Of a DNA stretch of 64,000 nucleotides, positions 1-64,000 are shown in pieces. The notes under the pieces are model-generated. The model saw only the letters and a list, made by a program, of their open reading frames with translations, did no database searches and was not told the origin of the DNA. Each line of letters starts with the position of its first letter. Position 1 is the stretch's first letter. Made by a program: the position numbers and the translations under genes. The stretch covers positions 1 to 64,000 of the forward strand of contig CALGZB010000016.1 in NCBI GenBank assembly GCA_937934655.1, given 5' to 3'. This stretch comes from an uncultured Acidimicrobiales bacterium (lineage in GTDB: Bacteria > Actinomycetota > Acidimicrobiia > Acidimicrobiales > SHLQ01).

Positions 1-1
1 C

Positions 2-280
2 TGGGACCAGGGCACCGAAATGGCGGCTCACGCCGATCTCGCTGCCGCCGCGAACATCGACGTCTTTTTCTGTGACCCGGCGTCTCCGTGGCAACGCGGC
101 ACCAACGAAAACTGGAACGGTCTCGCCCGGCAATACTTTCCCAAAGGCACCGATCTATCGGTCCACACCCAAGCCGACCTTGACGCAGCCGCACACTCGC
201 TCAACACCCGACCCCGCGAAACCCTCGACTGGGACAACCCAGCGATACGATTCAACCAACTCGTCGCGACCACCAACTGA
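2..280 (+). CDS. IS30-family transposase, C-terminal part (truncated by window start)
   Basis: Open frame from base 2 reads [10 protein letters not shown]...[35 protein letters not shown]...[11 protein letters not shown], typical of the IS30 DDE integrase core C-terminus. Confidence 0.9.
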
Positions 281-282
281 AA

Positions 283-320
283 CCACCCTGGCACCGAATG
301 GGGGGTTTGGTGCCAGGTGG
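283..320. repeat. Inverted repeat just downstream of the IS30 transposase (candidate right terminal inverted repeat)
   Basis: ccaccctggcacc (283-295) pairs with ggtgccaggtgg (309-320), one bulged base. Confidence 0.55.
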
Positions 321-335
321 ACGCGTCCGGTGGTG

Positions 336-1208
336 TTAGTCGAGGTTGGCTCCGGCTACGTGAAGCGCTTGTTTGACGACGGAAATTGTCATGGGAGCGG
401 ATCCGAACTGCTCGCCATCGGCCCACAGTCCAGTTGCGCCGCCCTTCACGGTTACTTCGCTGCCCGAGAACACCTTGGTTCGGTGGTTGGTGAGGAAACT
501 CTGGTCAGGAACCGAGTCGTAGAAGGTGATCAGTTCACGTCGAGTGAGCGGGCCGATCGCCACGATATCGAGCAACCCGTTGGTGGGGTCTGCGGCCGGA
601 CAAATCGGCGTACCCGAACCAAAGAAACGGGTGTTGCCGATGGCCAAGAACGTGTTCTCGAGCTCATGGCGAACGCCGTCGACGTCCAACTCCAGCGGAA
701 CCGTCTTCAAGGCCGGAAGCGCCAAGCCGGTGGCGACCACATATCGTCGCCCATCGCGAGGCCAAGGGAGGCGGTTAGCGACCTGGTTCGTCGTTACCGA
801 AAAGCCCTGCGTGATGATTGAAGCCGCCCACCGGCCCGAACTGCGCATGGCATCGATGGGTTGTGCCTCGCCGAGCGCCGCGGAGGTTGCCGCAGCGAGG
901 TCGGTGGAGATCCCGAGACCGCGAGCAAAGTCGTTTCCGGTGCCGGCGGGAACGATCCCGAGAACCACCGAAGTCTGGGCGACATGTTGCAATGCCATGT
1001 TGATCAGGCCGTCGCCCCCGACGACGATGAGCCGGTCGATTCCTGCACCCACCGCACGGGCAACGGCTGCCCTGGTGTCGTCGGGGTCGCTCTGACAAAT
1101 GATCTCGGGGTCGAGGCCTTCGGAACGAACCTGCCGCTCGACCGCCGCCAAGTGTTTGAGCGCGTCGCCTCGGCCGGCCGCTGGGTTCACCAGAAGGGCT
1201 AGTCGCAT
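336..1208 (-). CDS. Diacylglycerol kinase / YegS-BmrU-like lipid kinase
   Basis: N-terminus LALLVNPAAGRG, VVGGDGLINMAL, GIVPAGTGNDFARGLGI motifs of the DAGK catalytic domain. Confidence 0.9.
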   Translation of the reverse strand: MRLALLVNPAAGRGDALKHLAAVERQVRSEGLDPEIICQSDPDDTRAAVARAVGAGIDRLIVVGGDGLINMALQHVAQTSVVLGIVPAGTGNDFARGLGISTDLAAATSAALGEAQPIDAMRSSGRWAASIITQGFSVTTNQVANRLPWPRDGRRYVVATGLALPALKTVPLELDVDGVRHELENTFLAIGNTRFFGSGTPICPAADPTNGLLDIVAIGPLTRRELITFYDSVPDQSFLTNHRTKVFSGSEVTVKGGATGLWADGEQFGSAPMTISVVKQALHVAGANLD

Positions 1209-1219
1209 GAAAGCCAGCC

Positions 1220-2386
1220 CTAGAACGTCGGAACTGGAACGGGCTCGCCGGTGGCTGGAGGATCGTTGCGCGGTCCGCCCGTCTCGCGGTAAAGCGCCGC
1301 TGCCCCGGCAGTCTGGATCGTCGCAACGATCGAGCTGGTCAGCACGTTGATGAGCACGAGGCTGATTGCTAACGCCGCAGGCTTGGTAACGAGTTCGACG
1401 ATGGCAAAGGAATCTGGGGCCCGTTGCTCATCGAGGATGTCCTGAGCCAAGCCCTCATTGATGCCTGGCCCGAGGGTGAGGTTCAGCGGGAAAGAGAATG
1501 CTTGGCTGCCGATGAACACGGCAATGCTGAGTAACACAAGAACACAAAGGCGGCCGAAGACCCCGGCAAATCGGCCGTCGCTGACCGACGAGCTTGCCGA
1601 TAGAAGGTTGGTGCGTGGTGGTGCCACAGCGGCGGCAACGGTGAAGAAGCTCAACTTGACCCACAAGAAGAGGGCCAGCGGAATCCAAAGGAAGCCGACG
1701 ACAGCGAGCCCTGCGGGTCCAACGACCGATCCCACAGCCAGAGAAACGCCGTAGGCGACGGCGAGGACGATGAGGGTCCCGATGGCGTACAGCAGGAAGC
1801 GGGGGAGTCCGCGAAGCCCGGAGCGTAGCGAGACGGCCCACGTCGGCTTGTTCTCGTCGAGGGCCCCATGAAGTTGGTGAGCAACCGCCAAGTGGAACAC
1901 GGCAACGGCAAGCAACCACCAGAATCCTGCGAGGACCATCGGCAGGACGTAATTGGTCGTAAGCCCAGTAACCGAGGCGCAGCCAGCCTCGGGGGCATCA
2001 TCAAACAGAAGACACCCGAGATTGTTAACCCGCGCATTTCGAACGCTGAGCCACGCAAACACTGCAGTGAGAAGTGCACTGGGGAGCACGGTAAGCATCA
2101 TGATCGGAAAGACGTGTCCGGCCCGACCAATCGCGGTGCGAAACACCGTGCCAACCCACTCGGTGACCTCGGAGAGGCCGCTCCCCGTCGAGGTCGCTCC
2201 TGGTTGGCCGAACGACTGCGCCGCATCTTGGCCGGGTGTGGACCGAACCGTGCTCGCCGTCCATACGGAACCGTCCCACCAGCGCTGAGCGCCAGGCTCC
2301 CAGGGGTCGTCGTACCAGCCAGGGGGCGTCGCCGAAGGCGGACTTGTTGGCGGCTCGTTTGATCCCGGGGCGGAGAAGTCGTTCAT
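1220..2386 (-). CDS. DUF2510-domain multi-pass membrane protein
   Basis: PPGWYDDPWEPGAQRWWDGSVWT matches DUF2510; several hydrophobic helices. Start placed at the internal ATG (MNDFSAPG). Confidence 0.75.
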   Translation of the reverse strand: MNDFSAPGSNEPPTSPPSATPPGWYDDPWEPGAQRWWDGSVWTASTVRSTPGQDAAQSFGQPGATSTGSGLSEVTEWVGTVFRTAIGRAGHVFPIMMLTVLPSALLTAVFAWLSVRNARVNNLGCLLFDDAPEAGCASVTGLTTNYVLPMVLAGFWWLLAVAVFHLAVAHQLHGALDENKPTWAVSLRSGLRGLPRFLLYAIGTLIVLAVAYGVSLAVGSVVGPAGLAVVGFLWIPLALFLWVKLSFFTVAAAVAPPRTNLLSASSSVSDGRFAGVFGRLCVLVLLSIAVFIGSQAFSFPLNLTLGPGINEGLAQDILDEQRAPDSFAIVELVTKPAALAISLVLINVLTSSIVATIQTAGAAALYRETGGPRNDPPATGEPVPVPTF

Positions 2387-2397
2387 CGTGACGTGGT

Positions 2398-3297
<900 letters not shown>

Positions 3298-3367
3298 CGG
3301 TGCGGAGCTTACGATCCCGTCCGGCGCTCCGCACTGTTCAGCCCACGGTCAGCACGCGGTCTGCCGC

Positions 3368-4489
3368 CTATTGGCGAAGATGCGGTGAGCAGTGCCCGAC
3401 GAGATCCCAACGTTCGGCTGCACGAACCGACCGGTCAAGAAATGCCCGGAACCGTGCCTGGAGTCGTGCGCCGGCTTCGCCTTCGGCGTCGGCCGCTCCG
3501 ACGTTCGGTACCGGTTGGCAGGCCGCCGGGTACAGGGTGCCCCATGCCAACTCCTCGACGACCTCGTCGTAGCTCCAGCTCGGGCCGCCGGACGCCTCGA
3601 GCGTTGCGCGGTACAAGTCGATGAGCTCGGATTCGCGTGCGACCGTTTCGTCGCATTCACTGGTGGCGAGTAGCCACGCGAGGTCGACGCCGGGAAAACT
3701 CCGCAGGCAAGTTTGCCAATCGAGAACCACCGTCTCGGTGGGGGTGTGGATCATGTTGTCGAGTTCAAAGTCGACGTGGGTGAAGGTCCACGGTCGGGCG
3801 CTGTATTGATCGAGCCAAAACTCGGTGTCGTTAATCCAGCTGGCGCTGCAAAATTCGGCGAGCGCTGGCGAGTACACGTCGGGTTCGGCGGCTTGGAACG
3901 TGGCCCACGATTCCTGGGTGATCGGTATGCCCAGCTTGAGCGATTCGGTTTGCCAGTCGAGCATCCAATCGATGTTGAGAAGCCGGTCACTCATCCAGAA
4001 CTGGCCGTGCATCGTGGCCATCTTGTTGACGAGTTCGACCATCGTTTCGAAGGTGGGGGCGTCGAAGATGTTGCCGTCGGTTCCGTCGATGCGTTCGATG
4101 AGAAGCATGTGGGCCGATTTGTCGTCGGATTCGGCGTTGACGAAACACGTCGGGACCCGCATCGGCACCTCGGTAGCCAGGTCGCGGTAGAACCCGGCTT
4201 CGCGGATGTAGTTCTGCATGACCGAGTTGTAGAGCTGGGCCATCGGCTCATCGAGCGGGCATTTGGCCACCATCGAGGTTGGAAGGTCGGTGTCGCCGTC
4301 CCAAGCGATGTCGACGATTCCGACTTCGCCGAGGGCGCCAACGATGCCGGGCATCGACGAGGTCGTGACCTTGCTGACGCCGGGGTGGACGATGTCTTCC
4401 GCCTCCAGGGCCCCATTGAGCCACTCTGCGGTGATTGCTGAAACCGAAGATGGAATCGTCATGACGGGACCTGCCTTCTCCGGCGACAC
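3368..4489 (-). CDS. Phosphotransferase (ecdysteroid-kinase/APH-like)
   Basis: Kinase-fold motifs THVDFELDNM (HxDxxxxN) and VVLDWQ; overall EcKinase/APH-like. Confidence 0.75.
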   Translation of the reverse strand: MSPEKAGPVMTIPSSVSAITAEWLNGALEAEDIVHPGVSKVTTSSMPGIVGALGEVGIVDIAWDGDTDLPTSMVAKCPLDEPMAQLYNSVMQNYIREAGFYRDLATEVPMRVPTCFVNAESDDKSAHMLLIERIDGTDGNIFDAPTFETMVELVNKMATMHGQFWMSDRLLNIDWMLDWQTESLKLGIPITQESWATFQAAEPDVYSPALAEFCSASWINDTEFWLDQYSARPWTFTHVDFELDNMIHTPTETVVLDWQTCLRSFPGVDLAWLLATSECDETVARESELIDLYRATLEASGGPSWSYDEVVEELAWGTLYPAACQPVPNVGAADAEGEAGARLQARFRAFLDRSVRAAERWDLVGHCSPHLRQ

Positions 4490-4573
4490 CGGAATCGATT
4501 CGAGAGCTGGATTGTAGTGACCGTCGCCACAGTCTCAAAGAAGATCCAAAAGATGCATTGAAAAGGCCGACCC

Positions 4574-5638
4574 TTACAGCAGCGTCGCGCCTAGCCCCGG
4601 CTCGGGTAATGTCGAGAGCATCCCGTCGATAAGGGCAAAGCCACCGCTTGCGACATCGCGAGCAAGGTCGAGGCTGCCGTCGAGATCGAGGTACCGGGTG
4701 GCCGGTGATGCGAGGGCCGCGTGGAGTGCTGCCGCGATGCTCACCACGCTTTCGTCCATGCATCCCCACATGAGGTCGGTGCCAGTTGCGTCGGCGACGT
4801 CGGCGATATCGAGCGCCGGTCCGATTCCCCCGCACTTCATGAGCTTGATGTTGAAGATCCCAACGAGTGCTGGGGGCCCAGCTAGACGGTGGGCATCGCT
4901 TGGAGAGTGCAGCGATTCGTCGGCGGCGATGAGGCGACGGTCGTCGTCGCCGAGGCGGAGAAGGTCCTCGTCGCGATCGTCGGGAAGTGGTTGTTCGACA
5001 AACTCGATATCGAGTGGTTCGGTCTCGACCAGGAACCTGGCGAGGTCATCGATGGAGTAGCCCTGGTTTGGGTCGACTCGAATGGTTGGGTCGGGACCGA
5101 TTCGGGAGCGGAGTTGCTCGAGTCGATCCAGGTCGTCGTCGATGGACTTCCCGAGTTTTACCTTGAGCGAGCGAAACCCCCGCCCCATGTACTCGTCGGC
5201 CTCGGCAAGGACTTCTTCGGCGGACTCTTTGATGCCAATCGTGACCGAGGTCGGCAGCGAGGTGTGGCTCCTGCCCAGCAGGTCGACCAACGGGATGCCG
5301 GCGGCCTTTGCCACTGCGTCGTGGAGCGCAATGTCGAGTGCAGCGCGCGCTGCCGGGGCATCTGGATACGCGGTTTGGATACGGCTTCCGGTTTCGGTGA
5401 GGTCGATGCTGAGTCCGACGAGGTCGGTAGCCGCCTCAGCGAGCGCTGCCATGGCGGTGTCGTCGGTTTCGCCGGTGATGAGCGGGGCGGTGGACCCCGT
5501 ACCGAGCCCAACCACGCCAGCGTCGGTGTGGATCTCGACAACGTGGTTCGAAACGGCCGAAATGGTGTTGAACGCAATCGTGTAGGGGCGGGCAAGTTCC
5601 ATGTCGATGAGCTGATGGGTGACTTTGGTGATCTTCAT
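4574..5638 (-). CDS. dgcA: Enolase-superfamily epimerase/racemase (dipeptide-epimerase type; candidate N-acetyl-glutamate racemase DgcA)
   Basis: SLKVKLG, IRVDPNQGY, FVEQPLP, IAADES, NIKLMKCGG motifs; stop lies 2 bp from the DUF1611 gene start-side neighbour's stop, i.e. tightly linked to 5641-6738. Confidence 0.75.
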   Translation of the reverse strand: MKITKVTHQLIDMELARPYTIAFNTISAVSNHVVEIHTDAGVVGLGTGSTAPLITGETDDTAMAALAEAATDLVGLSIDLTETGSRIQTAYPDAPAARAALDIALHDAVAKAAGIPLVDLLGRSHTSLPTSVTIGIKESAEEVLAEADEYMGRGFRSLKVKLGKSIDDDLDRLEQLRSRIGPDPTIRVDPNQGYSIDDLARFLVETEPLDIEFVEQPLPDDRDEDLLRLGDDDRRLIAADESLHSPSDAHRLAGPPALVGIFNIKLMKCGGIGPALDIADVADATGTDLMWGCMDESVVSIAAALHAALASPATRYLDLDGSLDLARDVASGGFALIDGMLSTLPEPGLGATLL

Positions 5639-5640
5639 GG

Positions 5641-6738
5641 TTATTCCTGGGGAGTCTGGGCGGCGATATAGGCGTGAATCGGGTCGATGAGATCGCTGAC
5701 CCCTTCGAGAAGGGGAGCGACGACCGGAATGTCGAGTGAGCTTCGGAGAGCGTCGCGTTCGGCGACCAGTTGAGCCGTGGTGAGGTTCTCGCCGTTCAGA
5801 CAGACGCCAAGCACCTCACTTCCGTACATCGAGATCAAGGCGATTTCGTCGGCGACGGGCGGAATGCGTTTGTCGATCGCTTCGCAGCCATCGAACCAGA
5901 TGCGGCCGGGGGAGTGCTGGAGAATGGCGCCTTTGGCATCGCCGGACAGGAGGAGTTCGGAGCCGCATGGGCCTGACGGGTTTCGGAGCGACGATTGGCC
6001 CTCCAACAAAATGAGGTCCGGCTGCTCGGCGTTCCAACATTCCACGATGGCATGTTCGAGTTCGCCACTGACAAAGTCGTTGGGCACCGAATCGAGGACG
6101 AAACCGTAGGTGGCGCCTTGGAGCCAGCCCGTTTGTCCGGTGGCGATAAGCGCCGAATGGGTTCCGGCCTCTTGTAGAGCATGATGAAGAAAGCGGGTGG
6201 TGGTTCGTTTGCCGACCGCGCAATCGGTGCCGAGCACTGCGAGGCGGGGAGCGGTGACCGTATCGATTTCGCCGGTCCAGAAGTGAAGTTCAGATGGCGG
6301 TTTGGGTTTGCGAAGGTCGAGAAGTTCGAGGTCGCGTTCTGCGGCGAGCTCGACGAGCAGGGGTACCTCGGAGAGGTAGTCGTGAACGCCGGCGGCAACG
6401 GACATGTCATGGCGGAGCGCATCGGCAGCAGCCTCGATGAGCTGTTTCGACAGTTGGCCGCCGTGGGTGGCGACACCGATAATGGCCCACGTAGGGGTCT
6501 TCGCTCCGGCTGCGATGAGCCCGGCTAACTCGTCGAGCGATTCCAGGATTGGGATGTCGCGGTGGATCCCGTCGAGGACCTCTCCGGCGTCCTTTCCGGC
6601 GTTGTTGTGGTCGGCAACCGCAACGATTTCGAAGCGCTCCGAGTCTCGGATGAGACCATGAGCGACCTTCGAGTACGGCTCGTGAAGGCGGCCACCTGTG
6701 AGTAGGACTGCCCCAGGTCGATCGTCGGTAATCATCAT
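5641..6738 (-). CDS. dgcN: DUF1611-domain protein (candidate D-glutamate N-acetyltransferase DgcN)
   Basis: LLTGGRLHEPYSKVAHGLIR...LAVLGTDCAVGKRTTTRFL...IATGQTGWLQG...LEGQSSLRNPSGPCGSELL: DUF1611 N-terminal Rossmann and C-terminal P-loop signatures. Confidence 0.75.
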   Translation of the reverse strand: MMITDDRPGAVLLTGGRLHEPYSKVAHGLIRDSERFEIVAVADHNNAGKDAGEVLDGIHRDIPILESLDELAGLIAAGAKTPTWAIIGVATHGGQLSKQLIEAAADALRHDMSVAAGVHDYLSEVPLLVELAAERDLELLDLRKPKPPSELHFWTGEIDTVTAPRLAVLGTDCAVGKRTTTRFLHHALQEAGTHSALIATGQTGWLQGATYGFVLDSVPNDFVSGELEHAIVECWNAEQPDLILLEGQSSLRNPSGPCGSELLLSGDAKGAILQHSPGRIWFDGCEAIDKRIPPVADEIALISMYGSEVLGVCLNGENLTTAQLVAERDALRSSLDIPVVAPLLEGVSDLIDPIHAYIAAQTPQE

Positions 6739-7009
6739 GTTTCGTACCCTATGGCACCGCCGGGCGCTGGAGTCACATCTCGGGCGGCACTTTGGCCCGC
6801 ACGTGGCCGGCAGTTTGGCCCGGCAGTATGGCCGGCAGTGCGGCTAACCGTGCGGTTGGTGTTGCGGTTGGTGGTGTGGCTAATGTTGCTGAAGTTTCTC
6901 TTGGTGAACCTGCCTACTGATGTTGCTAATGTTACAAATGTTGCGAAAGTTGCTGCTGTAACCCGTTGTGACGCATGTCTTTGCTGCGGATTTTGTCATT
7001 GATGTAATC

Positions 7010-7024
7010 CAAACGTAACGTTTG
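7010..7024. promoter_or_regulatory. 15-bp perfect palindrome upstream of M23 gene
   Basis: caaacgt-a-acgtttg, 6 bp upstream of the ATG at 7031. Confidence 0.35.
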
Positions 7025-7030
7025 AGTGTC

Positions 7031-7939
7031 ATGCAAGAATTACAACGTCCTTCAGCAGGGTCCAGCACCGCTCGATGGGGTACCGAACTTCGCGAAGCAG
7101 AGTTCCGCGACGTCGCTCGTCGGCGCGTCGGATTCGTCGCGGTCTTCGTCCTTACGGTCATTCTCTTCTTGGGTCTTCTCGGACCGAACGAAGCCTCTGC
7201 ACAAAGCGGCGGCGGCGAGCCCGGCGGACCTATCGATCTCACTGGGGTCGATCTCAGCGGCGTCGATACATCTGGCCCAGCGGGGGCGGCGATCGAACTG
7301 GTGCAGCTGCGCATCGATCTCGTCGCAAGCGAAATGATCGAGTTCGAAGGACTCGCCCAAGGGGCGGTCGATGCATCCGCACGAGGCGACCTCGATCCGG
7401 AGAAGGCAAACGAAGTCTTCATCACCGCACTCGCTCACACCCGTGATGCAGATGAGGAAATCCGTCGACTCAACAGCATGGTGAACGCTGGGGTTCCGTG
7501 GGGCCTCGACGTGGCCGTCTTCCCAGTTGGCGAGGTGAGCGAATTCATCGACAGCTGGGGATTCTCCCGATCCGGTGGACGCCGCCATAAGGGAACCGAC
7601 ATCCTCGCTCCTCGCGGCGCCGATCTTTACGCAATCGAAGGCGGGATCATCGAGCGTCAGGGCGACAGCCAACTCGGTGGACTCTCGGTCTACCTGCTCG
7701 GCGACTCCGGCGCCCGCTACTACTACACCCACCTGGACGAGCTCGGCCCCCAGGTGAAGGGCGAACGAGTCACCGCAGGTGACGTCGTCGGCGCAGTTGG
7801 CGACTCGGGGAATGCGCGCGGCACTCCACACCTTCACTTCCAATGGGCACCCGATGGAAAAGCCGGTTGGGAAAACCCGTACCCACTACTCGAAGCGCTC
7901 TGGGAAGCCGAAAACGGCTCGCCACCGCCCGTTCGTTAA
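7031..7939 (+). CDS. M23-family peptidoglycan endopeptidase
   Basis: RRHKGTDILAPRGADLYAIEGGII ... TPHLHFQW (HxxxD and HxH Zn motifs); N-terminal TM segment. Confidence 0.85.
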   Translation: MQELQRPSAGSSTARWGTELREAEFRDVARRRVGFVAVFVLTVILFLGLLGPNEASAQSGGGEPGGPIDLTGVDLSGVDTSGPAGAAIELVQLRIDLVASEMIEFEGLAQGAVDASARGDLDPEKANEVFITALAHTRDADEEIRRLNSMVNAGVPWGLDVAVFPVGEVSEFIDSWGFSRSGGRRHKGTDILAPRGADLYAIEGGIIERQGDSQLGGLSVYLLGDSGARYYYTHLDELGPQVKGERVTAGDVVGAVGDSGNARGTPHLHFQWAPDGKAGWENPYPLLEALWEAENGSPPPVR

Positions 7940-7942
7940 GGA

Positions 7943-9211
7943 CTAGCGAAACCGTTGAAGAGCTTCTTGGGCCCCGTCTGCCATCACCAGAACCGCGGCC
8001 GAACCGCGGGTTGCATTGGCAACGGGAAGCTCAACGGTCTCCGGCGTTGTGGCGCTCATCAGGCGACCAAAGTCCACGGCTTCTCGGAAACTCAGCGTTT
8101 CGTCGATGCGAATATCGCCGGTGATCGATCCGGCAATGCTGTTGAGCTTGAGCGGGTCGCGAACCCCCGACATCTTCGACAGGGTGGCCCGCAGGAAGAT
8201 CTGTTGGCGTTCAATGCGGCCCAAGTCGCCGGTGCCGTCGACCTTGGGTTGGCCGTCGATCACCTCGGTGTACGCACGGGACCGGACGTAAGCAAGCGCC
8301 TGGACGCCATCGAGCGTGGTGGTTCCGGGCTGGCTTACGTCGAGCCCAGACTTTCGGTCATAGGTGACGTGATCGAACGTGATATCGATCCCGCCCACTG
8401 CATCGACAAGGTTCTTGAAGCCGGCGAAGTCGACTTCGGCGTAGTGGTGAACCGGAACACCCAAGGCGTCTTGGACCGTGTTGATCAACCGTTCCGGGCC
8501 GCCCTGGATCGCTGTGTTAATGCGTTGCTCGCCACCAGTTCCCGAAATGGGGACCCAGAGGTCTCTGGGGAGCGGAAGCATGAGGTTTCCGTCGTCCTTC
8601 ACCCGAACGAGGATAACGGTGTCGGTGCGTTCGCCGCCCACGTCGCCGATTGCGCCCGCATCGGGGGAGTCGGGGTCGATGTTCTCGCGGGAGTCAGACC
8701 CGACCACCAGAAAGTTGATGCCGTCAGAGCCAAGCCCGCCGACGCCGCCGCTCGACGGGTCGGTCAGTGCCTGCTCCACCGGAACCCGGTCGATCGACGA
8801 GAAGTTTCGAGTGAGATACAAAAGTTCGGCCACGATGCCAATGAGCAACACCAGAACGCCGATGAGGATCCATCGCCCGTAACGTCGCTTCCGGCGAGGT
8901 TTGGCCGGTGCGTGTCCCGGAGGGTCGTATCGGTGGGGATCTGCGCTTCCAGCGAGGCCGGGTTCATCCTGGGGTGCAGGGACCGAAAAGGATCGATTGT
9001 CACGACCGCCGCTCGTATCGGTGGATTCCGCTCTGACCTCGTAATCCTCGTAATCCTCGTAATCCTCGGAGAGGTGAGCGTCGGAGTCGTCGAAGACCGA
9101 GGCGCCAGCGGGCGGGTCGTAATCGGAGGCTCGCGGACGAGTGGTTCGGTCGGTTCGATTGTGCGTGGTGGGCCGCTCGCGACGTTCCGGGCCTTGGTTG
9201 TCGCCTGTCAT
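7943..9211 (-). CDS. LytR-CpsA-Psr (LCP) family protein
   Basis: FLVVGSDSRENID, GERTDTVILVRV, LPRDLWVPI, INTAIQGGPERLINTV, AYVRSRAYTE; cytoplasmic acidic N-terminus and single TM. Confidence 0.9.
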   Translation of the reverse strand: MTGDNQGPERRERPTTHNRTDRTTRPRASDYDPPAGASVFDDSDAHLSEDYEDYEDYEVRAESTDTSGGRDNRSFSVPAPQDEPGLAGSADPHRYDPPGHAPAKPRRKRRYGRWILIGVLVLLIGIVAELLYLTRNFSSIDRVPVEQALTDPSSGGVGGLGSDGINFLVVGSDSRENIDPDSPDAGAIGDVGGERTDTVILVRVKDDGNLMLPLPRDLWVPISGTGGEQRINTAIQGGPERLINTVQDALGVPVHHYAEVDFAGFKNLVDAVGGIDITFDHVTYDRKSGLDVSQPGTTTLDGVQALAYVRSRAYTEVIDGQPKVDGTGDLGRIERQQIFLRATLSKMSGVRDPLKLNSIAGSITGDIRIDETLSFREAVDFGRLMSATTPETVELPVANATRGSAAVLVMADGAQEALQRFR

Positions 9212-9294
9212 GCATTCCTTTACCGCCAAATCGGCGGTAGATTAGTCAACTGCGGGCGGAGCCACATTTCGGCAACCGCATTTGGGACATCATT

Positions 9295-10470
9295 GTGCCT
9301 GTCATTCTGAACAATTCCGTCGCGCGGCGCTTGATCGTCGTGGTGATGAGCATGCTGTTGCTCCTCACGTCTTCTGCCGTCGCGTCCGACGAGGGCGAAC
9401 TGAAGACCGAAATCGAACAGGCAAAAGCGGCGAAGGAAGCCGCCCGAGCAGAAGCAGCCGATGCCGCAGCACAGGTCGATGTCGCGCAGGCCGAGGCCCA
9501 AGAAGTGCAGGATGCGCTCGATGCCATCACCGAAGCCGTCGATTCGCAAGAAGCTCATGTCGCACGGGTAAAGCTGGAGTTGGCCAACGCCCGCCAGTTC
9601 GTGAAGGAGAACAAGGTCCGCCAGGAGCTCATCTCGAGCACGATCGACGAGGCGGCGCTCAACGCGAAGCGATTTGCTGTCGACGCGTATATGGGGACCA
9701 GCGATCCCAAAGAGGTCTGGCTCGAGAACTCCGACCTCTCACAGTCGGTTCGCAAGGTCAGCTACCTCGACGTGGTCAACCAAGACCGCGGCGACAGCTT
9801 CGATGATCTTCGACAACTGCGAGCCGATCAAGACGACGCCACCCAGGCCGCTAAATTGGCCCGGGCCGAGGTAAAAACGCTTTCCGAAGAGGTCGAGGCC
9901 GAACTCCAACTGCTCGAAGAGCGACAAGCCGTCCAGGCAGAGCTGCGTATCGCTGCGCAGGCCCGACTCGACGAATGGATCGCCAAACAAGCCGACCACC
10001 TCGAGGATGAAGAAGAGTTCGAGGCCATCATTCGCAAGAAAGAAGCTGAACTCGACGAACTTTTGAACCCGCCCGCTCGTAACGGCTGGGTTCGCCCCAC
10101 CGCCGGCAAGGTCGGCTCGGGCTTTGGTCTTCGCCGGCACCCGATCCTTGGGTACAGCCGAATGCATAACGGCGTCGATATGAGTGGCGGCCATGGCGCC
10201 GCTATCGTCGCTGCGGCCAACGGTGAAGTGATTCACGCTGGCTGGTACGGCGGTTGTGGCTACACCGTCGTCATCGCCCACGGCGGAGGGCTTACCTCCC
10301 GCTATTGCCACCAAGGCGAAGGCGCTATCCAGGTGAGCGTAGGCGAGCGAGTTACCGCAGGTGTTCGAATCGGAAGCGTTGGAAGTACTGGCCTGTCGAC
10401 CGGCCCGCACTTGCACTTCGAGATCCGCATCAACGGCACCGCAGTAAACCCGCTCGACTACATCCCGTAG
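9295..10470 (+). CDS. Coiled-coil plus M23 peptidase (EnvC/NlpD-like)
   Basis: Signal-like N-terminus, long coiled coil, then YSRMHNGVDMSGGHGAAI...STGPHLHFEIRINGTAVNPLDYI. Confidence 0.9.
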   Translation: MPVILNNSVARRLIVVVMSMLLLLTSSAVASDEGELKTEIEQAKAAKEAARAEAADAAAQVDVAQAEAQEVQDALDAITEAVDSQEAHVARVKLELANARQFVKENKVRQELISSTIDEAALNAKRFAVDAYMGTSDPKEVWLENSDLSQSVRKVSYLDVVNQDRGDSFDDLRQLRADQDDATQAAKLARAEVKTLSEEVEAELQLLEERQAVQAELRIAAQARLDEWIAKQADHLEDEEEFEAIIRKKEAELDELLNPPARNGWVRPTAGKVGSGFGLRRHPILGYSRMHNGVDMSGGHGAAIVAAANGEVIHAGWYGGCGYTVVIAHGGGLTSRYCHQGEGAIQVSVGERVTAGVRIGSVGSTGLSTGPHLHFEIRINGTAVNPLDYIP

Positions 10471-10676
10471 GCCGCCTCGTCACATATCGCCTGCTCAGCG
10501 AGCGGCGGTACCGGTTGTTGGCTCCGCGGATAGCGACATTTGCGTTGGGTGTGTTAACAATGTTGCTGTTGTAAAACGTGCGGACGTTAGTGGGCCGATC
10601 GGCTCAAATCGCGGATCGCACTGGAATTTCATGGGTTCGTGCGCCAACATTGGGGCCCGGCATCTATTTGGGAGTG

Positions 10677-11420
10677 ATGACAAATATGGCAGCTGACCGA
10701 GGCCTTACTGGCCGCGACGTGATCGCCAAGACCTTTTCGAACAAAAGTCGAAAAGGCTACGAACCAACAGAGGTCGATACCTACCTCGAGCAGGTAGCGG
10801 CTCAGATCGACTCGCTCCACGCCGAAATCGGTCGCCTCAGCGCCGAGCTCGACGCCTGTGTTGGAGAACGGAACAAACTCGCATCGGCACCGCCGCCTGC
10901 GCCGGTTGCCGCACCACTGCCTGCACCCGAGCCAATCGTTGCCGCCGCCGCAGCTCCGGACGTTGTTGCTGCTGCAGCACCGGCGCCAGTTGCCGAAGCT
11001 GTCGAAGGCCCTGCGCAGCAGGCCGCCAACGAAGAAGCAGCCGAAGTTATCCTCCGTATGGCGCAACGTGCATCGGCCGACGCCATCGGCGAAGCCCGCA
11101 CCCGTGCCAACGAGATCATCGCTGAAGCCGAAGTTCGCTCCACCGAGATCGCCCGCGAGTCCGACCGCAAAGCATTCGAAGCCGCAAGCCGCCTCCAGGG
11201 CGACCTTCGGGCACTCGAAGGCGACGTCGACAACCGCAAACTCGAACTCGAACGAGTCGAAGGCGCAATCGTGGTCGAGCAACACCGTCTGCGTCAGATG
11301 GCCGACGATCTCATGGGTCTGGCCAACACCTACACGCCGCCGATGCCAGCACCGGTCGCTGAGGATAACGTCATCGACCTCACCGCATCCGAGAGCGCAA
11401 GCGATAGCACCATCGGCTAA
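10677..11420 (+). CDS. DivIVA/Wag31-like domain protein
   Basis: GRDVIAKTFSNKSRKGYEPTEVDTYLEQVAAQIDSL followed by Ala/Pro linker and coiled coil. Start placed at 10677. Confidence 0.75.
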   Translation: MTNMAADRGLTGRDVIAKTFSNKSRKGYEPTEVDTYLEQVAAQIDSLHAEIGRLSAELDACVGERNKLASAPPPAPVAAPLPAPEPIVAAAAAPDVVAAAAPAPVAEAVEGPAQQAANEEAAEVILRMAQRASADAIGEARTRANEIIAEAEVRSTEIARESDRKAFEAASRLQGDLRALEGDVDNRKLELERVEGAIVVEQHRLRQMADDLMGLANTYTPPMPAPVAEDNVIDLTASESASDSTIG

Positions 11421-11463
11421 CTCGCCCGGCGGTCAACTCCCGACCGCCACCACTAGCACTCCC

Positions 11464-11495
11464 ACAACGGCCTCACGGATTCGTGAGGCCGTTGT
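11464..11495. terminator. Stem-loop terminator candidate after DivIVA-like gene
   Basis: Perfect 14-bp arms acaacggcctcacg / cgtgaggccgttgt, 4-nt loop. Confidence 0.7.
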
Positions 11496-11546
11496 CGCGC
11501 CCGCTTGCGGATTGGTGCCGGCTGGTGCTGCGAATAGGGTTGCGCT

Positions 11547-12473
11547 GTGTCTGATGAAACCGCTGGGTCGTCCCAAGAAAGTGTTTCCTACGAGACCACA
11601 TCCGAGAAGTTGCTTCTTGCCTCGATAGGCGATCTCGTCGAAGACGTTGTCGTTCACCTGCGCTCCGATCCACGGAAAGGCACCGATACGCCGACATCCA
11701 TCGTTCGGCGTCGCGGCGGGAGCGCCGCGAACGTGGCTGTTCTTGCCGCCGATTCGGATACGCCAAGCCGGTTTATCGGCCAAGTTGGCGATGATCCGCT
11801 TGGCATCCGGCTCATCGAGGAACTCCGACGCCACAACGTCGACACGATTGTGACGACCCATGGGACCACCGGGTCGATCGTGGTTCTCGTCGACCACAAG
11901 GGCGAACGCACGTTTCTGACCGACCGTGGTGCAGCCTCGAAACTCGCCGGTGTGGGCCCGAATGTTCTCGATAACGTCGGCGTGCTCCACATGCCCGTGT
12001 ACTGCCTTGCGGCTGATCCGCTTGCCCGGACCGCATCAAGGCTTGCCGGCGACGCCGTGGCACGAAACATCCCGGTAACCATCGACCTCTCGTCGACCTC
12101 GGTGATCGAAGAGTTCGGACATGCCGAGCTGTTGTCGTTCATCGAGACCCTAGGGCCAGAGGTGGTGTTCGGAAACCAGCAAGAACACCGGTCGCTCCGT
12201 TTGGGCGAACGCGACCCGGTTCCGGGTGCAGGCGTCACGATCATCAAAGGCGGCGCCGAACCAACACTCATTATCAAGCCGAATGGCGACGTTATCTCCG
12301 TGCCGGTGAGGCCGGTAGCGAACGTCCTCGACACCACGGGTGCCGGTGACGCGTTCGCCGCTGGGTACCTCGGGGCTCTTCTTAACGGCTCGTCACCGAG
12401 GGGCGCCGTTGATGGCGCTCACCGGCTAGCGGCACGGGTACTCGGCAGCGCCGGGGCCACGCTCGGTTCCTAA
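11547..12473 (+). CDS. PfkB-family carbohydrate kinase (candidate pseudouridine kinase)
   Basis: IGDLVEDVVVHL, RRGGSAANVAVLAA, C-terminal DTTGAGDAFAAGYLGALL; adjacent to psuG. Confidence 0.8.
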   Translation: MSDETAGSSQESVSYETTSEKLLLASIGDLVEDVVVHLRSDPRKGTDTPTSIVRRRGGSAANVAVLAADSDTPSRFIGQVGDDPLGIRLIEELRRHNVDTIVTTHGTTGSIVVLVDHKGERTFLTDRGAASKLAGVGPNVLDNVGVLHMPVYCLAADPLARTASRLAGDAVARNIPVTIDLSSTSVIEEFGHAELLSFIETLGPEVVFGNQQEHRSLRLGERDPVPGAGVTIIKGGAEPTLIIKPNGDVISVPVRPVANVLDTTGAGDAFAAGYLGALLNGSSPRGAVDGAHRLAARVLGSAGATLGS

Positions 12474-12581
12474 GCAGTATCAACGCCATACGCAAAAACT
12501 GGCGGGTGTCGCAGTCTCCCCACCAGAGTGCGATAGGAAGATGCCCATGCATCACATCTCTCTTCCACGGGAATCTCGACG

Positions 12582-13475
12582 ATGATCATCATTAGCGACG
12601 CCGTGCAAACTGCACTGATTGATGGCCAGCCAGTTGTGGCCCTCGAAAGTACGATCTTTTCTAACCTTGGCCTGCCCTCACCGGCCAACGAAGAGGCGCT
12701 CGAGCGCTGTATTGGCGCCATCGAAGACGGCGGCGGAATTGCTGCCATTACTGCGGTGATCGACGGTGTGCCACGAGTCGGCCTCGACCCTTCCGAACAT
12801 GACCGGATTCTCGGCCCGGCTGCAAAGGCTGCCGAACGTGAACTGCCGGTGGCAGTTGCTGCTGGATGGCCGGTCGGTGCGACCACCGTGTCGGCATCGC
12901 TCTTCTTGGCAGCAAAAGCTGGCGTCCGCGTGTTCGCCACCGGCGGAATCGGTGGGGTGCATCGAGGCGATGCTCACGATGTCAGCGCCGACCTCGGCGC
13001 GCTCGCCGAACACCCTGTCGTCACGGTATGCGCCGGCGCCAAGAACTTTCTCGACCTAGCCCGCACCGTCGAGCACCTCGAAACGCTCGGCGTGCCGGTG
13101 CTCGGTTTACAGACCGACGAGTTTCCTGCGTTTTACGCTCGGACGAGTGGTGTGCGGATCCCGCAGCGGATCGAATCACCGTCGGAGGTTGCGGCGATCG
13201 CCGATGCGCAACACCAGCTCGGACGAGTCGGCGGCGTCCTGGTTACCGTGCCGATCCCCGAGGCCGATGCCATCGCCGCCGATGTCATCGATACAGCGAT
13301 CGATACGGCCCTTGCCGAGGCCGACGCCGCCGGTCTTGTAGGAGCCGAGGTCACGCCGGCTGTACTCGCAGCGATTGGTGCCGCCACGCAGGGAGCCACC
13401 GTGCCAGCAAACTTGGCCCTCGCTGAGAACAACGCCCGGGTAGCGGTTGCTATCGCAGCTGCAATGGCCAGCTAG
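12582..13475 (+). CDS. psuG: Pseudouridine-5'-phosphate glycosidase
   Basis: VALESTIFSNLGLPSPANEEAL, VFATGGIGGVHRG, VCAGAKNFLDL, ETLGVPVLG, FPAFY motifs. Confidence 0.92.
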   Translation: MIIISDAVQTALIDGQPVVALESTIFSNLGLPSPANEEALERCIGAIEDGGGIAAITAVIDGVPRVGLDPSEHDRILGPAAKAAERELPVAVAAGWPVGATTVSASLFLAAKAGVRVFATGGIGGVHRGDAHDVSADLGALAEHPVVTVCAGAKNFLDLARTVEHLETLGVPVLGLQTDEFPAFYARTSGVRIPQRIESPSEVAAIADAQHQLGRVGGVLVTVPIPEADAIAADVIDTAIDTALAEADAAGLVGAEVTPAVLAAIGAATQGATVPANLALAENNARVAVAIAAAMAS

Positions 13476-14992
13476 TCCTGGGGCTTCGACGCCAACCATT
13501 CGGCTTCTTGCTGACCCTTTGGGGTCGACGGTTCGCCATCGACCCAAGGCCACAGCTCACCAGCGATCCGCCGCCAGTTGGCGGTGGCCTCGAGGTGGGC
13601 GAGTAGGGCATAGAGCCCCAAGTTGATGCGCTGGATGAGCGCAAACGATGGTGGCACATTCGCGTATTTGAGAATCTCGTTGGACTTGTGATCGAAGGTC
13701 CGACGGAGAGTCTCTGACGCATATTCGGCGTTGAGGGTGGTTGGCCCGTCGTGGCGGACGATCTCATAAAAGTGCAGAAACCAGTCGTGGATCTCTTCAT
13801 CGGTAAAGGGCGCATCGGGGCGCAGTAGCTCGCCCACCTCGAGCGCGGACCGGAATTCGGAGATCTGATCGGAGAGGACGGTTTGGATGAGTGTGCCGAA
13901 GAGTTCGGTTTCGTCCTCGTCGAACCGGCGAACCAGTCCAAAGTCGAGGAACGTGACGTGTCCGCCTGGGCGGAAGAGGTAATTGCCAGGGTGTGGGTCG
14001 GCGTTAAATGCTCGAAGCCGGTACAAGCTGCGGAACACAAACCGAAAGACCGTCTCGGCGGCCAGGTTCTGCTCGTCTTGACTCCATGTTTCGAGTTCGC
14101 TGAATCGTTCGCCCTCGGCGAACTCGGAGGTAAGTACACGCGAGGTCGAAAGGTCGTCGTAGACCTCGGGGATGTGAATGAACGGGTGACCGCGGTAGAA
14201 CGCAGCGAAGTGCCGTTGGTTGTTGGCCTCGAGCTCATAGTCGAGTTCTTCGGTGATTCGCAGCTTGAGTTCTTCGGCCAGCGGCGCAGGATCGAGCCCG
14301 GGAAAGATCATTGCCATGATGCGACCGAGTAGGTCGGTGTTGTCGAGGTCCGCCGCGATTGCTTCGTCGATGCCTGGGTACTGCACCTTCACGACAACCT
14401 CTCGGCCATCGTGGGTGGTCGCCCGATGGACCTGCCCGATGGACGCTGCAGCGATGGGTTCGGGCGAGAAGTACGAAAACAACGAATCGAGGTCGTAGCC
14501 AAGCTCGCGTTCGATCGCCCAACGAGCGAGCGCGGCATCCATCGGCGGCGCGTCTTGCTGAAGCTGACCGAGGGCAAGGCGGACGGGTTCCGGCAGCCCA
14601 TCGTCGAGGTAGCTGGCCATTTGGCCGAGTTTCATGAGGGCGCCCTTCATCTCGCCGAGTTCGTCGGCGATGTGTTGGGCGGTGCGGGTTTGGAACTCGG
14701 CATCGAGCTCTTCTCGTCGAGCCTTCGGCGTCACTGCTCGGCGCGCTTTATGGACAGCTGCTTCGGCGCCGAGACGAGTCGTCATCTGGGCGACGGACCG
14801 GTTGCGCTGGAATCTGCTGGTTCGCTGGAGTCCGCCCTGCCCGGTGGGCGGGGGAGTCGGGTGCGAGGTGTTTGGGGCGGCGGTCCTTCGTGAGCGCAGC
14901 ACCACAGCAGTAGCAGCCGCAGCCGGGACGAGTGCGATGCCGAGGAGCCGGACGGGATGTGCAGGACGGCGGGGGATATGCGGGGGCATCAC
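13472..14992 (-). CDS. ABC1/AarF/UbiB-like atypical kinase
   Basis: KLGQMASYLDDGLP, AAASIGQVHRATTHDGREVVVKVQYPGI, NADPHPGNYLFRPGGHVTFLDFGLVRRF. Confidence 0.92.
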   Translation of the reverse strand: MMPPHIPRRPAHPVRLLGIALVPAAAATAVVLRSRRTAAPNTSHPTPPPTGQGGLQRTSRFQRNRSVAQMTTRLGAEAAVHKARRAVTPKARREELDAEFQTRTAQHIADELGEMKGALMKLGQMASYLDDGLPEPVRLALGQLQQDAPPMDAALARWAIERELGYDLDSLFSYFSPEPIAAASIGQVHRATTHDGREVVVKVQYPGIDEAIAADLDNTDLLGRIMAMIFPGLDPAPLAEELKLRITEELDYELEANNQRHFAAFYRGHPFIHIPEVYDDLSTSRVLTSEFAEGERFSELETWSQDEQNLAAETVFRFVFRSLYRLRAFNADPHPGNYLFRPGGHVTFLDFGLVRRFDEDETELFGTLIQTVLSDQISEFRSALEVGELLRPDAPFTDEEIHDWFLHFYEIVRHDGPTTLNAEYASETLRRTFDHKSNEILKYANVPPSFALIQRINLGLYALLAHLEATANWRRIAGELWPWVDGEPSTPKGQQEAEWLASKPQD

Positions 14993-15072
14993 GCGAGCGT
15001 CTCACACGGGCTGCAGGCCCGGCGGTCAAGCCGGAAAAACTTCGACGTGTGAGCACGTCTGGGCGCCGCCCG

Positions 15073-15645
15073 ATGTGGAAGCATCTGGAAGTGGATCGCG
15101 AGCGAGCGCTTGCCGTGCTTCGGCTCGGCCCAGAGGCAACACTCCAGCAGGCACGCGAGTCGTATCGGGGTTTGGTGCGTTCGAGTCACCCTGATCTCAT
15201 CGGCGCCGACGGCAACGAAGCGATGATTTCGCTCAATCAAGCGATGGCGATCATCGAAGAGCAACCGGACCCGGTCGTGTCAGGTGCGGATACCGATGCC
15301 CCTTCGGTCCAGGAATCCAACAGCTCTGAGGCGCCGATCGAGCTCATCGTGTTCGACGATGGTCTCACCCTCAACGCACCAGCCGACGAGTTGTTTTCTC
15401 GCCTTGCCGAGGCGCTCGACAAGGTTGGGGATCTCACCTATGCCGACGCATCGTCGGGTTATCTCGAGGCCGCGGTTTCGATGGGGAATCCCAGCGCAAG
15501 TCAGCTTGTCGTGAGCCTTCAGGGTCGTGGCGAACACACCGAGGCGTTCTTCACGCTCGAGTCGATGGGCGTCGAAACGCCGCCCGACCTCGTCGAGGTC
15601 GTGACGGCGATTGGAGCAGCGCTCGAAGGTCTTGACCCGATTTAG
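15073..15645 (+). CDS. J-domain-like protein
   Basis: VLRLGPEATLQQARESYRGLVRSSHPDL (HPD motif), then a non-conserved C-terminal region. Confidence 0.55.
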   Translation: MWKHLEVDRERALAVLRLGPEATLQQARESYRGLVRSSHPDLIGADGNEAMISLNQAMAIIEEQPDPVVSGADTDAPSVQESNSSEAPIELIVFDDGLTLNAPADELFSRLAEALDKVGDLTYADASSGYLEAAVSMGNPSASQLVVSLQGRGEHTEAFFTLESMGVETPPDLVEVVTAIGAALEGLDPI

Positions 15646-16169
15646 GCCGTGAGGCGAAGCTGGCGGCTATGGGCAACGGCTGCGCAGGCGTCGGCACGTG
15701 CCGCGGCTCCGTGGAGTCCAGCGCCATCGCTTCGACGGAGAGCAAAACCAATAGCTGCGTTGATGCCAGCAGAGCGGAGTGCGGTGTCGATCTTGCGGGC
15801 GAGTACCTCGGTTGCGCCAACGTTGGCGACCGGGATCATCAGCACACAGATCTCGTTTTCGTTGAGTACCCCGACACGGTTGGTGAACTGCAAGTTGTCG
15901 TTGACGACGGCCAGAATGGCTGCGGTGCGATCGTCGGTGGTGGTGTCGATGGGCGCAGAAGTTTCCTCAGCGCGGCCGGTGGCACCATGGTCGATGCTGA
16001 TGATGCCTGCCTGGAAGCCGGTGCGTTCGCATCGGAGGTCTTCCTCGGTCAGCAGTTCGCTCCATGCGTGTACTCCATGAAGTGCTGGCACTGCGTGGCG
16101 AGATGTCGACACGTTCGAAGCCAGCTTCGTGCTGGTTGGCTTCACCGTCTTGTTCGGTTGCATGCTCAC
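15642..16169 (-). CDS. Small protein with degenerate GGDEF-like domain
   Basis: NRVGVLNENEICVLMIPVANVGATEVLARKIDTAL...AAIGFALRRSDGAGLHGAAARADACAAVAHS resembles the GGDEF-domain C-terminal half with the GG(D/E)EF signature replaced by NENEI. Confidence 0.5.
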   Translation of the reverse strand: MSMQPNKTVKPTSTKLASNVSTSRHAVPALHGVHAWSELLTEEDLRCERTGFQAGIISIDHGATGRAEETSAPIDTTTDDRTAAILAVVNDNLQFTNRVGVLNENEICVLMIPVANVGATEVLARKIDTALRSAGINAAIGFALRRSDGAGLHGAAARADACAAVAHSRQLRLTA

Positions 16170-16437
16170 GTTGATTCCCCGTTGCGTAGGTTGTCGCTTC
16201 TGGGATTGGCCCCAGAAGGAGGGTTGAACTTCTCAAGGCCCCGGATTCCGCCCGTAACGTTGATATGGGCCATTCGGCCGGGAATGGTGGGTCGTGAGGA
16301 CTTACCTCGAAAAATCCCTCAATTCCGCGAGAACTCACCAAACTTGGGCACGTGTGTGACGGCGTAGCGAGGGTTTTCTGGCGATTCTGGGCCGATTCTC
16401 GGCCGAGAGTGTCACAGGGGGTCGGCAGTATGGAGAT

Positions 16438-16866
16438 ATGCACTCCACGACCCACCAAAACCCATCCTCCACGATTGCGGCGCGCGACGTTCTTAGCGAC
16501 GACCACCGGCGTTTCCGCCGCCATGTCATCGAACATTGCTTTGCCAGCGGCACACCGCTCGACCGGCAGGTCCTCACAGTGATCTTGGCGGCGAAAGCCG
16601 AACGTGAAGAGCCGTTTCGTTGGTGGACGGCTACCGCAGTTCGTGAGCTGCTGTGGGTCGACGTGGTCGAATGGTGCCTGGAGAACGGTGTCGATGTGCC
16701 CGGCAGCGTGCCTGAGACCATGTGGGGCCTATTGGGCGCCTTACCCGTGAGCGATGCCCAGATCGTCGAGTTACGGGAGCCGCTCAGCCAAGAAGCCGGA
16801 CTCGACCGCAATGGGCGCCGCAAGGCCGCCAAGCGCCGTCATCCGAGCCGCAAAAACGTGAGCTAG
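16438..16866 (+). CDS. Hypothetical protein
   Basis: 142-aa ORF with coherent composition on the strand lacking competing genes; basic C-terminal tail. Confidence 0.5.
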   Translation: MHSTTHQNPSSTIAARDVLSDDHRRFRRHVIEHCFASGTPLDRQVLTVILAAKAEREEPFRWWTATAVRELLWVDVVEWCLENGVDVPGSVPETMWGLLGALPVSDAQIVELREPLSQEAGLDRNGRRKAAKRRHPSRKNVS

Positions 16867-16875
16867 CTCACCCTG

Positions 16876-16917
16876 TCTGGTCCAAACCATCTGGTCCAAA
16901 TCATCTGGTCCAAATCA
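16876..16917. repeat. 14-bp tandem repeat x3
   Basis: tctggtccaaacca / tctggtccaaatca / tctggtccaaatca. Confidence 0.9.
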
Positions 16918-16958
16918 TCTAGCCAACATCGCGCGGAGGAGAGCTGGTCGAAAACGAG

Positions 16959-16989
16959 GCTGGCCCCGGGCGAAATGCCCGGGGCCAGC
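16959..16989 (-). terminator. Intrinsic terminator of hppA
   Basis: 13-bp arms gctggccccgggc / gcccggggccagc, 5-nt loop, short T-rich run on the minus strand after the stem. Confidence 0.85.
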
Positions 16990-17015
16990 TTGGATTTTGT
17001 AGAGCTTGTGGCGGG

Positions 17016-19112
17016 TTAACCGACGAACGCCGAGGCGAAGACCAGCGACACGATGGTCATGACTTTCAACAAGATGTTCATGGCTGGGCCGGAAGTGTCC
17101 TTGAATGGGTCACCAACGGTGTCACCAACAACCGCAGCTTTGTGGTTGTCGGAGCCTTTGCCGCCGTGGGCGCCAGCTTCGATGTACTTCTTGGCGTTGT
17201 CCCATGCACCGCCAGCGTTTGCCATGAAGATGGCAAGCGCAAAGCCGGTGACGAGTGCGCCGGCAAGCAGGCCGCCGAGTGCGTCGACGTTGATGAAGCC
17301 AACGACGAGGGGCACGATGACGGCGAGGGCGCCAGGGATAATCATTTCCTTCAGCGATGCTGCGGTGGAGATTTCCACACAGCGAGCGGAGTCGGGGATG
17401 ACGCCCTCTTTGCCTTCACGAAGACCAGGAATCTCACGGAACTGGCGGCGGACTTCCTCGATCATCTCGTAGGCAGCACGCCCAACAGCGTCGATGGTGA
17501 GCGCCGCAAACAGGAACGGAAGACCAGCACCGAGGAACAGGCCGACGAACACGTCGACTTCGCCGATGTTGAGGTTGAGCTCGCCTCCTGCTTCACGCAC
17601 GGCAAACTCGAAGCTCTTGAACAGAGCCAGAGCGGTAAGGGCCGCCGAACCAACAGCAAAGCCCTTGGCCACGGCAGCCGTGGTGTTTCCGAGGCTGTCG
17701 AGCGCATCGGTGACTTCGCGTACCGATGGGTCGAGGTCGGCCATCTCAGCGATACCGCCGGCGTTGTCAGCGATCGGCCCGTAGGCATCGACCGAGACAA
17801 CGACACCAGTGGTTGCGAGCATGCCGATGGCGGCGACGGCGATGCCGTAGATGCCACCTTCAAGCTGGCCAATGTTGCCAGCGAATGCGTATTCGCCGCC
17901 CCAGTAAGCCACACCCACACCAACGAGGATGAGGATGACCGACGATGCTACCGAGACCATGCCGGCGCTGATGCCCGCAAGAATCGTGGTGGCCGGACCG
18001 GTGTCGGTTTGCTGAGCGATCTTCTTCACCGGAGCGAAGTGATCGGAGGTGTAGTACTCGGCAGTCTTACCGAGAGCCCAACCAACAATGAGGCCACCGA
18101 TGACCGACATTGCGAGACCAATGGGGTTCTCGAAGTTGTCGCTATCGCCGAAGAGCCAGAAGGCGATTCCGACGGTGGCAACCATGGTGATTCCCATGGC
18201 GACGTTGGTGCCCATATGAAGGGCGCGGCTCAGAGCCTTCGAGTCGGTGGAGTCGCCACCCTTTACCAAGAACGAACCGATGATCGAGGCGATCATGCCA
18301 ACAAAGGCGATAGCCATCGGGAACATCAGTAGCGACAATGCGTCGTCGCCGATGTCGTCGGCGCTTAGGCCGATTGCAAAGGCAACCAACGAGATCGGCG
18401 CAATGATGGAACCGGCGTAGCTCTCGAAGAGGTCAGCGCCCATACCAGCGACGTCGCCAACGTTGTCGCCAACGTTGTCGGCGATGGTGGCCGGGTTGCG
18501 GGGGTCGTCCTCGGGGATGCCGGCTTCGACCTTTCCAACCAGGTCGGCGCCAACGTCAGCAGCCTTGGTGTAGATACCGCCACCAACACGTGAGAACAAG
18601 GCAATCGACGATGCGCCAAGGCCGTAGGCCGTGACAACCTCGAAGGCCTCGCTGTGCTCGTTGATGATGACGTAGTAGATGTAAACGGCCATCAGACCAA
18701 GCAGTGCCAGACCAGCAACCGAGAAGCCCATAACGGCGCCGCCGCGGAAGGCAACGGGAAGCGCTGCGGCCGGACCGCTCTTGGCGGCCTCGGTGGTGCG
18801 GGCGTTGGCCATGGTCGCAACGGTCATGCCGACATAGCCAGCAAGAGCCGAAAGAAATGCCCCGATGAAGTAGGTGACCGACGCAGCCGGGGTGATGACG
18901 AAGAAGAGCAGCACCATCATTGCAACGACGAACACCGATACCCAGGTGTACTCGGCCTTTAGGAAGGCCTTCGCACCCTTCTGGATTTCGGTCATGAGGA
19001 AGACCATGCGCTCGTCTCCGGGCGACGCAGCCTTCACTTTGGTATAGAAGAATCCGGCCAAGGCCAGCGCGGCAAGCGCTGACACGAGGGCGAGATATGG
19101 AATTGAACTCAA
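17016..19112 (-). CDS. hppA: Membrane-bound, ion-translocating pyrophosphatase
   Basis: GGGIYTKAADVGADLVGKVEAGIPEDDPRNPATIADNVGDNVGDVAGMGADLFESY, DAYGPIADNAGGIAEM, GNTTAAVAKGFAVGSAALTALALF, GDTVGDPFKDTSGPAMNILLKVM. Confidence 0.97.
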   Translation of the reverse strand: MSSIPYLALVSALAALALAGFFYTKVKAASPGDERMVFLMTEIQKGAKAFLKAEYTWVSVFVVAMMVLLFFVITPAASVTYFIGAFLSALAGYVGMTVATMANARTTEAAKSGPAAALPVAFRGGAVMGFSVAGLALLGLMAVYIYYVIINEHSEAFEVVTAYGLGASSIALFSRVGGGIYTKAADVGADLVGKVEAGIPEDDPRNPATIADNVGDNVGDVAGMGADLFESYAGSIIAPISLVAFAIGLSADDIGDDALSLLMFPMAIAFVGMIASIIGSFLVKGGDSTDSKALSRALHMGTNVAMGITMVATVGIAFWLFGDSDNFENPIGLAMSVIGGLIVGWALGKTAEYYTSDHFAPVKKIAQQTDTGPATTILAGISAGMVSVASSVILILVGVGVAYWGGEYAFAGNIGQLEGGIYGIAVAAIGMLATTGVVVSVDAYGPIADNAGGIAEMADLDPSVREVTDALDSLGNTTAAVAKGFAVGSAALTALALFKSFEFAVREAGGELNLNIGEVDVFVGLFLGAGLPFLFAALTIDAVGRAAYEMIEEVRRQFREIPGLREGKEGVIPDSARCVEISTAASLKEMIIPGALAVIVPLVVGFINVDALGGLLAGALVTGFALAIFMANAGGAWDNAKKYIEAGAHGGKGSDNHKAAVVGDTVGDPFKDTSGPAMNILLKVMTIVSLVFASAFVG

Positions 19113-19232
19113 GTAAATCTGACTCCTTCAAAGGGCCGACAGGTTTACGGCCGGGGTGCCGCACCCGCCAGTCGGTAACGGCGCAACGTTATTATTGGCG
19201 CCTTCCCGGCACAAACACAGAAGGAACTCTCT

Positions 19233-19814
19233 TTGAACTCCACCGGCCCAAGCGACCCGTCCGAGATCCGTCGCGACATGAAAAAGCGGCGCCGTTCCAT
19301 GGATGTCGCCGTTGCACTCGACCATGGTGAGCGGGTTGCCCGGCACCTTGTTGGGATTCCTGAAATCACCCAGGCGCGCAACATCGGTGCCTATATCGCG
19401 TTCGGAGGCGAGCTCGATCCGGCTCCGTCGCTGGCGCTCCTGACGGCTTCGACGTACCTGCCGCTGGTCGGCGAGGACTTTTCGATGGCGTTCAAATTGT
19501 CGAACCTGGACTATCCGATGGTCGCAAACCGCTATGGCATCGACGAGCCGCCAGCGTCTGCTCCGAGCATTGCAATAGACGAACTCGACGTGGTGTTGGT
19601 CCCTCTGGTTGCTTTTGATCGCCGGGGAGCTCGGCTTGGGATGGGCGCCGGCTACTACGACCGCTGCTTTGCCTTCCGGAAGAGTGAGGTGCCACCACCG
19701 CTCCTCATTGGGTTGGCGCATGGGATGCAAGAGGTCGAGCTGATCGAGCCGCAACCATGGGATGTGGCCCTCGACCTCATCGTGACCGAGGACGGGGTCA
19801 TCAGGATCATCTGA
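19233..19814 (+). CDS. 5-formyltetrahydrofolate cyclo-ligase family protein
   Basis: VPLVAFDRRGARLGMGAGYYDRCF, IGLAHGMQEVE; 5-FCL fold. Confidence 0.85.
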   Translation: MNSTGPSDPSEIRRDMKKRRRSMDVAVALDHGERVARHLVGIPEITQARNIGAYIAFGGELDPAPSLALLTASTYLPLVGEDFSMAFKLSNLDYPMVANRYGIDEPPASAPSIAIDELDVVLVPLVAFDRRGARLGMGAGYYDRCFAFRKSEVPPPLLIGLAHGMQEVELIEPQPWDVALDLIVTEDGVIRII

Positions 19815-19907
19815 CACATTCTCGGCGACCGGCCGGCCGAGTCGCGGCCGCCATTGTTCGTTCGAGAAATCGTCGGCCGATACTCCACTACACGTAGCCC
19901 GCGGGCA

Positions 19908-21260
19908 ATGATGGAGACAATGCACATCATTGTCATTGGAGCCGGTGAGGTCGGAACGCACGTCGCTCAGCGACTTGGGCGAGATGGCCATGACGTGGTC
20001 GTCGTGGAACGAAGTGCAAAGGCGCGTCGCAAAGTCGAGAGCGAAACCGCCATCCAGGTCGTCGCTGGGAGCGGAACGCACCCCTCGGTGCTTAAGGCGG
20101 CAGGCCTCAGTAAGGCCGACATGCTCATCGCCGTTACGACCAACGATGAGGTCAACCTCGTCGCATCGAAGCTTGCCAAACAGGCGGGTGTCGAAAAGAC
20201 GATTATCCGTGTCGAGTCTGAAGAACTTCGTGGTCGGGGCGGAGCCGCGGTGCGCGAAGCCCTTGGCGTCGATGTCGTTATCGACCCCGATGACGAGACC
20301 GCTCACGAACTGCTGAGCTTGCTTGAATATCCCGGAGCGAGCGAAGTGGTGGTGATGTGCCACGGCGAAGTCGTTGTGCTCGGATCCAAGCTGGCCGAGG
20401 GCGCCCCGCTGGTAGGGATGCAGTTGTCTGAGGTTGGGGCAATGTTTGAGCCCGACTGGCAGTTCATGGTCGGAGCGATCACGCGTTCTGGGAAGACCGT
20501 GATCCCTCGCAGCGAGCACGTGCTGGAAGCCAACGACCGGCTCCGAATGGTTGTGCGACGCGATGCCCGCCGCCAGGTAGCCACACTGCTGGGTTTGGCT
20601 CGAGACCTTCCCCGTCGCATCATGCTCCTCGGCGGCGGGCGGACCGCACTGATCCTCGCTCGGTTGCTCGACGATCGGGGCGCCGAAGTCGTGCTTATCG
20701 ACCGCGATGCCGATCGGTGCGATGAGCTAGCGGAGAAGCTCGACAACGCGCTTGTTCTTCACGGCAATATCACCGATAGCGAACTGCTGCGCGACGCGAA
20801 TGTCGGAGACTTCGATGTGGTGATTGCTCTTACCGGCGAAGATGACGCCAACATCTTGGCCTGTCTGTTTGCGAAATCCGAAGGAGCGGAAGAGACCATT
20901 TCGCTTGCCCACCGCCTCGAACTACTTCCGCTTCTTCACGAAGTTGGAATCGACGCCGCAACGTCGCCTCGAACTGCAGCGGCCAACGGTGTTCTCCGAC
21001 AACTTCGTGATGTCGCCGAGATCAAGACGTTTCTTGAAGGCGAAGCCGAGGTCGTCGAGTTTGAGGTGAAGCCGGGTAGTGCCGCCGACGGACAAAAGGT
21101 CCGCGATCTTCACCTTGACCACGATGTCCTGATCGGAGCGGTCTTCCGCGATGGGAACGTACAGATTGCGCGAGGTCGCACCACACTTCGCGAACGAGAC
21201 CATCTCGTCGCTATCGCGATGCCCGGGGCCATCGAGGAAGCCGCCCACGTATTCGGGTGA
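19908..21260 (+). CDS. trkA: Trk potassium uptake regulatory subunit TrkA
   Basis: Two NAD-binding repeats (HIIVIGAGEVGTHVAQRL; IMLLGGGRTALILARLL) plus TrkA_C domains. Confidence 0.92.
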   Translation: MMETMHIIVIGAGEVGTHVAQRLGRDGHDVVVVERSAKARRKVESETAIQVVAGSGTHPSVLKAAGLSKADMLIAVTTNDEVNLVASKLAKQAGVEKTIIRVESEELRGRGGAAVREALGVDVVIDPDDETAHELLSLLEYPGASEVVVMCHGEVVVLGSKLAEGAPLVGMQLSEVGAMFEPDWQFMVGAITRSGKTVIPRSEHVLEANDRLRMVVRRDARRQVATLLGLARDLPRRIMLLGGGRTALILARLLDDRGAEVVLIDRDADRCDELAEKLDNALVLHGNITDSELLRDANVGDFDVVIALTGEDDANILACLFAKSEGAEETISLAHRLELLPLLHEVGIDAATSPRTAAANGVLRQLRDVAEIKTFLEGEAEVVEFEVKPGSAADGQKVRDLHLDHDVLIGAVFRDGNVQIARGRTTLRERDHLVAIAMPGAIEEAAHVFG

Positions 21261-22837
21261 TCGAGCAATCTCACCCGCAGACCCACGCCGGGTCCGAGTT
21301 TGATCTCAATCGGTTTGTTCGAAAGCCGACGGCCATTGCCTATCCGCTCGCGCTTACGCTTGTTTCGGTCGGGGTGCTCCTCGCACTTTCGGGCATTGCT
21401 GGGCTTGGTGATTCCTCTGGCAAGCGATTGAACGATGGCCTGGCGTTTCTTATCGTCGGTGGGGTAGCGGCCACGATTGGTTTGGTCTGGTCCAGGTACT
21501 ACCGGATGCCTGTCTCGCTCACGTCTCGCAATGCAATGGCCATCGCTACGTCGGTGTGGTGCACGATGATCGTGGTATCAGCCGTGGCCTATGTCGCGAG
21601 TGGCGAGCTGAGCCTTTCTGCGGCGCTCTTCGAGTCGGCGTCCGGGTTGACAACGACAGGTATGACGGCGCTCGAGAACCCGGCAGAAGCAAGTACCGCC
21701 ATGCTTACCTGGCGGGCAGTATCGCAGTGGGCCGGAGGGCTCGGCGTTCTGTTGATGGGCTTTGGTCTGCTGCCCCTCTACGGGGGCGCCTACTCACTTC
21801 GTGCCGGACAGGGCCGGCCAGGCCCTAGCGGAACGCTCGGAACCAAGTTCACCGACGTTGCCCGCCGAGTCCTTTTGCTCTACGGCTCGTTTTCGGTCGT
21901 GATGTTCGTGGCCTACCTGGTGGCCGGGGCCGGCGGCTTTGACTCGTTTGTGTTGTCGCTCACCACCGTGTCGACCGGTGGGTTTACCAACCGAGCTGGG
22001 TCGTTCAAGCTTTACGATTCGGCGGCGATGCAGTGGGTCGCCATTGTGGGTATGGCCGTGGCCGGCTCGTCGATCGCTATTTGGTGGTGGGCGTTTTCGG
22101 GTTCGGCGAAGCGGGCCTACAAATCAGTGCAGTTGCGCTCATATGTGGGGCTTCTCATCGTTGTGGGGGTCATCGCTGCAGTGGTGAACGGTGGCGATGC
22201 CGACGATGTTCGACGGTCCATTTTCACGGTGGTCTCGTACTCATCGACAACTGGGTACGAAGTGGTCGATGCCGGAACGTGGCCACCGGCCCTCGATGCC
22301 CTGCTCTTTATGCTGATGGTGGTAGGCGCCATGTCGGGATCTGCCGGCGGCGGTCTCCACATCAGTCGCATTCGACTCCTGCTTCTTTATCTTCGACGGG
22401 TGCTTTATCAACAGGTGCACCCGGCGTCGGTGCTTCATGTGAAGGCCAACAACAAAAAGGTCCAGGAGTATGTGGTGGCCAACATGGTCAGTGCCGCCAC
22501 GCTCTATGGCTTCATGGTGCTCATCGGCGCGGTCGGTGTGGCGGCATTTGGCGGACAACTTCATCTGTCGTTTATCGCCGCGGTGAGCGCGTTATCGAAC
22601 GTCGGCCCAGTGTTTGGCGTTGATGCCGGAGCCGGTGGGGAAGAAGTCGACGGCGTCCTTCGGATGTCAGCACCCGCCAAATTTGTTCTTGCCGGGCTCA
22701 TGATCGCTGGACGTCTCGGCGTGTACCCAGCGCTCGTGGCACTCGGTGACCTGTTCGATCCGGTCTACGCCAAACTCAAGTGGATGCGGCACTTTCTCGA
22801 CCGCCGCCGCTCCGACTCTGGGGCAACGGAGTGGTAG
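21257..22837 (+). CDS. TrkH/KtrB-like potassium transporter, copy 1
   Basis: SGLTTTGMTAL, TTVSTGGFTNRAGS, SYSSTTGYEVVD, AMSGSAGGGLHISRIRLLLLYL. Confidence 0.9.
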   Translation: MIEQSHPQTHAGSEFDLNRFVRKPTAIAYPLALTLVSVGVLLALSGIAGLGDSSGKRLNDGLAFLIVGGVAATIGLVWSRYYRMPVSLTSRNAMAIATSVWCTMIVVSAVAYVASGELSLSAALFESASGLTTTGMTALENPAEASTAMLTWRAVSQWAGGLGVLLMGFGLLPLYGGAYSLRAGQGRPGPSGTLGTKFTDVARRVLLLYGSFSVVMFVAYLVAGAGGFDSFVLSLTTVSTGGFTNRAGSFKLYDSAAMQWVAIVGMAVAGSSIAIWWWAFSGSAKRAYKSVQLRSYVGLLIVVGVIAAVVNGGDADDVRRSIFTVVSYSSTTGYEVVDAGTWPPALDALLFMLMVVGAMSGSAGGGLHISRIRLLLLYLRRVLYQQVHPASVLHVKANNKKVQEYVVANMVSAATLYGFMVLIGAVGVAAFGGQLHLSFIAAVSALSNVGPVFGVDAGAGGEEVDGVLRMSAPAKFVLAGLMIAGRLGVYPALVALGDLFDPVYAKLKWMRHFLDRRRSDSGATEW

Positions 22838-24453
22838 ATACGACGACGCTCAAGCGGTCGAAGCTCGGACGCGCTGGCCGCACCACATGGAACATTGTGA
22901 ACCCCGGCTGGGACCCTCGTCCCACGCTCACGACGTCGAGCCAAGGCGGCCGCTTCGACTCGCCGCTACTGCACATCACCGGGCTTGCTCTGATGTGGAT
23001 GGCCGTCGCAATCGCCATAGCGGCCATGGTGGAGTTTGCGTACGGGGATCCAGATGGCTGGGCGCTGCTTGCCTCGACCGGGATCTTTGGTGGCGCTGGA
23101 TACGTGTTGATGCGAGCCACCAAGATCGAACGACTCGATACTGCGCAATCGTTTGCTGTTGTCGGGTGGACCTGGGTCATCATCTGTCTTGCCGGTGCTA
23201 TCCCGTACATCCTCGCCGGTACCTTCCGGCATTGGGACGACGCCATCTTCGAGTCGGTCTCAGGATTCTCGTGCACCGGATCGACGGTGTTCTTTGGCTA
23301 TAACGACTCCATCGAAAGCCAAGGGCACGGCATCTTGCTCTATCGACAGCTCACGAACTGGGCGGGCGGAATGGGAATCGTGCTGCTCGCAATCTCGGTG
23401 TTGCCGTCGCTCGGTCGAGGCGGGCTTGGTCTCATCGGCGCCGAGGCTCCCGGGCCTTCGTCGGACCATCTTGTTCCTCGATTGAACGAGATGGCCAAAC
23501 GGCTTTGGTACGTGTACGTCGGCTTCACGGCGATCATGGCGGTCGGGTATCTGGGCGCCGGAATGGGCCCGTTCGACGCAATTGCCCACAGTCTGGCCAC
23601 GGCGGCCACCGGCGGGTTCAGTACCCGTAATTCATCGATTGGCAGTTTCGACAGCATCTGGATTGAAGCAGCCGCATGCGTGGGCATGATCGCCGGCGGT
23701 ATGAACTTCGCTCTTCACTACCGCTTGGCTCGTCGGGAGTTCAGAGCATATGACCGAGACGGCGAGACACGCGTCTACCTGCTGGGTCTACTCATCGGTG
23801 CCGCAGTGATTGTGTCGTTGCTCTGGTTCGACAGCCCACTGTCGTTGGGCGAGTCGGCCCGTGCCGGAATCTTTAACACCATTGCGTTGGGTACCTCGAC
23901 CGGGTTCGGCAATGCGACCTCGGCCGGAAGCCCCGGCGACTTCGTGACCTGGATCCCGGCGCCCCAGGTAATCATCCTTGCCTTCTTTGTAGTCGGCGGT
24001 TGCAGCGGATCGACGTCGGGCGGTGTCAAGGTCGTACGCATCCAGGTCCTCTGGCGCTACGTCCATCGTGTTCTCCAGCGCATTCGCCATCGCAACCTCG
24101 TGCTGCCGATCAAGGTAAACGGCGGACGAATCCCGGATCCGCTCGTCGAGAAGGTTGTGGGCTTTATGGCTCTCTATTCGGTGATCGTGGCCGTGGGCAT
24201 CGTGGTCGTTACCGCAATGGGTGCCGACCTTATGACCGCGGTCGGAGGCGTAGTCGGCTCAATGGGCAACATGGGCCCAGCTCTGAATCAAGTTGGCCCG
24301 ACCGCGTCGTTTATCGATGGGTTCAATCGGCCGGCGCGAATGGTGCTGGCACTGTTGATGTTGATCGGGCGGCTTGAAATCTTCCCGATGCTGCTCATGC
24401 TGGTTGCGCCGCGTCGGATCTGGCGCAAGGTACGTCCCCGCCGCCATATCTGA
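22831..24453 (+). CDS. TrkH/KtrB-like potassium transporter, copy 2
   Basis: SGFSCTGSTVF, TAATGGFSTRNSS, ALGTSTGFGNATS, GGCSGSTSGGVKVVRIQVLWRYV. Start at GTG 22831 overlapping the upstream stop. Confidence 0.9.
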   Translation: MVDTTTLKRSKLGRAGRTTWNIVNPGWDPRPTLTTSSQGGRFDSPLLHITGLALMWMAVAIAIAAMVEFAYGDPDGWALLASTGIFGGAGYVLMRATKIERLDTAQSFAVVGWTWVIICLAGAIPYILAGTFRHWDDAIFESVSGFSCTGSTVFFGYNDSIESQGHGILLYRQLTNWAGGMGIVLLAISVLPSLGRGGLGLIGAEAPGPSSDHLVPRLNEMAKRLWYVYVGFTAIMAVGYLGAGMGPFDAIAHSLATAATGGFSTRNSSIGSFDSIWIEAAACVGMIAGGMNFALHYRLARREFRAYDRDGETRVYLLGLLIGAAVIVSLLWFDSPLSLGESARAGIFNTIALGTSTGFGNATSAGSPGDFVTWIPAPQVIILAFFVVGGCSGSTSGGVKVVRIQVLWRYVHRVLQRIRHRNLVLPIKVNGGRIPDPLVEKVVGFMALYSVIVAVGIVVVTAMGADLMTAVGGVVGSMGNMGPALNQVGPTASFIDGFNRPARMVLALLMLIGRLEIFPMLLMLVAPRRIWRKVRPRRHI

Positions 24454-24462
24454 GCTGGTGAG

Positions 24463-25809
24463 CTAGCGCTCGAGTATCGCTAGGAACGCCGCCTTGAGGT
24501 AACCCGGATCATGGGATCCGCAGAACTCTCTGGCCGAATGCATCGCGAGTTGGGGGCAGCCGACGTCGACGGTCGGTATCCCGAGTTCGGCGGCGGTAAT
24601 CGGCCCGATCGTCGAGCCGCACCCAAGGTCGGTTCGGTTGACAAACTTCTGAAACGGAACGTTCGCCGATTCGCATGCTTGTTGGAAGACGGCAGCAGTG
24701 GTGGCGTCGGTGGCATAGCGCTCGTTGGCATTGATCTTGATGACGGGTCCGTCATTGAGCGAGATGAGGTGATCGGGTTCGTGTCGATCGATGTAATTGG
24801 GGTGCGTCGCGTGCGCATTGTCGCTGGAGATGAGAATCGACTGGGCAAGTGCCCGATGAACGTCATCGTCGGAACCGCCACGTGCAGCGACGCTTCGTTC
24901 GATGATGCCGCGAAGAAGTGGCGACGCTGCACCCGAGGCCGACGTCGACCCGACTTCTTCGTGGTCAAACAGCGCCACCACAACAACGCTGGAACGGTTG
25001 GGAGCGCCGGTGGCGACTTGGGTGAGGGCATCGAGCGCCACAAAGCAGGAGAGTTGGTTGTCGAGACGGGGCGCCGAGACGAACTCTTGCTTGCTGCCGG
25101 TGAGTTGACTTGGCGCGGTGTCGTGGAACATCAGATCCCACGAGACGATGTCGGCGGCGACGACCTTGAGTTTCTCAGCGAGGTACCCGACGAAGTCGCC
25201 AGTGGTGGAGCCGCCGATTCCCCAAACCGGCGCCATGTTGGTTTGGGCGTTGAGCTTGAGGCCGTCGTTGACGCCCCGGTCGAGGTGGATCGCGAGCTGG
25301 GGGAGTCGGGCGATTGGTTCGTTGATAAGAACGAGTTGTTCGATGGTGCTTTCGCCGTCGCGCAGGGTGACCCTGCCGGCGATTCCGAGATCTCGGTCGA
25401 GCCATGAGTTCCGGAGGATTCCTCCGTAGACCTCGACACCAAGCTGTTTCATGTTGGCCTTGCCCATATCCGGGAAGGGCTTCAGTCGAAGGTTCGGGCT
25501 GTCGGTGTGGGCGCCGATAACGGTGAACGGGGCGACTGCGTCGAGAGGGGTTTGGCCAACCTCATCGATCCAAGCCACGAGGGCACCACCGCGTTCGATG
25601 AACCAACGACCAGCGCCAGGCCAAGGTGCGGTTTCGTCGTGAGCGCTGAACCCGGCAGTGGTCAACGCCGCAATGGCTGTTTGGACAACATGAAACGGCG
25701 TGGGCGACGCATCGATAAAGGTGCAGAGATCGCGGGCGACGTCGAGATCGGGGTCGGCGGTGATGGGGATTGGGGAGTCTTGTGCGTCGGTCATAGGGGT
25801 GTTTGCCAA
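24463..25809 (-). CDS. M18-family aminopeptidase
   Basis: FTVIGAHTDSPNLRLKP, VALFDHEEVGSTSASGA, SSDNAHATHPNY, RTDLGCGSTIGPITAAELGIPTVDVGCPQLAMHSARE. Confidence 0.93.
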   Translation of the reverse strand: MANTPMTDAQDSPIPITADPDLDVARDLCTFIDASPTPFHVVQTAIAALTTAGFSAHDETAPWPGAGRWFIERGGALVAWIDEVGQTPLDAVAPFTVIGAHTDSPNLRLKPFPDMGKANMKQLGVEVYGGILRNSWLDRDLGIAGRVTLRDGESTIEQLVLINEPIARLPQLAIHLDRGVNDGLKLNAQTNMAPVWGIGGSTTGDFVGYLAEKLKVVAADIVSWDLMFHDTAPSQLTGSKQEFVSAPRLDNQLSCFVALDALTQVATGAPNRSSVVVVALFDHEEVGSTSASGAASPLLRGIIERSVAARGGSDDDVHRALAQSILISSDNAHATHPNYIDRHEPDHLISLNDGPVIKINANERYATDATTAAVFQQACESANVPFQKFVNRTDLGCGSTIGPITAAELGIPTVDVGCPQLAMHSAREFCGSHDPGYLKAAFLAILER

Positions 25810-25854
25810 TCGGTCGAGAGTTATGGGCGATAAAGAGAGCGATGGAGAGGTGCG

Positions 25855-27237
25855 TTACGAGTTGGGTGGTGCTTCGCTGGTGGCGGCGAGGCGCTCGGCG
25901 TGTTGCGTCATCTGTTCGACGGCCCGCTGGGCATTTGACCGTCGCTCAGGGTCCGATGACTGTAACCAAGAGTCGTAGTGGTTTGTGGCGTCGGTGATTC
26001 CAGCGATGATTCCCGAGATGGTCTGGTCGACTACCTCGGCGGCATCGGACGCCGGAAGACCCCACTGGGTGGCCTCGGCGATGAGCGACTTTCGCCCGAC
26101 GTAAAGAAGGCGGTCTTTCTCGTCGGGGAAGATCGCGATGCGATGGCCTTCGGGGCGGCGAGGAAGAAACGCCGTGGTGTTGGCCACGTCGTACGCCGGA
26201 GTGAGGCGGGCACTGCCGTCTCGGAGGAGGAGCCCGTAGTTGCAGCCGTGAGCGTCGGTGTTGCCAAGAGCGACCGTGGCGGTGATTTGGGCGAGGAGTG
26301 CCCGCTGTTCGGCATCGGGGTCGAGACCGTGGCTCAGCAGAAGCTCGGCGAGCTGGGCATAGGTGGGCCCGCCGAATCGCTGGAAACGTTCGGTGGGTGC
26401 GACGCCGACAGCTTGGCACAGGCTTTCTTGATGGAGTCGGCTGATCGTGGAGGTGTGGCTGTCGGCATCGGCGGGAGGGTGAATGAGCCGATCGAAACGA
26501 GTTGCGAGCAGCACAGGTCGCCCCTCGACATCGACGAGCTGGGTGTGCGCCGCATCGATCTCGGCGAAGCGAAGCGCGTGCATCGCAATGGCCTCGGAAA
26601 TGACGAGCCCAACCGTCGTGCCTTCGATGGGGTCGGGTTTGCAGATATGGGTCGACGGGACATTGAGTCGCGGTTTGATCCACCGAGGTAGGTCGGCGGT
26701 GCTGTCGGGGGCCTCGGTGAGTAGGAGTTTTGCTTGGAAGCCGCCGAGCGACAGGCCGTCATCGTGTTCGTAGCCAGCGATGGGGTAGTAGGGAAGTTGG
26801 CCGATGGCTTCGGCCAGGTCGACGGGTTCTGGGGCGGGGACCGAGGAGGTGTCGGGCGTATCGCCCGGTGGGAGGAACGCGACCGCCCCGGCGCAGTCAT
26901 GGCCGAATCTGCGGAGGAAACCGAAGGTGTCGCCGCGGGCAAGGCCAGCGTTGTTTTCCATAATGGCGAGCGCTTCGCCTTCGGGGAGGAGCGCTGCGAC
27001 CCAATGGTCGACGGGGCCGGTGCGGTTGATGCCCCCCTTGGGTTTGTTCACGAGAAGCCGACGTGACACCGGGAGGCTGGCGGAAAGGCAGAGTGCGCCG
27101 GTGTCGAGGGAGTCGGTGATTTCATCGGTGTACTGGAGGCCGTAGGGCTTGTGTGATGCCCGAGGGTCGCGTAAAAGATCGGCGACATGGCGGCCGTCGA
27201 GCCAAATTGCCAACCGTTCGGCGGTTTGGGGATTCAT
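25855..27237 (-). CDS. hipA: HipA-family serine/threonine kinase toxin
   Basis: RLAIWLDGRHVADLLRD N-subdomain, HICKPDP, VALGNTDAHGCNYGLLL, RLTPAYDVANT. Confidence 0.9.
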   Translation of the reverse strand: MNPQTAERLAIWLDGRHVADLLRDPRASHKPYGLQYTDEITDSLDTGALCLSASLPVSRRLLVNKPKGGINRTGPVDHWVAALLPEGEALAIMENNAGLARGDTFGFLRRFGHDCAGAVAFLPPGDTPDTSSVPAPEPVDLAEAIGQLPYYPIAGYEHDDGLSLGGFQAKLLLTEAPDSTADLPRWIKPRLNVPSTHICKPDPIEGTTVGLVISEAIAMHALRFAEIDAAHTQLVDVEGRPVLLATRFDRLIHPPADADSHTSTISRLHQESLCQAVGVAPTERFQRFGGPTYAQLAELLLSHGLDPDAEQRALLAQITATVALGNTDAHGCNYGLLLRDGSARLTPAYDVANTTAFLPRRPEGHRIAIFPDEKDRLLYVGRKSLIAEATQWGLPASDAAEVVDQTISGIIAGITDATNHYDSWLQSSDPERRSNAQRAVEQMTQHAERLAATSEAPPNS

Positions 27238-27524
27238 GAAGTCCCGCCAGGTTCGACGGGTTCGAAGGTGTCGTTGGCGGGTTGGGAGCTGGTGGGTTGG
27301 GAGCGGGGAACGAGGACGATGTCGTAGCCGCAAAATCGAACAAAGCGGGCCAGGCGGTCGAGTTGGCGGGACCGGCCGGATTCGAGGTTGGTGATGGTGT
27401 CTCGGCTGCAGTGAAGCCGCTCGGCCATTGAAGCTTGGGTGATGTCGGTGGTGTGGCGAGCGGTCGCGAGTGCTTCAGCGAACGATGCACCTGACCGGAT
27501 GAGGATGCGGCTTTTTTCCTGCAT
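27234..27524 (-). CDS. hipB: HipB-like HTH antitoxin
   Basis: DITQASMAERLHCSRDTITNLESGRSRQLDRLARFVRFCGYDIVLVPR (XRE HTH); stop overlaps the hipA start (ATGA). Confidence 0.88.
   Translation of the reverse strand: MQEKSRILIRSGASFAEALATARHTTDITQASMAERLHCSRDTITNLESGRSRQLDRLARFVRFCGYDIVLVPRSQPTSSQPANDTFEPVEPGGTS
27504..27522 (+). promoter_or_regulatory. Operator-like site 3 (inverted, overlaps hipB start codon)
   Basis: gatgcggcttttttcctgc; 16 of 19 positions match the minus-strand reading of sites 1 and 2 (gatgtgggttttttccggc). Confidence 0.45.
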
Positions 27525-27540
27525 TCATAGAATGGTATCC

Positions 27541-27563
27541 AAAAGCCGGAAAAAACCCACATC
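27541..27563 (-). promoter_or_regulatory. Operator-like site 2 upstream of hipBA
   Basis: aaaagccggaaaaaacccacatc, direct repeat of 27578-27600 (one mismatch). Confidence 0.6.
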
Positions 27564-27577
27564 GCTCAACTGGGGTA

Positions 27578-27600
27578 AAAAGCCGGAAAAAACCGACATC
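27578..27600 (-). promoter_or_regulatory. Operator-like site 1 upstream of hipBA
   Basis: aaaagccggaaaaaaccgacatc, direct repeat of 27541-27563. Confidence 0.6.
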
Positions 27601-27655
27601 TACTGATATGTTCGGTCCGTTACGTCCGTATCTCAAGGCACTGGTAGTATGGGGA

Positions 27656-27738
27656 CTTCGCCACAAGGGTTGCGGCACGGGATGTATCCCTGCTGAATCC
27701 CGGTAGCTGCCGCAGTGTCGTCTGCAGCGGGACCGAAG
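27656..27738 (+). other. Predicted structured leader upstream of gltB
   Basis: Nested pairing: cttcg (27656-27660)/cgaag (27734-27738); gcggca (27672-27677)/tgccgc (27708-27713); cgggat (27678-27683)/atcccg (27697-27702). Confidence 0.4.
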
Positions 27739-27847
27739 CAACAGTGTTGTTGCGGCGACCACGGAATCAGCGCCGATTCGAACCACAGCCGAAACCGCAT
27801 CGAATCAATGTTGATTTGGTAACGATTCTCGACTCCGAGGAGATCTT

Positions 27848-32566
<4,719 letters not shown>

Positions 32567-32614
32567 TCATGAACGTCTCAACCGAACAAAACACGACACG
32601 ACAGGAATGCACTC

Positions 32615-34078
32615 ATGGGTGATTCACGAGGCTTTCTCAAACACGAACGCCAAACTCCAACCCGGCGTCCAGTACCCGAGCGTTTGCTCGACTGGAACGA
32701 GGTCTATGAAGACTTCCCCGAAGGCAAGCTCAAGGTGCAAGCCGCCAGGTGCATGGACTGCGGAATTCCGTTCTGCAACAACGGCTGCCCCCTCGGCAAT
32801 CTGATTCCCGACTGGAATGACCTGGTGTACCGGGACCAGTGGCGCGACGCTATCGACCGCCTTCACGCCACCAACAACTTCCCGGAGTTCACCGGTCGTC
32901 TCTGCCCGGCGCCGTGCGAAGGATCATGCGTGCTCGGAATCAGCGATGATCCCGTCGCCATTAAGCAGATCGAAGTCGAAATTATCGAACGGGCATGGCG
33001 CGAAGGTTGGGTTACCCCAGAGATCGCCGCCGTAAAGACCGGCAAGTCGGTAGCGGTCGTTGGATCTGGTCCCGCGGGCCTCGCAGTTGCGCAGCAGCTC
33101 ACACGGGCGGGCCACGATGTTGTTGTTCTTGAGCGCGCCGAGAAGATCGGTGGTCTGCTTCGCTACGGAATTCCCGAGTTCAAGATGGAGAAAAACGTTC
33201 TCGATCGTCGACTCGCGCAAATGGAAGCCGAAGGAACGGTGTTCCGTCCGAACACCAACGTTGGTGTCGACATCACGGCCGAGCAATTGAAGATCGACTT
33301 CGATGTTGTGGTGCTGGCCGGCGGGGCCACCGCGGCACGAGACCTTCCCATTGAAGGCCGCGAACTCGGCGGTATCTACCAGGCGATGGAGTTTCTGCCG
33401 CCGGCTAACAAGGTCGCCAATGGCGACCTGGACGAGCACCCGTTCTCTGCGGCAGGCAAAGATGTCGTCATTATCGGTGGTGGAGATACTGGCGCTGATT
33501 GTCTCGGAACCTCCCATCGCCACGGTGCCTCATCGATTCACCAGTTCGAAATCATGCCGCAGCCTCCCGAGGACCGTGCATCGTCTACCCCTTGGCCGAT
33601 GTGGCCGCTCAAATACCGAGTGTCTTCGGCTCACGAGGAAGGCGGCGATCGAGAGTTTGCCATCAACACCGTGAGTTTTGTGGGCGACGATGATGGCAAC
33701 GTTTCGGCGCTGCGTACCGTGCGGGTTGAACAGACGTTCACCGATGGGCGGATGTCGTTCGAACCGGTTCCTGGCTCTGAGCAGGACTTTCCGGCTCAGC
33801 TGGTGCTGCTCGCCATGGGATTTGTTGGTCCAGAAAAGAACGAACTCCTCGATGGGTTGGGCTGCGAGCTCACCGATCGTGGAAACATCGCTCGTTCTGA
33901 CGGCTGGCAAAGCACCGTCGATGACGTCTTCGTCTGTGGCGACTCGGGCCGTGGTCAGTCGCTCATCGTGTGGGCGATCGCCGAAGGGCGTTCGTGCGCT
34001 GCGGCCATCGATGCCCACCTTATGGGCTCGACACTTCTGCCTTCCCCAGTAACCCCAACTATGCGGCCTATCGGCTAA
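32615..34078 (+). CDS. gltD: Glutamate synthase small subunit
   Basis: CMDCGIPFCNNGCPLGNLIPDWNDLVY, CPAPCEGSC, VVGSGPAGLAVAQQL, IIGGGDTGADCLGTSHRHGA. Confidence 0.97.
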   Translation: MGDSRGFLKHERQTPTRRPVPERLLDWNEVYEDFPEGKLKVQAARCMDCGIPFCNNGCPLGNLIPDWNDLVYRDQWRDAIDRLHATNNFPEFTGRLCPAPCEGSCVLGISDDPVAIKQIEVEIIERAWREGWVTPEIAAVKTGKSVAVVGSGPAGLAVAQQLTRAGHDVVVLERAEKIGGLLRYGIPEFKMEKNVLDRRLAQMEAEGTVFRPNTNVGVDITAEQLKIDFDVVVLAGGATAARDLPIEGRELGGIYQAMEFLPPANKVANGDLDEHPFSAAGKDVVIIGGGDTGADCLGTSHRHGASSIHQFEIMPQPPEDRASSTPWPMWPLKYRVSSAHEEGGDREFAINTVSFVGDDDGNVSALRTVRVEQTFTDGRMSFEPVPGSEQDFPAQLVLLAMGFVGPEKNELLDGLGCELTDRGNIARSDGWQSTVDDVFVCGDSGRGQSLIVWAIAEGRSCAAAIDAHLMGSTLLPSPVTPTMRPIG

Positions 34079-34083
34079 TCAGC

Positions 34084-34098
34084 GGTGCTTCGAGCACC
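34084..34098. terminator. Small stem-loop after gltD
   Basis: ggtgct-tcg-agcacc, 6-bp perfect arms, no clear U-tract. Confidence 0.35.
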
Positions 34099-34208
34099 AG
34101 CAGCTCAAGATCGACCCCAAAACGGCGATACAACTAGTGGACGCCTAGTCCCGAATCGCTGCGATCTGCAGCGTTTTTCACGTTGTTGTTCTCGATCGGG
34201 GAATCGCT

Positions 34209-37196
34209 GTGCTCAAGGGCATTTCGTCGCAAAAGCTGCTCATCGCAGCACTTGTCTGCCCATTGGTCGCGCTTCTCGTTCTTGGTTCGGCAATTTTGGC
34301 GTTCACGCCGCGCGCCGAGGTTGTCGAGGCCAACGTGTGGCCCCAGAGCGTCGATTTGATCGAATCGTTGCACATTGAGGCGATTCTCTCGGCGCAGGCC
34401 CAGGTAGCGGACGGAAACGCAAGCCAAAGCGACCTCGAAGATCGCCGGGCACGTACCGATGATCTCTTGGAACGCTGGGCGAGCATCGGTCTGGACTCTG
34501 GCCAGCTCGAGGTTCAGCTTGATGCGGTCCGTATTGAGGACGACGATCGAGCCGACGCTGAATCTAGCGAACTCCTTGTGCTCGCTGACACCGTGCGGGC
34601 GAGCGCACAGCAGTCGAGCCCGACTGTCGATAACGTCGAAGACCTGCTGGGGGCGGCGAGGTCGGATGCGTCGGTAGCAGCACAAGGTGCCGGCGTTGCG
34701 ACACTGACGACGCCTGCCAAGGCCCAACGCACGCGCATCGCTGGCATGGTCGCTCTTTCAGAGATGGTGATCGATGCGGCGTTGCCCCCTGATTCTGGAA
34801 ACCTCGAGTCGGTGCTCGATGACACGTCTGCTCTTCATGGCGCGCTGATCGATGGCGAACCCGTCACGATCGACCAATGGACCGACGGACACATTGAGCG
34901 GCAACGGGCCATGGCCGAGATCGCACGGGCGTATGCGTTTGCCGGCGCGCCGGTTATTCCCGGCGATGAATCGTTTCCGATTATCCCATTGGCGATTGCT
35001 GCGGGAGCAGGTCTTCTTGGGCTTGTGATCTTCGGAGCGATGGTCTTCAACCGTCTCAACAGCGGTGCCGCTGTTCTTGAGCGACGCATGCTGGCCTTCG
35101 CGAAGCACACCCTGCCGGGCGCTGGCGACAGCTCCGAAACGTTGATGAGCGACCAGATCGAGCCGGTGGTGCTGGCTGGAGATCTACGCGGAGTAAGCCA
35201 GGCTTTCAACGAGGTTCAGCAGACGGCTGCGTATGTCATCGATCAAGAACGAGAAGATCACGAGTTTGTCACCGATCGGGTTTTTCAATCGGTTGCCCAC
35301 CGAAATCGAATCGCTATCGTCGAGCAGCTCGACATTCTTGACGCCCTTGCCGTGGAGGAAAACGACCTCGGCAAGCTTGAGCAACTCGCTCAGTTAGATA
35401 CTCGCATGCGCCGTATGCAGCGCGACGTGGTGAGCTTTGGTGCATTGGGTGGCGAGAGTCCGCCGATGCTCCACGAGGACCGGGCGCTAAGCGAACTCAT
35501 CGAGTTGGCGGTTGAAGAGACCCGTGGAGCCGACCGTGTTCGGATTGTGACCGTCGACAACGTCTTGGTGGACGGCGGATGTGCGGCCGACGTGGCACAC
35601 ATCATCACCGAACTCCTCGAGAATGCCCTACATAGCTCGCCTCCCGAATCTCTGGTGGAGGTGCTTTGCAACCATACCGATCGTGACTCTTTGATGGTGT
35701 CGATTGCCGACGAGGGCCACGGTATGGATCCTGACGAAATGGATGGCCTCAATCAGGTTCTTTCGTTGCCTTCGAAGCTACGGCCTGAGACGGCAGGCAC
35801 GCTTGGCGTCGTTGCGATTTCAGCCATCGCCGCCCGATCAGAGATCGATGTGCGGTTTACCGATTCGCCGGCCGGGGGAGTGACCGCCTTGGTCACCGTG
35901 CCGGCCGAGATGGTCAGCACGATGCCCGACGACTGGACGCCTTCCACGCGGCTTGCAACCCAAGCACGGCTCACCGAGCGGCGCGCTATTGCCGCAGAGA
36001 TCGTTGAGGCTCGCAGCGCGGCCCCTGACCCAACGCCGCTCAAGGTTGACGCGTTTGACCGAGAACTACCGGTAGCCGAATTTGAATACGACATCGATCC
36101 CGGTGCGGACTCTCCGGGCACCCGGTCCGAGATGCACTCCGATGGGTTCGGCCTGAGCGATGACCAACTTGCTGACGGTGCCGAGAGCGCAGCGGATCTG
36201 GAAGCTTTCGACGACGTCGAACTCGACCGCCAGCCGGCGTTTGATGACGCCGAGGTTGACGAAGAACCGAGCATCGATACACCAACCATTGAAGGCTTGG
36301 ATCTTGAAGGCTTGGATCTTGAAGGGTCGAGCGATGAAGAACCTGCTCGTGACGAACCTGAACTTGAGCACGCGTTGACTGCTGATACCGACGTTCCTCT
36401 TGCTCTCGTGGACTATGACGAGAGTCCGTTTGCCGCAGCTACCGATGATGACCTGTCAGAACGAAGTGGTGCCGAGCGGCTCAACGAGTTGAATAAGCGC
36501 CCACTGATTGCTCCCGCCGATGGCTTTGGTCCAAAGAAGCGACCGAAGAATGGCTCTTCGGTCGAAGAGGATCCTGTCGCAGAAGCCGGTTCCGAAGAAG
36601 CGTTCTTCGATGAACCCGAAGACGCTGACTCGGACGAGGTTGAATCGCCGGAAGATGCCGTCGAAGAACAGCTGCCGATCGATGAGCTGAACGATGAGGC
36701 AGCGGCGGTCGACAACGCGGACGCAACCGATGAACTCGATGATTTCGACGAACGCGATGAACGCGATGAACTCGACGAACCCTATGAACTCGACGAACTC
36801 GACGAATTCGACGAACCCTATGAACTCGACGACGAGGATGTCTTCGCTGACAGCGCCGACGTTGCGTTGCCGATATCGGCAGCTGACGACGTCGAACCTG
36901 GGCCTACCTACGAAGCAGAGGAGCGAGAAGCCCCGCTCACCTATGCAGCGCTCGATAGTCTGCTGGCCAATCTCCCCGAGCGAGCCGACGACCGAAAGGC
37001 TGACACCGACACGGCCGAAGCCGCTGGGGCTTCCGTAGCAAAGCTTGCGATAAGTCGGCGAGTGCCGACCTCGTCATCATCGATCTCGCCGTCAAAGCTC
37101 AGCGGCGCAACTCGGCGGCCATCGTCGGCCGGGCCAAAGTCTCCCGATGAAGTTCGGGCCATGCTTGCCAAATATCGCTCCGGGCGGAATGACTAG
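34209..37196 (+). CDS. Membrane sensor histidine-kinase-like protein (CvnA-like) with long acidic C-terminal tail
   Basis: Two TM segments flank an extracytoplasmic domain; cytoplasmic LDTRMRRMQRDVV segment, HATPase N-box ELLENALHSSPP and G1 ADEGHGMDPDE; C-terminal Asp/Glu-rich repeats. Confidence 0.7.
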   Translation: MLKGISSQKLLIAALVCPLVALLVLGSAILAFTPRAEVVEANVWPQSVDLIESLHIEAILSAQAQVADGNASQSDLEDRRARTDDLLERWASIGLDSGQLEVQLDAVRIEDDDRADAESSELLVLADTVRASAQQSSPTVDNVEDLLGAARSDASVAAQGAGVATLTTPAKAQRTRIAGMVALSEMVIDAALPPDSGNLESVLDDTSALHGALIDGEPVTIDQWTDGHIERQRAMAEIARAYAFAGAPVIPGDESFPIIPLAIAAGAGLLGLVIFGAMVFNRLNSGAAVLERRMLAFAKHTLPGAGDSSETLMSDQIEPVVLAGDLRGVSQAFNEVQQTAAYVIDQEREDHEFVTDRVFQSVAHRNRIAIVEQLDILDALAVEENDLGKLEQLAQLDTRMRRMQRDVVSFGALGGESPPMLHEDRALSELIELAVEETRGADRVRIVTVDNVLVDGGCAADVAHIITELLENALHSSPPESLVEVLCNHTDRDSLMVSIADEGHGMDPDEMDGLNQVLSLPSKLRPETAGTLGVVAISAIAARSEIDVRFTDSPAGGVTALVTVPAEMVSTMPDDWTPSTRLATQARLTERRAIAAEIVEARSAAPDPTPLKVDAFDRELPVAEFEYDIDPGADSPGTRSEMHSDGFGLSDDQLADGAESAADLEAFDDVELDRQPAFDDAEVDEEPSIDTPTIEGLDLEGLDLEGSSDEEPARDEPELEHALTADTDVPLALVDYDESPFAAATDDDLSERSGAERLNELNKRPLIAPADGFGPKKRPKNGSSVEEDPVAEAGSEEAFFDEPEDADSDEVESPEDAVEEQLPIDELNDEAAAVDNADATDELDDFDERDERDELDEPYELDELDEFDEPYELDDEDVFADSADVALPISAADDVEPGPTYEAEEREAPLTYAALDSLLANLPERADDRKADTDTAEAAGASVAKLAISRRVPTSSSSISPSKLSGATRRPSSAGPKSPDEVRAMLAKYRSGRND
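36733..36840 (+). repeat. Degenerate (gaactcgac) 9-bp-type repeats coding for D/E-rich tail
   Basis: LDDFDERDERDELDEPYELDELDEFDEPYELDDED. Confidence 0.8.
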
Positions 37197-37239
37197 CTCC
37201 GACTGCTGCGGCTGACCCGACGGGCCATAAAGTCCGGGC

Positions 37240-38112
37240 GTGCCCCGTCCTGTCGTCGTCATTCTCATCCACTGGAACCAGAGCCGCCCGTGCCTCGAAA
37301 CCATCGAGGTGTTTCGGAGTCAGCCGGAGGTTGTTCGGTTCATTGTTGTCGACAACGGCTCACGCGTCGAAGAACTCTCGGCGCTAAAGGCGGACCTCCC
37401 CGACGATGTTGAGCTCATCGAGGTCGGGCGAAATAGCGGATTTGGGCCGGGAGCCAATCGTGGCTGGGAACGTTGGCTTTCCGACGACGATGGGCCCGAG
37501 TGGAGTGTGATCGCCCCACACGATGCGCATCCAGGCGAAGGAACCCTTGCAAAGATGCTCGATGCGGCCGAAGGTCGCCATGTCGGCCTGATGTCAGCCG
37601 ACGTGGGAGATGGATTCACGCCCGAGGTGCAGCCTTACCTCGGAACCATCGATGCGCCCGCCACGGTGGCTGAAGGATTCGAGAAGGCCGACTATCCCCA
37701 CGGCACACTGCTGATGGCACACCGAGACTGTCTCAACGAGATCGGCCTCTTTGACGAGCGCTACTTCGCGTACTGCGAAGAAGCCGACCTAGGTCTGCGT
37801 GCGCAGGCAGCAGGGTGGGAGGTTGGGCTGATTCGCGGGGCTCGTGTCTACAACCAGCACGTCAATACGCCGGCGCCAATCGTCGACTATCTCAAGGAGC
37901 GCAACACGCTGTTGCTGCTTGCCGACCATTTCGGGCCAAAGCAGGTGGCGTTTCGGGCACTCGTTGCCGTTTGGCAGCTCGTGGCGGGGGCTCTTCGGCC
38001 AGCGAGCCGAGCCGAATACTGGTCGGGACCGGCACGGGTTTACGCATTACGTGATGCGGCGTTGCGCCGATGGGGACCGCCGCCCGACAAGGTCTTTGCG
38101 CTGAAGAAGTAG
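37240..38112 (+). CDS. Family 2 glycosyltransferase (rhamnosyltransferase-like)
   Basis: VILIHWNQSRPCLETIEVF, IVVDNGS, NSGFGPGANRGWE, GLFDERYFAYCEEADLGLRAQAAGW. Confidence 0.88.
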   Translation: MPRPVVVILIHWNQSRPCLETIEVFRSQPEVVRFIVVDNGSRVEELSALKADLPDDVELIEVGRNSGFGPGANRGWERWLSDDDGPEWSVIAPHDAHPGEGTLAKMLDAAEGRHVGLMSADVGDGFTPEVQPYLGTIDAPATVAEGFEKADYPHGTLLMAHRDCLNEIGLFDERYFAYCEEADLGLRAQAAGWEVGLIRGARVYNQHVNTPAPIVDYLKERNTLLLLADHFGPKQVAFRALVAVWQLVAGALRPASRAEYWSGPARVYALRDAALRRWGPPPDKVFALKK

Positions 38113-38178
38113 GGCGGCCAGCCTTCCAGAAATAGGGCGGTCAGCCTTCCAGAAATAGGGCGACCAGCCTTCCAGAAA
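38110..38178. repeat. 23-bp tandem repeat x3 plus partial fourth, beginning in the GT2 stop codon
   Basis: tagggcggccagccttccagaaa / tagggcggtcagccttccagaaa / tagggcgaccagccttccagaaa / tagcgcgatcag. Confidence 0.95.
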
Positions 38179-38194
38179 TAGCGCGATCAGGTGT

Positions 38195-38878
38195 TTAGAA
38201 CGGTTGCGCATCGAGGAAGCTGAGCGCTGCGTCGATGAAGTCGAAGTTCTTTGGCGTCGCAAAATGGTCGGTCCGTTTGAGCTCCACGTAGGTCGCATTC
38301 GGTAGAGCCTCGACGAGCGGCGTAGCTGGTCCGGCAAAGTCGTTGTCGCCGAGGACCACGAGCACGGGGATATCGATGGAGCTGATCATCTCGGTGGTAA
38401 GCGGCGGACTTGTGCGCCCAATCAGCGCTTTGAGTGCCTCAGCATCAACGTCGGGCTGTCGCGTAAGGCCGGCGAAATACTGCGCTACCGGGTCACCTTC
38501 GTTGGGGCTACCCGCGATCCCATCGAGGATTGCCTTATGCCGCGTCGGGTCGCGGTCAAAGAGGTTTGCTCCGACTCCGCTGACGACGAGTTTGGCGAAC
38601 CGGCCGGGGTTCGTTGCCGCAAGATACAGCAGCGTGCGTGCGCCCATCGAGAACCCAATGGCGTCGAGGGTTCCCTCGGGGGCACGGCCAAGGGCCTCGT
38701 CTTCAAGTTTGGCGTAGGAATCCGGGTCATGGGGCTTTGGCGCCGTCCCGTGTCCGAGCATGTCGACTCCGACTGGGCTCCGGCCGCCCTCGGTGAGAAG
38801 GTCGAGCCAACCGTTGCTGGCCCAGGTCGTTGCGGTCGAGCCGGCGAGTCCGTGGAGAAGGAGCACTGGATGAGTCAT
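38195..38878 (-). CDS. Alpha/beta hydrolase
   Basis: LLLHGLAGSTATTW, IGFSMGARTLLYLA (nucleophile elbow), VLVVLGDNDFAG, KRTDHFATP. Confidence 0.85.
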   Translation of the reverse strand: MTHPVLLLHGLAGSTATTWASNGWLDLLTEGGRSPVGVDMLGHGTAPKPHDPDSYAKLEDEALGRAPEGTLDAIGFSMGARTLLYLAATNPGRFAKLVVSGVGANLFDRDPTRHKAILDGIAGSPNEGDPVAQYFAGLTRQPDVDAEALKALIGRTSPPLTTEMISSIDIPVLVVLGDNDFAGPATPLVEALPNATYVELKRTDHFATPKNFDFIDAALSFLDAQPF

Positions 38879-38918
38879 CGGCGAAGCATAGGACGCTACG
38901 GGTGGATACGCTCAACGT

Positions 38919-39335
38919 ATGACGAGCTATCTCGTTGTTGACTCCGGGTGCCGCATTCCGCTGGCCTCGGTCAACTGGACCTTCACGACCAGTCAGGGCC
39001 CCGGTGGGCAGCACGCCAACCGGTCGAATACGCGCGCCATCGCCCGACTCGCCATCGCCGACATCGAGGGGCTTCGCCCCGAGCAGGCGCAGACCCTCCT
39101 CGATCGTCATGGCGAGGATCTGCAGGTAAGTGTCGACGACACCCGCTCGCAGCACCGCAATCGCGAACTGGCGCTCGAACGGTTGAAAGCCAAGGTCGCC
39201 GGGGCCCGGGTTGTGACGCGGAAGCGGCGGGCAACCAAACCAAGCCGCGGAGCGAAGGAACGCCGCCTTAAGGCGAAGAAACAACGTTCGGGCGTGAAGT
39301 CCTCTCGTCGAAGCCCATCGCGAGACGACTACTAA
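38919..39335 (+). CDS. arfB: Peptidyl-tRNA hydrolase ArfB (ribosome rescue)
   Basis: WTFTTSQGPGGQHANRSNTR (GGQ motif) and a long Lys/Arg-rich C-terminal tail. Confidence 0.88.
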   Translation: MTSYLVVDSGCRIPLASVNWTFTTSQGPGGQHANRSNTRAIARLAIADIEGLRPEQAQTLLDRHGEDLQVSVDDTRSQHRNRELALERLKAKVAGARVVTRKRRATKPSRGAKERRLKAKKQRSGVKSSRRSPSRDDY

Positions 39336-39466
39336 CCACCGCCGAAGCCCAACGAGTACGAAATTGCCCGAAAGACACCAATACGGTGCTGTCGAGACCT
39401 ACATTGGGTGGGTTCAGGGCCGAAAGGCCTTCAGGTGAGCTTCCCTCCGCCGATTCGAGAAGAACG

Positions 39467-41593
39467 ATGTCTGTAACCGAGCGCGACGCAACCGACGTTT
39501 CCGACGATCCCGTGCCATCGGCCGACTTCACCCGCTTTCCGCACTTCCCTGCACTCGACGGCCTCCGAGGCCTCGCGGTCGCAGCGGTTCTTGTGTTCCA
39601 TGGCGAGTTCTCGTGGGCCTCCGGCGGTTTCCTTGGCGTGTCGACGTTCTTTACGTTGTCGGGCTTCCTCATCACGTCGTTGCTGCTCGCCGAACAAGCA
39701 CGCGAGGGCAAGATTGCGCTCGGCGCTTTCTGGGTACGTCGATTCCGACGGCTCATGCCTGCTGCAATCGCGGCAGTTGGTCTGATCTTTGTTGCCTGGC
39801 ATTCTCTCGACCGTCTCCAAGGCGGCGCGAACTTTACCGGCACCGGCGTCATGGATCGCCTCAACGGCGACCTGCTTGCAGGGCTTGTGTATGTAGCCAA
39901 TTGGCGGTTCGCGTTTCCCCCAGAAGGGGCGGGTTACGAAGACCTCTTCGGCGGTGGCGACTCAAGCCCAGCCGCCCACTTCTGGTCGCTTTCCATCGAA
40001 GAGCAGTTCTACGTGTTCTTCCCGCTTATTGCGATGATCGTGCTGTCAAAGCTGAAACTGTCGAAAGCCGTCTTTGGCGGTCTCCTTGCGGTGTCTCTGG
40101 CCGCATCGCTGGCGATGACCTTCGTTCTGTCGGGTTTTGACCGCATTTACAACGGCACCGATGTTCGGGCCGCCGAAATTCTCGTTGGGGCGCTTCTCGC
40201 CATTGCCTTCTCAACGCCAAAGGGGCGAGCGAGTATTACGTCGAATCCCCTTGTGGCTGCAGTGGGTGGCGTCGCCCTGGTCCTCTCGGCACTCAGTTGG
40301 GTGGTCCTCGACCTCGGCACGGGCTTCCTCCTCACCGGCGGCTTCTTTGTCTACGCACTGATAACCGCCACCCTTATCTGCGCCTCGACCCAAGCCCGGG
40401 GGCCTGTTGTGGCAGCCTTGAGTACCCCCGCCCTGCGTTGGCTTGGCGGCATCTCCTATGGCGCCTATCTCTACCACTGGCCGATCTTTCGGTGGGTCGA
40501 CGAGGCATCGACTGGCCTTTCGATCTATCCGCTGTTTGTCGTACGTATGGTGCTGACGTTTGCGTTTGCGTGGTTGTCGTTCCATTACCTCGAACAGCCG
40601 TTCCGACGAGGCGAGCGTCCGGGTCTGAAGGTTGCCTCGGGCGCATTGGCCATGGGTGTTGCTGCACTCTTTGTCGGTGGCATGGCGGTTGCGTACTCCG
40701 ATATCGGTCGACCAGAGCAGCTCGAAGCGTCCTTCGATGACGACGAAGAGGTTTCCCTTCTCGACACCGAGGAAGAAACGGAAGACCCAGGATCTGTCGA
40801 TGACCCGGACGATACGGTGCCATCAACCACCATCGACACCGTGCCATCGAGTGCTGCACCCGTCGAAACCGTGCCGCCAACCACCACAACCGAACCGCCC
40901 AACCTCGAAGGCACTCCACCGGTCATGATGGTCGTTGGCGACTCACTCGGCGACAACCTCTACAACGGTCTCGCTCGTCGAGGTGATGCTCTTGGTCTGG
41001 CAACGGTGGGCAACGCCACGTTCGGCGGTTGTGGCCTCGCAATCGGCGGCGAGATTCAGTGGCCCGATCAAGTCCGTCCTGCGTGTCGGCAAAACAACGA
41101 AGTCGCCGACAACGTGCTGGCCGAAAGTAATGCCGAGGTCGCAATTCTTGTCGCCGGTCCTGTCGACCTGCTTCCTCGACGACTGACCCCCGACGAACCC
41201 TTTGACCTTCCCGACTCCGACGAGTTCAAGGAACGACTCGAGGAAAATTACCAAGCGCTCCAAGATCGCTTCATCGATCAGGGTGTCGCAGTTCTGTGGG
41301 TCAACGTTCCGTGTGTCGAAGCTACGAAGGCCGAGGAGCTCGGCATCGTTGCTGGGGCGGTCGAGAACGTCAACGAGATTCTCCGGTCGGTAACGGCTGA
41401 TGCGGGCCCGGGTGTAGAGCTTTTCGATCTGTACGAAGAGGTTTGCGTCGATGGCGAGTTTGTTGGCGAACTCGCCGGCGATGAGACCGCTCGCGAGGAT
41501 GGATTGCACTTCAGTGACTTCATCGCCGACACACTGTCTGGATCGTTGTCGACACAGGCCCACCGAGCCGCAGAGCTCTTTGAGCGTCGATAA
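39467..41593 (+). CDS. Acyltransferase-3 (OafA-like) with C-terminal SGNH domain
   Basis: PALDGLRGLAVAAVLVFHGEFSWASGGFLGVSTFFTLSGFLIT; C-terminal VVGDSLGDNLYNGL ... DGLHFSD. Confidence 0.92.
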   Translation: MSVTERDATDVSDDPVPSADFTRFPHFPALDGLRGLAVAAVLVFHGEFSWASGGFLGVSTFFTLSGFLITSLLLAEQAREGKIALGAFWVRRFRRLMPAAIAAVGLIFVAWHSLDRLQGGANFTGTGVMDRLNGDLLAGLVYVANWRFAFPPEGAGYEDLFGGGDSSPAAHFWSLSIEEQFYVFFPLIAMIVLSKLKLSKAVFGGLLAVSLAASLAMTFVLSGFDRIYNGTDVRAAEILVGALLAIAFSTPKGRASITSNPLVAAVGGVALVLSALSWVVLDLGTGFLLTGGFFVYALITATLICASTQARGPVVAALSTPALRWLGGISYGAYLYHWPIFRWVDEASTGLSIYPLFVVRMVLTFAFAWLSFHYLEQPFRRGERPGLKVASGALAMGVAALFVGGMAVAYSDIGRPEQLEASFDDDEEVSLLDTEEETEDPGSVDDPDDTVPSTTIDTVPSSAAPVETVPPTTTTEPPNLEGTPPVMMVVGDSLGDNLYNGLARRGDALGLATVGNATFGGCGLAIGGEIQWPDQVRPACRQNNEVADNVLAESNAEVAILVAGPVDLLPRRLTPDEPFDLPDSDEFKERLEENYQALQDRFIDQGVAVLWVNVPCVEATKAEELGIVAGAVENVNEILRSVTADAGPGVELFDLYEEVCVDGEFVGELAGDETAREDGLHFSDFIADTLSGSLSTQAHRAAELFERR

Positions 41594-41618
41594 CCCCTGA
41601 CGAGCAGCGGCTCTTCGG

Positions 41619-42647
41619 CTATTCCTCGGCTGCGGTTACTTGGACTGGTGTGGCCGACGGCGGGTTGTCGGTACTCCACTGCGCCTGGGCGGCCGAGATA
41701 ATGGGAGCGGTAAGCGCACCCGCATACCGGAACGCTCCGCTCGACCATGTCGGACACGTGTTGGTCTCGATGGGAACATCGGGGCCGTAGCCGCCTGAAC
41801 AGAAATGCACCCCGTCAGGTTCGCGGACCAGGTTGACACCGATGCCGTTCTCGTCGACCCCGCCGGTGCACGGTTCGGTTGGCAGACAGGGGAGTGTTTC
41901 GGCGTAGTTGCCATCGGCGTCAAGAACGGCCCGGCCGGCCTCGACAAGTACGACGTCGTCGCGTCCGTCGGCGAGATCAGCAAAGAGGCCGTTGAGTTCC
42001 TCTGATGAGTTGATGCCCAGAACCAACTCGCCGCGAGAGGTCGGAATAGTCGGGAGATAGACCGTTGCTCCAGCGTCGGTGAATCGATCGATGGTTTCGC
42101 CGAGGTCCGAGCGGAACTTGTCGAGTACCTCTTGGTCGCTGAGGTCGGACCCATCAGCGTTCTTCATGCATGGACTGAAGGTGTTGTTGGTGAAGAACAG
42201 GACCACTGCCCAAAGGTCGATGCTTGCGATGTCTTCATCGAACCGTGGGTACCAATCACAAATCGCCGATCCCGGGAACGTTCCCGGAAAATAGTTCAGC
42301 CGGCCGCCAAGCTCGAGAAAGGTTCCGACCCATTCTTGTGCCGAAGCGGCCAAACTATCGCCGTAGTAGGCGACGTTGTATCCCGACGGCGTGTCGGGCG
42401 TCTGCGACCGCACCTCGAGGTTGACGAGGGGCGTCGGCTCGGAGGAGTCGCTGGGTGCGGGGGCGATGGTGGTGTCTTCGCTTGTTGCCGCGGACGAGTC
42501 GCTAGTGGTGATGGTTGTGGTGGTGGTCTCGGCTCCTCCCTCGGGTTCGCTTGTGCTCGAGGTCTGATCGGCGCCGGTGGAGTCGGTCGAGGCGCAACCG
42601 GCAAGCAACAGCAGTGTTGCTACGGCGAGGGAAAGAGATCGTTTCAT
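41619..42647 (-). CDS. SGNH/GDSL-like lipoprotein
   Basis: Lipobox LLLAGC, low-complexity Ser/Thr linker, YYGDSLAASAQEW and DGVHFCSGGYGPD. Confidence 0.75.
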   Translation of the reverse strand: MKRSLSLAVATLLLLAGCASTDSTGADQTSSTSEPEGGAETTTTTITTSDSSAATSEDTTIAPAPSDSSEPTPLVNLEVRSQTPDTPSGYNVAYYGDSLAASAQEWVGTFLELGGRLNYFPGTFPGSAICDWYPRFDEDIASIDLWAVVLFFTNNTFSPCMKNADGSDLSDQEVLDKFRSDLGETIDRFTDAGATVYLPTIPTSRGELVLGINSSEELNGLFADLADGRDDVVLVEAGRAVLDADGNYAETLPCLPTEPCTGGVDENGIGVNLVREPDGVHFCSGGYGPDVPIETNTCPTWSSGAFRYAGALTAPIISAAQAQWSTDNPPSATPVQVTAAEE

Positions 42648-42661
42648 AATCGGCAGAGACC

Positions 42662-45600
42662 TTAGTGGGGGAGTCGACGGCTGTCGTGATGGTCGGTGTC
42701 GTGCGGGGTGTGGTCGTCGGGAGCCGGGTGTTCGACCGAATCGAGGCGGATTCGAACGACTTCGGTGGCGAGCATGAGTAGTGCGGCGACGCTCAGTACA
42801 TGAACGTCACCAAAGAATTCGGGCCACCCGAAACCGGTGGGGAATCGGTGGCGGAATTGCTGGATTGTTGTGTATGCGCCCGAAAGAACCAGAAGGAGCG
42901 CAGCTGCGGCAGGCAGGGACCGGCGGGCGGTCTCGCGTTTCAACGAAGCGACGAGCAGAACAGGAAAGACGATGCTGGCGGCTCGCCACTGTGGAAGGTT
43001 GAGGAGCGCGAAGACCCCAATTCCCAGAGCGCCAACGAGTAACTGCCACGCCGGAGCGGAGCTGGGGTCCTGTCGTTTCGTCGCAAGTCTTGGGTCGTCC
43101 GGCAGAGGCCGGTTGGAAACCGGCCCACCAGAAAGCGACAGATCGGTCTGGCGTCGACCGGTGATAAAGAGTGCCAGGCAAAGCAGCGCACCGAAGACGG
43201 TGGCCCAGAGCCCCTTGGCTACCGTTTGCTGGGGAGTCCACTCGACTCGCAGATTTACCGGACCATCGAGTTGCGGGTACGCCGAAGGGTCGATCAACCA
43301 ACCGTTGGCGTAACCATCGACCAACGTCGGTGGGCCAAGGTCGCCGAGCTGTGGGCTCGTGGCTTTCCACCCATCGTTCACGCTCTGGCCCAGCACGAAC
43401 CAGTAGGGGGATGTGGCGGAATCGATCTCGACCTCGGTATGGACTCGGCCGTCGTCGAGGACCTTGACGGAGGGGGCTGCCGCGGCGGTGCCCAGCTGAT
43501 CGGTGGCGTGAGTTGTCAGCACGAGCTGGTCGATGTCGATTCCTGTTGAACGACCGCGTGCGGTCATGATGTCGACGTCGCCTGCGGGCAGCGCCGTGGA
43601 AGGCTCACAACCGGTTATGTCGAGCGGCCGCCGGGCCAAGGCATCGCTGCGGGTACCAGTCACCCGAACCGGGGCCGGCCGTCCAGCGATGCTGAGGAGG
43701 TCATCGCGGCATCCCGTGTCGAACTGGAGTGCACCGTCGACCTGCTGGGCGGGCGTCGCGTCGCCGATCCTCCACTCGGAAATCCCGAGGGGCAGCGCCA
43801 CTTGGCTTCTGGAGTACCACTCCTTGGTGATCCGCTCGTTAACCCCACGGAACACCAAGCGGAATGTCGTTCCTTGGGCCTCGGCGATCGGTACCGAAAA
43901 GGACACCGATTGGTTCCGTTCGAGCAACCCGTCGACGGTCGGAAGGCTCACCGTTTCGTGCAACGTGCCGTCGATGATCACGTCGATCACCGTCGGGACC
44001 GAGTGCCGATCGTCGACAACGACGTCGAGGTCGAGTGAGTCAATAGTGGTCTCGGCTGCGGCCTGATATTCGAGCCAGTGGTCGGGCTGCGGTCCAAACG
44101 GAGTGGTGAAGATCGTTGATTGGTCGTGATCGAAGGCGGCCCGAGGTTTGGCGTTGAGCGCTCCGGCCAAACTCCCCGATGCGGAAGTGCGGGCCACGAG
44201 GTCGTCGGGCGAAAGAAGCTGGGCGACTCTCTGGTCGGATGCGTAGGAACTGAGTCGCGCCTGGCCGCTGAGGGCCACCCCAATAGATTCGGGGAGCTCA
44301 ACACGGCGCCGCATCATTTCTTCGCCATCGGAACGCACCGGCTCACGTGCGTCGGAGCGAAGGCGCGAGAGCACCAGTGCCAAAGGCTGTTGCCCAAGGT
44401 CGCTGCTCGCGGCAAGAAGGTCGGTGGGTACCCGAATCACCTCGGCAACGTCGACGCCCGGAATCTCGACCTCTGCAATCCCTACGCCGCTCAGTCCGAC
44501 GTAGTTGTCGCGAGGCCCAGCGTTTGTTGCGAGGATCTCGAGCCGGAGCGTTCGGAACGAATGTGGCTGGGTGAACGAGATCTCTTGGCCCGTCCTTCGC
44601 CGAGAGCTGGCATCGAGCGCAACGTCGACGAACGTGTCGTCGGTATGGACCCGGAGCTCGGTGATGAACCGATTCCGATTGCCATTGAGCGGTTGGACTA
44701 CCTGGATGCTCGCAACATCAGCGACCGGCCTGTCAAGCTCGATCTGAAGCGACTCGCCCCGAACGTCATCGAAAGCACCGACTCGCCACGCCGTCGCCTT
44801 GTCACCGTCGACGCCCAGCGTTGCTCGGTTGTCGACGGTATAGGTGACTGGGTTGCCGTAGTTGGAGGCGGTAACGGTGGCACCCTCATGAACGGCCACG
44901 GTCTGGTGGGCGGAGGTCTCCTCGGGGAACACGTCGAGGCGGTAGTCGCCCGGGTCGTCGGCGGGCTCTTCCTCGGCCCGCTCGATATAGCCGGTGTTCT
45001 CGCGGATTGTGCCCCAATGGCGAGCTTGGCGGCGATTGGAGTCGGTAACGATCAGAAGCGGGAGGTCAGCGCCGGCGTTGTTGTTGAGCATCGCGGCCAA
45101 TTCATCTTGGCGGTCGGCGAAGGTGGCCGAAAACAGGAGGAGCCGGTCGGTGTCGATGAGGCCAGCGGCACCCGCATCGACAAGTCCTTGGGCATCTCCT
45201 GCCACGATGATCGGCGAGTCGGCTGGACGAACCCGAACGATCGGTAGCGGATCGGAGACGCCGAAGACGGCGACGGGCGAGGGCGACTCGGCAGCGGCTT
45301 GACGAAGCAGGTCGGCACCCAGCTCGATCTCGTCGATGAGGGTCTGCTCGGGCCCTGCGACGTTCGGCGCTTGTGGACCGAACAAGATGGGCTCGTCGAG
45401 CCCGGGCGTTTCGAGAAGCTGTGCCCAGGTTTCGTCCGGTCGGGGGGTGCGGAATCGCTCGTATTTGAGATCGGCCCGGAGCACGACATCGCCAACGCCC
45501 ATAAGGCGGGCCACCGGCGCTAACGCTTCGGGGCTGTATTCACCCTCTTGAAAGCGACGGTCGAGCTCGATGACCAAAGATGCAGCGGGTTCGGAACCGA

Positions 45601-47089
45601 AAGGCACGAGCTCGCGGGCGATGTACGGCCTATCGGTGAGCCCCGGAGTGATTGGTTCGACCGTGTTGCCCCACCGATACGAAGCGAAATCGGCGCCGGG
45701 TACTTCGAGAATTCGGGTGTCGTTGCCGGCAGCATCGAGATGGTCGATGGCATCGACCCAGTAATCGGGGATCTCCTCGGGCCGTTGGAGATGCTCAGCG
45801 ATGAATTGGCCGGTCCAGAGAGGCGGGAGGTTTGCGATGATCAGCACGGTGAGGACAGCACGCAGCGGGCCTTCGACGGGCGGTCGCCATCGCGAGAGCG
45901 CGGAGACGCCGGCGCCGAGAAGAACCGATGTCCCGAGAACCAGAAGCGGTGTTGCTCTGGGTGTGCTGCGAAGCGCGAGGCCGGTGTCGCTTCGGGTGAA
46001 CTCGGTAAACCAGTTGCCGAGGAAAGAGCTGGATTCATAGGGATGGCCGCCAACTGCCATGAATCCCCCCACCACGATCAGCAGCACGAAGAACGAGCGA
46101 TGCCGCCAGCGAGTCATAGCGGCAGCCGCGAGCGCCAAGATCGGGAGACCAAAGCTAAGGATGAGCAGCGGGGTACGCGAGGTGTAGGCAATACTCGGCT
46201 CAATCCACTGGCCGAGGCTGTCGTTGCCATAGAAGAACCAGTAACCGAGCCCACGAAAGGCCTCGGTGGCGGTGGATGAATCGGCAATCGCCTCGTAGGT
46301 CTCGGTATAGCGCAGAACCGACGGGCCATAGGTTCCCTGCATGACCAGACCGACAACCCACCACAACGCGGTGAGGGCGGTCAGGGCTCCAATTCGAAGC
46401 GCAGTAGCGACCACGGCAGGGAAGGTGATGTTGTGCGGTCCATCATCGGCGCTCGTGCTGTACCAGGCATGGAGCAGCCACAGCACGGGGCCAATCCCAA
46501 TGAGAAGGAGCGATGTGGCGTTGGTGCCTCCGATCGTCATAGCGACCAGAGCGAACCCGGCGGGGTAGCGCCAGCCGCCAACCCGAAGTGAGCGTGCCGC
46601 GAAGGAAATCAGCCAACCGAGTCCGGCCCAGGGGAGTGTCAGCACCGAAATTCGAGCCACATAGGACAATGGGTAGGGGCTCAGCATGTAGGCGAGCGAG
46701 GCGATGAATACCCCGCCGTTGTTCCAACCGATCGCTCGAAGCATCGACCGGACGCCCATGGCAGCGGCAAACATGATGGTGGCGAGCCACAATCGTTGGC
46801 CAACCCAATCGGGCAAGCCCAGGGTTTCGCTCAGCCAGAAGAACGGACCCATCGGCCACAGATAGCCAATATTTTGATGGGGTACGGTTCCGAGCCCGAC
46901 GTCTTCCAGCCAGAGGTAGGGCGCACCCGAGAGGAGTTTCGATGGGTCGAGGTAGAGATATGGCTTGGTATCGGCGCCGACAACCCCGGGGGCGGTAAGT
47001 AGCAGGGGCACATACGCCAGAGCCGCCAGGATGATCACTTCGAGCTTGGGGTTGCTTGTCACCCGCGAGACGCGCGACCACAGTGGCAT
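42662..47089 (-). CDS. AftD-like alpha-(1->3)-arabinofuranosyltransferase (DUF3367-type GT-C)
   Basis: N-terminal GT-C with GADTKPYLYLDPSKLLSGAPYLWLEDVGLGTVPHQNIGYLWPMGPFFW and PWAGLGWL; large C-terminal region with discoidin-like carbohydrate-binding segments. Confidence 0.82.
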   Translation of the reverse strand: MPLWSRVSRVTSNPKLEVIILAALAYVPLLLTAPGVVGADTKPYLYLDPSKLLSGAPYLWLEDVGLGTVPHQNIGYLWPMGPFFWLSETLGLPDWVGQRLWLATIMFAAAMGVRSMLRAIGWNNGGVFIASLAYMLSPYPLSYVARISVLTLPWAGLGWLISFAARSLRVGGWRYPAGFALVAMTIGGTNATSLLLIGIGPVLWLLHAWYSTSADDGPHNITFPAVVATALRIGALTALTALWWVVGLVMQGTYGPSVLRYTETYEAIADSSTATEAFRGLGYWFFYGNDSLGQWIEPSIAYTSRTPLLILSFGLPILALAAAAMTRWRHRSFFVLLIVVGGFMAVGGHPYESSSFLGNWFTEFTRSDTGLALRSTPRATPLLVLGTSVLLGAGVSALSRWRPPVEGPLRAVLTVLIIANLPPLWTGQFIAEHLQRPEEIPDYWVDAIDHLDAAGNDTRILEVPGADFASYRWGNTVEPITPGLTDRPYIARELVPFGSEPAASLVIELDRRFQEGEYSPEALAPVARLMGVGDVVLRADLKYERFRTPRPDETWAQLLETPGLDEPILFGPQAPNVAGPEQTLIDEIELGADLLRQAAAESPSPVAVFGVSDPLPIVRVRPADSPIIVAGDAQGLVDAGAAGLIDTDRLLLFSATFADRQDELAAMLNNNAGADLPLLIVTDSNRRQARHWGTIRENTGYIERAEEEPADDPGDYRLDVFPEETSAHQTVAVHEGATVTASNYGNPVTYTVDNRATLGVDGDKATAWRVGAFDDVRGESLQIELDRPVADVASIQVVQPLNGNRNRFITELRVHTDDTFVDVALDASSRRRTGQEISFTQPHSFRTLRLEILATNAGPRDNYVGLSGVGIAEVEIPGVDVAEVIRVPTDLLAASSDLGQQPLALVLSRLRSDAREPVRSDGEEMMRRRVELPESIGVALSGQARLSSYASDQRVAQLLSPDDLVARTSASGSLAGALNAKPRAAFDHDQSTIFTTPFGPQPDHWLEYQAAAETTIDSLDLDVVVDDRHSVPTVIDVIIDGTLHETVSLPTVDGLLERNQSVSFSVPIAEAQGTTFRLVFRGVNERITKEWYSRSQVALPLGISEWRIGDATPAQQVDGALQFDTGCRDDLLSIAGRPAPVRVTGTRSDALARRPLDITGCEPSTALPAGDVDIMTARGRSTGIDIDQLVLTTHATDQLGTAAAAPSVKVLDDGRVHTEVEIDSATSPYWFVLGQSVNDGWKATSPQLGDLGPPTLVDGYANGWLIDPSAYPQLDGPVNLRVEWTPQQTVAKGLWATVFGALLCLALFITGRRQTDLSLSGGPVSNRPLPDDPRLATKRQDPSSAPAWQLLVGALGIGVFALLNLPQWRAASIVFPVLLVASLKRETARRSLPAAAALLLVLSGAYTTIQQFRHRFPTGFGWPEFFGDVHVLSVAALLMLATEVVRIRLDSVEHPAPDDHTPHDTDHHDSRRLPH

Positions 47090-47092
47090 TGG

Positions 47093-48301
47093 CTAGTTTC
47101 GTCCGTGCCCTTTGCGGAGGGCGTCGTCGACGAGGCATTGGAGTGCTCCGCGGGCGGTTGCGCCCCAGGTGAATCGGCTGGCGTGCGCTTGCGCTCCGGC
47201 ACTGAGCTGGGCCCGAAGATCCGCATCGGACAGAATCGCTGAGAGGTGGTCGATGAATTCGCTGTCGCTGGTAGCGAGAAGTCCGGACAGGCCATCGGCT
47301 ACCGAGTCGCGGTGACCGGCGATATCGGTGGCGACGGCAGGCGTTCCGCAGGCAGCAGCCTCGGTGAGGGTCATCCCCCACCCTTCGGATATGGAGGCAC
47401 TCGCAACGAGCCAGGCTCGTTGGTACAGATCGATGAGTTGTTCATCGGAGACACTTCCGGCCAAGTGCACCCAGTCCTCCGCATCGAGGTTTCGGATGAG
47501 CGCTTCGAGGTTGTCCTGCTCGTAGCCTTCGCCAACGATGACCAACTCCACGTCGGGGTGGGTCGGTCGGATTCGATCAACCAGTCCGATGAGGAGCTCG
47601 AATCGCTTCGAGGTCATCAGACGCCCGACGGCCACGATTAGCGGGGTGGGATTGCTCTCACCCGGAGAGAACTTGGGGTCAACGCCGGGCGGAACCACGT
47701 GCATTTGGGTCGGGCTGAAACCGAGATGCTCGACGAGTTCAGACTTCGACGATTCGGAGAGCGTCACGATGGGGGTCTGTCGATAGAACGGCGGAGCGAT
47801 GCGGGTTTCGAGCGTGGTGCCGAGCCGGGCGAGTTTCGGGCCAAGAACCAGCGGCCACATCTTGTCGTGGTGATGATGCAGAAACACGATTCGTGGTTGG
47901 CGGGTCCAGAGCGGCGTAAGGAAGGGGATGCCGTTCCAAATCTCCACCACCGCATCGCGACCTTTTCGGCGTTGCGCCACCTCGGATACCACGGCCCGAG
48001 GGAACACCATGTAGCGACCGGCTTTGCGAATGACCCGGTATCCGTCTCGGGTGGCTTCGGCTGGAGAACCCTGTGCCCAGCTGGTGCGCATCGTCACGTC
48101 GAGGCCGGCTTCGGCCCAAAGTTTGGCGACCATCGCAGCGTGGATCTCTGAGCCACCTGCTTCGACATCGGCGAGGTCGCGCCATGCGAGCATGTGGATT
48201 CGAGAGATGTTGGCCGATGCGGCAAGGTCGCCGAGCTTGGTGATCTCGTCGTGGTCGAGGCTGACCGACGGCGTGGTGGTTTTGCGGCGAGGCGTGAGCA
48301 T
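47093..48301 (-). CDS. GT4-family glycosyltransferase
   Basis: DVEAGGSEIHAAMVAKLWAEAGLDVTM, VAVGRLMTSKRFELLIGLV, SISEGWGMTLTEAAACGTPAVATDIAGHRDSV. Confidence 0.92.
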   Translation of the reverse strand: MLTPRRKTTTPSVSLDHDEITKLGDLAASANISRIHMLAWRDLADVEAGGSEIHAAMVAKLWAEAGLDVTMRTSWAQGSPAEATRDGYRVIRKAGRYMVFPRAVVSEVAQRRKGRDAVVEIWNGIPFLTPLWTRQPRIVFLHHHHDKMWPLVLGPKLARLGTTLETRIAPPFYRQTPIVTLSESSKSELVEHLGFSPTQMHVVPPGVDPKFSPGESNPTPLIVAVGRLMTSKRFELLIGLVDRIRPTHPDVELVIVGEGYEQDNLEALIRNLDAEDWVHLAGSVSDEQLIDLYQRAWLVASASISEGWGMTLTEAAACGTPAVATDIAGHRDSVADGLSGLLATSDSEFIDHLSAILSDADLRAQLSAGAQAHASRFTWGATARGALQCLVDDALRKGHGRN

Positions 48302-48306
48302 GACGA

Positions 48307-48696
48307 CTAGCTGTGTTCTTGGTGTTGTGCGGGTTCGACAGGTTGGTTTGCCCGTTGCTGGGTTGTTAGTTCGTTGCGAAGCAGGGCAACTTCTTCGGCC
48401 AGTGTGCGGGCTCGACTCTCGAGTCGAGAGAGCTCGAAGGAAAAGTGCACCGCAATGATGAGCAGGAACGCCACGGCCAGCATGAGGAACAAGGCGGGCT
48501 GATAATTGACACCCAGACTGTCGGCGATGAGGTCGAGAAGCGCTGGCCATGCCGCGATAAGGAGAAGGCCTAGGCCGACGGTTAGCCACAACAGCGAGTA
48601 CTTCGCCCGCAGAACCTGACGCCGGACGAGTCGGAGGATCGCCAAGATAGTGCCCCCGGTGATGGCGATAAGAAGGAGGTGGGCTCCGGTACTCAT
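48307..48696 (-). CDS. DUF2304 membrane protein
   Basis: LRLVRRQVLRAKYSLLWLTVGLGLLL...; between GT4 and GT2 genes as commonly seen. Confidence 0.75.
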   Translation of the reverse strand: MSTGAHLLLIAITGGTILAILRLVRRQVLRAKYSLLWLTVGLGLLLIAAWPALLDLIADSLGVNYQPALFLMLAVAFLLIIAVHFSFELSRLESRARTLAEEVALLRNELTTQQRANQPVEPAQHQEHS

Positions 48697-49481
48697 GAGT
48701 TGACCTCCGCGACGTTAACGACTCCTGCTGGGGTTGTGAGATCGACGGTAGGAGGAGGCGTGACCGGTGGGAGCGCTGGCGATTGAGACCTCGCGGTCGT
48801 AGCTAACACCACAAGAAGGCGGGCGTAGTTGTACAGAAGTCGGAAATTGCGGTTCGAGGGCTCGCCGGCGGAACGCTCATGCATCGTGACCGGTACTTCA
48901 CGGACGTCGTAGCCCATCCGGCAGGCGCTTATGAGCGTCTCGGTGGAGTCCATGTATTCCACGGGGTATTCGTCGGCGAATTGCTGAAGCATGCGGGCGC
49001 TTATGGCGCGAAAGCCCGACGAGGTATCGCTGAACCGGCGGCCGCTGAGCAGCCGAACCGCAACTCGAAGGAGACCCATCCCGACGGACCTGGTGCGTCC
49101 AACCTCGTACTCGCCGGTACCCGCGAACCGCGAGCCGATAACGAGGTCGGCGCCGCGATCGAGTTCGGCGAGCAGTTTGGCGATTTCGTGGACGTCATGT
49201 TGTCCGTCGGCGTCGAACTGCACCGCCCGCTGAAAGCCCTGTTCGGCGGCAAACCGAAAACCGGCGCGCAATGCGCCGCCAATACCGAGGTTGAACGGCA
49301 ACTTCAGAGCATGGACACCGGCAGCCAATGCAAGGTCATAGGTGTTGTCCGAAGAGCCATCGTCGACAACGACCACGGCGAACTCGGGAACCACCCGACG
49401 GAGGTGTTGGAGCACGTCAGGAAGCGACCCGCTCTCATTGAAAGCGGGGATAACGATGATCGTCGACGTTCCGTTACCCAT
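48693..49481 (-). CDS. Family 2 glycosyltransferase, polyprenyl-phosphate-sugar synthase type
   Basis: IIVIPAFNESGSLPDVL, VVDDGSSDNT, QFDADGQHDVHEI, GSRFAGTGEYEVGRTRSVGMGLLR. Confidence 0.88.
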   Translation of the reverse strand: MGNGTSTIIVIPAFNESGSLPDVLQHLRRVVPEFAVVVVDDGSSDNTYDLALAAGVHALKLPFNLGIGGALRAGFRFAAEQGFQRAVQFDADGQHDVHEIAKLLAELDRGADLVIGSRFAGTGEYEVGRTRSVGMGLLRVAVRLLSGRRFSDTSSGFRAISARMLQQFADEYPVEYMDSTETLISACRMGYDVREVPVTMHERSAGEPSNRNFRLLYNYARLLVVLATTARSQSPALPPVTPPPTVDLTTPAGVVNVAEVNS

Positions 49482-49529
49482 GGCATCCCAACTTACTCTT
49501 CATTGCCTGGTCACGGGGTTTCGCAGCGC

Positions 49530-50897
49530 TCATTGGTTGCCCGTCGGCCGCTCATCGAGGGCTCGTCGGGCGAACTGCAAGATGTGGTTGATAGCCACCG
49601 CAGCGAGAACGGCCAGAGCCGGCTGAGCTGATGCCCGGTAGCGGAGCACCGCAAGGGTCATCGCCACCGCGATCAGCGATGTGAGCACCAGGCCTAAGAG
49701 AGGTAGCAGCGGCACGCCCCGTCGGCGAAGAACCGACGCGCCAAGAAACGACAACATCGCCATCGGGTAGTAGACGATTACCGCAGCGTTCGATACCCAA
49801 GGTTCGCGGCCAGCAATAAACGAGTTGAGTCTGGCCTGCTGGAGCGGGTGGAACACGCCGGTGATTCGTCCGATTCTGGCAAAGACCGCGGTGGTTGCCC
49901 GCTGGGGGTGATCGGCGATGTAATCGAACGCCACCTCGCGGAGCCGAAGTGATCCAACGGCTTGGTCGGCGACGTCGAGTCCGGTGCCTTCGAGCGCTTC
50001 GCTCTGACAAGCCAGCCAGTAATAGCCGAGCAAGTTGTCGTCGTAGCTCTCGTCGCAGTTTCCCTGGACGAGGGAGTAGTCGAGCCCAATCGAGAGGTAG
50101 ACCGGCTCGTCGAAGCGACTCAGGTTGTAGCCGACCCACGGCAGCACGATGATGCTTGAGACCACACCGGCCATCGCGAGGAGCGCGGTGCGGCGAGCCC
50201 AGCTGAGTTTGGGAAGAAGCATCATGAATGGCGCAACTCCCACCAGCGCCACGATGGACAATTCGGCCCGAGCAAGGATGGCTAACCCCAGGACCACTCC
50301 GAGTCCGGTTGCTTCTTTGAGGCTTGGGTTATCCCAACACCGATAACAGAAGAGGGCGACGAGCCCAGCGAGCGGAATGGTGACCGTCTCGCTGAGCACA
50401 AAACCGGGATACGGCCAGATATTGGGATCGAGGGCTCCAAAGGTCGCGGCGATGAGCCCGACGTGTTTGCCTCCGACCCGGCGACCTAGCACCCCGAACA
50501 CCACGGCGGTCAGGGCGCCAAGTGGTGCACTGACCAACATGTGGCCGAGTTCGCTTCGCACACCAAGGAACGAGAACAGCGTGAGGAACAGGGTATAGAC
50601 CGGGGGATGATCGGCGGATTGCTGGCGGATGCCCTGGAGTTCGAAAGGCAGCGGTGAGATAAGACCTTCGCCGTCGGCCAGCATGTTGGCCTGCTTGTGA
50701 AAGACCAGACCGTCGCCCCAAACGGTGGTTTCGAAGAGCTGGCCATTGGGCAGTTGGTTGATGAATGGGTCTTGACGGAACGCGAGGATGTACCAGATCC
50801 GCACGGCGAGGCCGAGCACCGCGATGAGCGCAATAAGGCGCCACCATTCGCGGTTTCTCCTGGCTTCGAGATCGACCGCGTCGAGGTCGGCGGTCAT
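49530..50897 (-). CDS. GT39/ArnT-like membrane glycosyltransferase
   Basis: Multi-pass protein; QQSADHPPVYTLFLTLFSFLG, AALVALFCYRCW-type topology; ATG overlaps upstream gene stop. Confidence 0.75.
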   Translation of the reverse strand: MTADLDAVDLEARRNREWWRLIALIAVLGLAVRIWYILAFRQDPFINQLPNGQLFETTVWGDGLVFHKQANMLADGEGLISPLPFELQGIRQQSADHPPVYTLFLTLFSFLGVRSELGHMLVSAPLGALTAVVFGVLGRRVGGKHVGLIAATFGALDPNIWPYPGFVLSETVTIPLAGLVALFCYRCWDNPSLKEATGLGVVLGLAILARAELSIVALVGVAPFMMLLPKLSWARRTALLAMAGVVSSIIVLPWVGYNLSRFDEPVYLSIGLDYSLVQGNCDESYDDNLLGYYWLACQSEALEGTGLDVADQAVGSLRLREVAFDYIADHPQRATTAVFARIGRITGVFHPLQQARLNSFIAGREPWVSNAAVIVYYPMAMLSFLGASVLRRRGVPLLPLLGLVLTSLIAVAMTLAVLRYRASAQPALAVLAAVAINHILQFARRALDERPTGNQ

Positions 50898-52141
50898 GAG
50901 ATCCTCCGCGACCATTGCTGCACTGGGCGCTCAACCAACAGGTACGTGACGGTGGCGAGCAACGTGGTGACCACAAAACTGCCAAGGGTGATCTCGAGCA
51001 TGGTGAGACTCAGGAATCGAGTGGTTGCCCAGTCGAGAAAGCCGAGCGACGTCGCAAGGCCTCGCCAATCGATCCATTTCTCGATAACCACCAGGTGCCA
51101 AAGGTAAAAGCTGTACGAGATCGTGCCGAGCGCAACGAGCGGTCGCCATCGAAGGAACGCTCGAAGTGCGCCCTTCTCTCTACTCCCCTCGGTATTGCTG
51201 CCCTCGGTATTGCTGAACACCGCGGGGATAAGCAGGGCCGCAGCGACGAGGTCATAGCCAAATTGGCGGAAGAGCTCCTTATGCCAGGTCGCCCGGTCGA
51301 GGCCGACCTCAAGCTCGAGTTGGTAGGAAACGAAGACCAAAATGCCAAGGGCGGCCGCCCACCATCGAAGGTCGTAGCGGCCGAGAGCAGTGCTGAGTTC
51401 GTGACCGACCGCGCTTCGTTCGCCCCAGACCGAAATCGTGGCGAGGGCCATCCCGATGGCGAAATAGTCAATGGTCCCGGGAAGCCAGAACACGGCCCGG
51501 TCGTGCAGTCCAATGCCGTAGACGAATAGTCGCCAGACATTGCTCAGTATGACGAGGGCGGCCAGCACGGTGAGGATACGCATGGCCTTCACACCAACCG
51601 GAAGGCCGGCAACCCACGACGAAACGACCTTCGCAAAGAGGGGGAGTAGAAGGTAGAACGAGACTTCAACCGCCAGGCTCCACGACTGGCTCATGCCATC
51701 GAGGAACGCCTCGCCCCGATAGATCTGAAGCAGGAACACGTGAAGAACCGTGTCGGCTGCCTTGGCCCGGATACCAACCGTTGCCGCGATAATTCCAAGC
51801 ACGACCCAATAGGTGGGATAGATCCGAAAGAAGCGGCGGAGGAAGTGACGCCGAGGGCTCCCAAGGGGCGTTTCGTCGAATGCTGCTGCGGCCGAGGGGC
51901 GGAAAAGGAGGAACCCCGAAATCGCAAAGAACACCGGAACGCCAACATCGAGTCGACCGAGAAGAGCGCCGACTCTTGCGTTGAAGGTGGCGCCGGTGAG
52001 GAACCCGACATGATGGAAGAACACCAGCACGGCGGCCACGGCCCGAAGTCCTTCGACGCCAGGGAAACGCGGACGCGGATCGATAACCGAAGCGTCAGCG
52101 GTTGTTGTTGAACCGGTGACCGCTGGATCGGTTGAGGTCAT
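50894..52141 (-). CDS. Acyltransferase-3 family protein
   Basis: FPGVEGLRAVAAVLVFFHHVGFL...GVPVFFAISGFLLFRP; multi-pass. Confidence 0.9.
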   Translation of the reverse strand: MTSTDPAVTGSTTTADASVIDPRPRFPGVEGLRAVAAVLVFFHHVGFLTGATFNARVGALLGRLDVGVPVFFAISGFLLFRPSAAAAFDETPLGSPRRHFLRRFFRIYPTYWVVLGIIAATVGIRAKAADTVLHVFLLQIYRGEAFLDGMSQSWSLAVEVSFYLLLPLFAKVVSSWVAGLPVGVKAMRILTVLAALVILSNVWRLFVYGIGLHDRAVFWLPGTIDYFAIGMALATISVWGERSAVGHELSTALGRYDLRWWAAALGILVFVSYQLELEVGLDRATWHKELFRQFGYDLVAAALLIPAVFSNTEGSNTEGSREKGALRAFLRWRPLVALGTISYSFYLWHLVVIEKWIDWRGLATSLGFLDWATTRFLSLTMLEITLGSFVVTTLLATVTYLLVERPVQQWSRRIS

Positions 52142-52159
52142 TGCCTGGACGGCCAACCC

Positions 52160-53731
52160 CTAGCGGAGTGAGGCCGAACCCTCGAGCTTTGAACCTTGTG
52201 CTGAGGGACCCCTGGTGCCGCCATCGGAGCCAGAGCCGATGGCGCCATCGGAAAGATCAGCGGAATCGCCAGCGGATTCTTCGTGGTATTCCTCTTCGAC
52301 GTTGACCGACCAAACATCATGGTTGGCGCCAAGGATGTTCTCGACCGACAACATCGCCGTGTACATCGAGTGATCTTGGTTGTTGTACTTGTGCATCCCG
52401 TTTCGGCCAACCGGCATCACGTTCTTCGCGTGCTCAGCCAGCCAGGCCTTAAGGATCTCGACGTTGTTGGAATAGTCGGCGTCGTACATCGGATACGCCT
52501 TCGGCATCCGAACGACATACCCCTCGGTGACGTGATCGGGATCGAGTAGCCCGAGCGACTCGAGTTCGGCTTTGCCCTGCTCGATGAGGTCGTCATCGTC
52601 AGCATTCCAAAGATGATCACCCTCCGTCACGAAGTACTCAAGGCCCAGGCAGGTGCGGCCATCCTTCACAAGGTGCGGTGACCAGCGGCCAAAGTTCTGG
52701 ACCCGGCCGACCTCGACTTCAGGGGAGTGGATATAGATCCAGTTGTCGGGAAAGCCGTCGGCTTCCGGCACGACGAGTGCCACGGTGAGAAAGTCCCGAA
52801 ACTTGAGCTGGTTTGCAGCTTCGATGACTTCGGCCGGTGGGGCCGGATCCATTGCTTTCAGAAGGAGCGGCAGCGGCATCGATGACAGCACGTGGCTTGC
52901 CGGATAGGTGACTTCGGTGCAGTCGTTCTCGATGTCCATGCTGACGACCGATGTGACGACGCCGTCGCTGTGTTCGAGTCGCACAACCGGGTGACGCATA
53001 TGAACGGGACTACCGGCGTTCTCGACCAACTCTCGGCAACGTTCCCACATCTGCCCCGGGCCAAACTTGGGATATTCGAACTCTTCGATCAGCGAGGTGA
53101 TCTCTTTCTGATTCCGGCTTGGCGTCAGCGAGTTCAGAACGGCAGTGAACAGCGAAAGGTTCTTGATGCGTTGCGCTGCCCAGTCGGCCTGAATCGTTGC
53201 GGCGTCGACACCCCAGACCTTCTCGGTATAGGTCTTGAAGAACATTCGGTACAGACGCCACCCGAAACGCGAGGCGGTCCAGGTCTCGAAGTTGCTGGTG
53301 TCTGCCGGTGGGCGGAGACGAACCCATCCGTAACTGGCGACGCAGCGGATCGCTTCGATCGGGCCGAGGTTGCGAAGGGCGTTGAAGGCCTTCAGCGGAT
53401 AGTCGTAGAAGTCGCCCTCGTAGAAGATGCGGCTCATGCGAGGGCGAAGGAGGAAATCTTCGTCGTCGAGGATCTCATGCCAGAGGGCCTCGACCGGCTT
53501 CACCTTGGTGAAGAATCGGTGGCCACCAATGTCGAATTTCCAGCCGTTTCGCTCGGCGGTCCGGCTGATGCCGCCCACGACGCTGTCGGCTTCGAGAACG
53601 ATGCTCGATACGTTACTTTTCGTGAGCTGGTACGCAGCGGTGAGGCCGGCTGGGCCAGCGCCGATGATGACTGGTGCGAGACCGGCTATGTCGTTGCTTG
53701 ACTCAGCGGGATTGTTCGTAACGTCGCTCAT
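52160..53731 (-). CDS. FAD-dependent oxidoreductase (UDP-galactopyranose mutase/protoporphyrinogen-oxidase-like)
   Basis: PVIIGAGPAGLTAAYQL, VLEADSVVGGISRTAERNGWKFDIGGHRFFTK, KTYTEKVWGVDAATI, NQDHSMYTAMLSVENIL. Confidence 0.85.
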   Translation of the reverse strand: MSDVTNNPAESSNDIAGLAPVIIGAGPAGLTAAYQLTKSNVSSIVLEADSVVGGISRTAERNGWKFDIGGHRFFTKVKPVEALWHEILDDEDFLLRPRMSRIFYEGDFYDYPLKAFNALRNLGPIEAIRCVASYGWVRLRPPADTSNFETWTASRFGWRLYRMFFKTYTEKVWGVDAATIQADWAAQRIKNLSLFTAVLNSLTPSRNQKEITSLIEEFEYPKFGPGQMWERCRELVENAGSPVHMRHPVVRLEHSDGVVTSVVSMDIENDCTEVTYPASHVLSSMPLPLLLKAMDPAPPAEVIEAANQLKFRDFLTVALVVPEADGFPDNWIYIHSPEVEVGRVQNFGRWSPHLVKDGRTCLGLEYFVTEGDHLWNADDDDLIEQGKAELESLGLLDPDHVTEGYVVRMPKAYPMYDADYSNNVEILKAWLAEHAKNVMPVGRNGMHKYNNQDHSMYTAMLSVENILGANHDVWSVNVEEEYHEESAGDSADLSDGAIGSGSDGGTRGPSAQGSKLEGSASLR

Positions 53732-53833
53732 AAGCTGCTCATCGATATGGACATTGTGGAACTCCTAGTCGGCCCGAATTGGGCCGGCTGCGCTGAGAAT
53801 GGCCGCCGACCCGCAGCTTAAAGCGGGTGCCCA

Positions 53834-53853
53834 CCGCCGGAGTAATCCGGCGG
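53834..53853 (-). terminator. Stem-loop downstream of small gene 53886-54083
   Basis: ccgccgga-gtaa-tccggcgg, 8-bp perfect arms, GC-rich. Confidence 0.5.
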
Positions 53854-53885
53854 GGGCTGTCGAGAGCAGTCGGAATGCTGTGAAA

Positions 53886-54083
53886 TTAGTGCATTTCGCA
53901 GCGTCGAATGGCCATAACCTCGGTCGTCCGGAAACTGGCGATTCGGGTGGACCAGCTGTCGATGACCCGCCGGTCGGCGTCGGTCTGAAAGAACGTGGTC
54001 ATTGCTCCCTCCTGGCTGTAGGCATTTGCGCCTTGAATTTGTTCAGATGTGCCGTCCTGAAGGGTGATGCGATAACGGTTCAT
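53886..54083 (-). CDS. Small conserved-looking hypothetical protein (65 aa)
   Basis: MNRYRITLQDGTSEQIQGANAYSQEGAMTTFF...TRIASFRTTEVMAIRR; strong ribosome-binding site (GGAGAAACACATG). Confidence 0.7.
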   Translation of the reverse strand: MNRYRITLQDGTSEQIQGANAYSQEGAMTTFFQTDADRRVIDSWSTRIASFRTTEVMAIRRCEMH

Positions 54084-54425
54084 GTGTTTCTCCTGCCTGA
54101 TGCGGTGACTGCTGGGGTACTACTCGGTGGGTACTGCGTGGTCTCATCATGACGGAGGGTGCCTGTGGGATGGAAGAGGACAAGGCTCGGGAAATCGCGA
54201 TATTCCTCGGGATTTGTTGTGGATGATCTTGTGGAACCTGTGGATAATGGGGCTGATGTTGCTTGTGTTGTTTCAGATTGCAGATGGGTCGTCGATCGCA
54301 AGCCGGTCCGAAAGCTGGAGCGAAAGCTGGTCCGAAGGTGGTTCGAACATGCACGGCCAGGACGTCAGCGCCGCTGTATCGGCTGTTCTTCGACTCCGCG
54401 CCAGCGTTCGGTCTGGTTGCGCCGT

Positions 54426-54460
54426 TTGCTCCGCTTTGCAAATCGCCGATCCATCGACCC
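54426..54460 (+). repeat. Dispersed intergenic repeat, copy 1
   Basis: ttgctccgctttgcaaatcgccgatccatcgaccc; 33 of 35 positions identical to 58908-58942. Confidence 0.85.
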
Positions 54461-54583
54461 TGCCGTCCCCGCCTTGGTTTCCGGTCCGTCAACCCCGGAC
54501 CGCGGGACTGCGGTGCCTGGAACCGAACCGGTGCCGGACTGCGGTGCCAGGTACCGAAGGGTTTCGGACGGTAGGGTCTCGTC

Positions 54584-54763
54584 GTGAACGATTTTGATTG
54601 TCCTCGCTGCGGTGCGTCGGTCTCTGAGGTCTTCTATGGGCCCTGTGTTGTTTGTGTTGACGCGCTTCGGGCAGCGTTTGTTGGCGAGGCCCGCGAGGTC
54701 GAAGTAGTCGCCTACGAACCAAAGATGAACGTCACCCCAAACGCCGTAGCGCTCAAGGACTGA
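54584..54763 (+). CDS. Small zinc-ribbon-like protein (59 aa), absent from supplied ORF track
   Basis: GTG-started frame: MNDFDCPRCGASVSEVFYGPCVVCVDALRAAFVGEAREVEVVAYEPKMNVTPNAVALKD; two CxxC knuckles. Confidence 0.65.
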   Translation: MNDFDCPRCGASVSEVFYGPCVVCVDALRAAFVGEAREVEVVAYEPKMNVTPNAVALKD

Positions 54764-54887
54764 CGGGCAGTCGCCATGGGGCTGGATGGTCGACAGTGAC
54801 GCTCCGGTAATAGTTCTCGGTCATGTAGGTCCGGCTGTTCTCGGCGAATACTCATTTCAATCGCTGCACTAGGAAGAAGAAACCCCC

Positions 54888-55739
54888 ATGGAAGATCTCT
54901 CGAATCGCACCGCTGTCATCACCGGCGGGGCCAGCGGTATCGGCCTGGCTTTGGCACATCACTTTGGGGCCGAAGGTATGCGCCTAGTGCTGGGCGACGT
55001 CGAAGAGGCCGCTCTGGTTGTGGCGACAAAGGAACTTGGCGACGCCGGGTACGACGTTGTGTCCGAAGTTATTGACGTTCGAGAAATCGATGACCTCAAA
55101 CGGCTCGAGGCAACAGCAATCAAACATTTCGGAAACGTGCACGTACTTTGCAACAACGCTGGCGTCGGAGGCGGCGGGGCGGTTGCTGATCCCGACAACC
55201 TCGCCACCTGGAAGTGGACCATCGATATCGACCTTTGGGGCGTCATCTTCGGCTGCAAGGTATTTCTGCCTGCGATGATCGCCCATGGCGAACCGTGCCA
55301 TGTTGTGAATACCGCGTCGATGGCGGGCCACATCGCTCCACCGATGATGGGCGCGTACAACGTCTCAAAGTTCGGTGTTGTTGCGCTCTCGGAAACCCTG
55401 ACCCGTGAGATGCAGATGGACCAGACCAACGTGGGTGTGTCGGTTCTTTGCCCGGCTTTCGTGAGCACCGGGATCGCCGACAGTGCTCGGAACATGCCCG
55501 ACGATGTGGCCGCCGGTCAGACCGGGACGTCGGAATCTGAAGATGGCGTGCAATCGGTTATCGAGGCACTCGTGGCCGGAGGAATCAGCCCGGATGTTGT
55601 TGCTCGAGAGGTCGTCGATGCCATTCGGGAGAATCGGTTCTGGATCTTGACGCACGAACAGACGGCCGCTTCTGTCCTCGCTCGGGCCAACGAGATTGCC
55701 GAGGGGAAGAACCCCTCACTCGACGCGATCTTCAGCTGA
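54888..55739 (+). CDS. SDR-family oxidoreductase
   Basis: AVITGGASGIGLALAHHFG (TGxxxGIG), NNAGVG, YNVSKFG (YxxxK). Confidence 0.93.
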   Translation: MEDLSNRTAVITGGASGIGLALAHHFGAEGMRLVLGDVEEAALVVATKELGDAGYDVVSEVIDVREIDDLKRLEATAIKHFGNVHVLCNNAGVGGGGAVADPDNLATWKWTIDIDLWGVIFGCKVFLPAMIAHGEPCHVVNTASMAGHIAPPMMGAYNVSKFGVVALSETLTREMQMDQTNVGVSVLCPAFVSTGIADSARNMPDDVAAGQTGTSESEDGVQSVIEALVAGGISPDVVAREVVDAIRENRFWILTHEQTAASVLARANEIAEGKNPSLDAIFS

Positions 55740-55902
55740 CAAGCTGCCCGCTGAAGCGCGAAAGAACCGTGCTTGGGCGGCCGCAGGTCAAGAATTGATA
55801 AAGATCACGCCTGTACGGAGAGTTTTCCTTAGGTTTTTTCGGTGAGTCGTCGATGCAGAAATGCGCGACCTTCCACGAAACGAAAGTACCGAGGCACCGC
55901 TC

Positions 55903-57156
55903 ATGTCCGAACTGATGCACCTGATTTACAGCAGTGCAGCCACTCAGCAGTTTGATCGCGACGCGCTTGTGCACCTTCTCGACCGGGCCCGCAAGACCAA
56001 CAGCGAGCTCAATATCTCCGGCATGCTCCTCTACATCGATGGGAGTTTCCTACAGGTTCTCGAAGGCGCCCCCGACCAGGTCGAGGCACTCTTCGACCGT
56101 ATCTCCGGGGATCCACGCCACAGCACCGTCGTAAGAATCATCAGCGAACCCATTGCCAAACGAACCTTCAGCGACTGGAGCATGGGTTTCGCTGAGGTGT
56201 CCGCCGATGATCTGAACGAGGTTGACGGCCTCAACGACTTCTTCACCGGCCAAGCGTGTTTTAGCGAACTCGGACCCGGACGAACCAAAAAGCTCCTCCA
56301 TGCATTCAAATCCGGGCGCTGGCGCTCGCGCATCGAAGGGGTGCTCCCAAAGGCCCCACCGTCATCGGCATCAGAGCACCCGGAACCGGCGTCTCCTGGC
56401 GTGTCTGCGAGTCCGCCGCCGGGTACACCAGGGCTCGATGCCCTGCCCGTGTCCTTCGCGTTCCAGCCGATTTTCGACGTGACGAGCCACACAATCTCAT
56501 CGTATGAAGCCATCGTGTGCGACGAGGCAGGTGGAAGCGCGGATGCTGTTCTGTCCTCCTACACCAGCACCGAGCAATCTGGCCTACTCCAACGCGAGCT
56601 TCATCTTCGGGCCGTCGCTCTTGCCGCCAAACTTGGACTCCAGACCGGACTCACCCTGAAGTACGCAGCCCGTGGAGTCGAAGAAGCCGATCAGCTGATG
56701 TCGGCCACACTTGAGATCGCTCGAAGCCACGGCTTTTCGAACAACCAGGTAACCCTCGAAATCGACCAACGCGAATTGGTCGGAGACAGTTCGTGGTTTG
56801 CCTCGGTGATCCAGAAGCAGCGTGGATTGGGGCTCCGGTTTTCGATCGACCACTTCGGCGACGCCCGGTCGGGCCTCAGCTTGATCGATGCCTATCAACC
56901 CGACAGCGTTGCGCTCAATAAGAACTTGGTCGCAAATATCGAAACGCACGGAACTCGCCAAGCGATCGTGCGTGGCGTGATTCAGACGTGCCAGGACCTT
57001 GGTATCGACCTCATTGCCAAATACGTCGAGACCGAAGCCGAGGTGGCTTGGTTTCGAAGCGAAGGCGTTGACCTTTTCCAAGGCACAGTCATTGCACCTC
57101 CAACATTCGAAGCACTGCTGCCCGACGTGCGTTATTCGGGACCTGTTGCGGCATGA
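55903..57156 (+). CDS. BLUF photoreceptor domain fused to degenerate EAL domain
   Basis: BLUF: MHLIYSSAA, NISGMLLYIDGSFLQVLEG, GDPRHSTVVRI, FSDWSMGFAE. EAL-fold region with SYEAIV, LTLKYA, EIDQRE, SIDHFGDARSG, VALNKNLV, AKYVETEAE, FQGTV in place of catalytic motifs. Confidence 0.92.
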   Translation: MSELMHLIYSSAATQQFDRDALVHLLDRARKTNSELNISGMLLYIDGSFLQVLEGAPDQVEALFDRISGDPRHSTVVRIISEPIAKRTFSDWSMGFAEVSADDLNEVDGLNDFFTGQACFSELGPGRTKKLLHAFKSGRWRSRIEGVLPKAPPSSASEHPEPASPGVSASPPPGTPGLDALPVSFAFQPIFDVTSHTISSYEAIVCDEAGGSADAVLSSYTSTEQSGLLQRELHLRAVALAAKLGLQTGLTLKYAARGVEEADQLMSATLEIARSHGFSNNQVTLEIDQRELVGDSSWFASVIQKQRGLGLRFSIDHFGDARSGLSLIDAYQPDSVALNKNLVANIETHGTRQAIVRGVIQTCQDLGIDLIAKYVETEAEVAWFRSEGVDLFQGTVIAPPTFEALLPDVRYSGPVAA

Positions 57157-57914
57157 TTGCCCTCCCGCCCTTCTCGTTTGCGTTCCAGCCGATTTACGAC
57201 ATGGCCTCGGGCCAGATCGTTTCGCAGGAGGCACTTGTCCGCGGGCCAGCGGGGGAGTCGGCCTACAGCGTCCTCAGTCAGCTGACGGCGCCGGGTATCT
57301 ATCAGTTCGACGAACGCTTACGAGCGGCGGCAATACGGCTGGCAGCCGAAATTGGTGGGCCAGAGGCGCTGCATCTGAACCTAAATCTGATGCCGCGCTC
57401 GCTCGAAGTGTCGCCGAGTGCCTTGGCGTCGACGCTCGAAACCGCACAGAACTGCGGGCTCTCGCCCGAGTCGATCACGATCGAGATTACCGAGAGCGAG
57501 ATCATCCACGACATCGAAGGCTTCGTCGCTGTAGCGAATGAATACCGCGGCACAGGCATCCAATACGCGATTGATGACTTCGGCGCCGGCTATGCCGGCC
57601 TCTACCTTCTTGCGGAGTTTCAGCCTGATGCGCTGAAACTTGACCGTCAGCTGGTTGCCGGTATCGAACGCGACGGACCTCGACAAGCAATCGTCCGTGG
57701 GGTGCTGCGGACCTGTGAGGATCTCGGTATCGATGTCATCGCTGAAGGCGTCGAGACCGAGGCGGAGTTCTCGTGGTTTCGTAGCGAAGGGGTCGACCTT
57801 TTCCAGGGCTACCTTCTGGCACGTCCTGGGTTCGAACAGCTGCCCGGAGTGGCGATTCCGGGGACCAGCGCCCGTCCTACTCCAGTAGTCGCACAACTAC
57901 CTATGGCGGCCTGA
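57153..57914 (+). CDS. EAL-domain c-di-GMP phosphodiesterase (intact motifs)
   Basis: SQEALVRGP, HLNLNLMP, TIEITESEI, AIDDFGAGYAGL, ALKLDRQLV, IAEGVETEAE, FQGYLLARP; ATGA overlap with the BLUF gene. Confidence 0.95.
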   Translation: MIALPPFSFAFQPIYDMASGQIVSQEALVRGPAGESAYSVLSQLTAPGIYQFDERLRAAAIRLAAEIGGPEALHLNLNLMPRSLEVSPSALASTLETAQNCGLSPESITIEITESEIIHDIEGFVAVANEYRGTGIQYAIDDFGAGYAGLYLLAEFQPDALKLDRQLVAGIERDGPRQAIVRGVLRTCEDLGIDVIAEGVETEAEFSWFRSEGVDLFQGYLLARPGFEQLPGVAIPGTSARPTPVVAQLPMAA

Positions 57915-57955
57915 CCAGGCTTGTTTCGGGTCGATCAGACGTCGGTAAAAAAGAG

Positions 57956-58005
57956 GAAACCCCGAGTAGCCTCGCAGCTTGCGCCGCTCAACTCCTCGGG
58001 GTTTC
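57956..58005 (+). terminator. Stem-loop after BLUF/EAL operon
   Basis: 11-bp arms gaaaccccgag / ctcggggtttc with a 28-nt loop. Confidence 0.55.
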
Positions 58006-58720
58006 ACATGTGGTCCGAACATACATTCATCCAGCACGACCCGGAATCCTGAAACGTTGTCGCAAGCGACACCGTCTTGATTGTCAACTCCCCGAAGCCT
58101 CGTAGTGCTCTGGGGTAAATCTGAGTCTCACAGCGGGTAAGCGACCTCACCCTCTTGGGAGTCTTGTTCCCGAACTACCCGACGGCAGCTCGTTTCCGAG
58201 ATTCCACTTGGCACAGCTTCGCAACTCATTCATCCACGTTTGTGGACCTTCCCGTCGGTAGGTGCACTCTTGTGAACGTCTGTGTTGTTTCGCTTGGCAT
58301 CCCCGGCGATCTCCGATCTTCCCCATCCGTCGATGGTTCCGTTCACTGATCACGTCGGCGAAACCGATGTGCGAACTGGTAGACCCGCTTCACTCGCCTG
58401 TGTGTGTTGATCTCGCCGAAACAGTGGCACTTCCGAAGAAGGAGCCGAATTTCGGGTTGGTCAGCGCACTCATTTGAGATTGGCTTGTCTGGTCCGATGT
58501 TTTGATCGGCAGCGGGTTCTCGCTCCAGGTGGCTTTGATGCGCTTCTGTTAGCTCGAGCTTGTCCTGACTACCCAGATTGAACCGAAGCTCGCCCCAAGT
58601 AGACGCTTCAAACCGTTGCTTCCGTCTGCGGACCGAAGTCGTTCCGAAGGTTAAACCGTTTGCGTCTCTCGACAACTGCGACTCTTCACCCAACGCACAC
58701 CGAACGTCAAGGTGAAAGCC

Positions 58721-58747
58721 GATTTCCCCAGGAATTCGGGGGAAATC
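58721..58747. other. Perfect hairpin in long non-coding gap
   Basis: gatttcccc-aggaattcg-ggggaaatc, 9-bp arms. Confidence 0.5.
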
Positions 58748-58907
58748 CCCAGGTTTCGCGTGCTTATACACATGTTCATTCACAGAATGGTGGATGATTC
58801 GGAAATTGTCTTCCTGCTTGCGGGTGGTTCCATGTTCGGCAGGGATCCGGGGCCGCCGGATCGGCTGACCTCCGACTTCGCGCTACCGCTCGGGCCGTCT
58901 GCGTTGC

Positions 58908-58942
58908 TTGCTCCGCTTCGCAAATCGCCGATCCGTCGACCC
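58908..58942 (+). repeat. Dispersed intergenic repeat, copy 2
   Basis: ttgctccgcttcgcaaatcgccgatccgtcgaccc; see 54426-54460. Confidence 0.85.
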
Positions 58943-59200
58943 CGGATTCCTGCTTAGGTGGAGTGTCTCTTTAGCCAGTGAAAACAATGGCCTTGGCGTT
59001 CGGTAGAGACTCGAGGTCGGGAGGGGCCTGGAACCAGATGGGGTTTCGGTGCCAGGTGTGCAGCGCTCAAATGAACGAAAGGCTTGCGAGTGGGCGACCA
59101 ACAAGATGGGTGTCGTGCCGGAGTGGGCGGAGGCCGAGGTTGAAGCTAGGGGGTCATAGCGGAGCGCAGAGGAAGCGAGCTTGCGAGCGAACGACCAAAG

Positions 59201-60589
59201 TTACAGCTCGAACTTTTGGTACCCGACTGCGAATGCGTAGACGGCGTTTACGTAGCTGTCGTGGTGGTTGTACGCGAAGTAGCCGCGGCGTAGGCCTTCG
59301 ACTGTTGTCACGTTGCCTGCGGTCCGGCAGAGGTAGTGGGCGGCGGAGAGGGCTGCGTCGTAGAGATTGTGGGGGTTTGCGTCGCCGTTGCCATCGCCAT
59401 CGAGTCCGTTGCCTGCCCAGGTCGACGGGATGAACTGCATGGGGCCGACGGCCCGGTCGAAGATGGGGTCGCGGTCGAGGAGTCCGCCGTCGGTGTCGGT
59501 GATGACCGCAGTGGCCGAGTCTCCGTTGAGCGGAATGCCAATGATCTCTGGGGTCACGAGGCCATCGGAGGCGACTGAACTTGGGTTGGGGGTTCCGTTG
59601 TAGGTGCCGTGTCGGCTCTCTACCCGGCCGATGCCGGCGAGCATCCACCACTGCACGCCGCAGCCGGGATGGATCTCTTCGCTTGCGATCGCGGCGCTGT
59701 TGTACGCATCGAGGACCACAACGTCGAATTCGAGCTCGGGTATGTAGGCGAGGCGTCGGTTGTCGCGCACCGCAGCCTCGAGCTCGGGAATCTTGGTGGA
59801 CGATTCGAAGAGGGCGATGCTCCAGTCCTCGATGTCGTTTTGTGTTGTTGTAACGGTGAGGGCGACCTGGGCGAGTCGTTTCTCGTCGCTGTCTTGTTCC
59901 GTGTCGAGTTTGGCTAGCGATGCTTCGAGCGTTCCCCGGTTCTCGATCTGGACCTCGCCGGCTTCTTCGACGAGCTGAAATGACCGTCCGGCATCGCGCA
60001 TGACGTCGGGGTCGAGGCCCTGAAGCTGGGTGTGGGCGTCGGTGGTTCCCGATGACACGTATTCGCGAACGGCCATGGCCCGAAGGTGATTCTCTATTCG
60101 GTCGAGTTCGCGGACGAGAGTTCGTCGCTCTCGGCGCCGTTCGGTGAGGCGTTCTCGGATGCGGGTCTTGTCGGCCTGCAGCCCAACGAGTTCATCCTTT
60201 GAGGAGCCGAGGGAGTCGCGGGCCTCGGCGATGAGGCGAAGCTGGTTGAGGTAGGACTCTATTGCTGCGTCGTACTCGGGGCTGGTGGCGGCCACCCTGT
60301 CGACACCGGGGCTGAGGTTGGGGTCGGGGATGAGATCGCCAATTTCGACATCGGCGAGTTGCTCGAGTGTGAGTTGCTCTGGTCGGACGGCAATCTCTTC
60401 GCTTGTTTCGCCACTTGTTTCGCCGTCAGGGGTTTCCTGGGCCAACGCGTGGGTGGCGCTCGCGGTGAGGCTCGATGCGATGAGGGCGAGTGCGAGCACA
60501 CAGGCGGCTGCAAGGCGGTATACGCCCGAGATTCGCGCTGGAGGGGCCAGGCGATGGGGGCAAGAGAAGTTGGGTCGACCGAAGGACAC
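59201..60589 (-). CDS. Lytic murein transglycosylase (coiled coil plus Slt/MltB-like domain)
   Basis: GCGVQWWMLAGIGRVESRHG, FDRAVGPMQFIPSTWAGNGLDGDGNGDANPHNLYDAALSAAHYLC. Confidence 0.9.
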   Translation of the reverse strand: MSFGRPNFSCPHRLAPPARISGVYRLAAACVLALALIASSLTASATHALAQETPDGETSGETSEEIAVRPEQLTLEQLADVEIGDLIPDPNLSPGVDRVAATSPEYDAAIESYLNQLRLIAEARDSLGSSKDELVGLQADKTRIRERLTERRRERRTLVRELDRIENHLRAMAVREYVSSGTTDAHTQLQGLDPDVMRDAGRSFQLVEEAGEVQIENRGTLEASLAKLDTEQDSDEKRLAQVALTVTTTQNDIEDWSIALFESSTKIPELEAAVRDNRRLAYIPELEFDVVVLDAYNSAAIASEEIHPGCGVQWWMLAGIGRVESRHGTYNGTPNPSSVASDGLVTPEIIGIPLNGDSATAVITDTDGGLLDRDPIFDRAVGPMQFIPSTWAGNGLDGDGNGDANPHNLYDAALSAAHYLCRTAGNVTTVEGLRRGYFAYNHHDSYVNAVYAFAVGYQKFEL

Positions 60590-60645
60590 CGATATCTATC
60601 GGCGCCGATCCCGCAGAACGAAGGGTCAGAAGTGGCGAATCTGGG

Positions 60646-61431
60646 TCATTCGGACCAAGCATCTCGTGCAATAAGAACATCTTTCAGTACTTGTGGTTGG
60701 TCGGTCATTACGCCGTCGACACCGATATCGAGCAGGCGCTGCATGTCGCCTGGGTCATCAATCGTCCATACGTGAACCTGAAGGCCGAGCTCGTGGGACT
60801 TGGCGACGAATCGTTCATCGGTGATCGGAACCAGGCCGGACTTCACGGGGACCTGAGCGGCGCCGGCACTCAGGAACCCACCTGGTTCGGCGAGGGCCGG
60901 ACTCGGGGTGCCCATCGACGCTGCACGAAGTGCGAGAATGCCGAGCGGTCCGAGAGACGTGCAGAGGTTGGGGCCGAGAAGGTCGCGAATGGTCTTCAGG
61001 CGAAAATCCGAGAAAGCCCCTACGCAGACTCGGTCGATTGCGCCGGTCTCGGTGATGAGCTTGGCAAGCGGCGCAATGCTCTCTTTGGCTTTGATGTCGA
61101 TGTTAAAGCGGGCCTCGGGGAAACTGGCGAACAAGTCGGCCATGAGCGGGATGGGTTCGCTTCCATCGATCCGTGCCGTCGACACCTCTGCCCATGACAG
61201 TTCACTGATTTTGCCGCTCTTGTCGGTGACGCGATCGAGCGAATCGTCGTGAAACGCTACGAGCACGCCGTCGCTCGTCGCGTGCACATCGGTTTCAAGG
61301 TACCGGTAGCCCAGGTCCACGGCGTTTTGGAATGCAGGCATCGTGTTCTCGGGATGTTCGCTTGTTCCTCCGCGGTGTGCGAAAGGAATTGGCGTTTCAA
61401 ATTCTAAGTAGGGAAAGCGGCCCGATGGCAT
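60646..61431 (-). CDS. Glycerophosphodiester phosphodiesterase
   Basis: FAHRGGTSEHPENTMPAFQNAVDLGYRYLETDVHATSDGVLVAFHDDSLDRVTD. Confidence 0.95.
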   Translation of the reverse strand: MPSGRFPYLEFETPIPFAHRGGTSEHPENTMPAFQNAVDLGYRYLETDVHATSDGVLVAFHDDSLDRVTDKSGKISELSWAEVSTARIDGSEPIPLMADLFASFPEARFNIDIKAKESIAPLAKLITETGAIDRVCVGAFSDFRLKTIRDLLGPNLCTSLGPLGILALRAASMGTPSPALAEPGGFLSAGAAQVPVKSGLVPITDERFVAKSHELGLQVHVWTIDDPGDMQRLLDIGVDGVMTDQPQVLKDVLIARDAWSE

Positions 61432-61452
61432 TGATGAATCCGTGGTTGGAGG

Positions 61453-61491
61453 GTGGCAGGGGAGAGTGGCAGGGGACAGTGGCAGAGGAGA
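61453..61491. repeat. 13-bp tandem repeat x3
   Basis: gtggcaggggaga / gtggcaggggaca / gtggcagaggaga. Confidence 0.9.
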
Positions 61492-61549
61492 AGAGGAGAG
61501 TTGAAGCGGTCGTCAGAAAGCTAGCGGGATTGGGCAAGCTCAGGTCGTT

Positions 61550-62380
61550 TTGCTTACCTCAACTCCCGCCAAGCGGGATACGTTTGACGGCGTGCCCGCA
61601 TCAATCACCGAGCAGTTCGCTCAATTGGTCGAACAGGAAGAATCGGCGCTCGAGCTGGATCGAGCAATGGTGCTTATCGCGGCCCACGAGCGGCCTGAGC
61701 TCGACATCGACGTCGAGTTGCAACGGCTCGACACCTTGGCCGAACGCTGCTCGGCTCCGACGCTTGATGCCGTAAGTCGCCAGCTTTTTCAGTTTGAAGG
61801 TTTTGTCGGCAACGCCATGTCGTATTACGACGCCGACAACTCGCTTCTCGACCAGGTGCTCGAACGTCGCATGGGTATACCAATCAGCCTGTCGGTGCTC
61901 GCGATCGAGGTTGGTCGACGGCTCGGAGTCCCGATGGCCCCAGTAGGTATGCCTGGCCACTTTCTCGTGCGAGACCGGGTCCTCGATGACGTCTTTCTCG
62001 ACCCGTTCCACGGTGGAGCGATTCTCAGTGCGGCGCAGTGCCGGCGTTTCTTTCACACGATGCATGGTCCGCAGGCCCCTTGGGTCGACGAGTACCTCGA
62101 CCCCATCGACAAACGAGCCGTTCTGTTTCGCACGCTCAACAATCTGCGAGCGATATCGAATAACTCTGGCGCCATCGATCGCGAAATTTGGGTGCTTCGG
62201 CTTATGAGCCGGATCCCTGGAATGCGCCATGAACCGGCGGGCGCTCTCGTTGACCTTCTGGTGCAGCGGGGGCGCTACGACGATGCCGCCGATGAACTCG
62301 ACGTCCTAGCCGCTGCCGTTCCACAGATGGCCGAACAGGCGCAAAATCAGGCAATCGCACTCCGCTCACGCCTCAACTAG
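61550..62380 (+). CDS. SirB1/transglutaminase-like family protein
   Basis: RRMGIPISLSVLAIEVGRRLGVPMAPVGMPGHFLVR...DDVFLDPFHGGAIL. Confidence 0.88.
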   Translation: MLTSTPAKRDTFDGVPASITEQFAQLVEQEESALELDRAMVLIAAHERPELDIDVELQRLDTLAERCSAPTLDAVSRQLFQFEGFVGNAMSYYDADNSLLDQVLERRMGIPISLSVLAIEVGRRLGVPMAPVGMPGHFLVRDRVLDDVFLDPFHGGAILSAAQCRRFFHTMHGPQAPWVDEYLDPIDKRAVLFRTLNNLRAISNNSGAIDREIWVLRLMSRIPGMRHEPAGALVDLLVQRGRYDDAADELDVLAAAVPQMAEQAQNQAIALRSRLN

Positions 62381-62392
62381 ATACTTCATCAT

Positions 62393-62446
62393 CAAAAAGT
62401 ATTGGCTCTCCAAAAAGTATTGGCTCTCCAAGAAGTATTGGCTCTC
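62393..62446. repeat. 18-bp tandem repeat x3
   Basis: caaaaagtattggctctc / caaaaagtattggctctc / caagaagtattggctctc. Confidence 0.95.
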
Positions 62447-62466
62447 CAACCAAGAAGGTTCAAACA

Positions 62467-63051
62467 ATGATCGATCGCGAACTCAAGCGAAGCCTTGGGC
62501 AGATGATGCATGGGGTGCAGGTGGTCGGTGCCAGCCACGACGGCGTGTCGCGGGCATACTGCTCGCATTGGGTGTCGCAGGTTTCGTTCGAAGAGCCCAT
62601 CGTTATGGCTTCGGTATCGCCGAAACACGACACGTATCCGCTTCTCGACGCGTCGGGTCGCTTTTCGGTGTCGATCATGGGTGCCGACCAGGTAGAGGCG
62701 GCACAGTACTTCTCCTACCCGGGCCGGAAATTCCGTTACCTGGCGCCGGAATTTCTCGATGAAGTCAACGGATTGCCCCGAGTCATCGACTGCATTGCGT
62801 GGCTTGAGTGCGAGGTAATCGACCGGATCGACAAGTACGACCATGAGTTGTTCTTCGCAAAGGTCGTCAATACCGAAGCCGGTCGGTTGAAGTTCCCTCC
62901 CCTTCTGTACTCGTCGCGTCTTGGTTGGAGGGCGTCCGGCGACAAAGCCCGCGAGCCGGGAACTTCAGTTCGTGACGGGCTGCTCGCTCGTCTTGAGGCG
63001 CTTGATAACGCGGAGCAGCAAAACGACCCTCCGCTGGCTGACGAGACATAA
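62467..63051 (+). CDS. Flavin reductase-like (FMN-binding) protein
   Basis: MHGVQVVGASHDGVSRAYCSHWVSQVSFEEPIVMASVSPKHDTYPLLDASGRFSVSIMGAD; flavin_reduct fold. Confidence 0.85.
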   Translation: MIDRELKRSLGQMMHGVQVVGASHDGVSRAYCSHWVSQVSFEEPIVMASVSPKHDTYPLLDASGRFSVSIMGADQVEAAQYFSYPGRKFRYLAPEFLDEVNGLPRVIDCIAWLECEVIDRIDKYDHELFFAKVVNTEAGRLKFPPLLYSSRLGWRASGDKAREPGTSVRDGLLARLEALDNAEQQNDPPLADET

Positions 63052-63123
63052 GACCAGCGGAAATAGCTGCATTTCCCTGAAAATCTCCGCACTCCGCGTG
63101 TTCGGGTGACTACGCTTAGGGCC

Positions 63124-64000
63124 GTGAAAAGACGAACGAAAATAATAGCAACTATGGGTCCTGCCTGCGACGACGAGGTCGTCCTGAAGGGCATGATCGA
63201 GGCCGGCATGGATGTCGCCCGAATCAACATGTCCCACGGCTCCATCGAAGAAGGTCTCGAACGTTTCCATCGGGTTCGACGGCTCAGCGAAGAGTGCGGC
63301 CGCCGAGTCGGTATTCTGGTCGACCTTCCTGGCCCCAAGGTTCGCTGCGCCACCTTTGGTGATGAGTACGTGCGCCTCGTACCCGGTTCCACGGTCGAAT
63401 TGCGGGTCGGGAACGAAACGTCAACGGCCGAGATCATCGAGGTCAACTACGAGGGGCTTGTTACCGACGTGCAGATTGGCGACCGCCTGAACATGGGCGA
63501 CGGCCGAGCCATCCTTGAGATCACCGAAAAACAACCCGACAAGCTCCTTGCCAATGTCGCTCACGGCGGAAAGATCTCGGGCCGGCCGGGTATTCACGTG
63601 CCGTCCGATCGACTGCGCATCAGCACGCCTACCCCTGAGGATCTTGTGATCCTCGATGCGTTTGTCGCGGTGGGTGTCGACATGGTCGCGCTCTCGTTCG
63701 TTCGGTCGGCTCATGAGGTACGTCGGGTCGGTACCGAACCACATCCTCGTGGCCCATTGATCGTCGCCAAGATCGAAACTCGCGCTGCTGTCGAGAACCT
63801 TGAAGGCATCATCGAAGCATCGGGCGCCGTCATGGTTGCCCGTGGCGACTTGGGTAACGAGCTTCCGCTTGAAGACCTCCCGGTTCTACAAAAAGAGATC
63901 ATCTCCAAGTGCATCGCTCTTGGCCGTCCGGCGATTACCGCCACGCAGATGCTCGAGTCGATGATCGAATCACCAGCGCCAACCCGCGCCGAGACCTCCG
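63124..64000 (+). CDS. pyk: Pyruvate kinase, N-terminal part (truncated by window end)
   Basis: GTG start: KRRTKIIATMGPACDDE...MDVARINMSHGS...ILVDLPGPKVR...DMVALSFVRSAHEV...LIVAKIETRAAVENLEGIIEASGAVMVARGDLGNELPLEDLPVLQKEII...ITATQMLESMI. Confidence 0.97.
   Translation, partial: MKRRTKIIATMGPACDDEVVLKGMIEAGMDVARINMSHGSIEEGLERFHRVRRLSEECGRRVGILVDLPGPKVRCATFGDEYVRLVPGSTVELRVGNETSTAEIIEVNYEGLVTDVQIGDRLNMGDGRAILEITEKQPDKLLANVAHGGKISGRPGIHVPSDRLRISTPTPEDLVILDAFVAVGVDMVALSFVRSAHEVRRVGTEPHPRGPLIVAKIETRAAVENLEGIIEASGAVMVARGDLGNELPLEDLPVLQKEIISKCIALGRPAITATQMLESMIESPAPTRAETS

Follow-up and report, generated by a model that had tools for sequence, protein, structure and literature searches.

The window, a 64,000-nucleotide stretch of DNA from an uncultured Acidimicrobiales bacterium, contains two adjoining genes that encode EAL-domain proteins (Table 1). 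Pfam identifies a BLUF domain (residues 4–95, 100 bits, E 6.5e-29) and an EAL domain (residues 184–400, E 2.6e-35) in gene 1, and an EAL domain without any BLUF domain (residues 7–225, E 5.1e-49) in gene 2. An in-frame ATG lies upstream of gene 1 at 55861; the start used here (MSELMH) is backed by the relative in genome G002. An earlier note on this DNA had reported that the genes overlap by the sequence ATGA, and this is borne out. From the overlap we infer that synthesis of the two proteins is translationally coupled. Single-chain AF2 models have a mean pLDDT of 72.6 and pTM of 0.56 for gene 1, and a pLDDT of 79.4 and pTM of 0.80 for gene 2. The top fold matches of the gene 1 model are structures of BlrP1, with VcEAL next.

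Table 1. Features of the BLUF-pseudoEAL / EAL locus in the window
Feature	Position	Strand	Basis
Gene 1: BLUF, capping helices, Pro-rich linker and pseudo-EAL, 417 aa	55903..57156	+	Pfam BLUF and EAL; relatives in eight other genomes; AF2 model
BLUF blue-light sensor domain	55912..56187	+	Pfam; Tyr9, Asn33, Gln51, Trp92 and Met94 present
BLUF C-terminal capping region (GLNDFF...GRTKKLL.AF..GRWR)	56197..56340	+	Alignment
Pro/Ala/Ser-rich linker, fast-evolving, low predicted confidence	56341..56436	+	
Pseudo-EAL domain	56452..57102	+	Pfam; residue alignment to BlrP1
EAL dimerisation helix of the pseudo-EAL (BlrP1 336–353)	56950..57003	+	12 of 18 positions invariant across five genera
ATGA stop/start overlap of genes 1 and 2	57153..57156	+	Six of seven pairs overlap by four bases (ATGA or GTGA)
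Gene 2: solo EAL with all nine catalytic residues, 253 aa	57153..57914	+	Pfam; alignment; AF2 model
EAL dimerisation helix of the live EAL (gene 2)	57675..57728	+	Alignment
Long GC-rich hairpin 3′ of gene 2	57956..58005	+	MFE -25.3 kcal/mol, z -1.98 (weak)

The hairpin 3′ of gene 2 is a possible end of the two-gene transcript; a consensus scan gave no terminator-like site there. Between 57915 and 59200, the roughly 1.3 kb that follow gene 2, there is no convincing gene, and the larger open frame (58346–58783, minus strand) has no Pfam match. Rfam likewise returned nothing within 57800–59300. The region at 59105–59200 belongs to an intergenic repeat of about 90–100 bases, with some 25 related copies in the genome at roughly 70–90% identity. 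A second repeat, at 58852–58942, sits inside 27-nt inverted arms (58839–58953) and recurs at 54370–54460 and on another contig. These dispersed intergenic repeats are a small REP- or MITE-like family. The host genome (4.74 Mb) has 25 EAL matches and a single BLUF domain, that of gene 1, and thus combines a rich c-di-GMP machinery with a lone BLUF domain.

Alignment to BlrP1 allows the two EAL domains to be compared over the catalytic set E188, N239, E272, D302, D303, K323, D325, E359 and Q379 (BlrP1 numbering). The juxtaposition of a dead and a live EAL domain, as originally noted, is evident from the counts: four of the nine residues are present in gene 1 versus nine of nine in gene 2, which has the full set of active EAL phosphodiesterases (PF00563) and, as claimed, intact motifs. 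The motif losses attributed to gene 1 were in part overstated. Five catalytic residues are gone (N239K, D303H, K323A, D325N and E359K), whereas gene 1 retains E188, E272, D302 and Q379. The change from EAL to EAI had been counted as a catalytic loss, yet its Glu, E188, is the catalytic one and is present. An intact catalytic set in gene 1, which would have told against the original reading, is absent from the alignment. With five of nine residues lost, the EAL domain of gene 1 is predicted to lack phosphodiesterase activity; the catalytic phosphodiesterase of the pair would be gene 2.

The BLUF domain of gene 1 (PF04940) aligns with the flavin-site residues Tyr9, Asn33 and Gln51 and with Trp92 and Met94 in place. 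As tabulated, all nine BLUF domains from pairs have Tyr9, Trp92 and Met94, and the Gln column of the same alignment is Q in 9/9. The key residues had been listed from the sequence before; the Tyr, Gln, Trp and Met stand, but the Asn of NISG (N37) does not contact the flavin and is D or G in relatives. The flavin-contacting residue is N33 of RKTN, which aligns with Asn31 of BlrP1. Gene 1 is predicted to bind flavin and respond to light. The capping region that follows is conserved in paired, fused and standalone BLUF relatives. In BlrP1, the BLUF capping helices are the exit of the signal towards the EAL domain, and the compound helix of the EAL domain takes part in the relay (PMC3989770).

The earlier note had proposed a search of genomes for conserved pairs of this kind, and the pair does recur. 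Of 397 genomes surveyed across the order, 20 had any BLUF match; the surroundings of the match were read in those whose BLUF domain resembles that of gene 1, and also in two genomes added by a survey at family level. Among these samples, which are mostly fragmented assemblies, the complete pair was found in seven genomes (that of the window, G000, and G002, G204, G768, G122, G153 and G015), which span five genera and three families of Acidimicrobiales. Two additional copies, in G013 and G769, are incomplete, gene 1 being cut by the contig end. The G015 pair was assembled over two contigs, each of which holds the start of the pseudo-EAL. In all seven complete pairs the order is constant: the degenerate EAL, with two to five of the nine catalytic residues, comes first, and the intact EAL (9/9) second. 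The stop/start overlap is GTGA in G768, and in G015 it is replaced by a gap of 7 bases. Among the 397 order genomes, sequences that match gene 2 closely (at least 230 bits) are confined to genomes with a BLUF-pseudoEAL gene. Because the whole layout recurs in seven genomes, the arrangement is more than chance. G153 also encodes a separate solo EAL protein (locus L141, 985–1818; G153:C370), which has 9/9 catalytic residues and groups with VcEAL rather than with the pair.

Samples taken at higher ranks, 397 genomes for the phylum and 395 for the class, contained no further pair; the BLUF genes that they returned from outside the order lack the architecture of gene 1. A pattern scan of the whole collection added one more near relative, along with a few active BLUF/EAL relatives, fused or split, from other phyla. 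The plasmid search returned fused BLUF-EAL proteins, and the phage search nothing relevant to the pair.

Comparison of the open frames around the pairs revealed no neighbour, besides the pair itself, common to different genera. The adjacent genes encode a dehydrogenase in the window, an acetyltransferase and a TetR protein in G002, SnoaL and an impB/mucB-family protein in G204, an iron-sulfur protein in G768, DUF808 in G122, and a methyltransferase and a ketopantoate hydroxymethyltransferase in G015. Other matches are weak and involve scattered paralogues (dehydrogenases, for example) or antisense frames inside the pair. Neither a MerR-type bluR gene nor ycgZ-ymgAB is present among the neighbours tested (window, G002, G204, G768, G122 and G015). 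With no MerR-type gene among these tested neighbours and no conserved neighbour of another kind, we rejected a BluR-like partner for gene 1. The pair behaves as a stand-alone unit.

What has been retained in the pseudo-EAL domain is informative. In Bd1971, the EAL dimerisation helix comprises residues 340–357 and the compound helix residues 315–321, following Asp306/307 (PMC6717892); shifted to Asp302/303 of BlrP1, these correspond to 336–353 and 311–317. Across the pseudo-EALs of five genera, 44 of 217 positions are invariant, and 12 of these fall within the 18 positions of the dimerisation helix (p 9e-6 by a hypergeometric test that assumes independence of sites and of lineages, with five genera only). 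The compound helix, by comparison, has one of seven positions invariant in the pseudo-EALs versus five of seven in the live partners. Both genes retain the dimerisation helix, while the compound helix is degenerate in gene 1. Identity to active EALs, expressed as the ratio of the helix to the rest of the domain, is 1.8–2.05 for the pseudo-EALs, compared with 1.29 for E. coli BluF and 1.41 for BlrP1; two more active relatives have ratios of 1.31 and 1.64. The dimerisation helix is thus selectively retained in the pseudo-EALs while catalytic segments drift. Gene conversion as the source of this similarity is unsupported, because the pseudo-EAL is no closer to its own live partner (identity 0.66) than to the live EALs of other genomes (0.66). 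One turn off the helix centre, at position 347, all pseudo-EALs have Gln, whereas the live EALs have Arg (Cys in G015). It is tempting to speculate that this difference may help favour unlike pairs. Retention of the helix could instead serve homodimers of the pseudo-EAL, or its folding.

Substitution patterns indicate that the pseudo-EAL is maintained. In the closest pair of sequences, G013 and G015, the domain differs by 20 synonymous and 2 non-synonymous changes (dN/dS 0.03); in the same comparison dN/dS is 0.10 for the BLUF part and 0.07 for a flanking gene frame. Between G122 and G153, it is 0.11 for the pseudo-EAL and 0.07 for the live EAL. The domain is therefore under purifying selection. 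Ordinary decay, in which gene 1 is a once-active BLUF-EAL protein that is losing its effector and whose EAL domain is now functionless, would fit the loss of catalytic residues and the pseudo branches in the EAL tree, which are longer than the live ones. It is ruled out as an account of gene 1 by these ratios and by conservation of the architecture in five genera, with an open frame in all relatives, and we give it almost no weight.

A maximum-likelihood tree built from 23 EAL domains gathers the seven pseudo-EALs into a single group (88/96) and divides the live EALs between two groups that match in membership. Active BLUF-associated EALs of other phyla, fused or split, are placed among the EALs of the pairs. 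One old duplication behind the pair is favoured by this tree over several separate ones. The suggestion that a duplication split the roles of sensor and enzyme holds insofar as the division exists, is old and has been maintained; independent duplications in the two sub-lineages are not rejected by the tree (p-AU 0.125 and 0.135). Although G015 is from the same family as the genome of the window, its pair clusters with one from a different family, a placement that points to horizontal transfer of the two-gene unit.

How might the two proteins work together? The two protomers of BlrP1 form an antiparallel dimer, and each BLUF domain signals through the interface to the EAL domain of the other protomer (PMC8846402). 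By analogy, gene 1 would be the sensor subunit, a BLUF domain on a non-catalytic EAL barrel that keeps its dimerisation face, and gene 2 would be the catalytic one, an EAL enzyme that lacks a sensor. Synthesis of the two subunits would be coupled through the four-base overlap. Their EAL barrels would pair through the dimerisation helices, giving a unit with one sensor and one active site. The light signal would leave the BLUF domain through the capping helices of gene 1, pass across the interface to the compound helix of the live partner, which is kept, and there alter metal binding in the active site of gene 2. Since such pairing would place the BLUF domain of gene 1 against the EAL domain of gene 2, catalysis in gene 1 would be needless. 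The model explains both the parts that were kept (BLUF, capping region, dimerisation helix) and those that were lost (the catalytic and compound-helix residues of gene 1). Blue light probably raises the activity of gene 2; we assume an increase because the three studied systems, BlrP1, BldP and PapB-PapA, are light-activated.

We consider it likely that the two proteins form an obligate heteromer that works as one light-controlled c-di-GMP phosphodiesterase; here we infer complex formation, light response, the sign of the effect and catalysis. The narrower proposal, an obligate heterodimer in which the pseudo-EAL brings the photoreceptor in trans to a sensorless EAL, with an interface possibly specialised against homodimers, we hold with less assurance, as somewhat the better bet. 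Given the pairing in five genera, the fixed gene order, the purifying selection, the single pseudo-EAL group and the helix retention, a heterodimer of paralogues is the best reading of the pair. One point against a heteromer is that the EAL domain of gene 2 has everything needed to act alone as a homodimer.

The alternative that comes closest retains a complex of the two proteins and changes its geometry. PapB, which is BLUF only, and PapA, a solo EAL, form a heterotetramer (PMC8846402), and the BLUF domain and capping helices of gene 1 might similarly bind a homodimer of the live EAL in a two-plus-two assembly, leaving the pseudo-EAL as an extra platform for c-di-GMP or another partner. In a gammaproteobacterial MAG (locus L059), a BLUF-only gene overlaps a solo EAL gene, and its capping region resembles the one in gene 1. 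This arrangement leaves unexplained a dead EAL domain of 220 residues under strong purifying selection, with a selectively conserved dimerisation helix, and we regard it as rather unlikely. It is also conceivable that gene 1 is a light-driven protein-protein switch acting on some other target, such as a regulator, and that gene 2 is an independent, co-expressed phosphodiesterase. E. coli BluF, a BLUF-degenerate EAL protein that antagonises the MerR-type repressor BluR (PMC3509220), has the substitution D303H in common with gene 1 and, like it, lacks D325 and E359. Strict one-to-one co-occurrence and overlap with a live EAL would then be unexplained, the tested neighbours include no MerR-type gene and no conserved third gene, and BluF does not show the retention of the dimerisation helix; we therefore judge such a switch improbable.

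Inactive EAL domains are also likely c-di-GMP sensors (PMC5301497), and the pseudo-EAL, which in gene 1 keeps E188, E272 and Q379, might bind the ligand without cleaving it and so tune the sensor or the partner, as do degenerate EALs of the LapD or FimX type. Yet most pseudo-EALs of the pairs have lost the ligand-contacting residues R192, D215 and N239, and those of G122 and G153 lack Q379 and E188; we consider a receptor role very unlikely.

The heterodimer of paralogues would share features with several known systems. One is PapB-PapA of Rhodopseudomonas palustris, in which a BLUF protein regulates an EAL domain on another protein within a heteromer (PMC8846402). In both cases sensor and phosphodiesterase are separate, the EAL protein is sensorless, and control in trans via the BLUF C-terminal helices is described for PapB-PapA and predicted for the pair. 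As with PapA, a separate solo EAL is encoded alongside the BLUF gene, here with a four-base overlap and all catalytic residues. PapB has no EAL domain, whereas the sensor encoded by gene 1 carries a degenerate one, which would offer an EAL-EAL interface between paralogues. BlrP1 of Klebsiella pneumoniae is the best match to gene 1 in both sequence and structure and has the same domain order and fold. It is a single active chain that forms a homodimer, however, while in the pair the fused EAL is dead and activity would reside on a second protein; neither gene 1 nor gene 2 combines BLUF with an intact EAL in one chain. E. coli BluF (YcgF) resembles gene 1 in fusing BLUF to a degenerate EAL, D303H included. 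It differs in being an anti-repressor of the adjacently encoded MerR-type BluR, in having no tandem live EAL gene, and in its diverged dimerisation helix. For gene 2, the best sequence match in the structure database is VcEAL of Vibrio cholerae (PDB 6ifq), also a solo EAL with an intact active site; unlike gene 2, VcEAL lies outside the BLUF-associated group in the tree.

The earlier note knew of no described system with this arrangement, and we found no description of the BLUF-pseudoEAL / EAL layout in the open-access literature searched, nor of a pseudoenzyme architecture built on a pair of paralogues for EAL enzymes. Both a BLUF domain joined to a dead EAL (BluF/YcgF) and a BLUF protein that controls a separate EAL (PapB-PapA) are already known. 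What appears to be undescribed is their combination, a fused BLUF-dead EAL with a live EAL partner.

Many bacteria have catalytically dead EAL domains of unclear role. If the proposed heterodimer is correct, the pair would be a clear case of a dead EAL turned regulatory subunit of a live one, in which the partner, the signal and the interface can all be predicted. The pair would also allow trans-signalling by BLUF across an EAL dimer to be tested, which the BlrP1 homodimer cannot offer because only the pair would hold a single sensor and a single active site per unit. Since the pair recurs in unrelated chromosomal settings, there are several independent examples to study, and it is a possible two-gene optogenetic tool. 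The same parts occur in other layouts as well. The overlapping genes in the gammaproteobacterial MAG (4998–6195), the second of which encodes an intact EAL, are organised like PapB-PapA, and a Lentisphaerae MAG (L058, 4998–6236) encodes a fused, active BLUF-EAL protein. The BLUF domain of the latter contains a 15-residue tandem repeat (AKLLSRARAYNEQNG), either an assembly error or a recent duplication.
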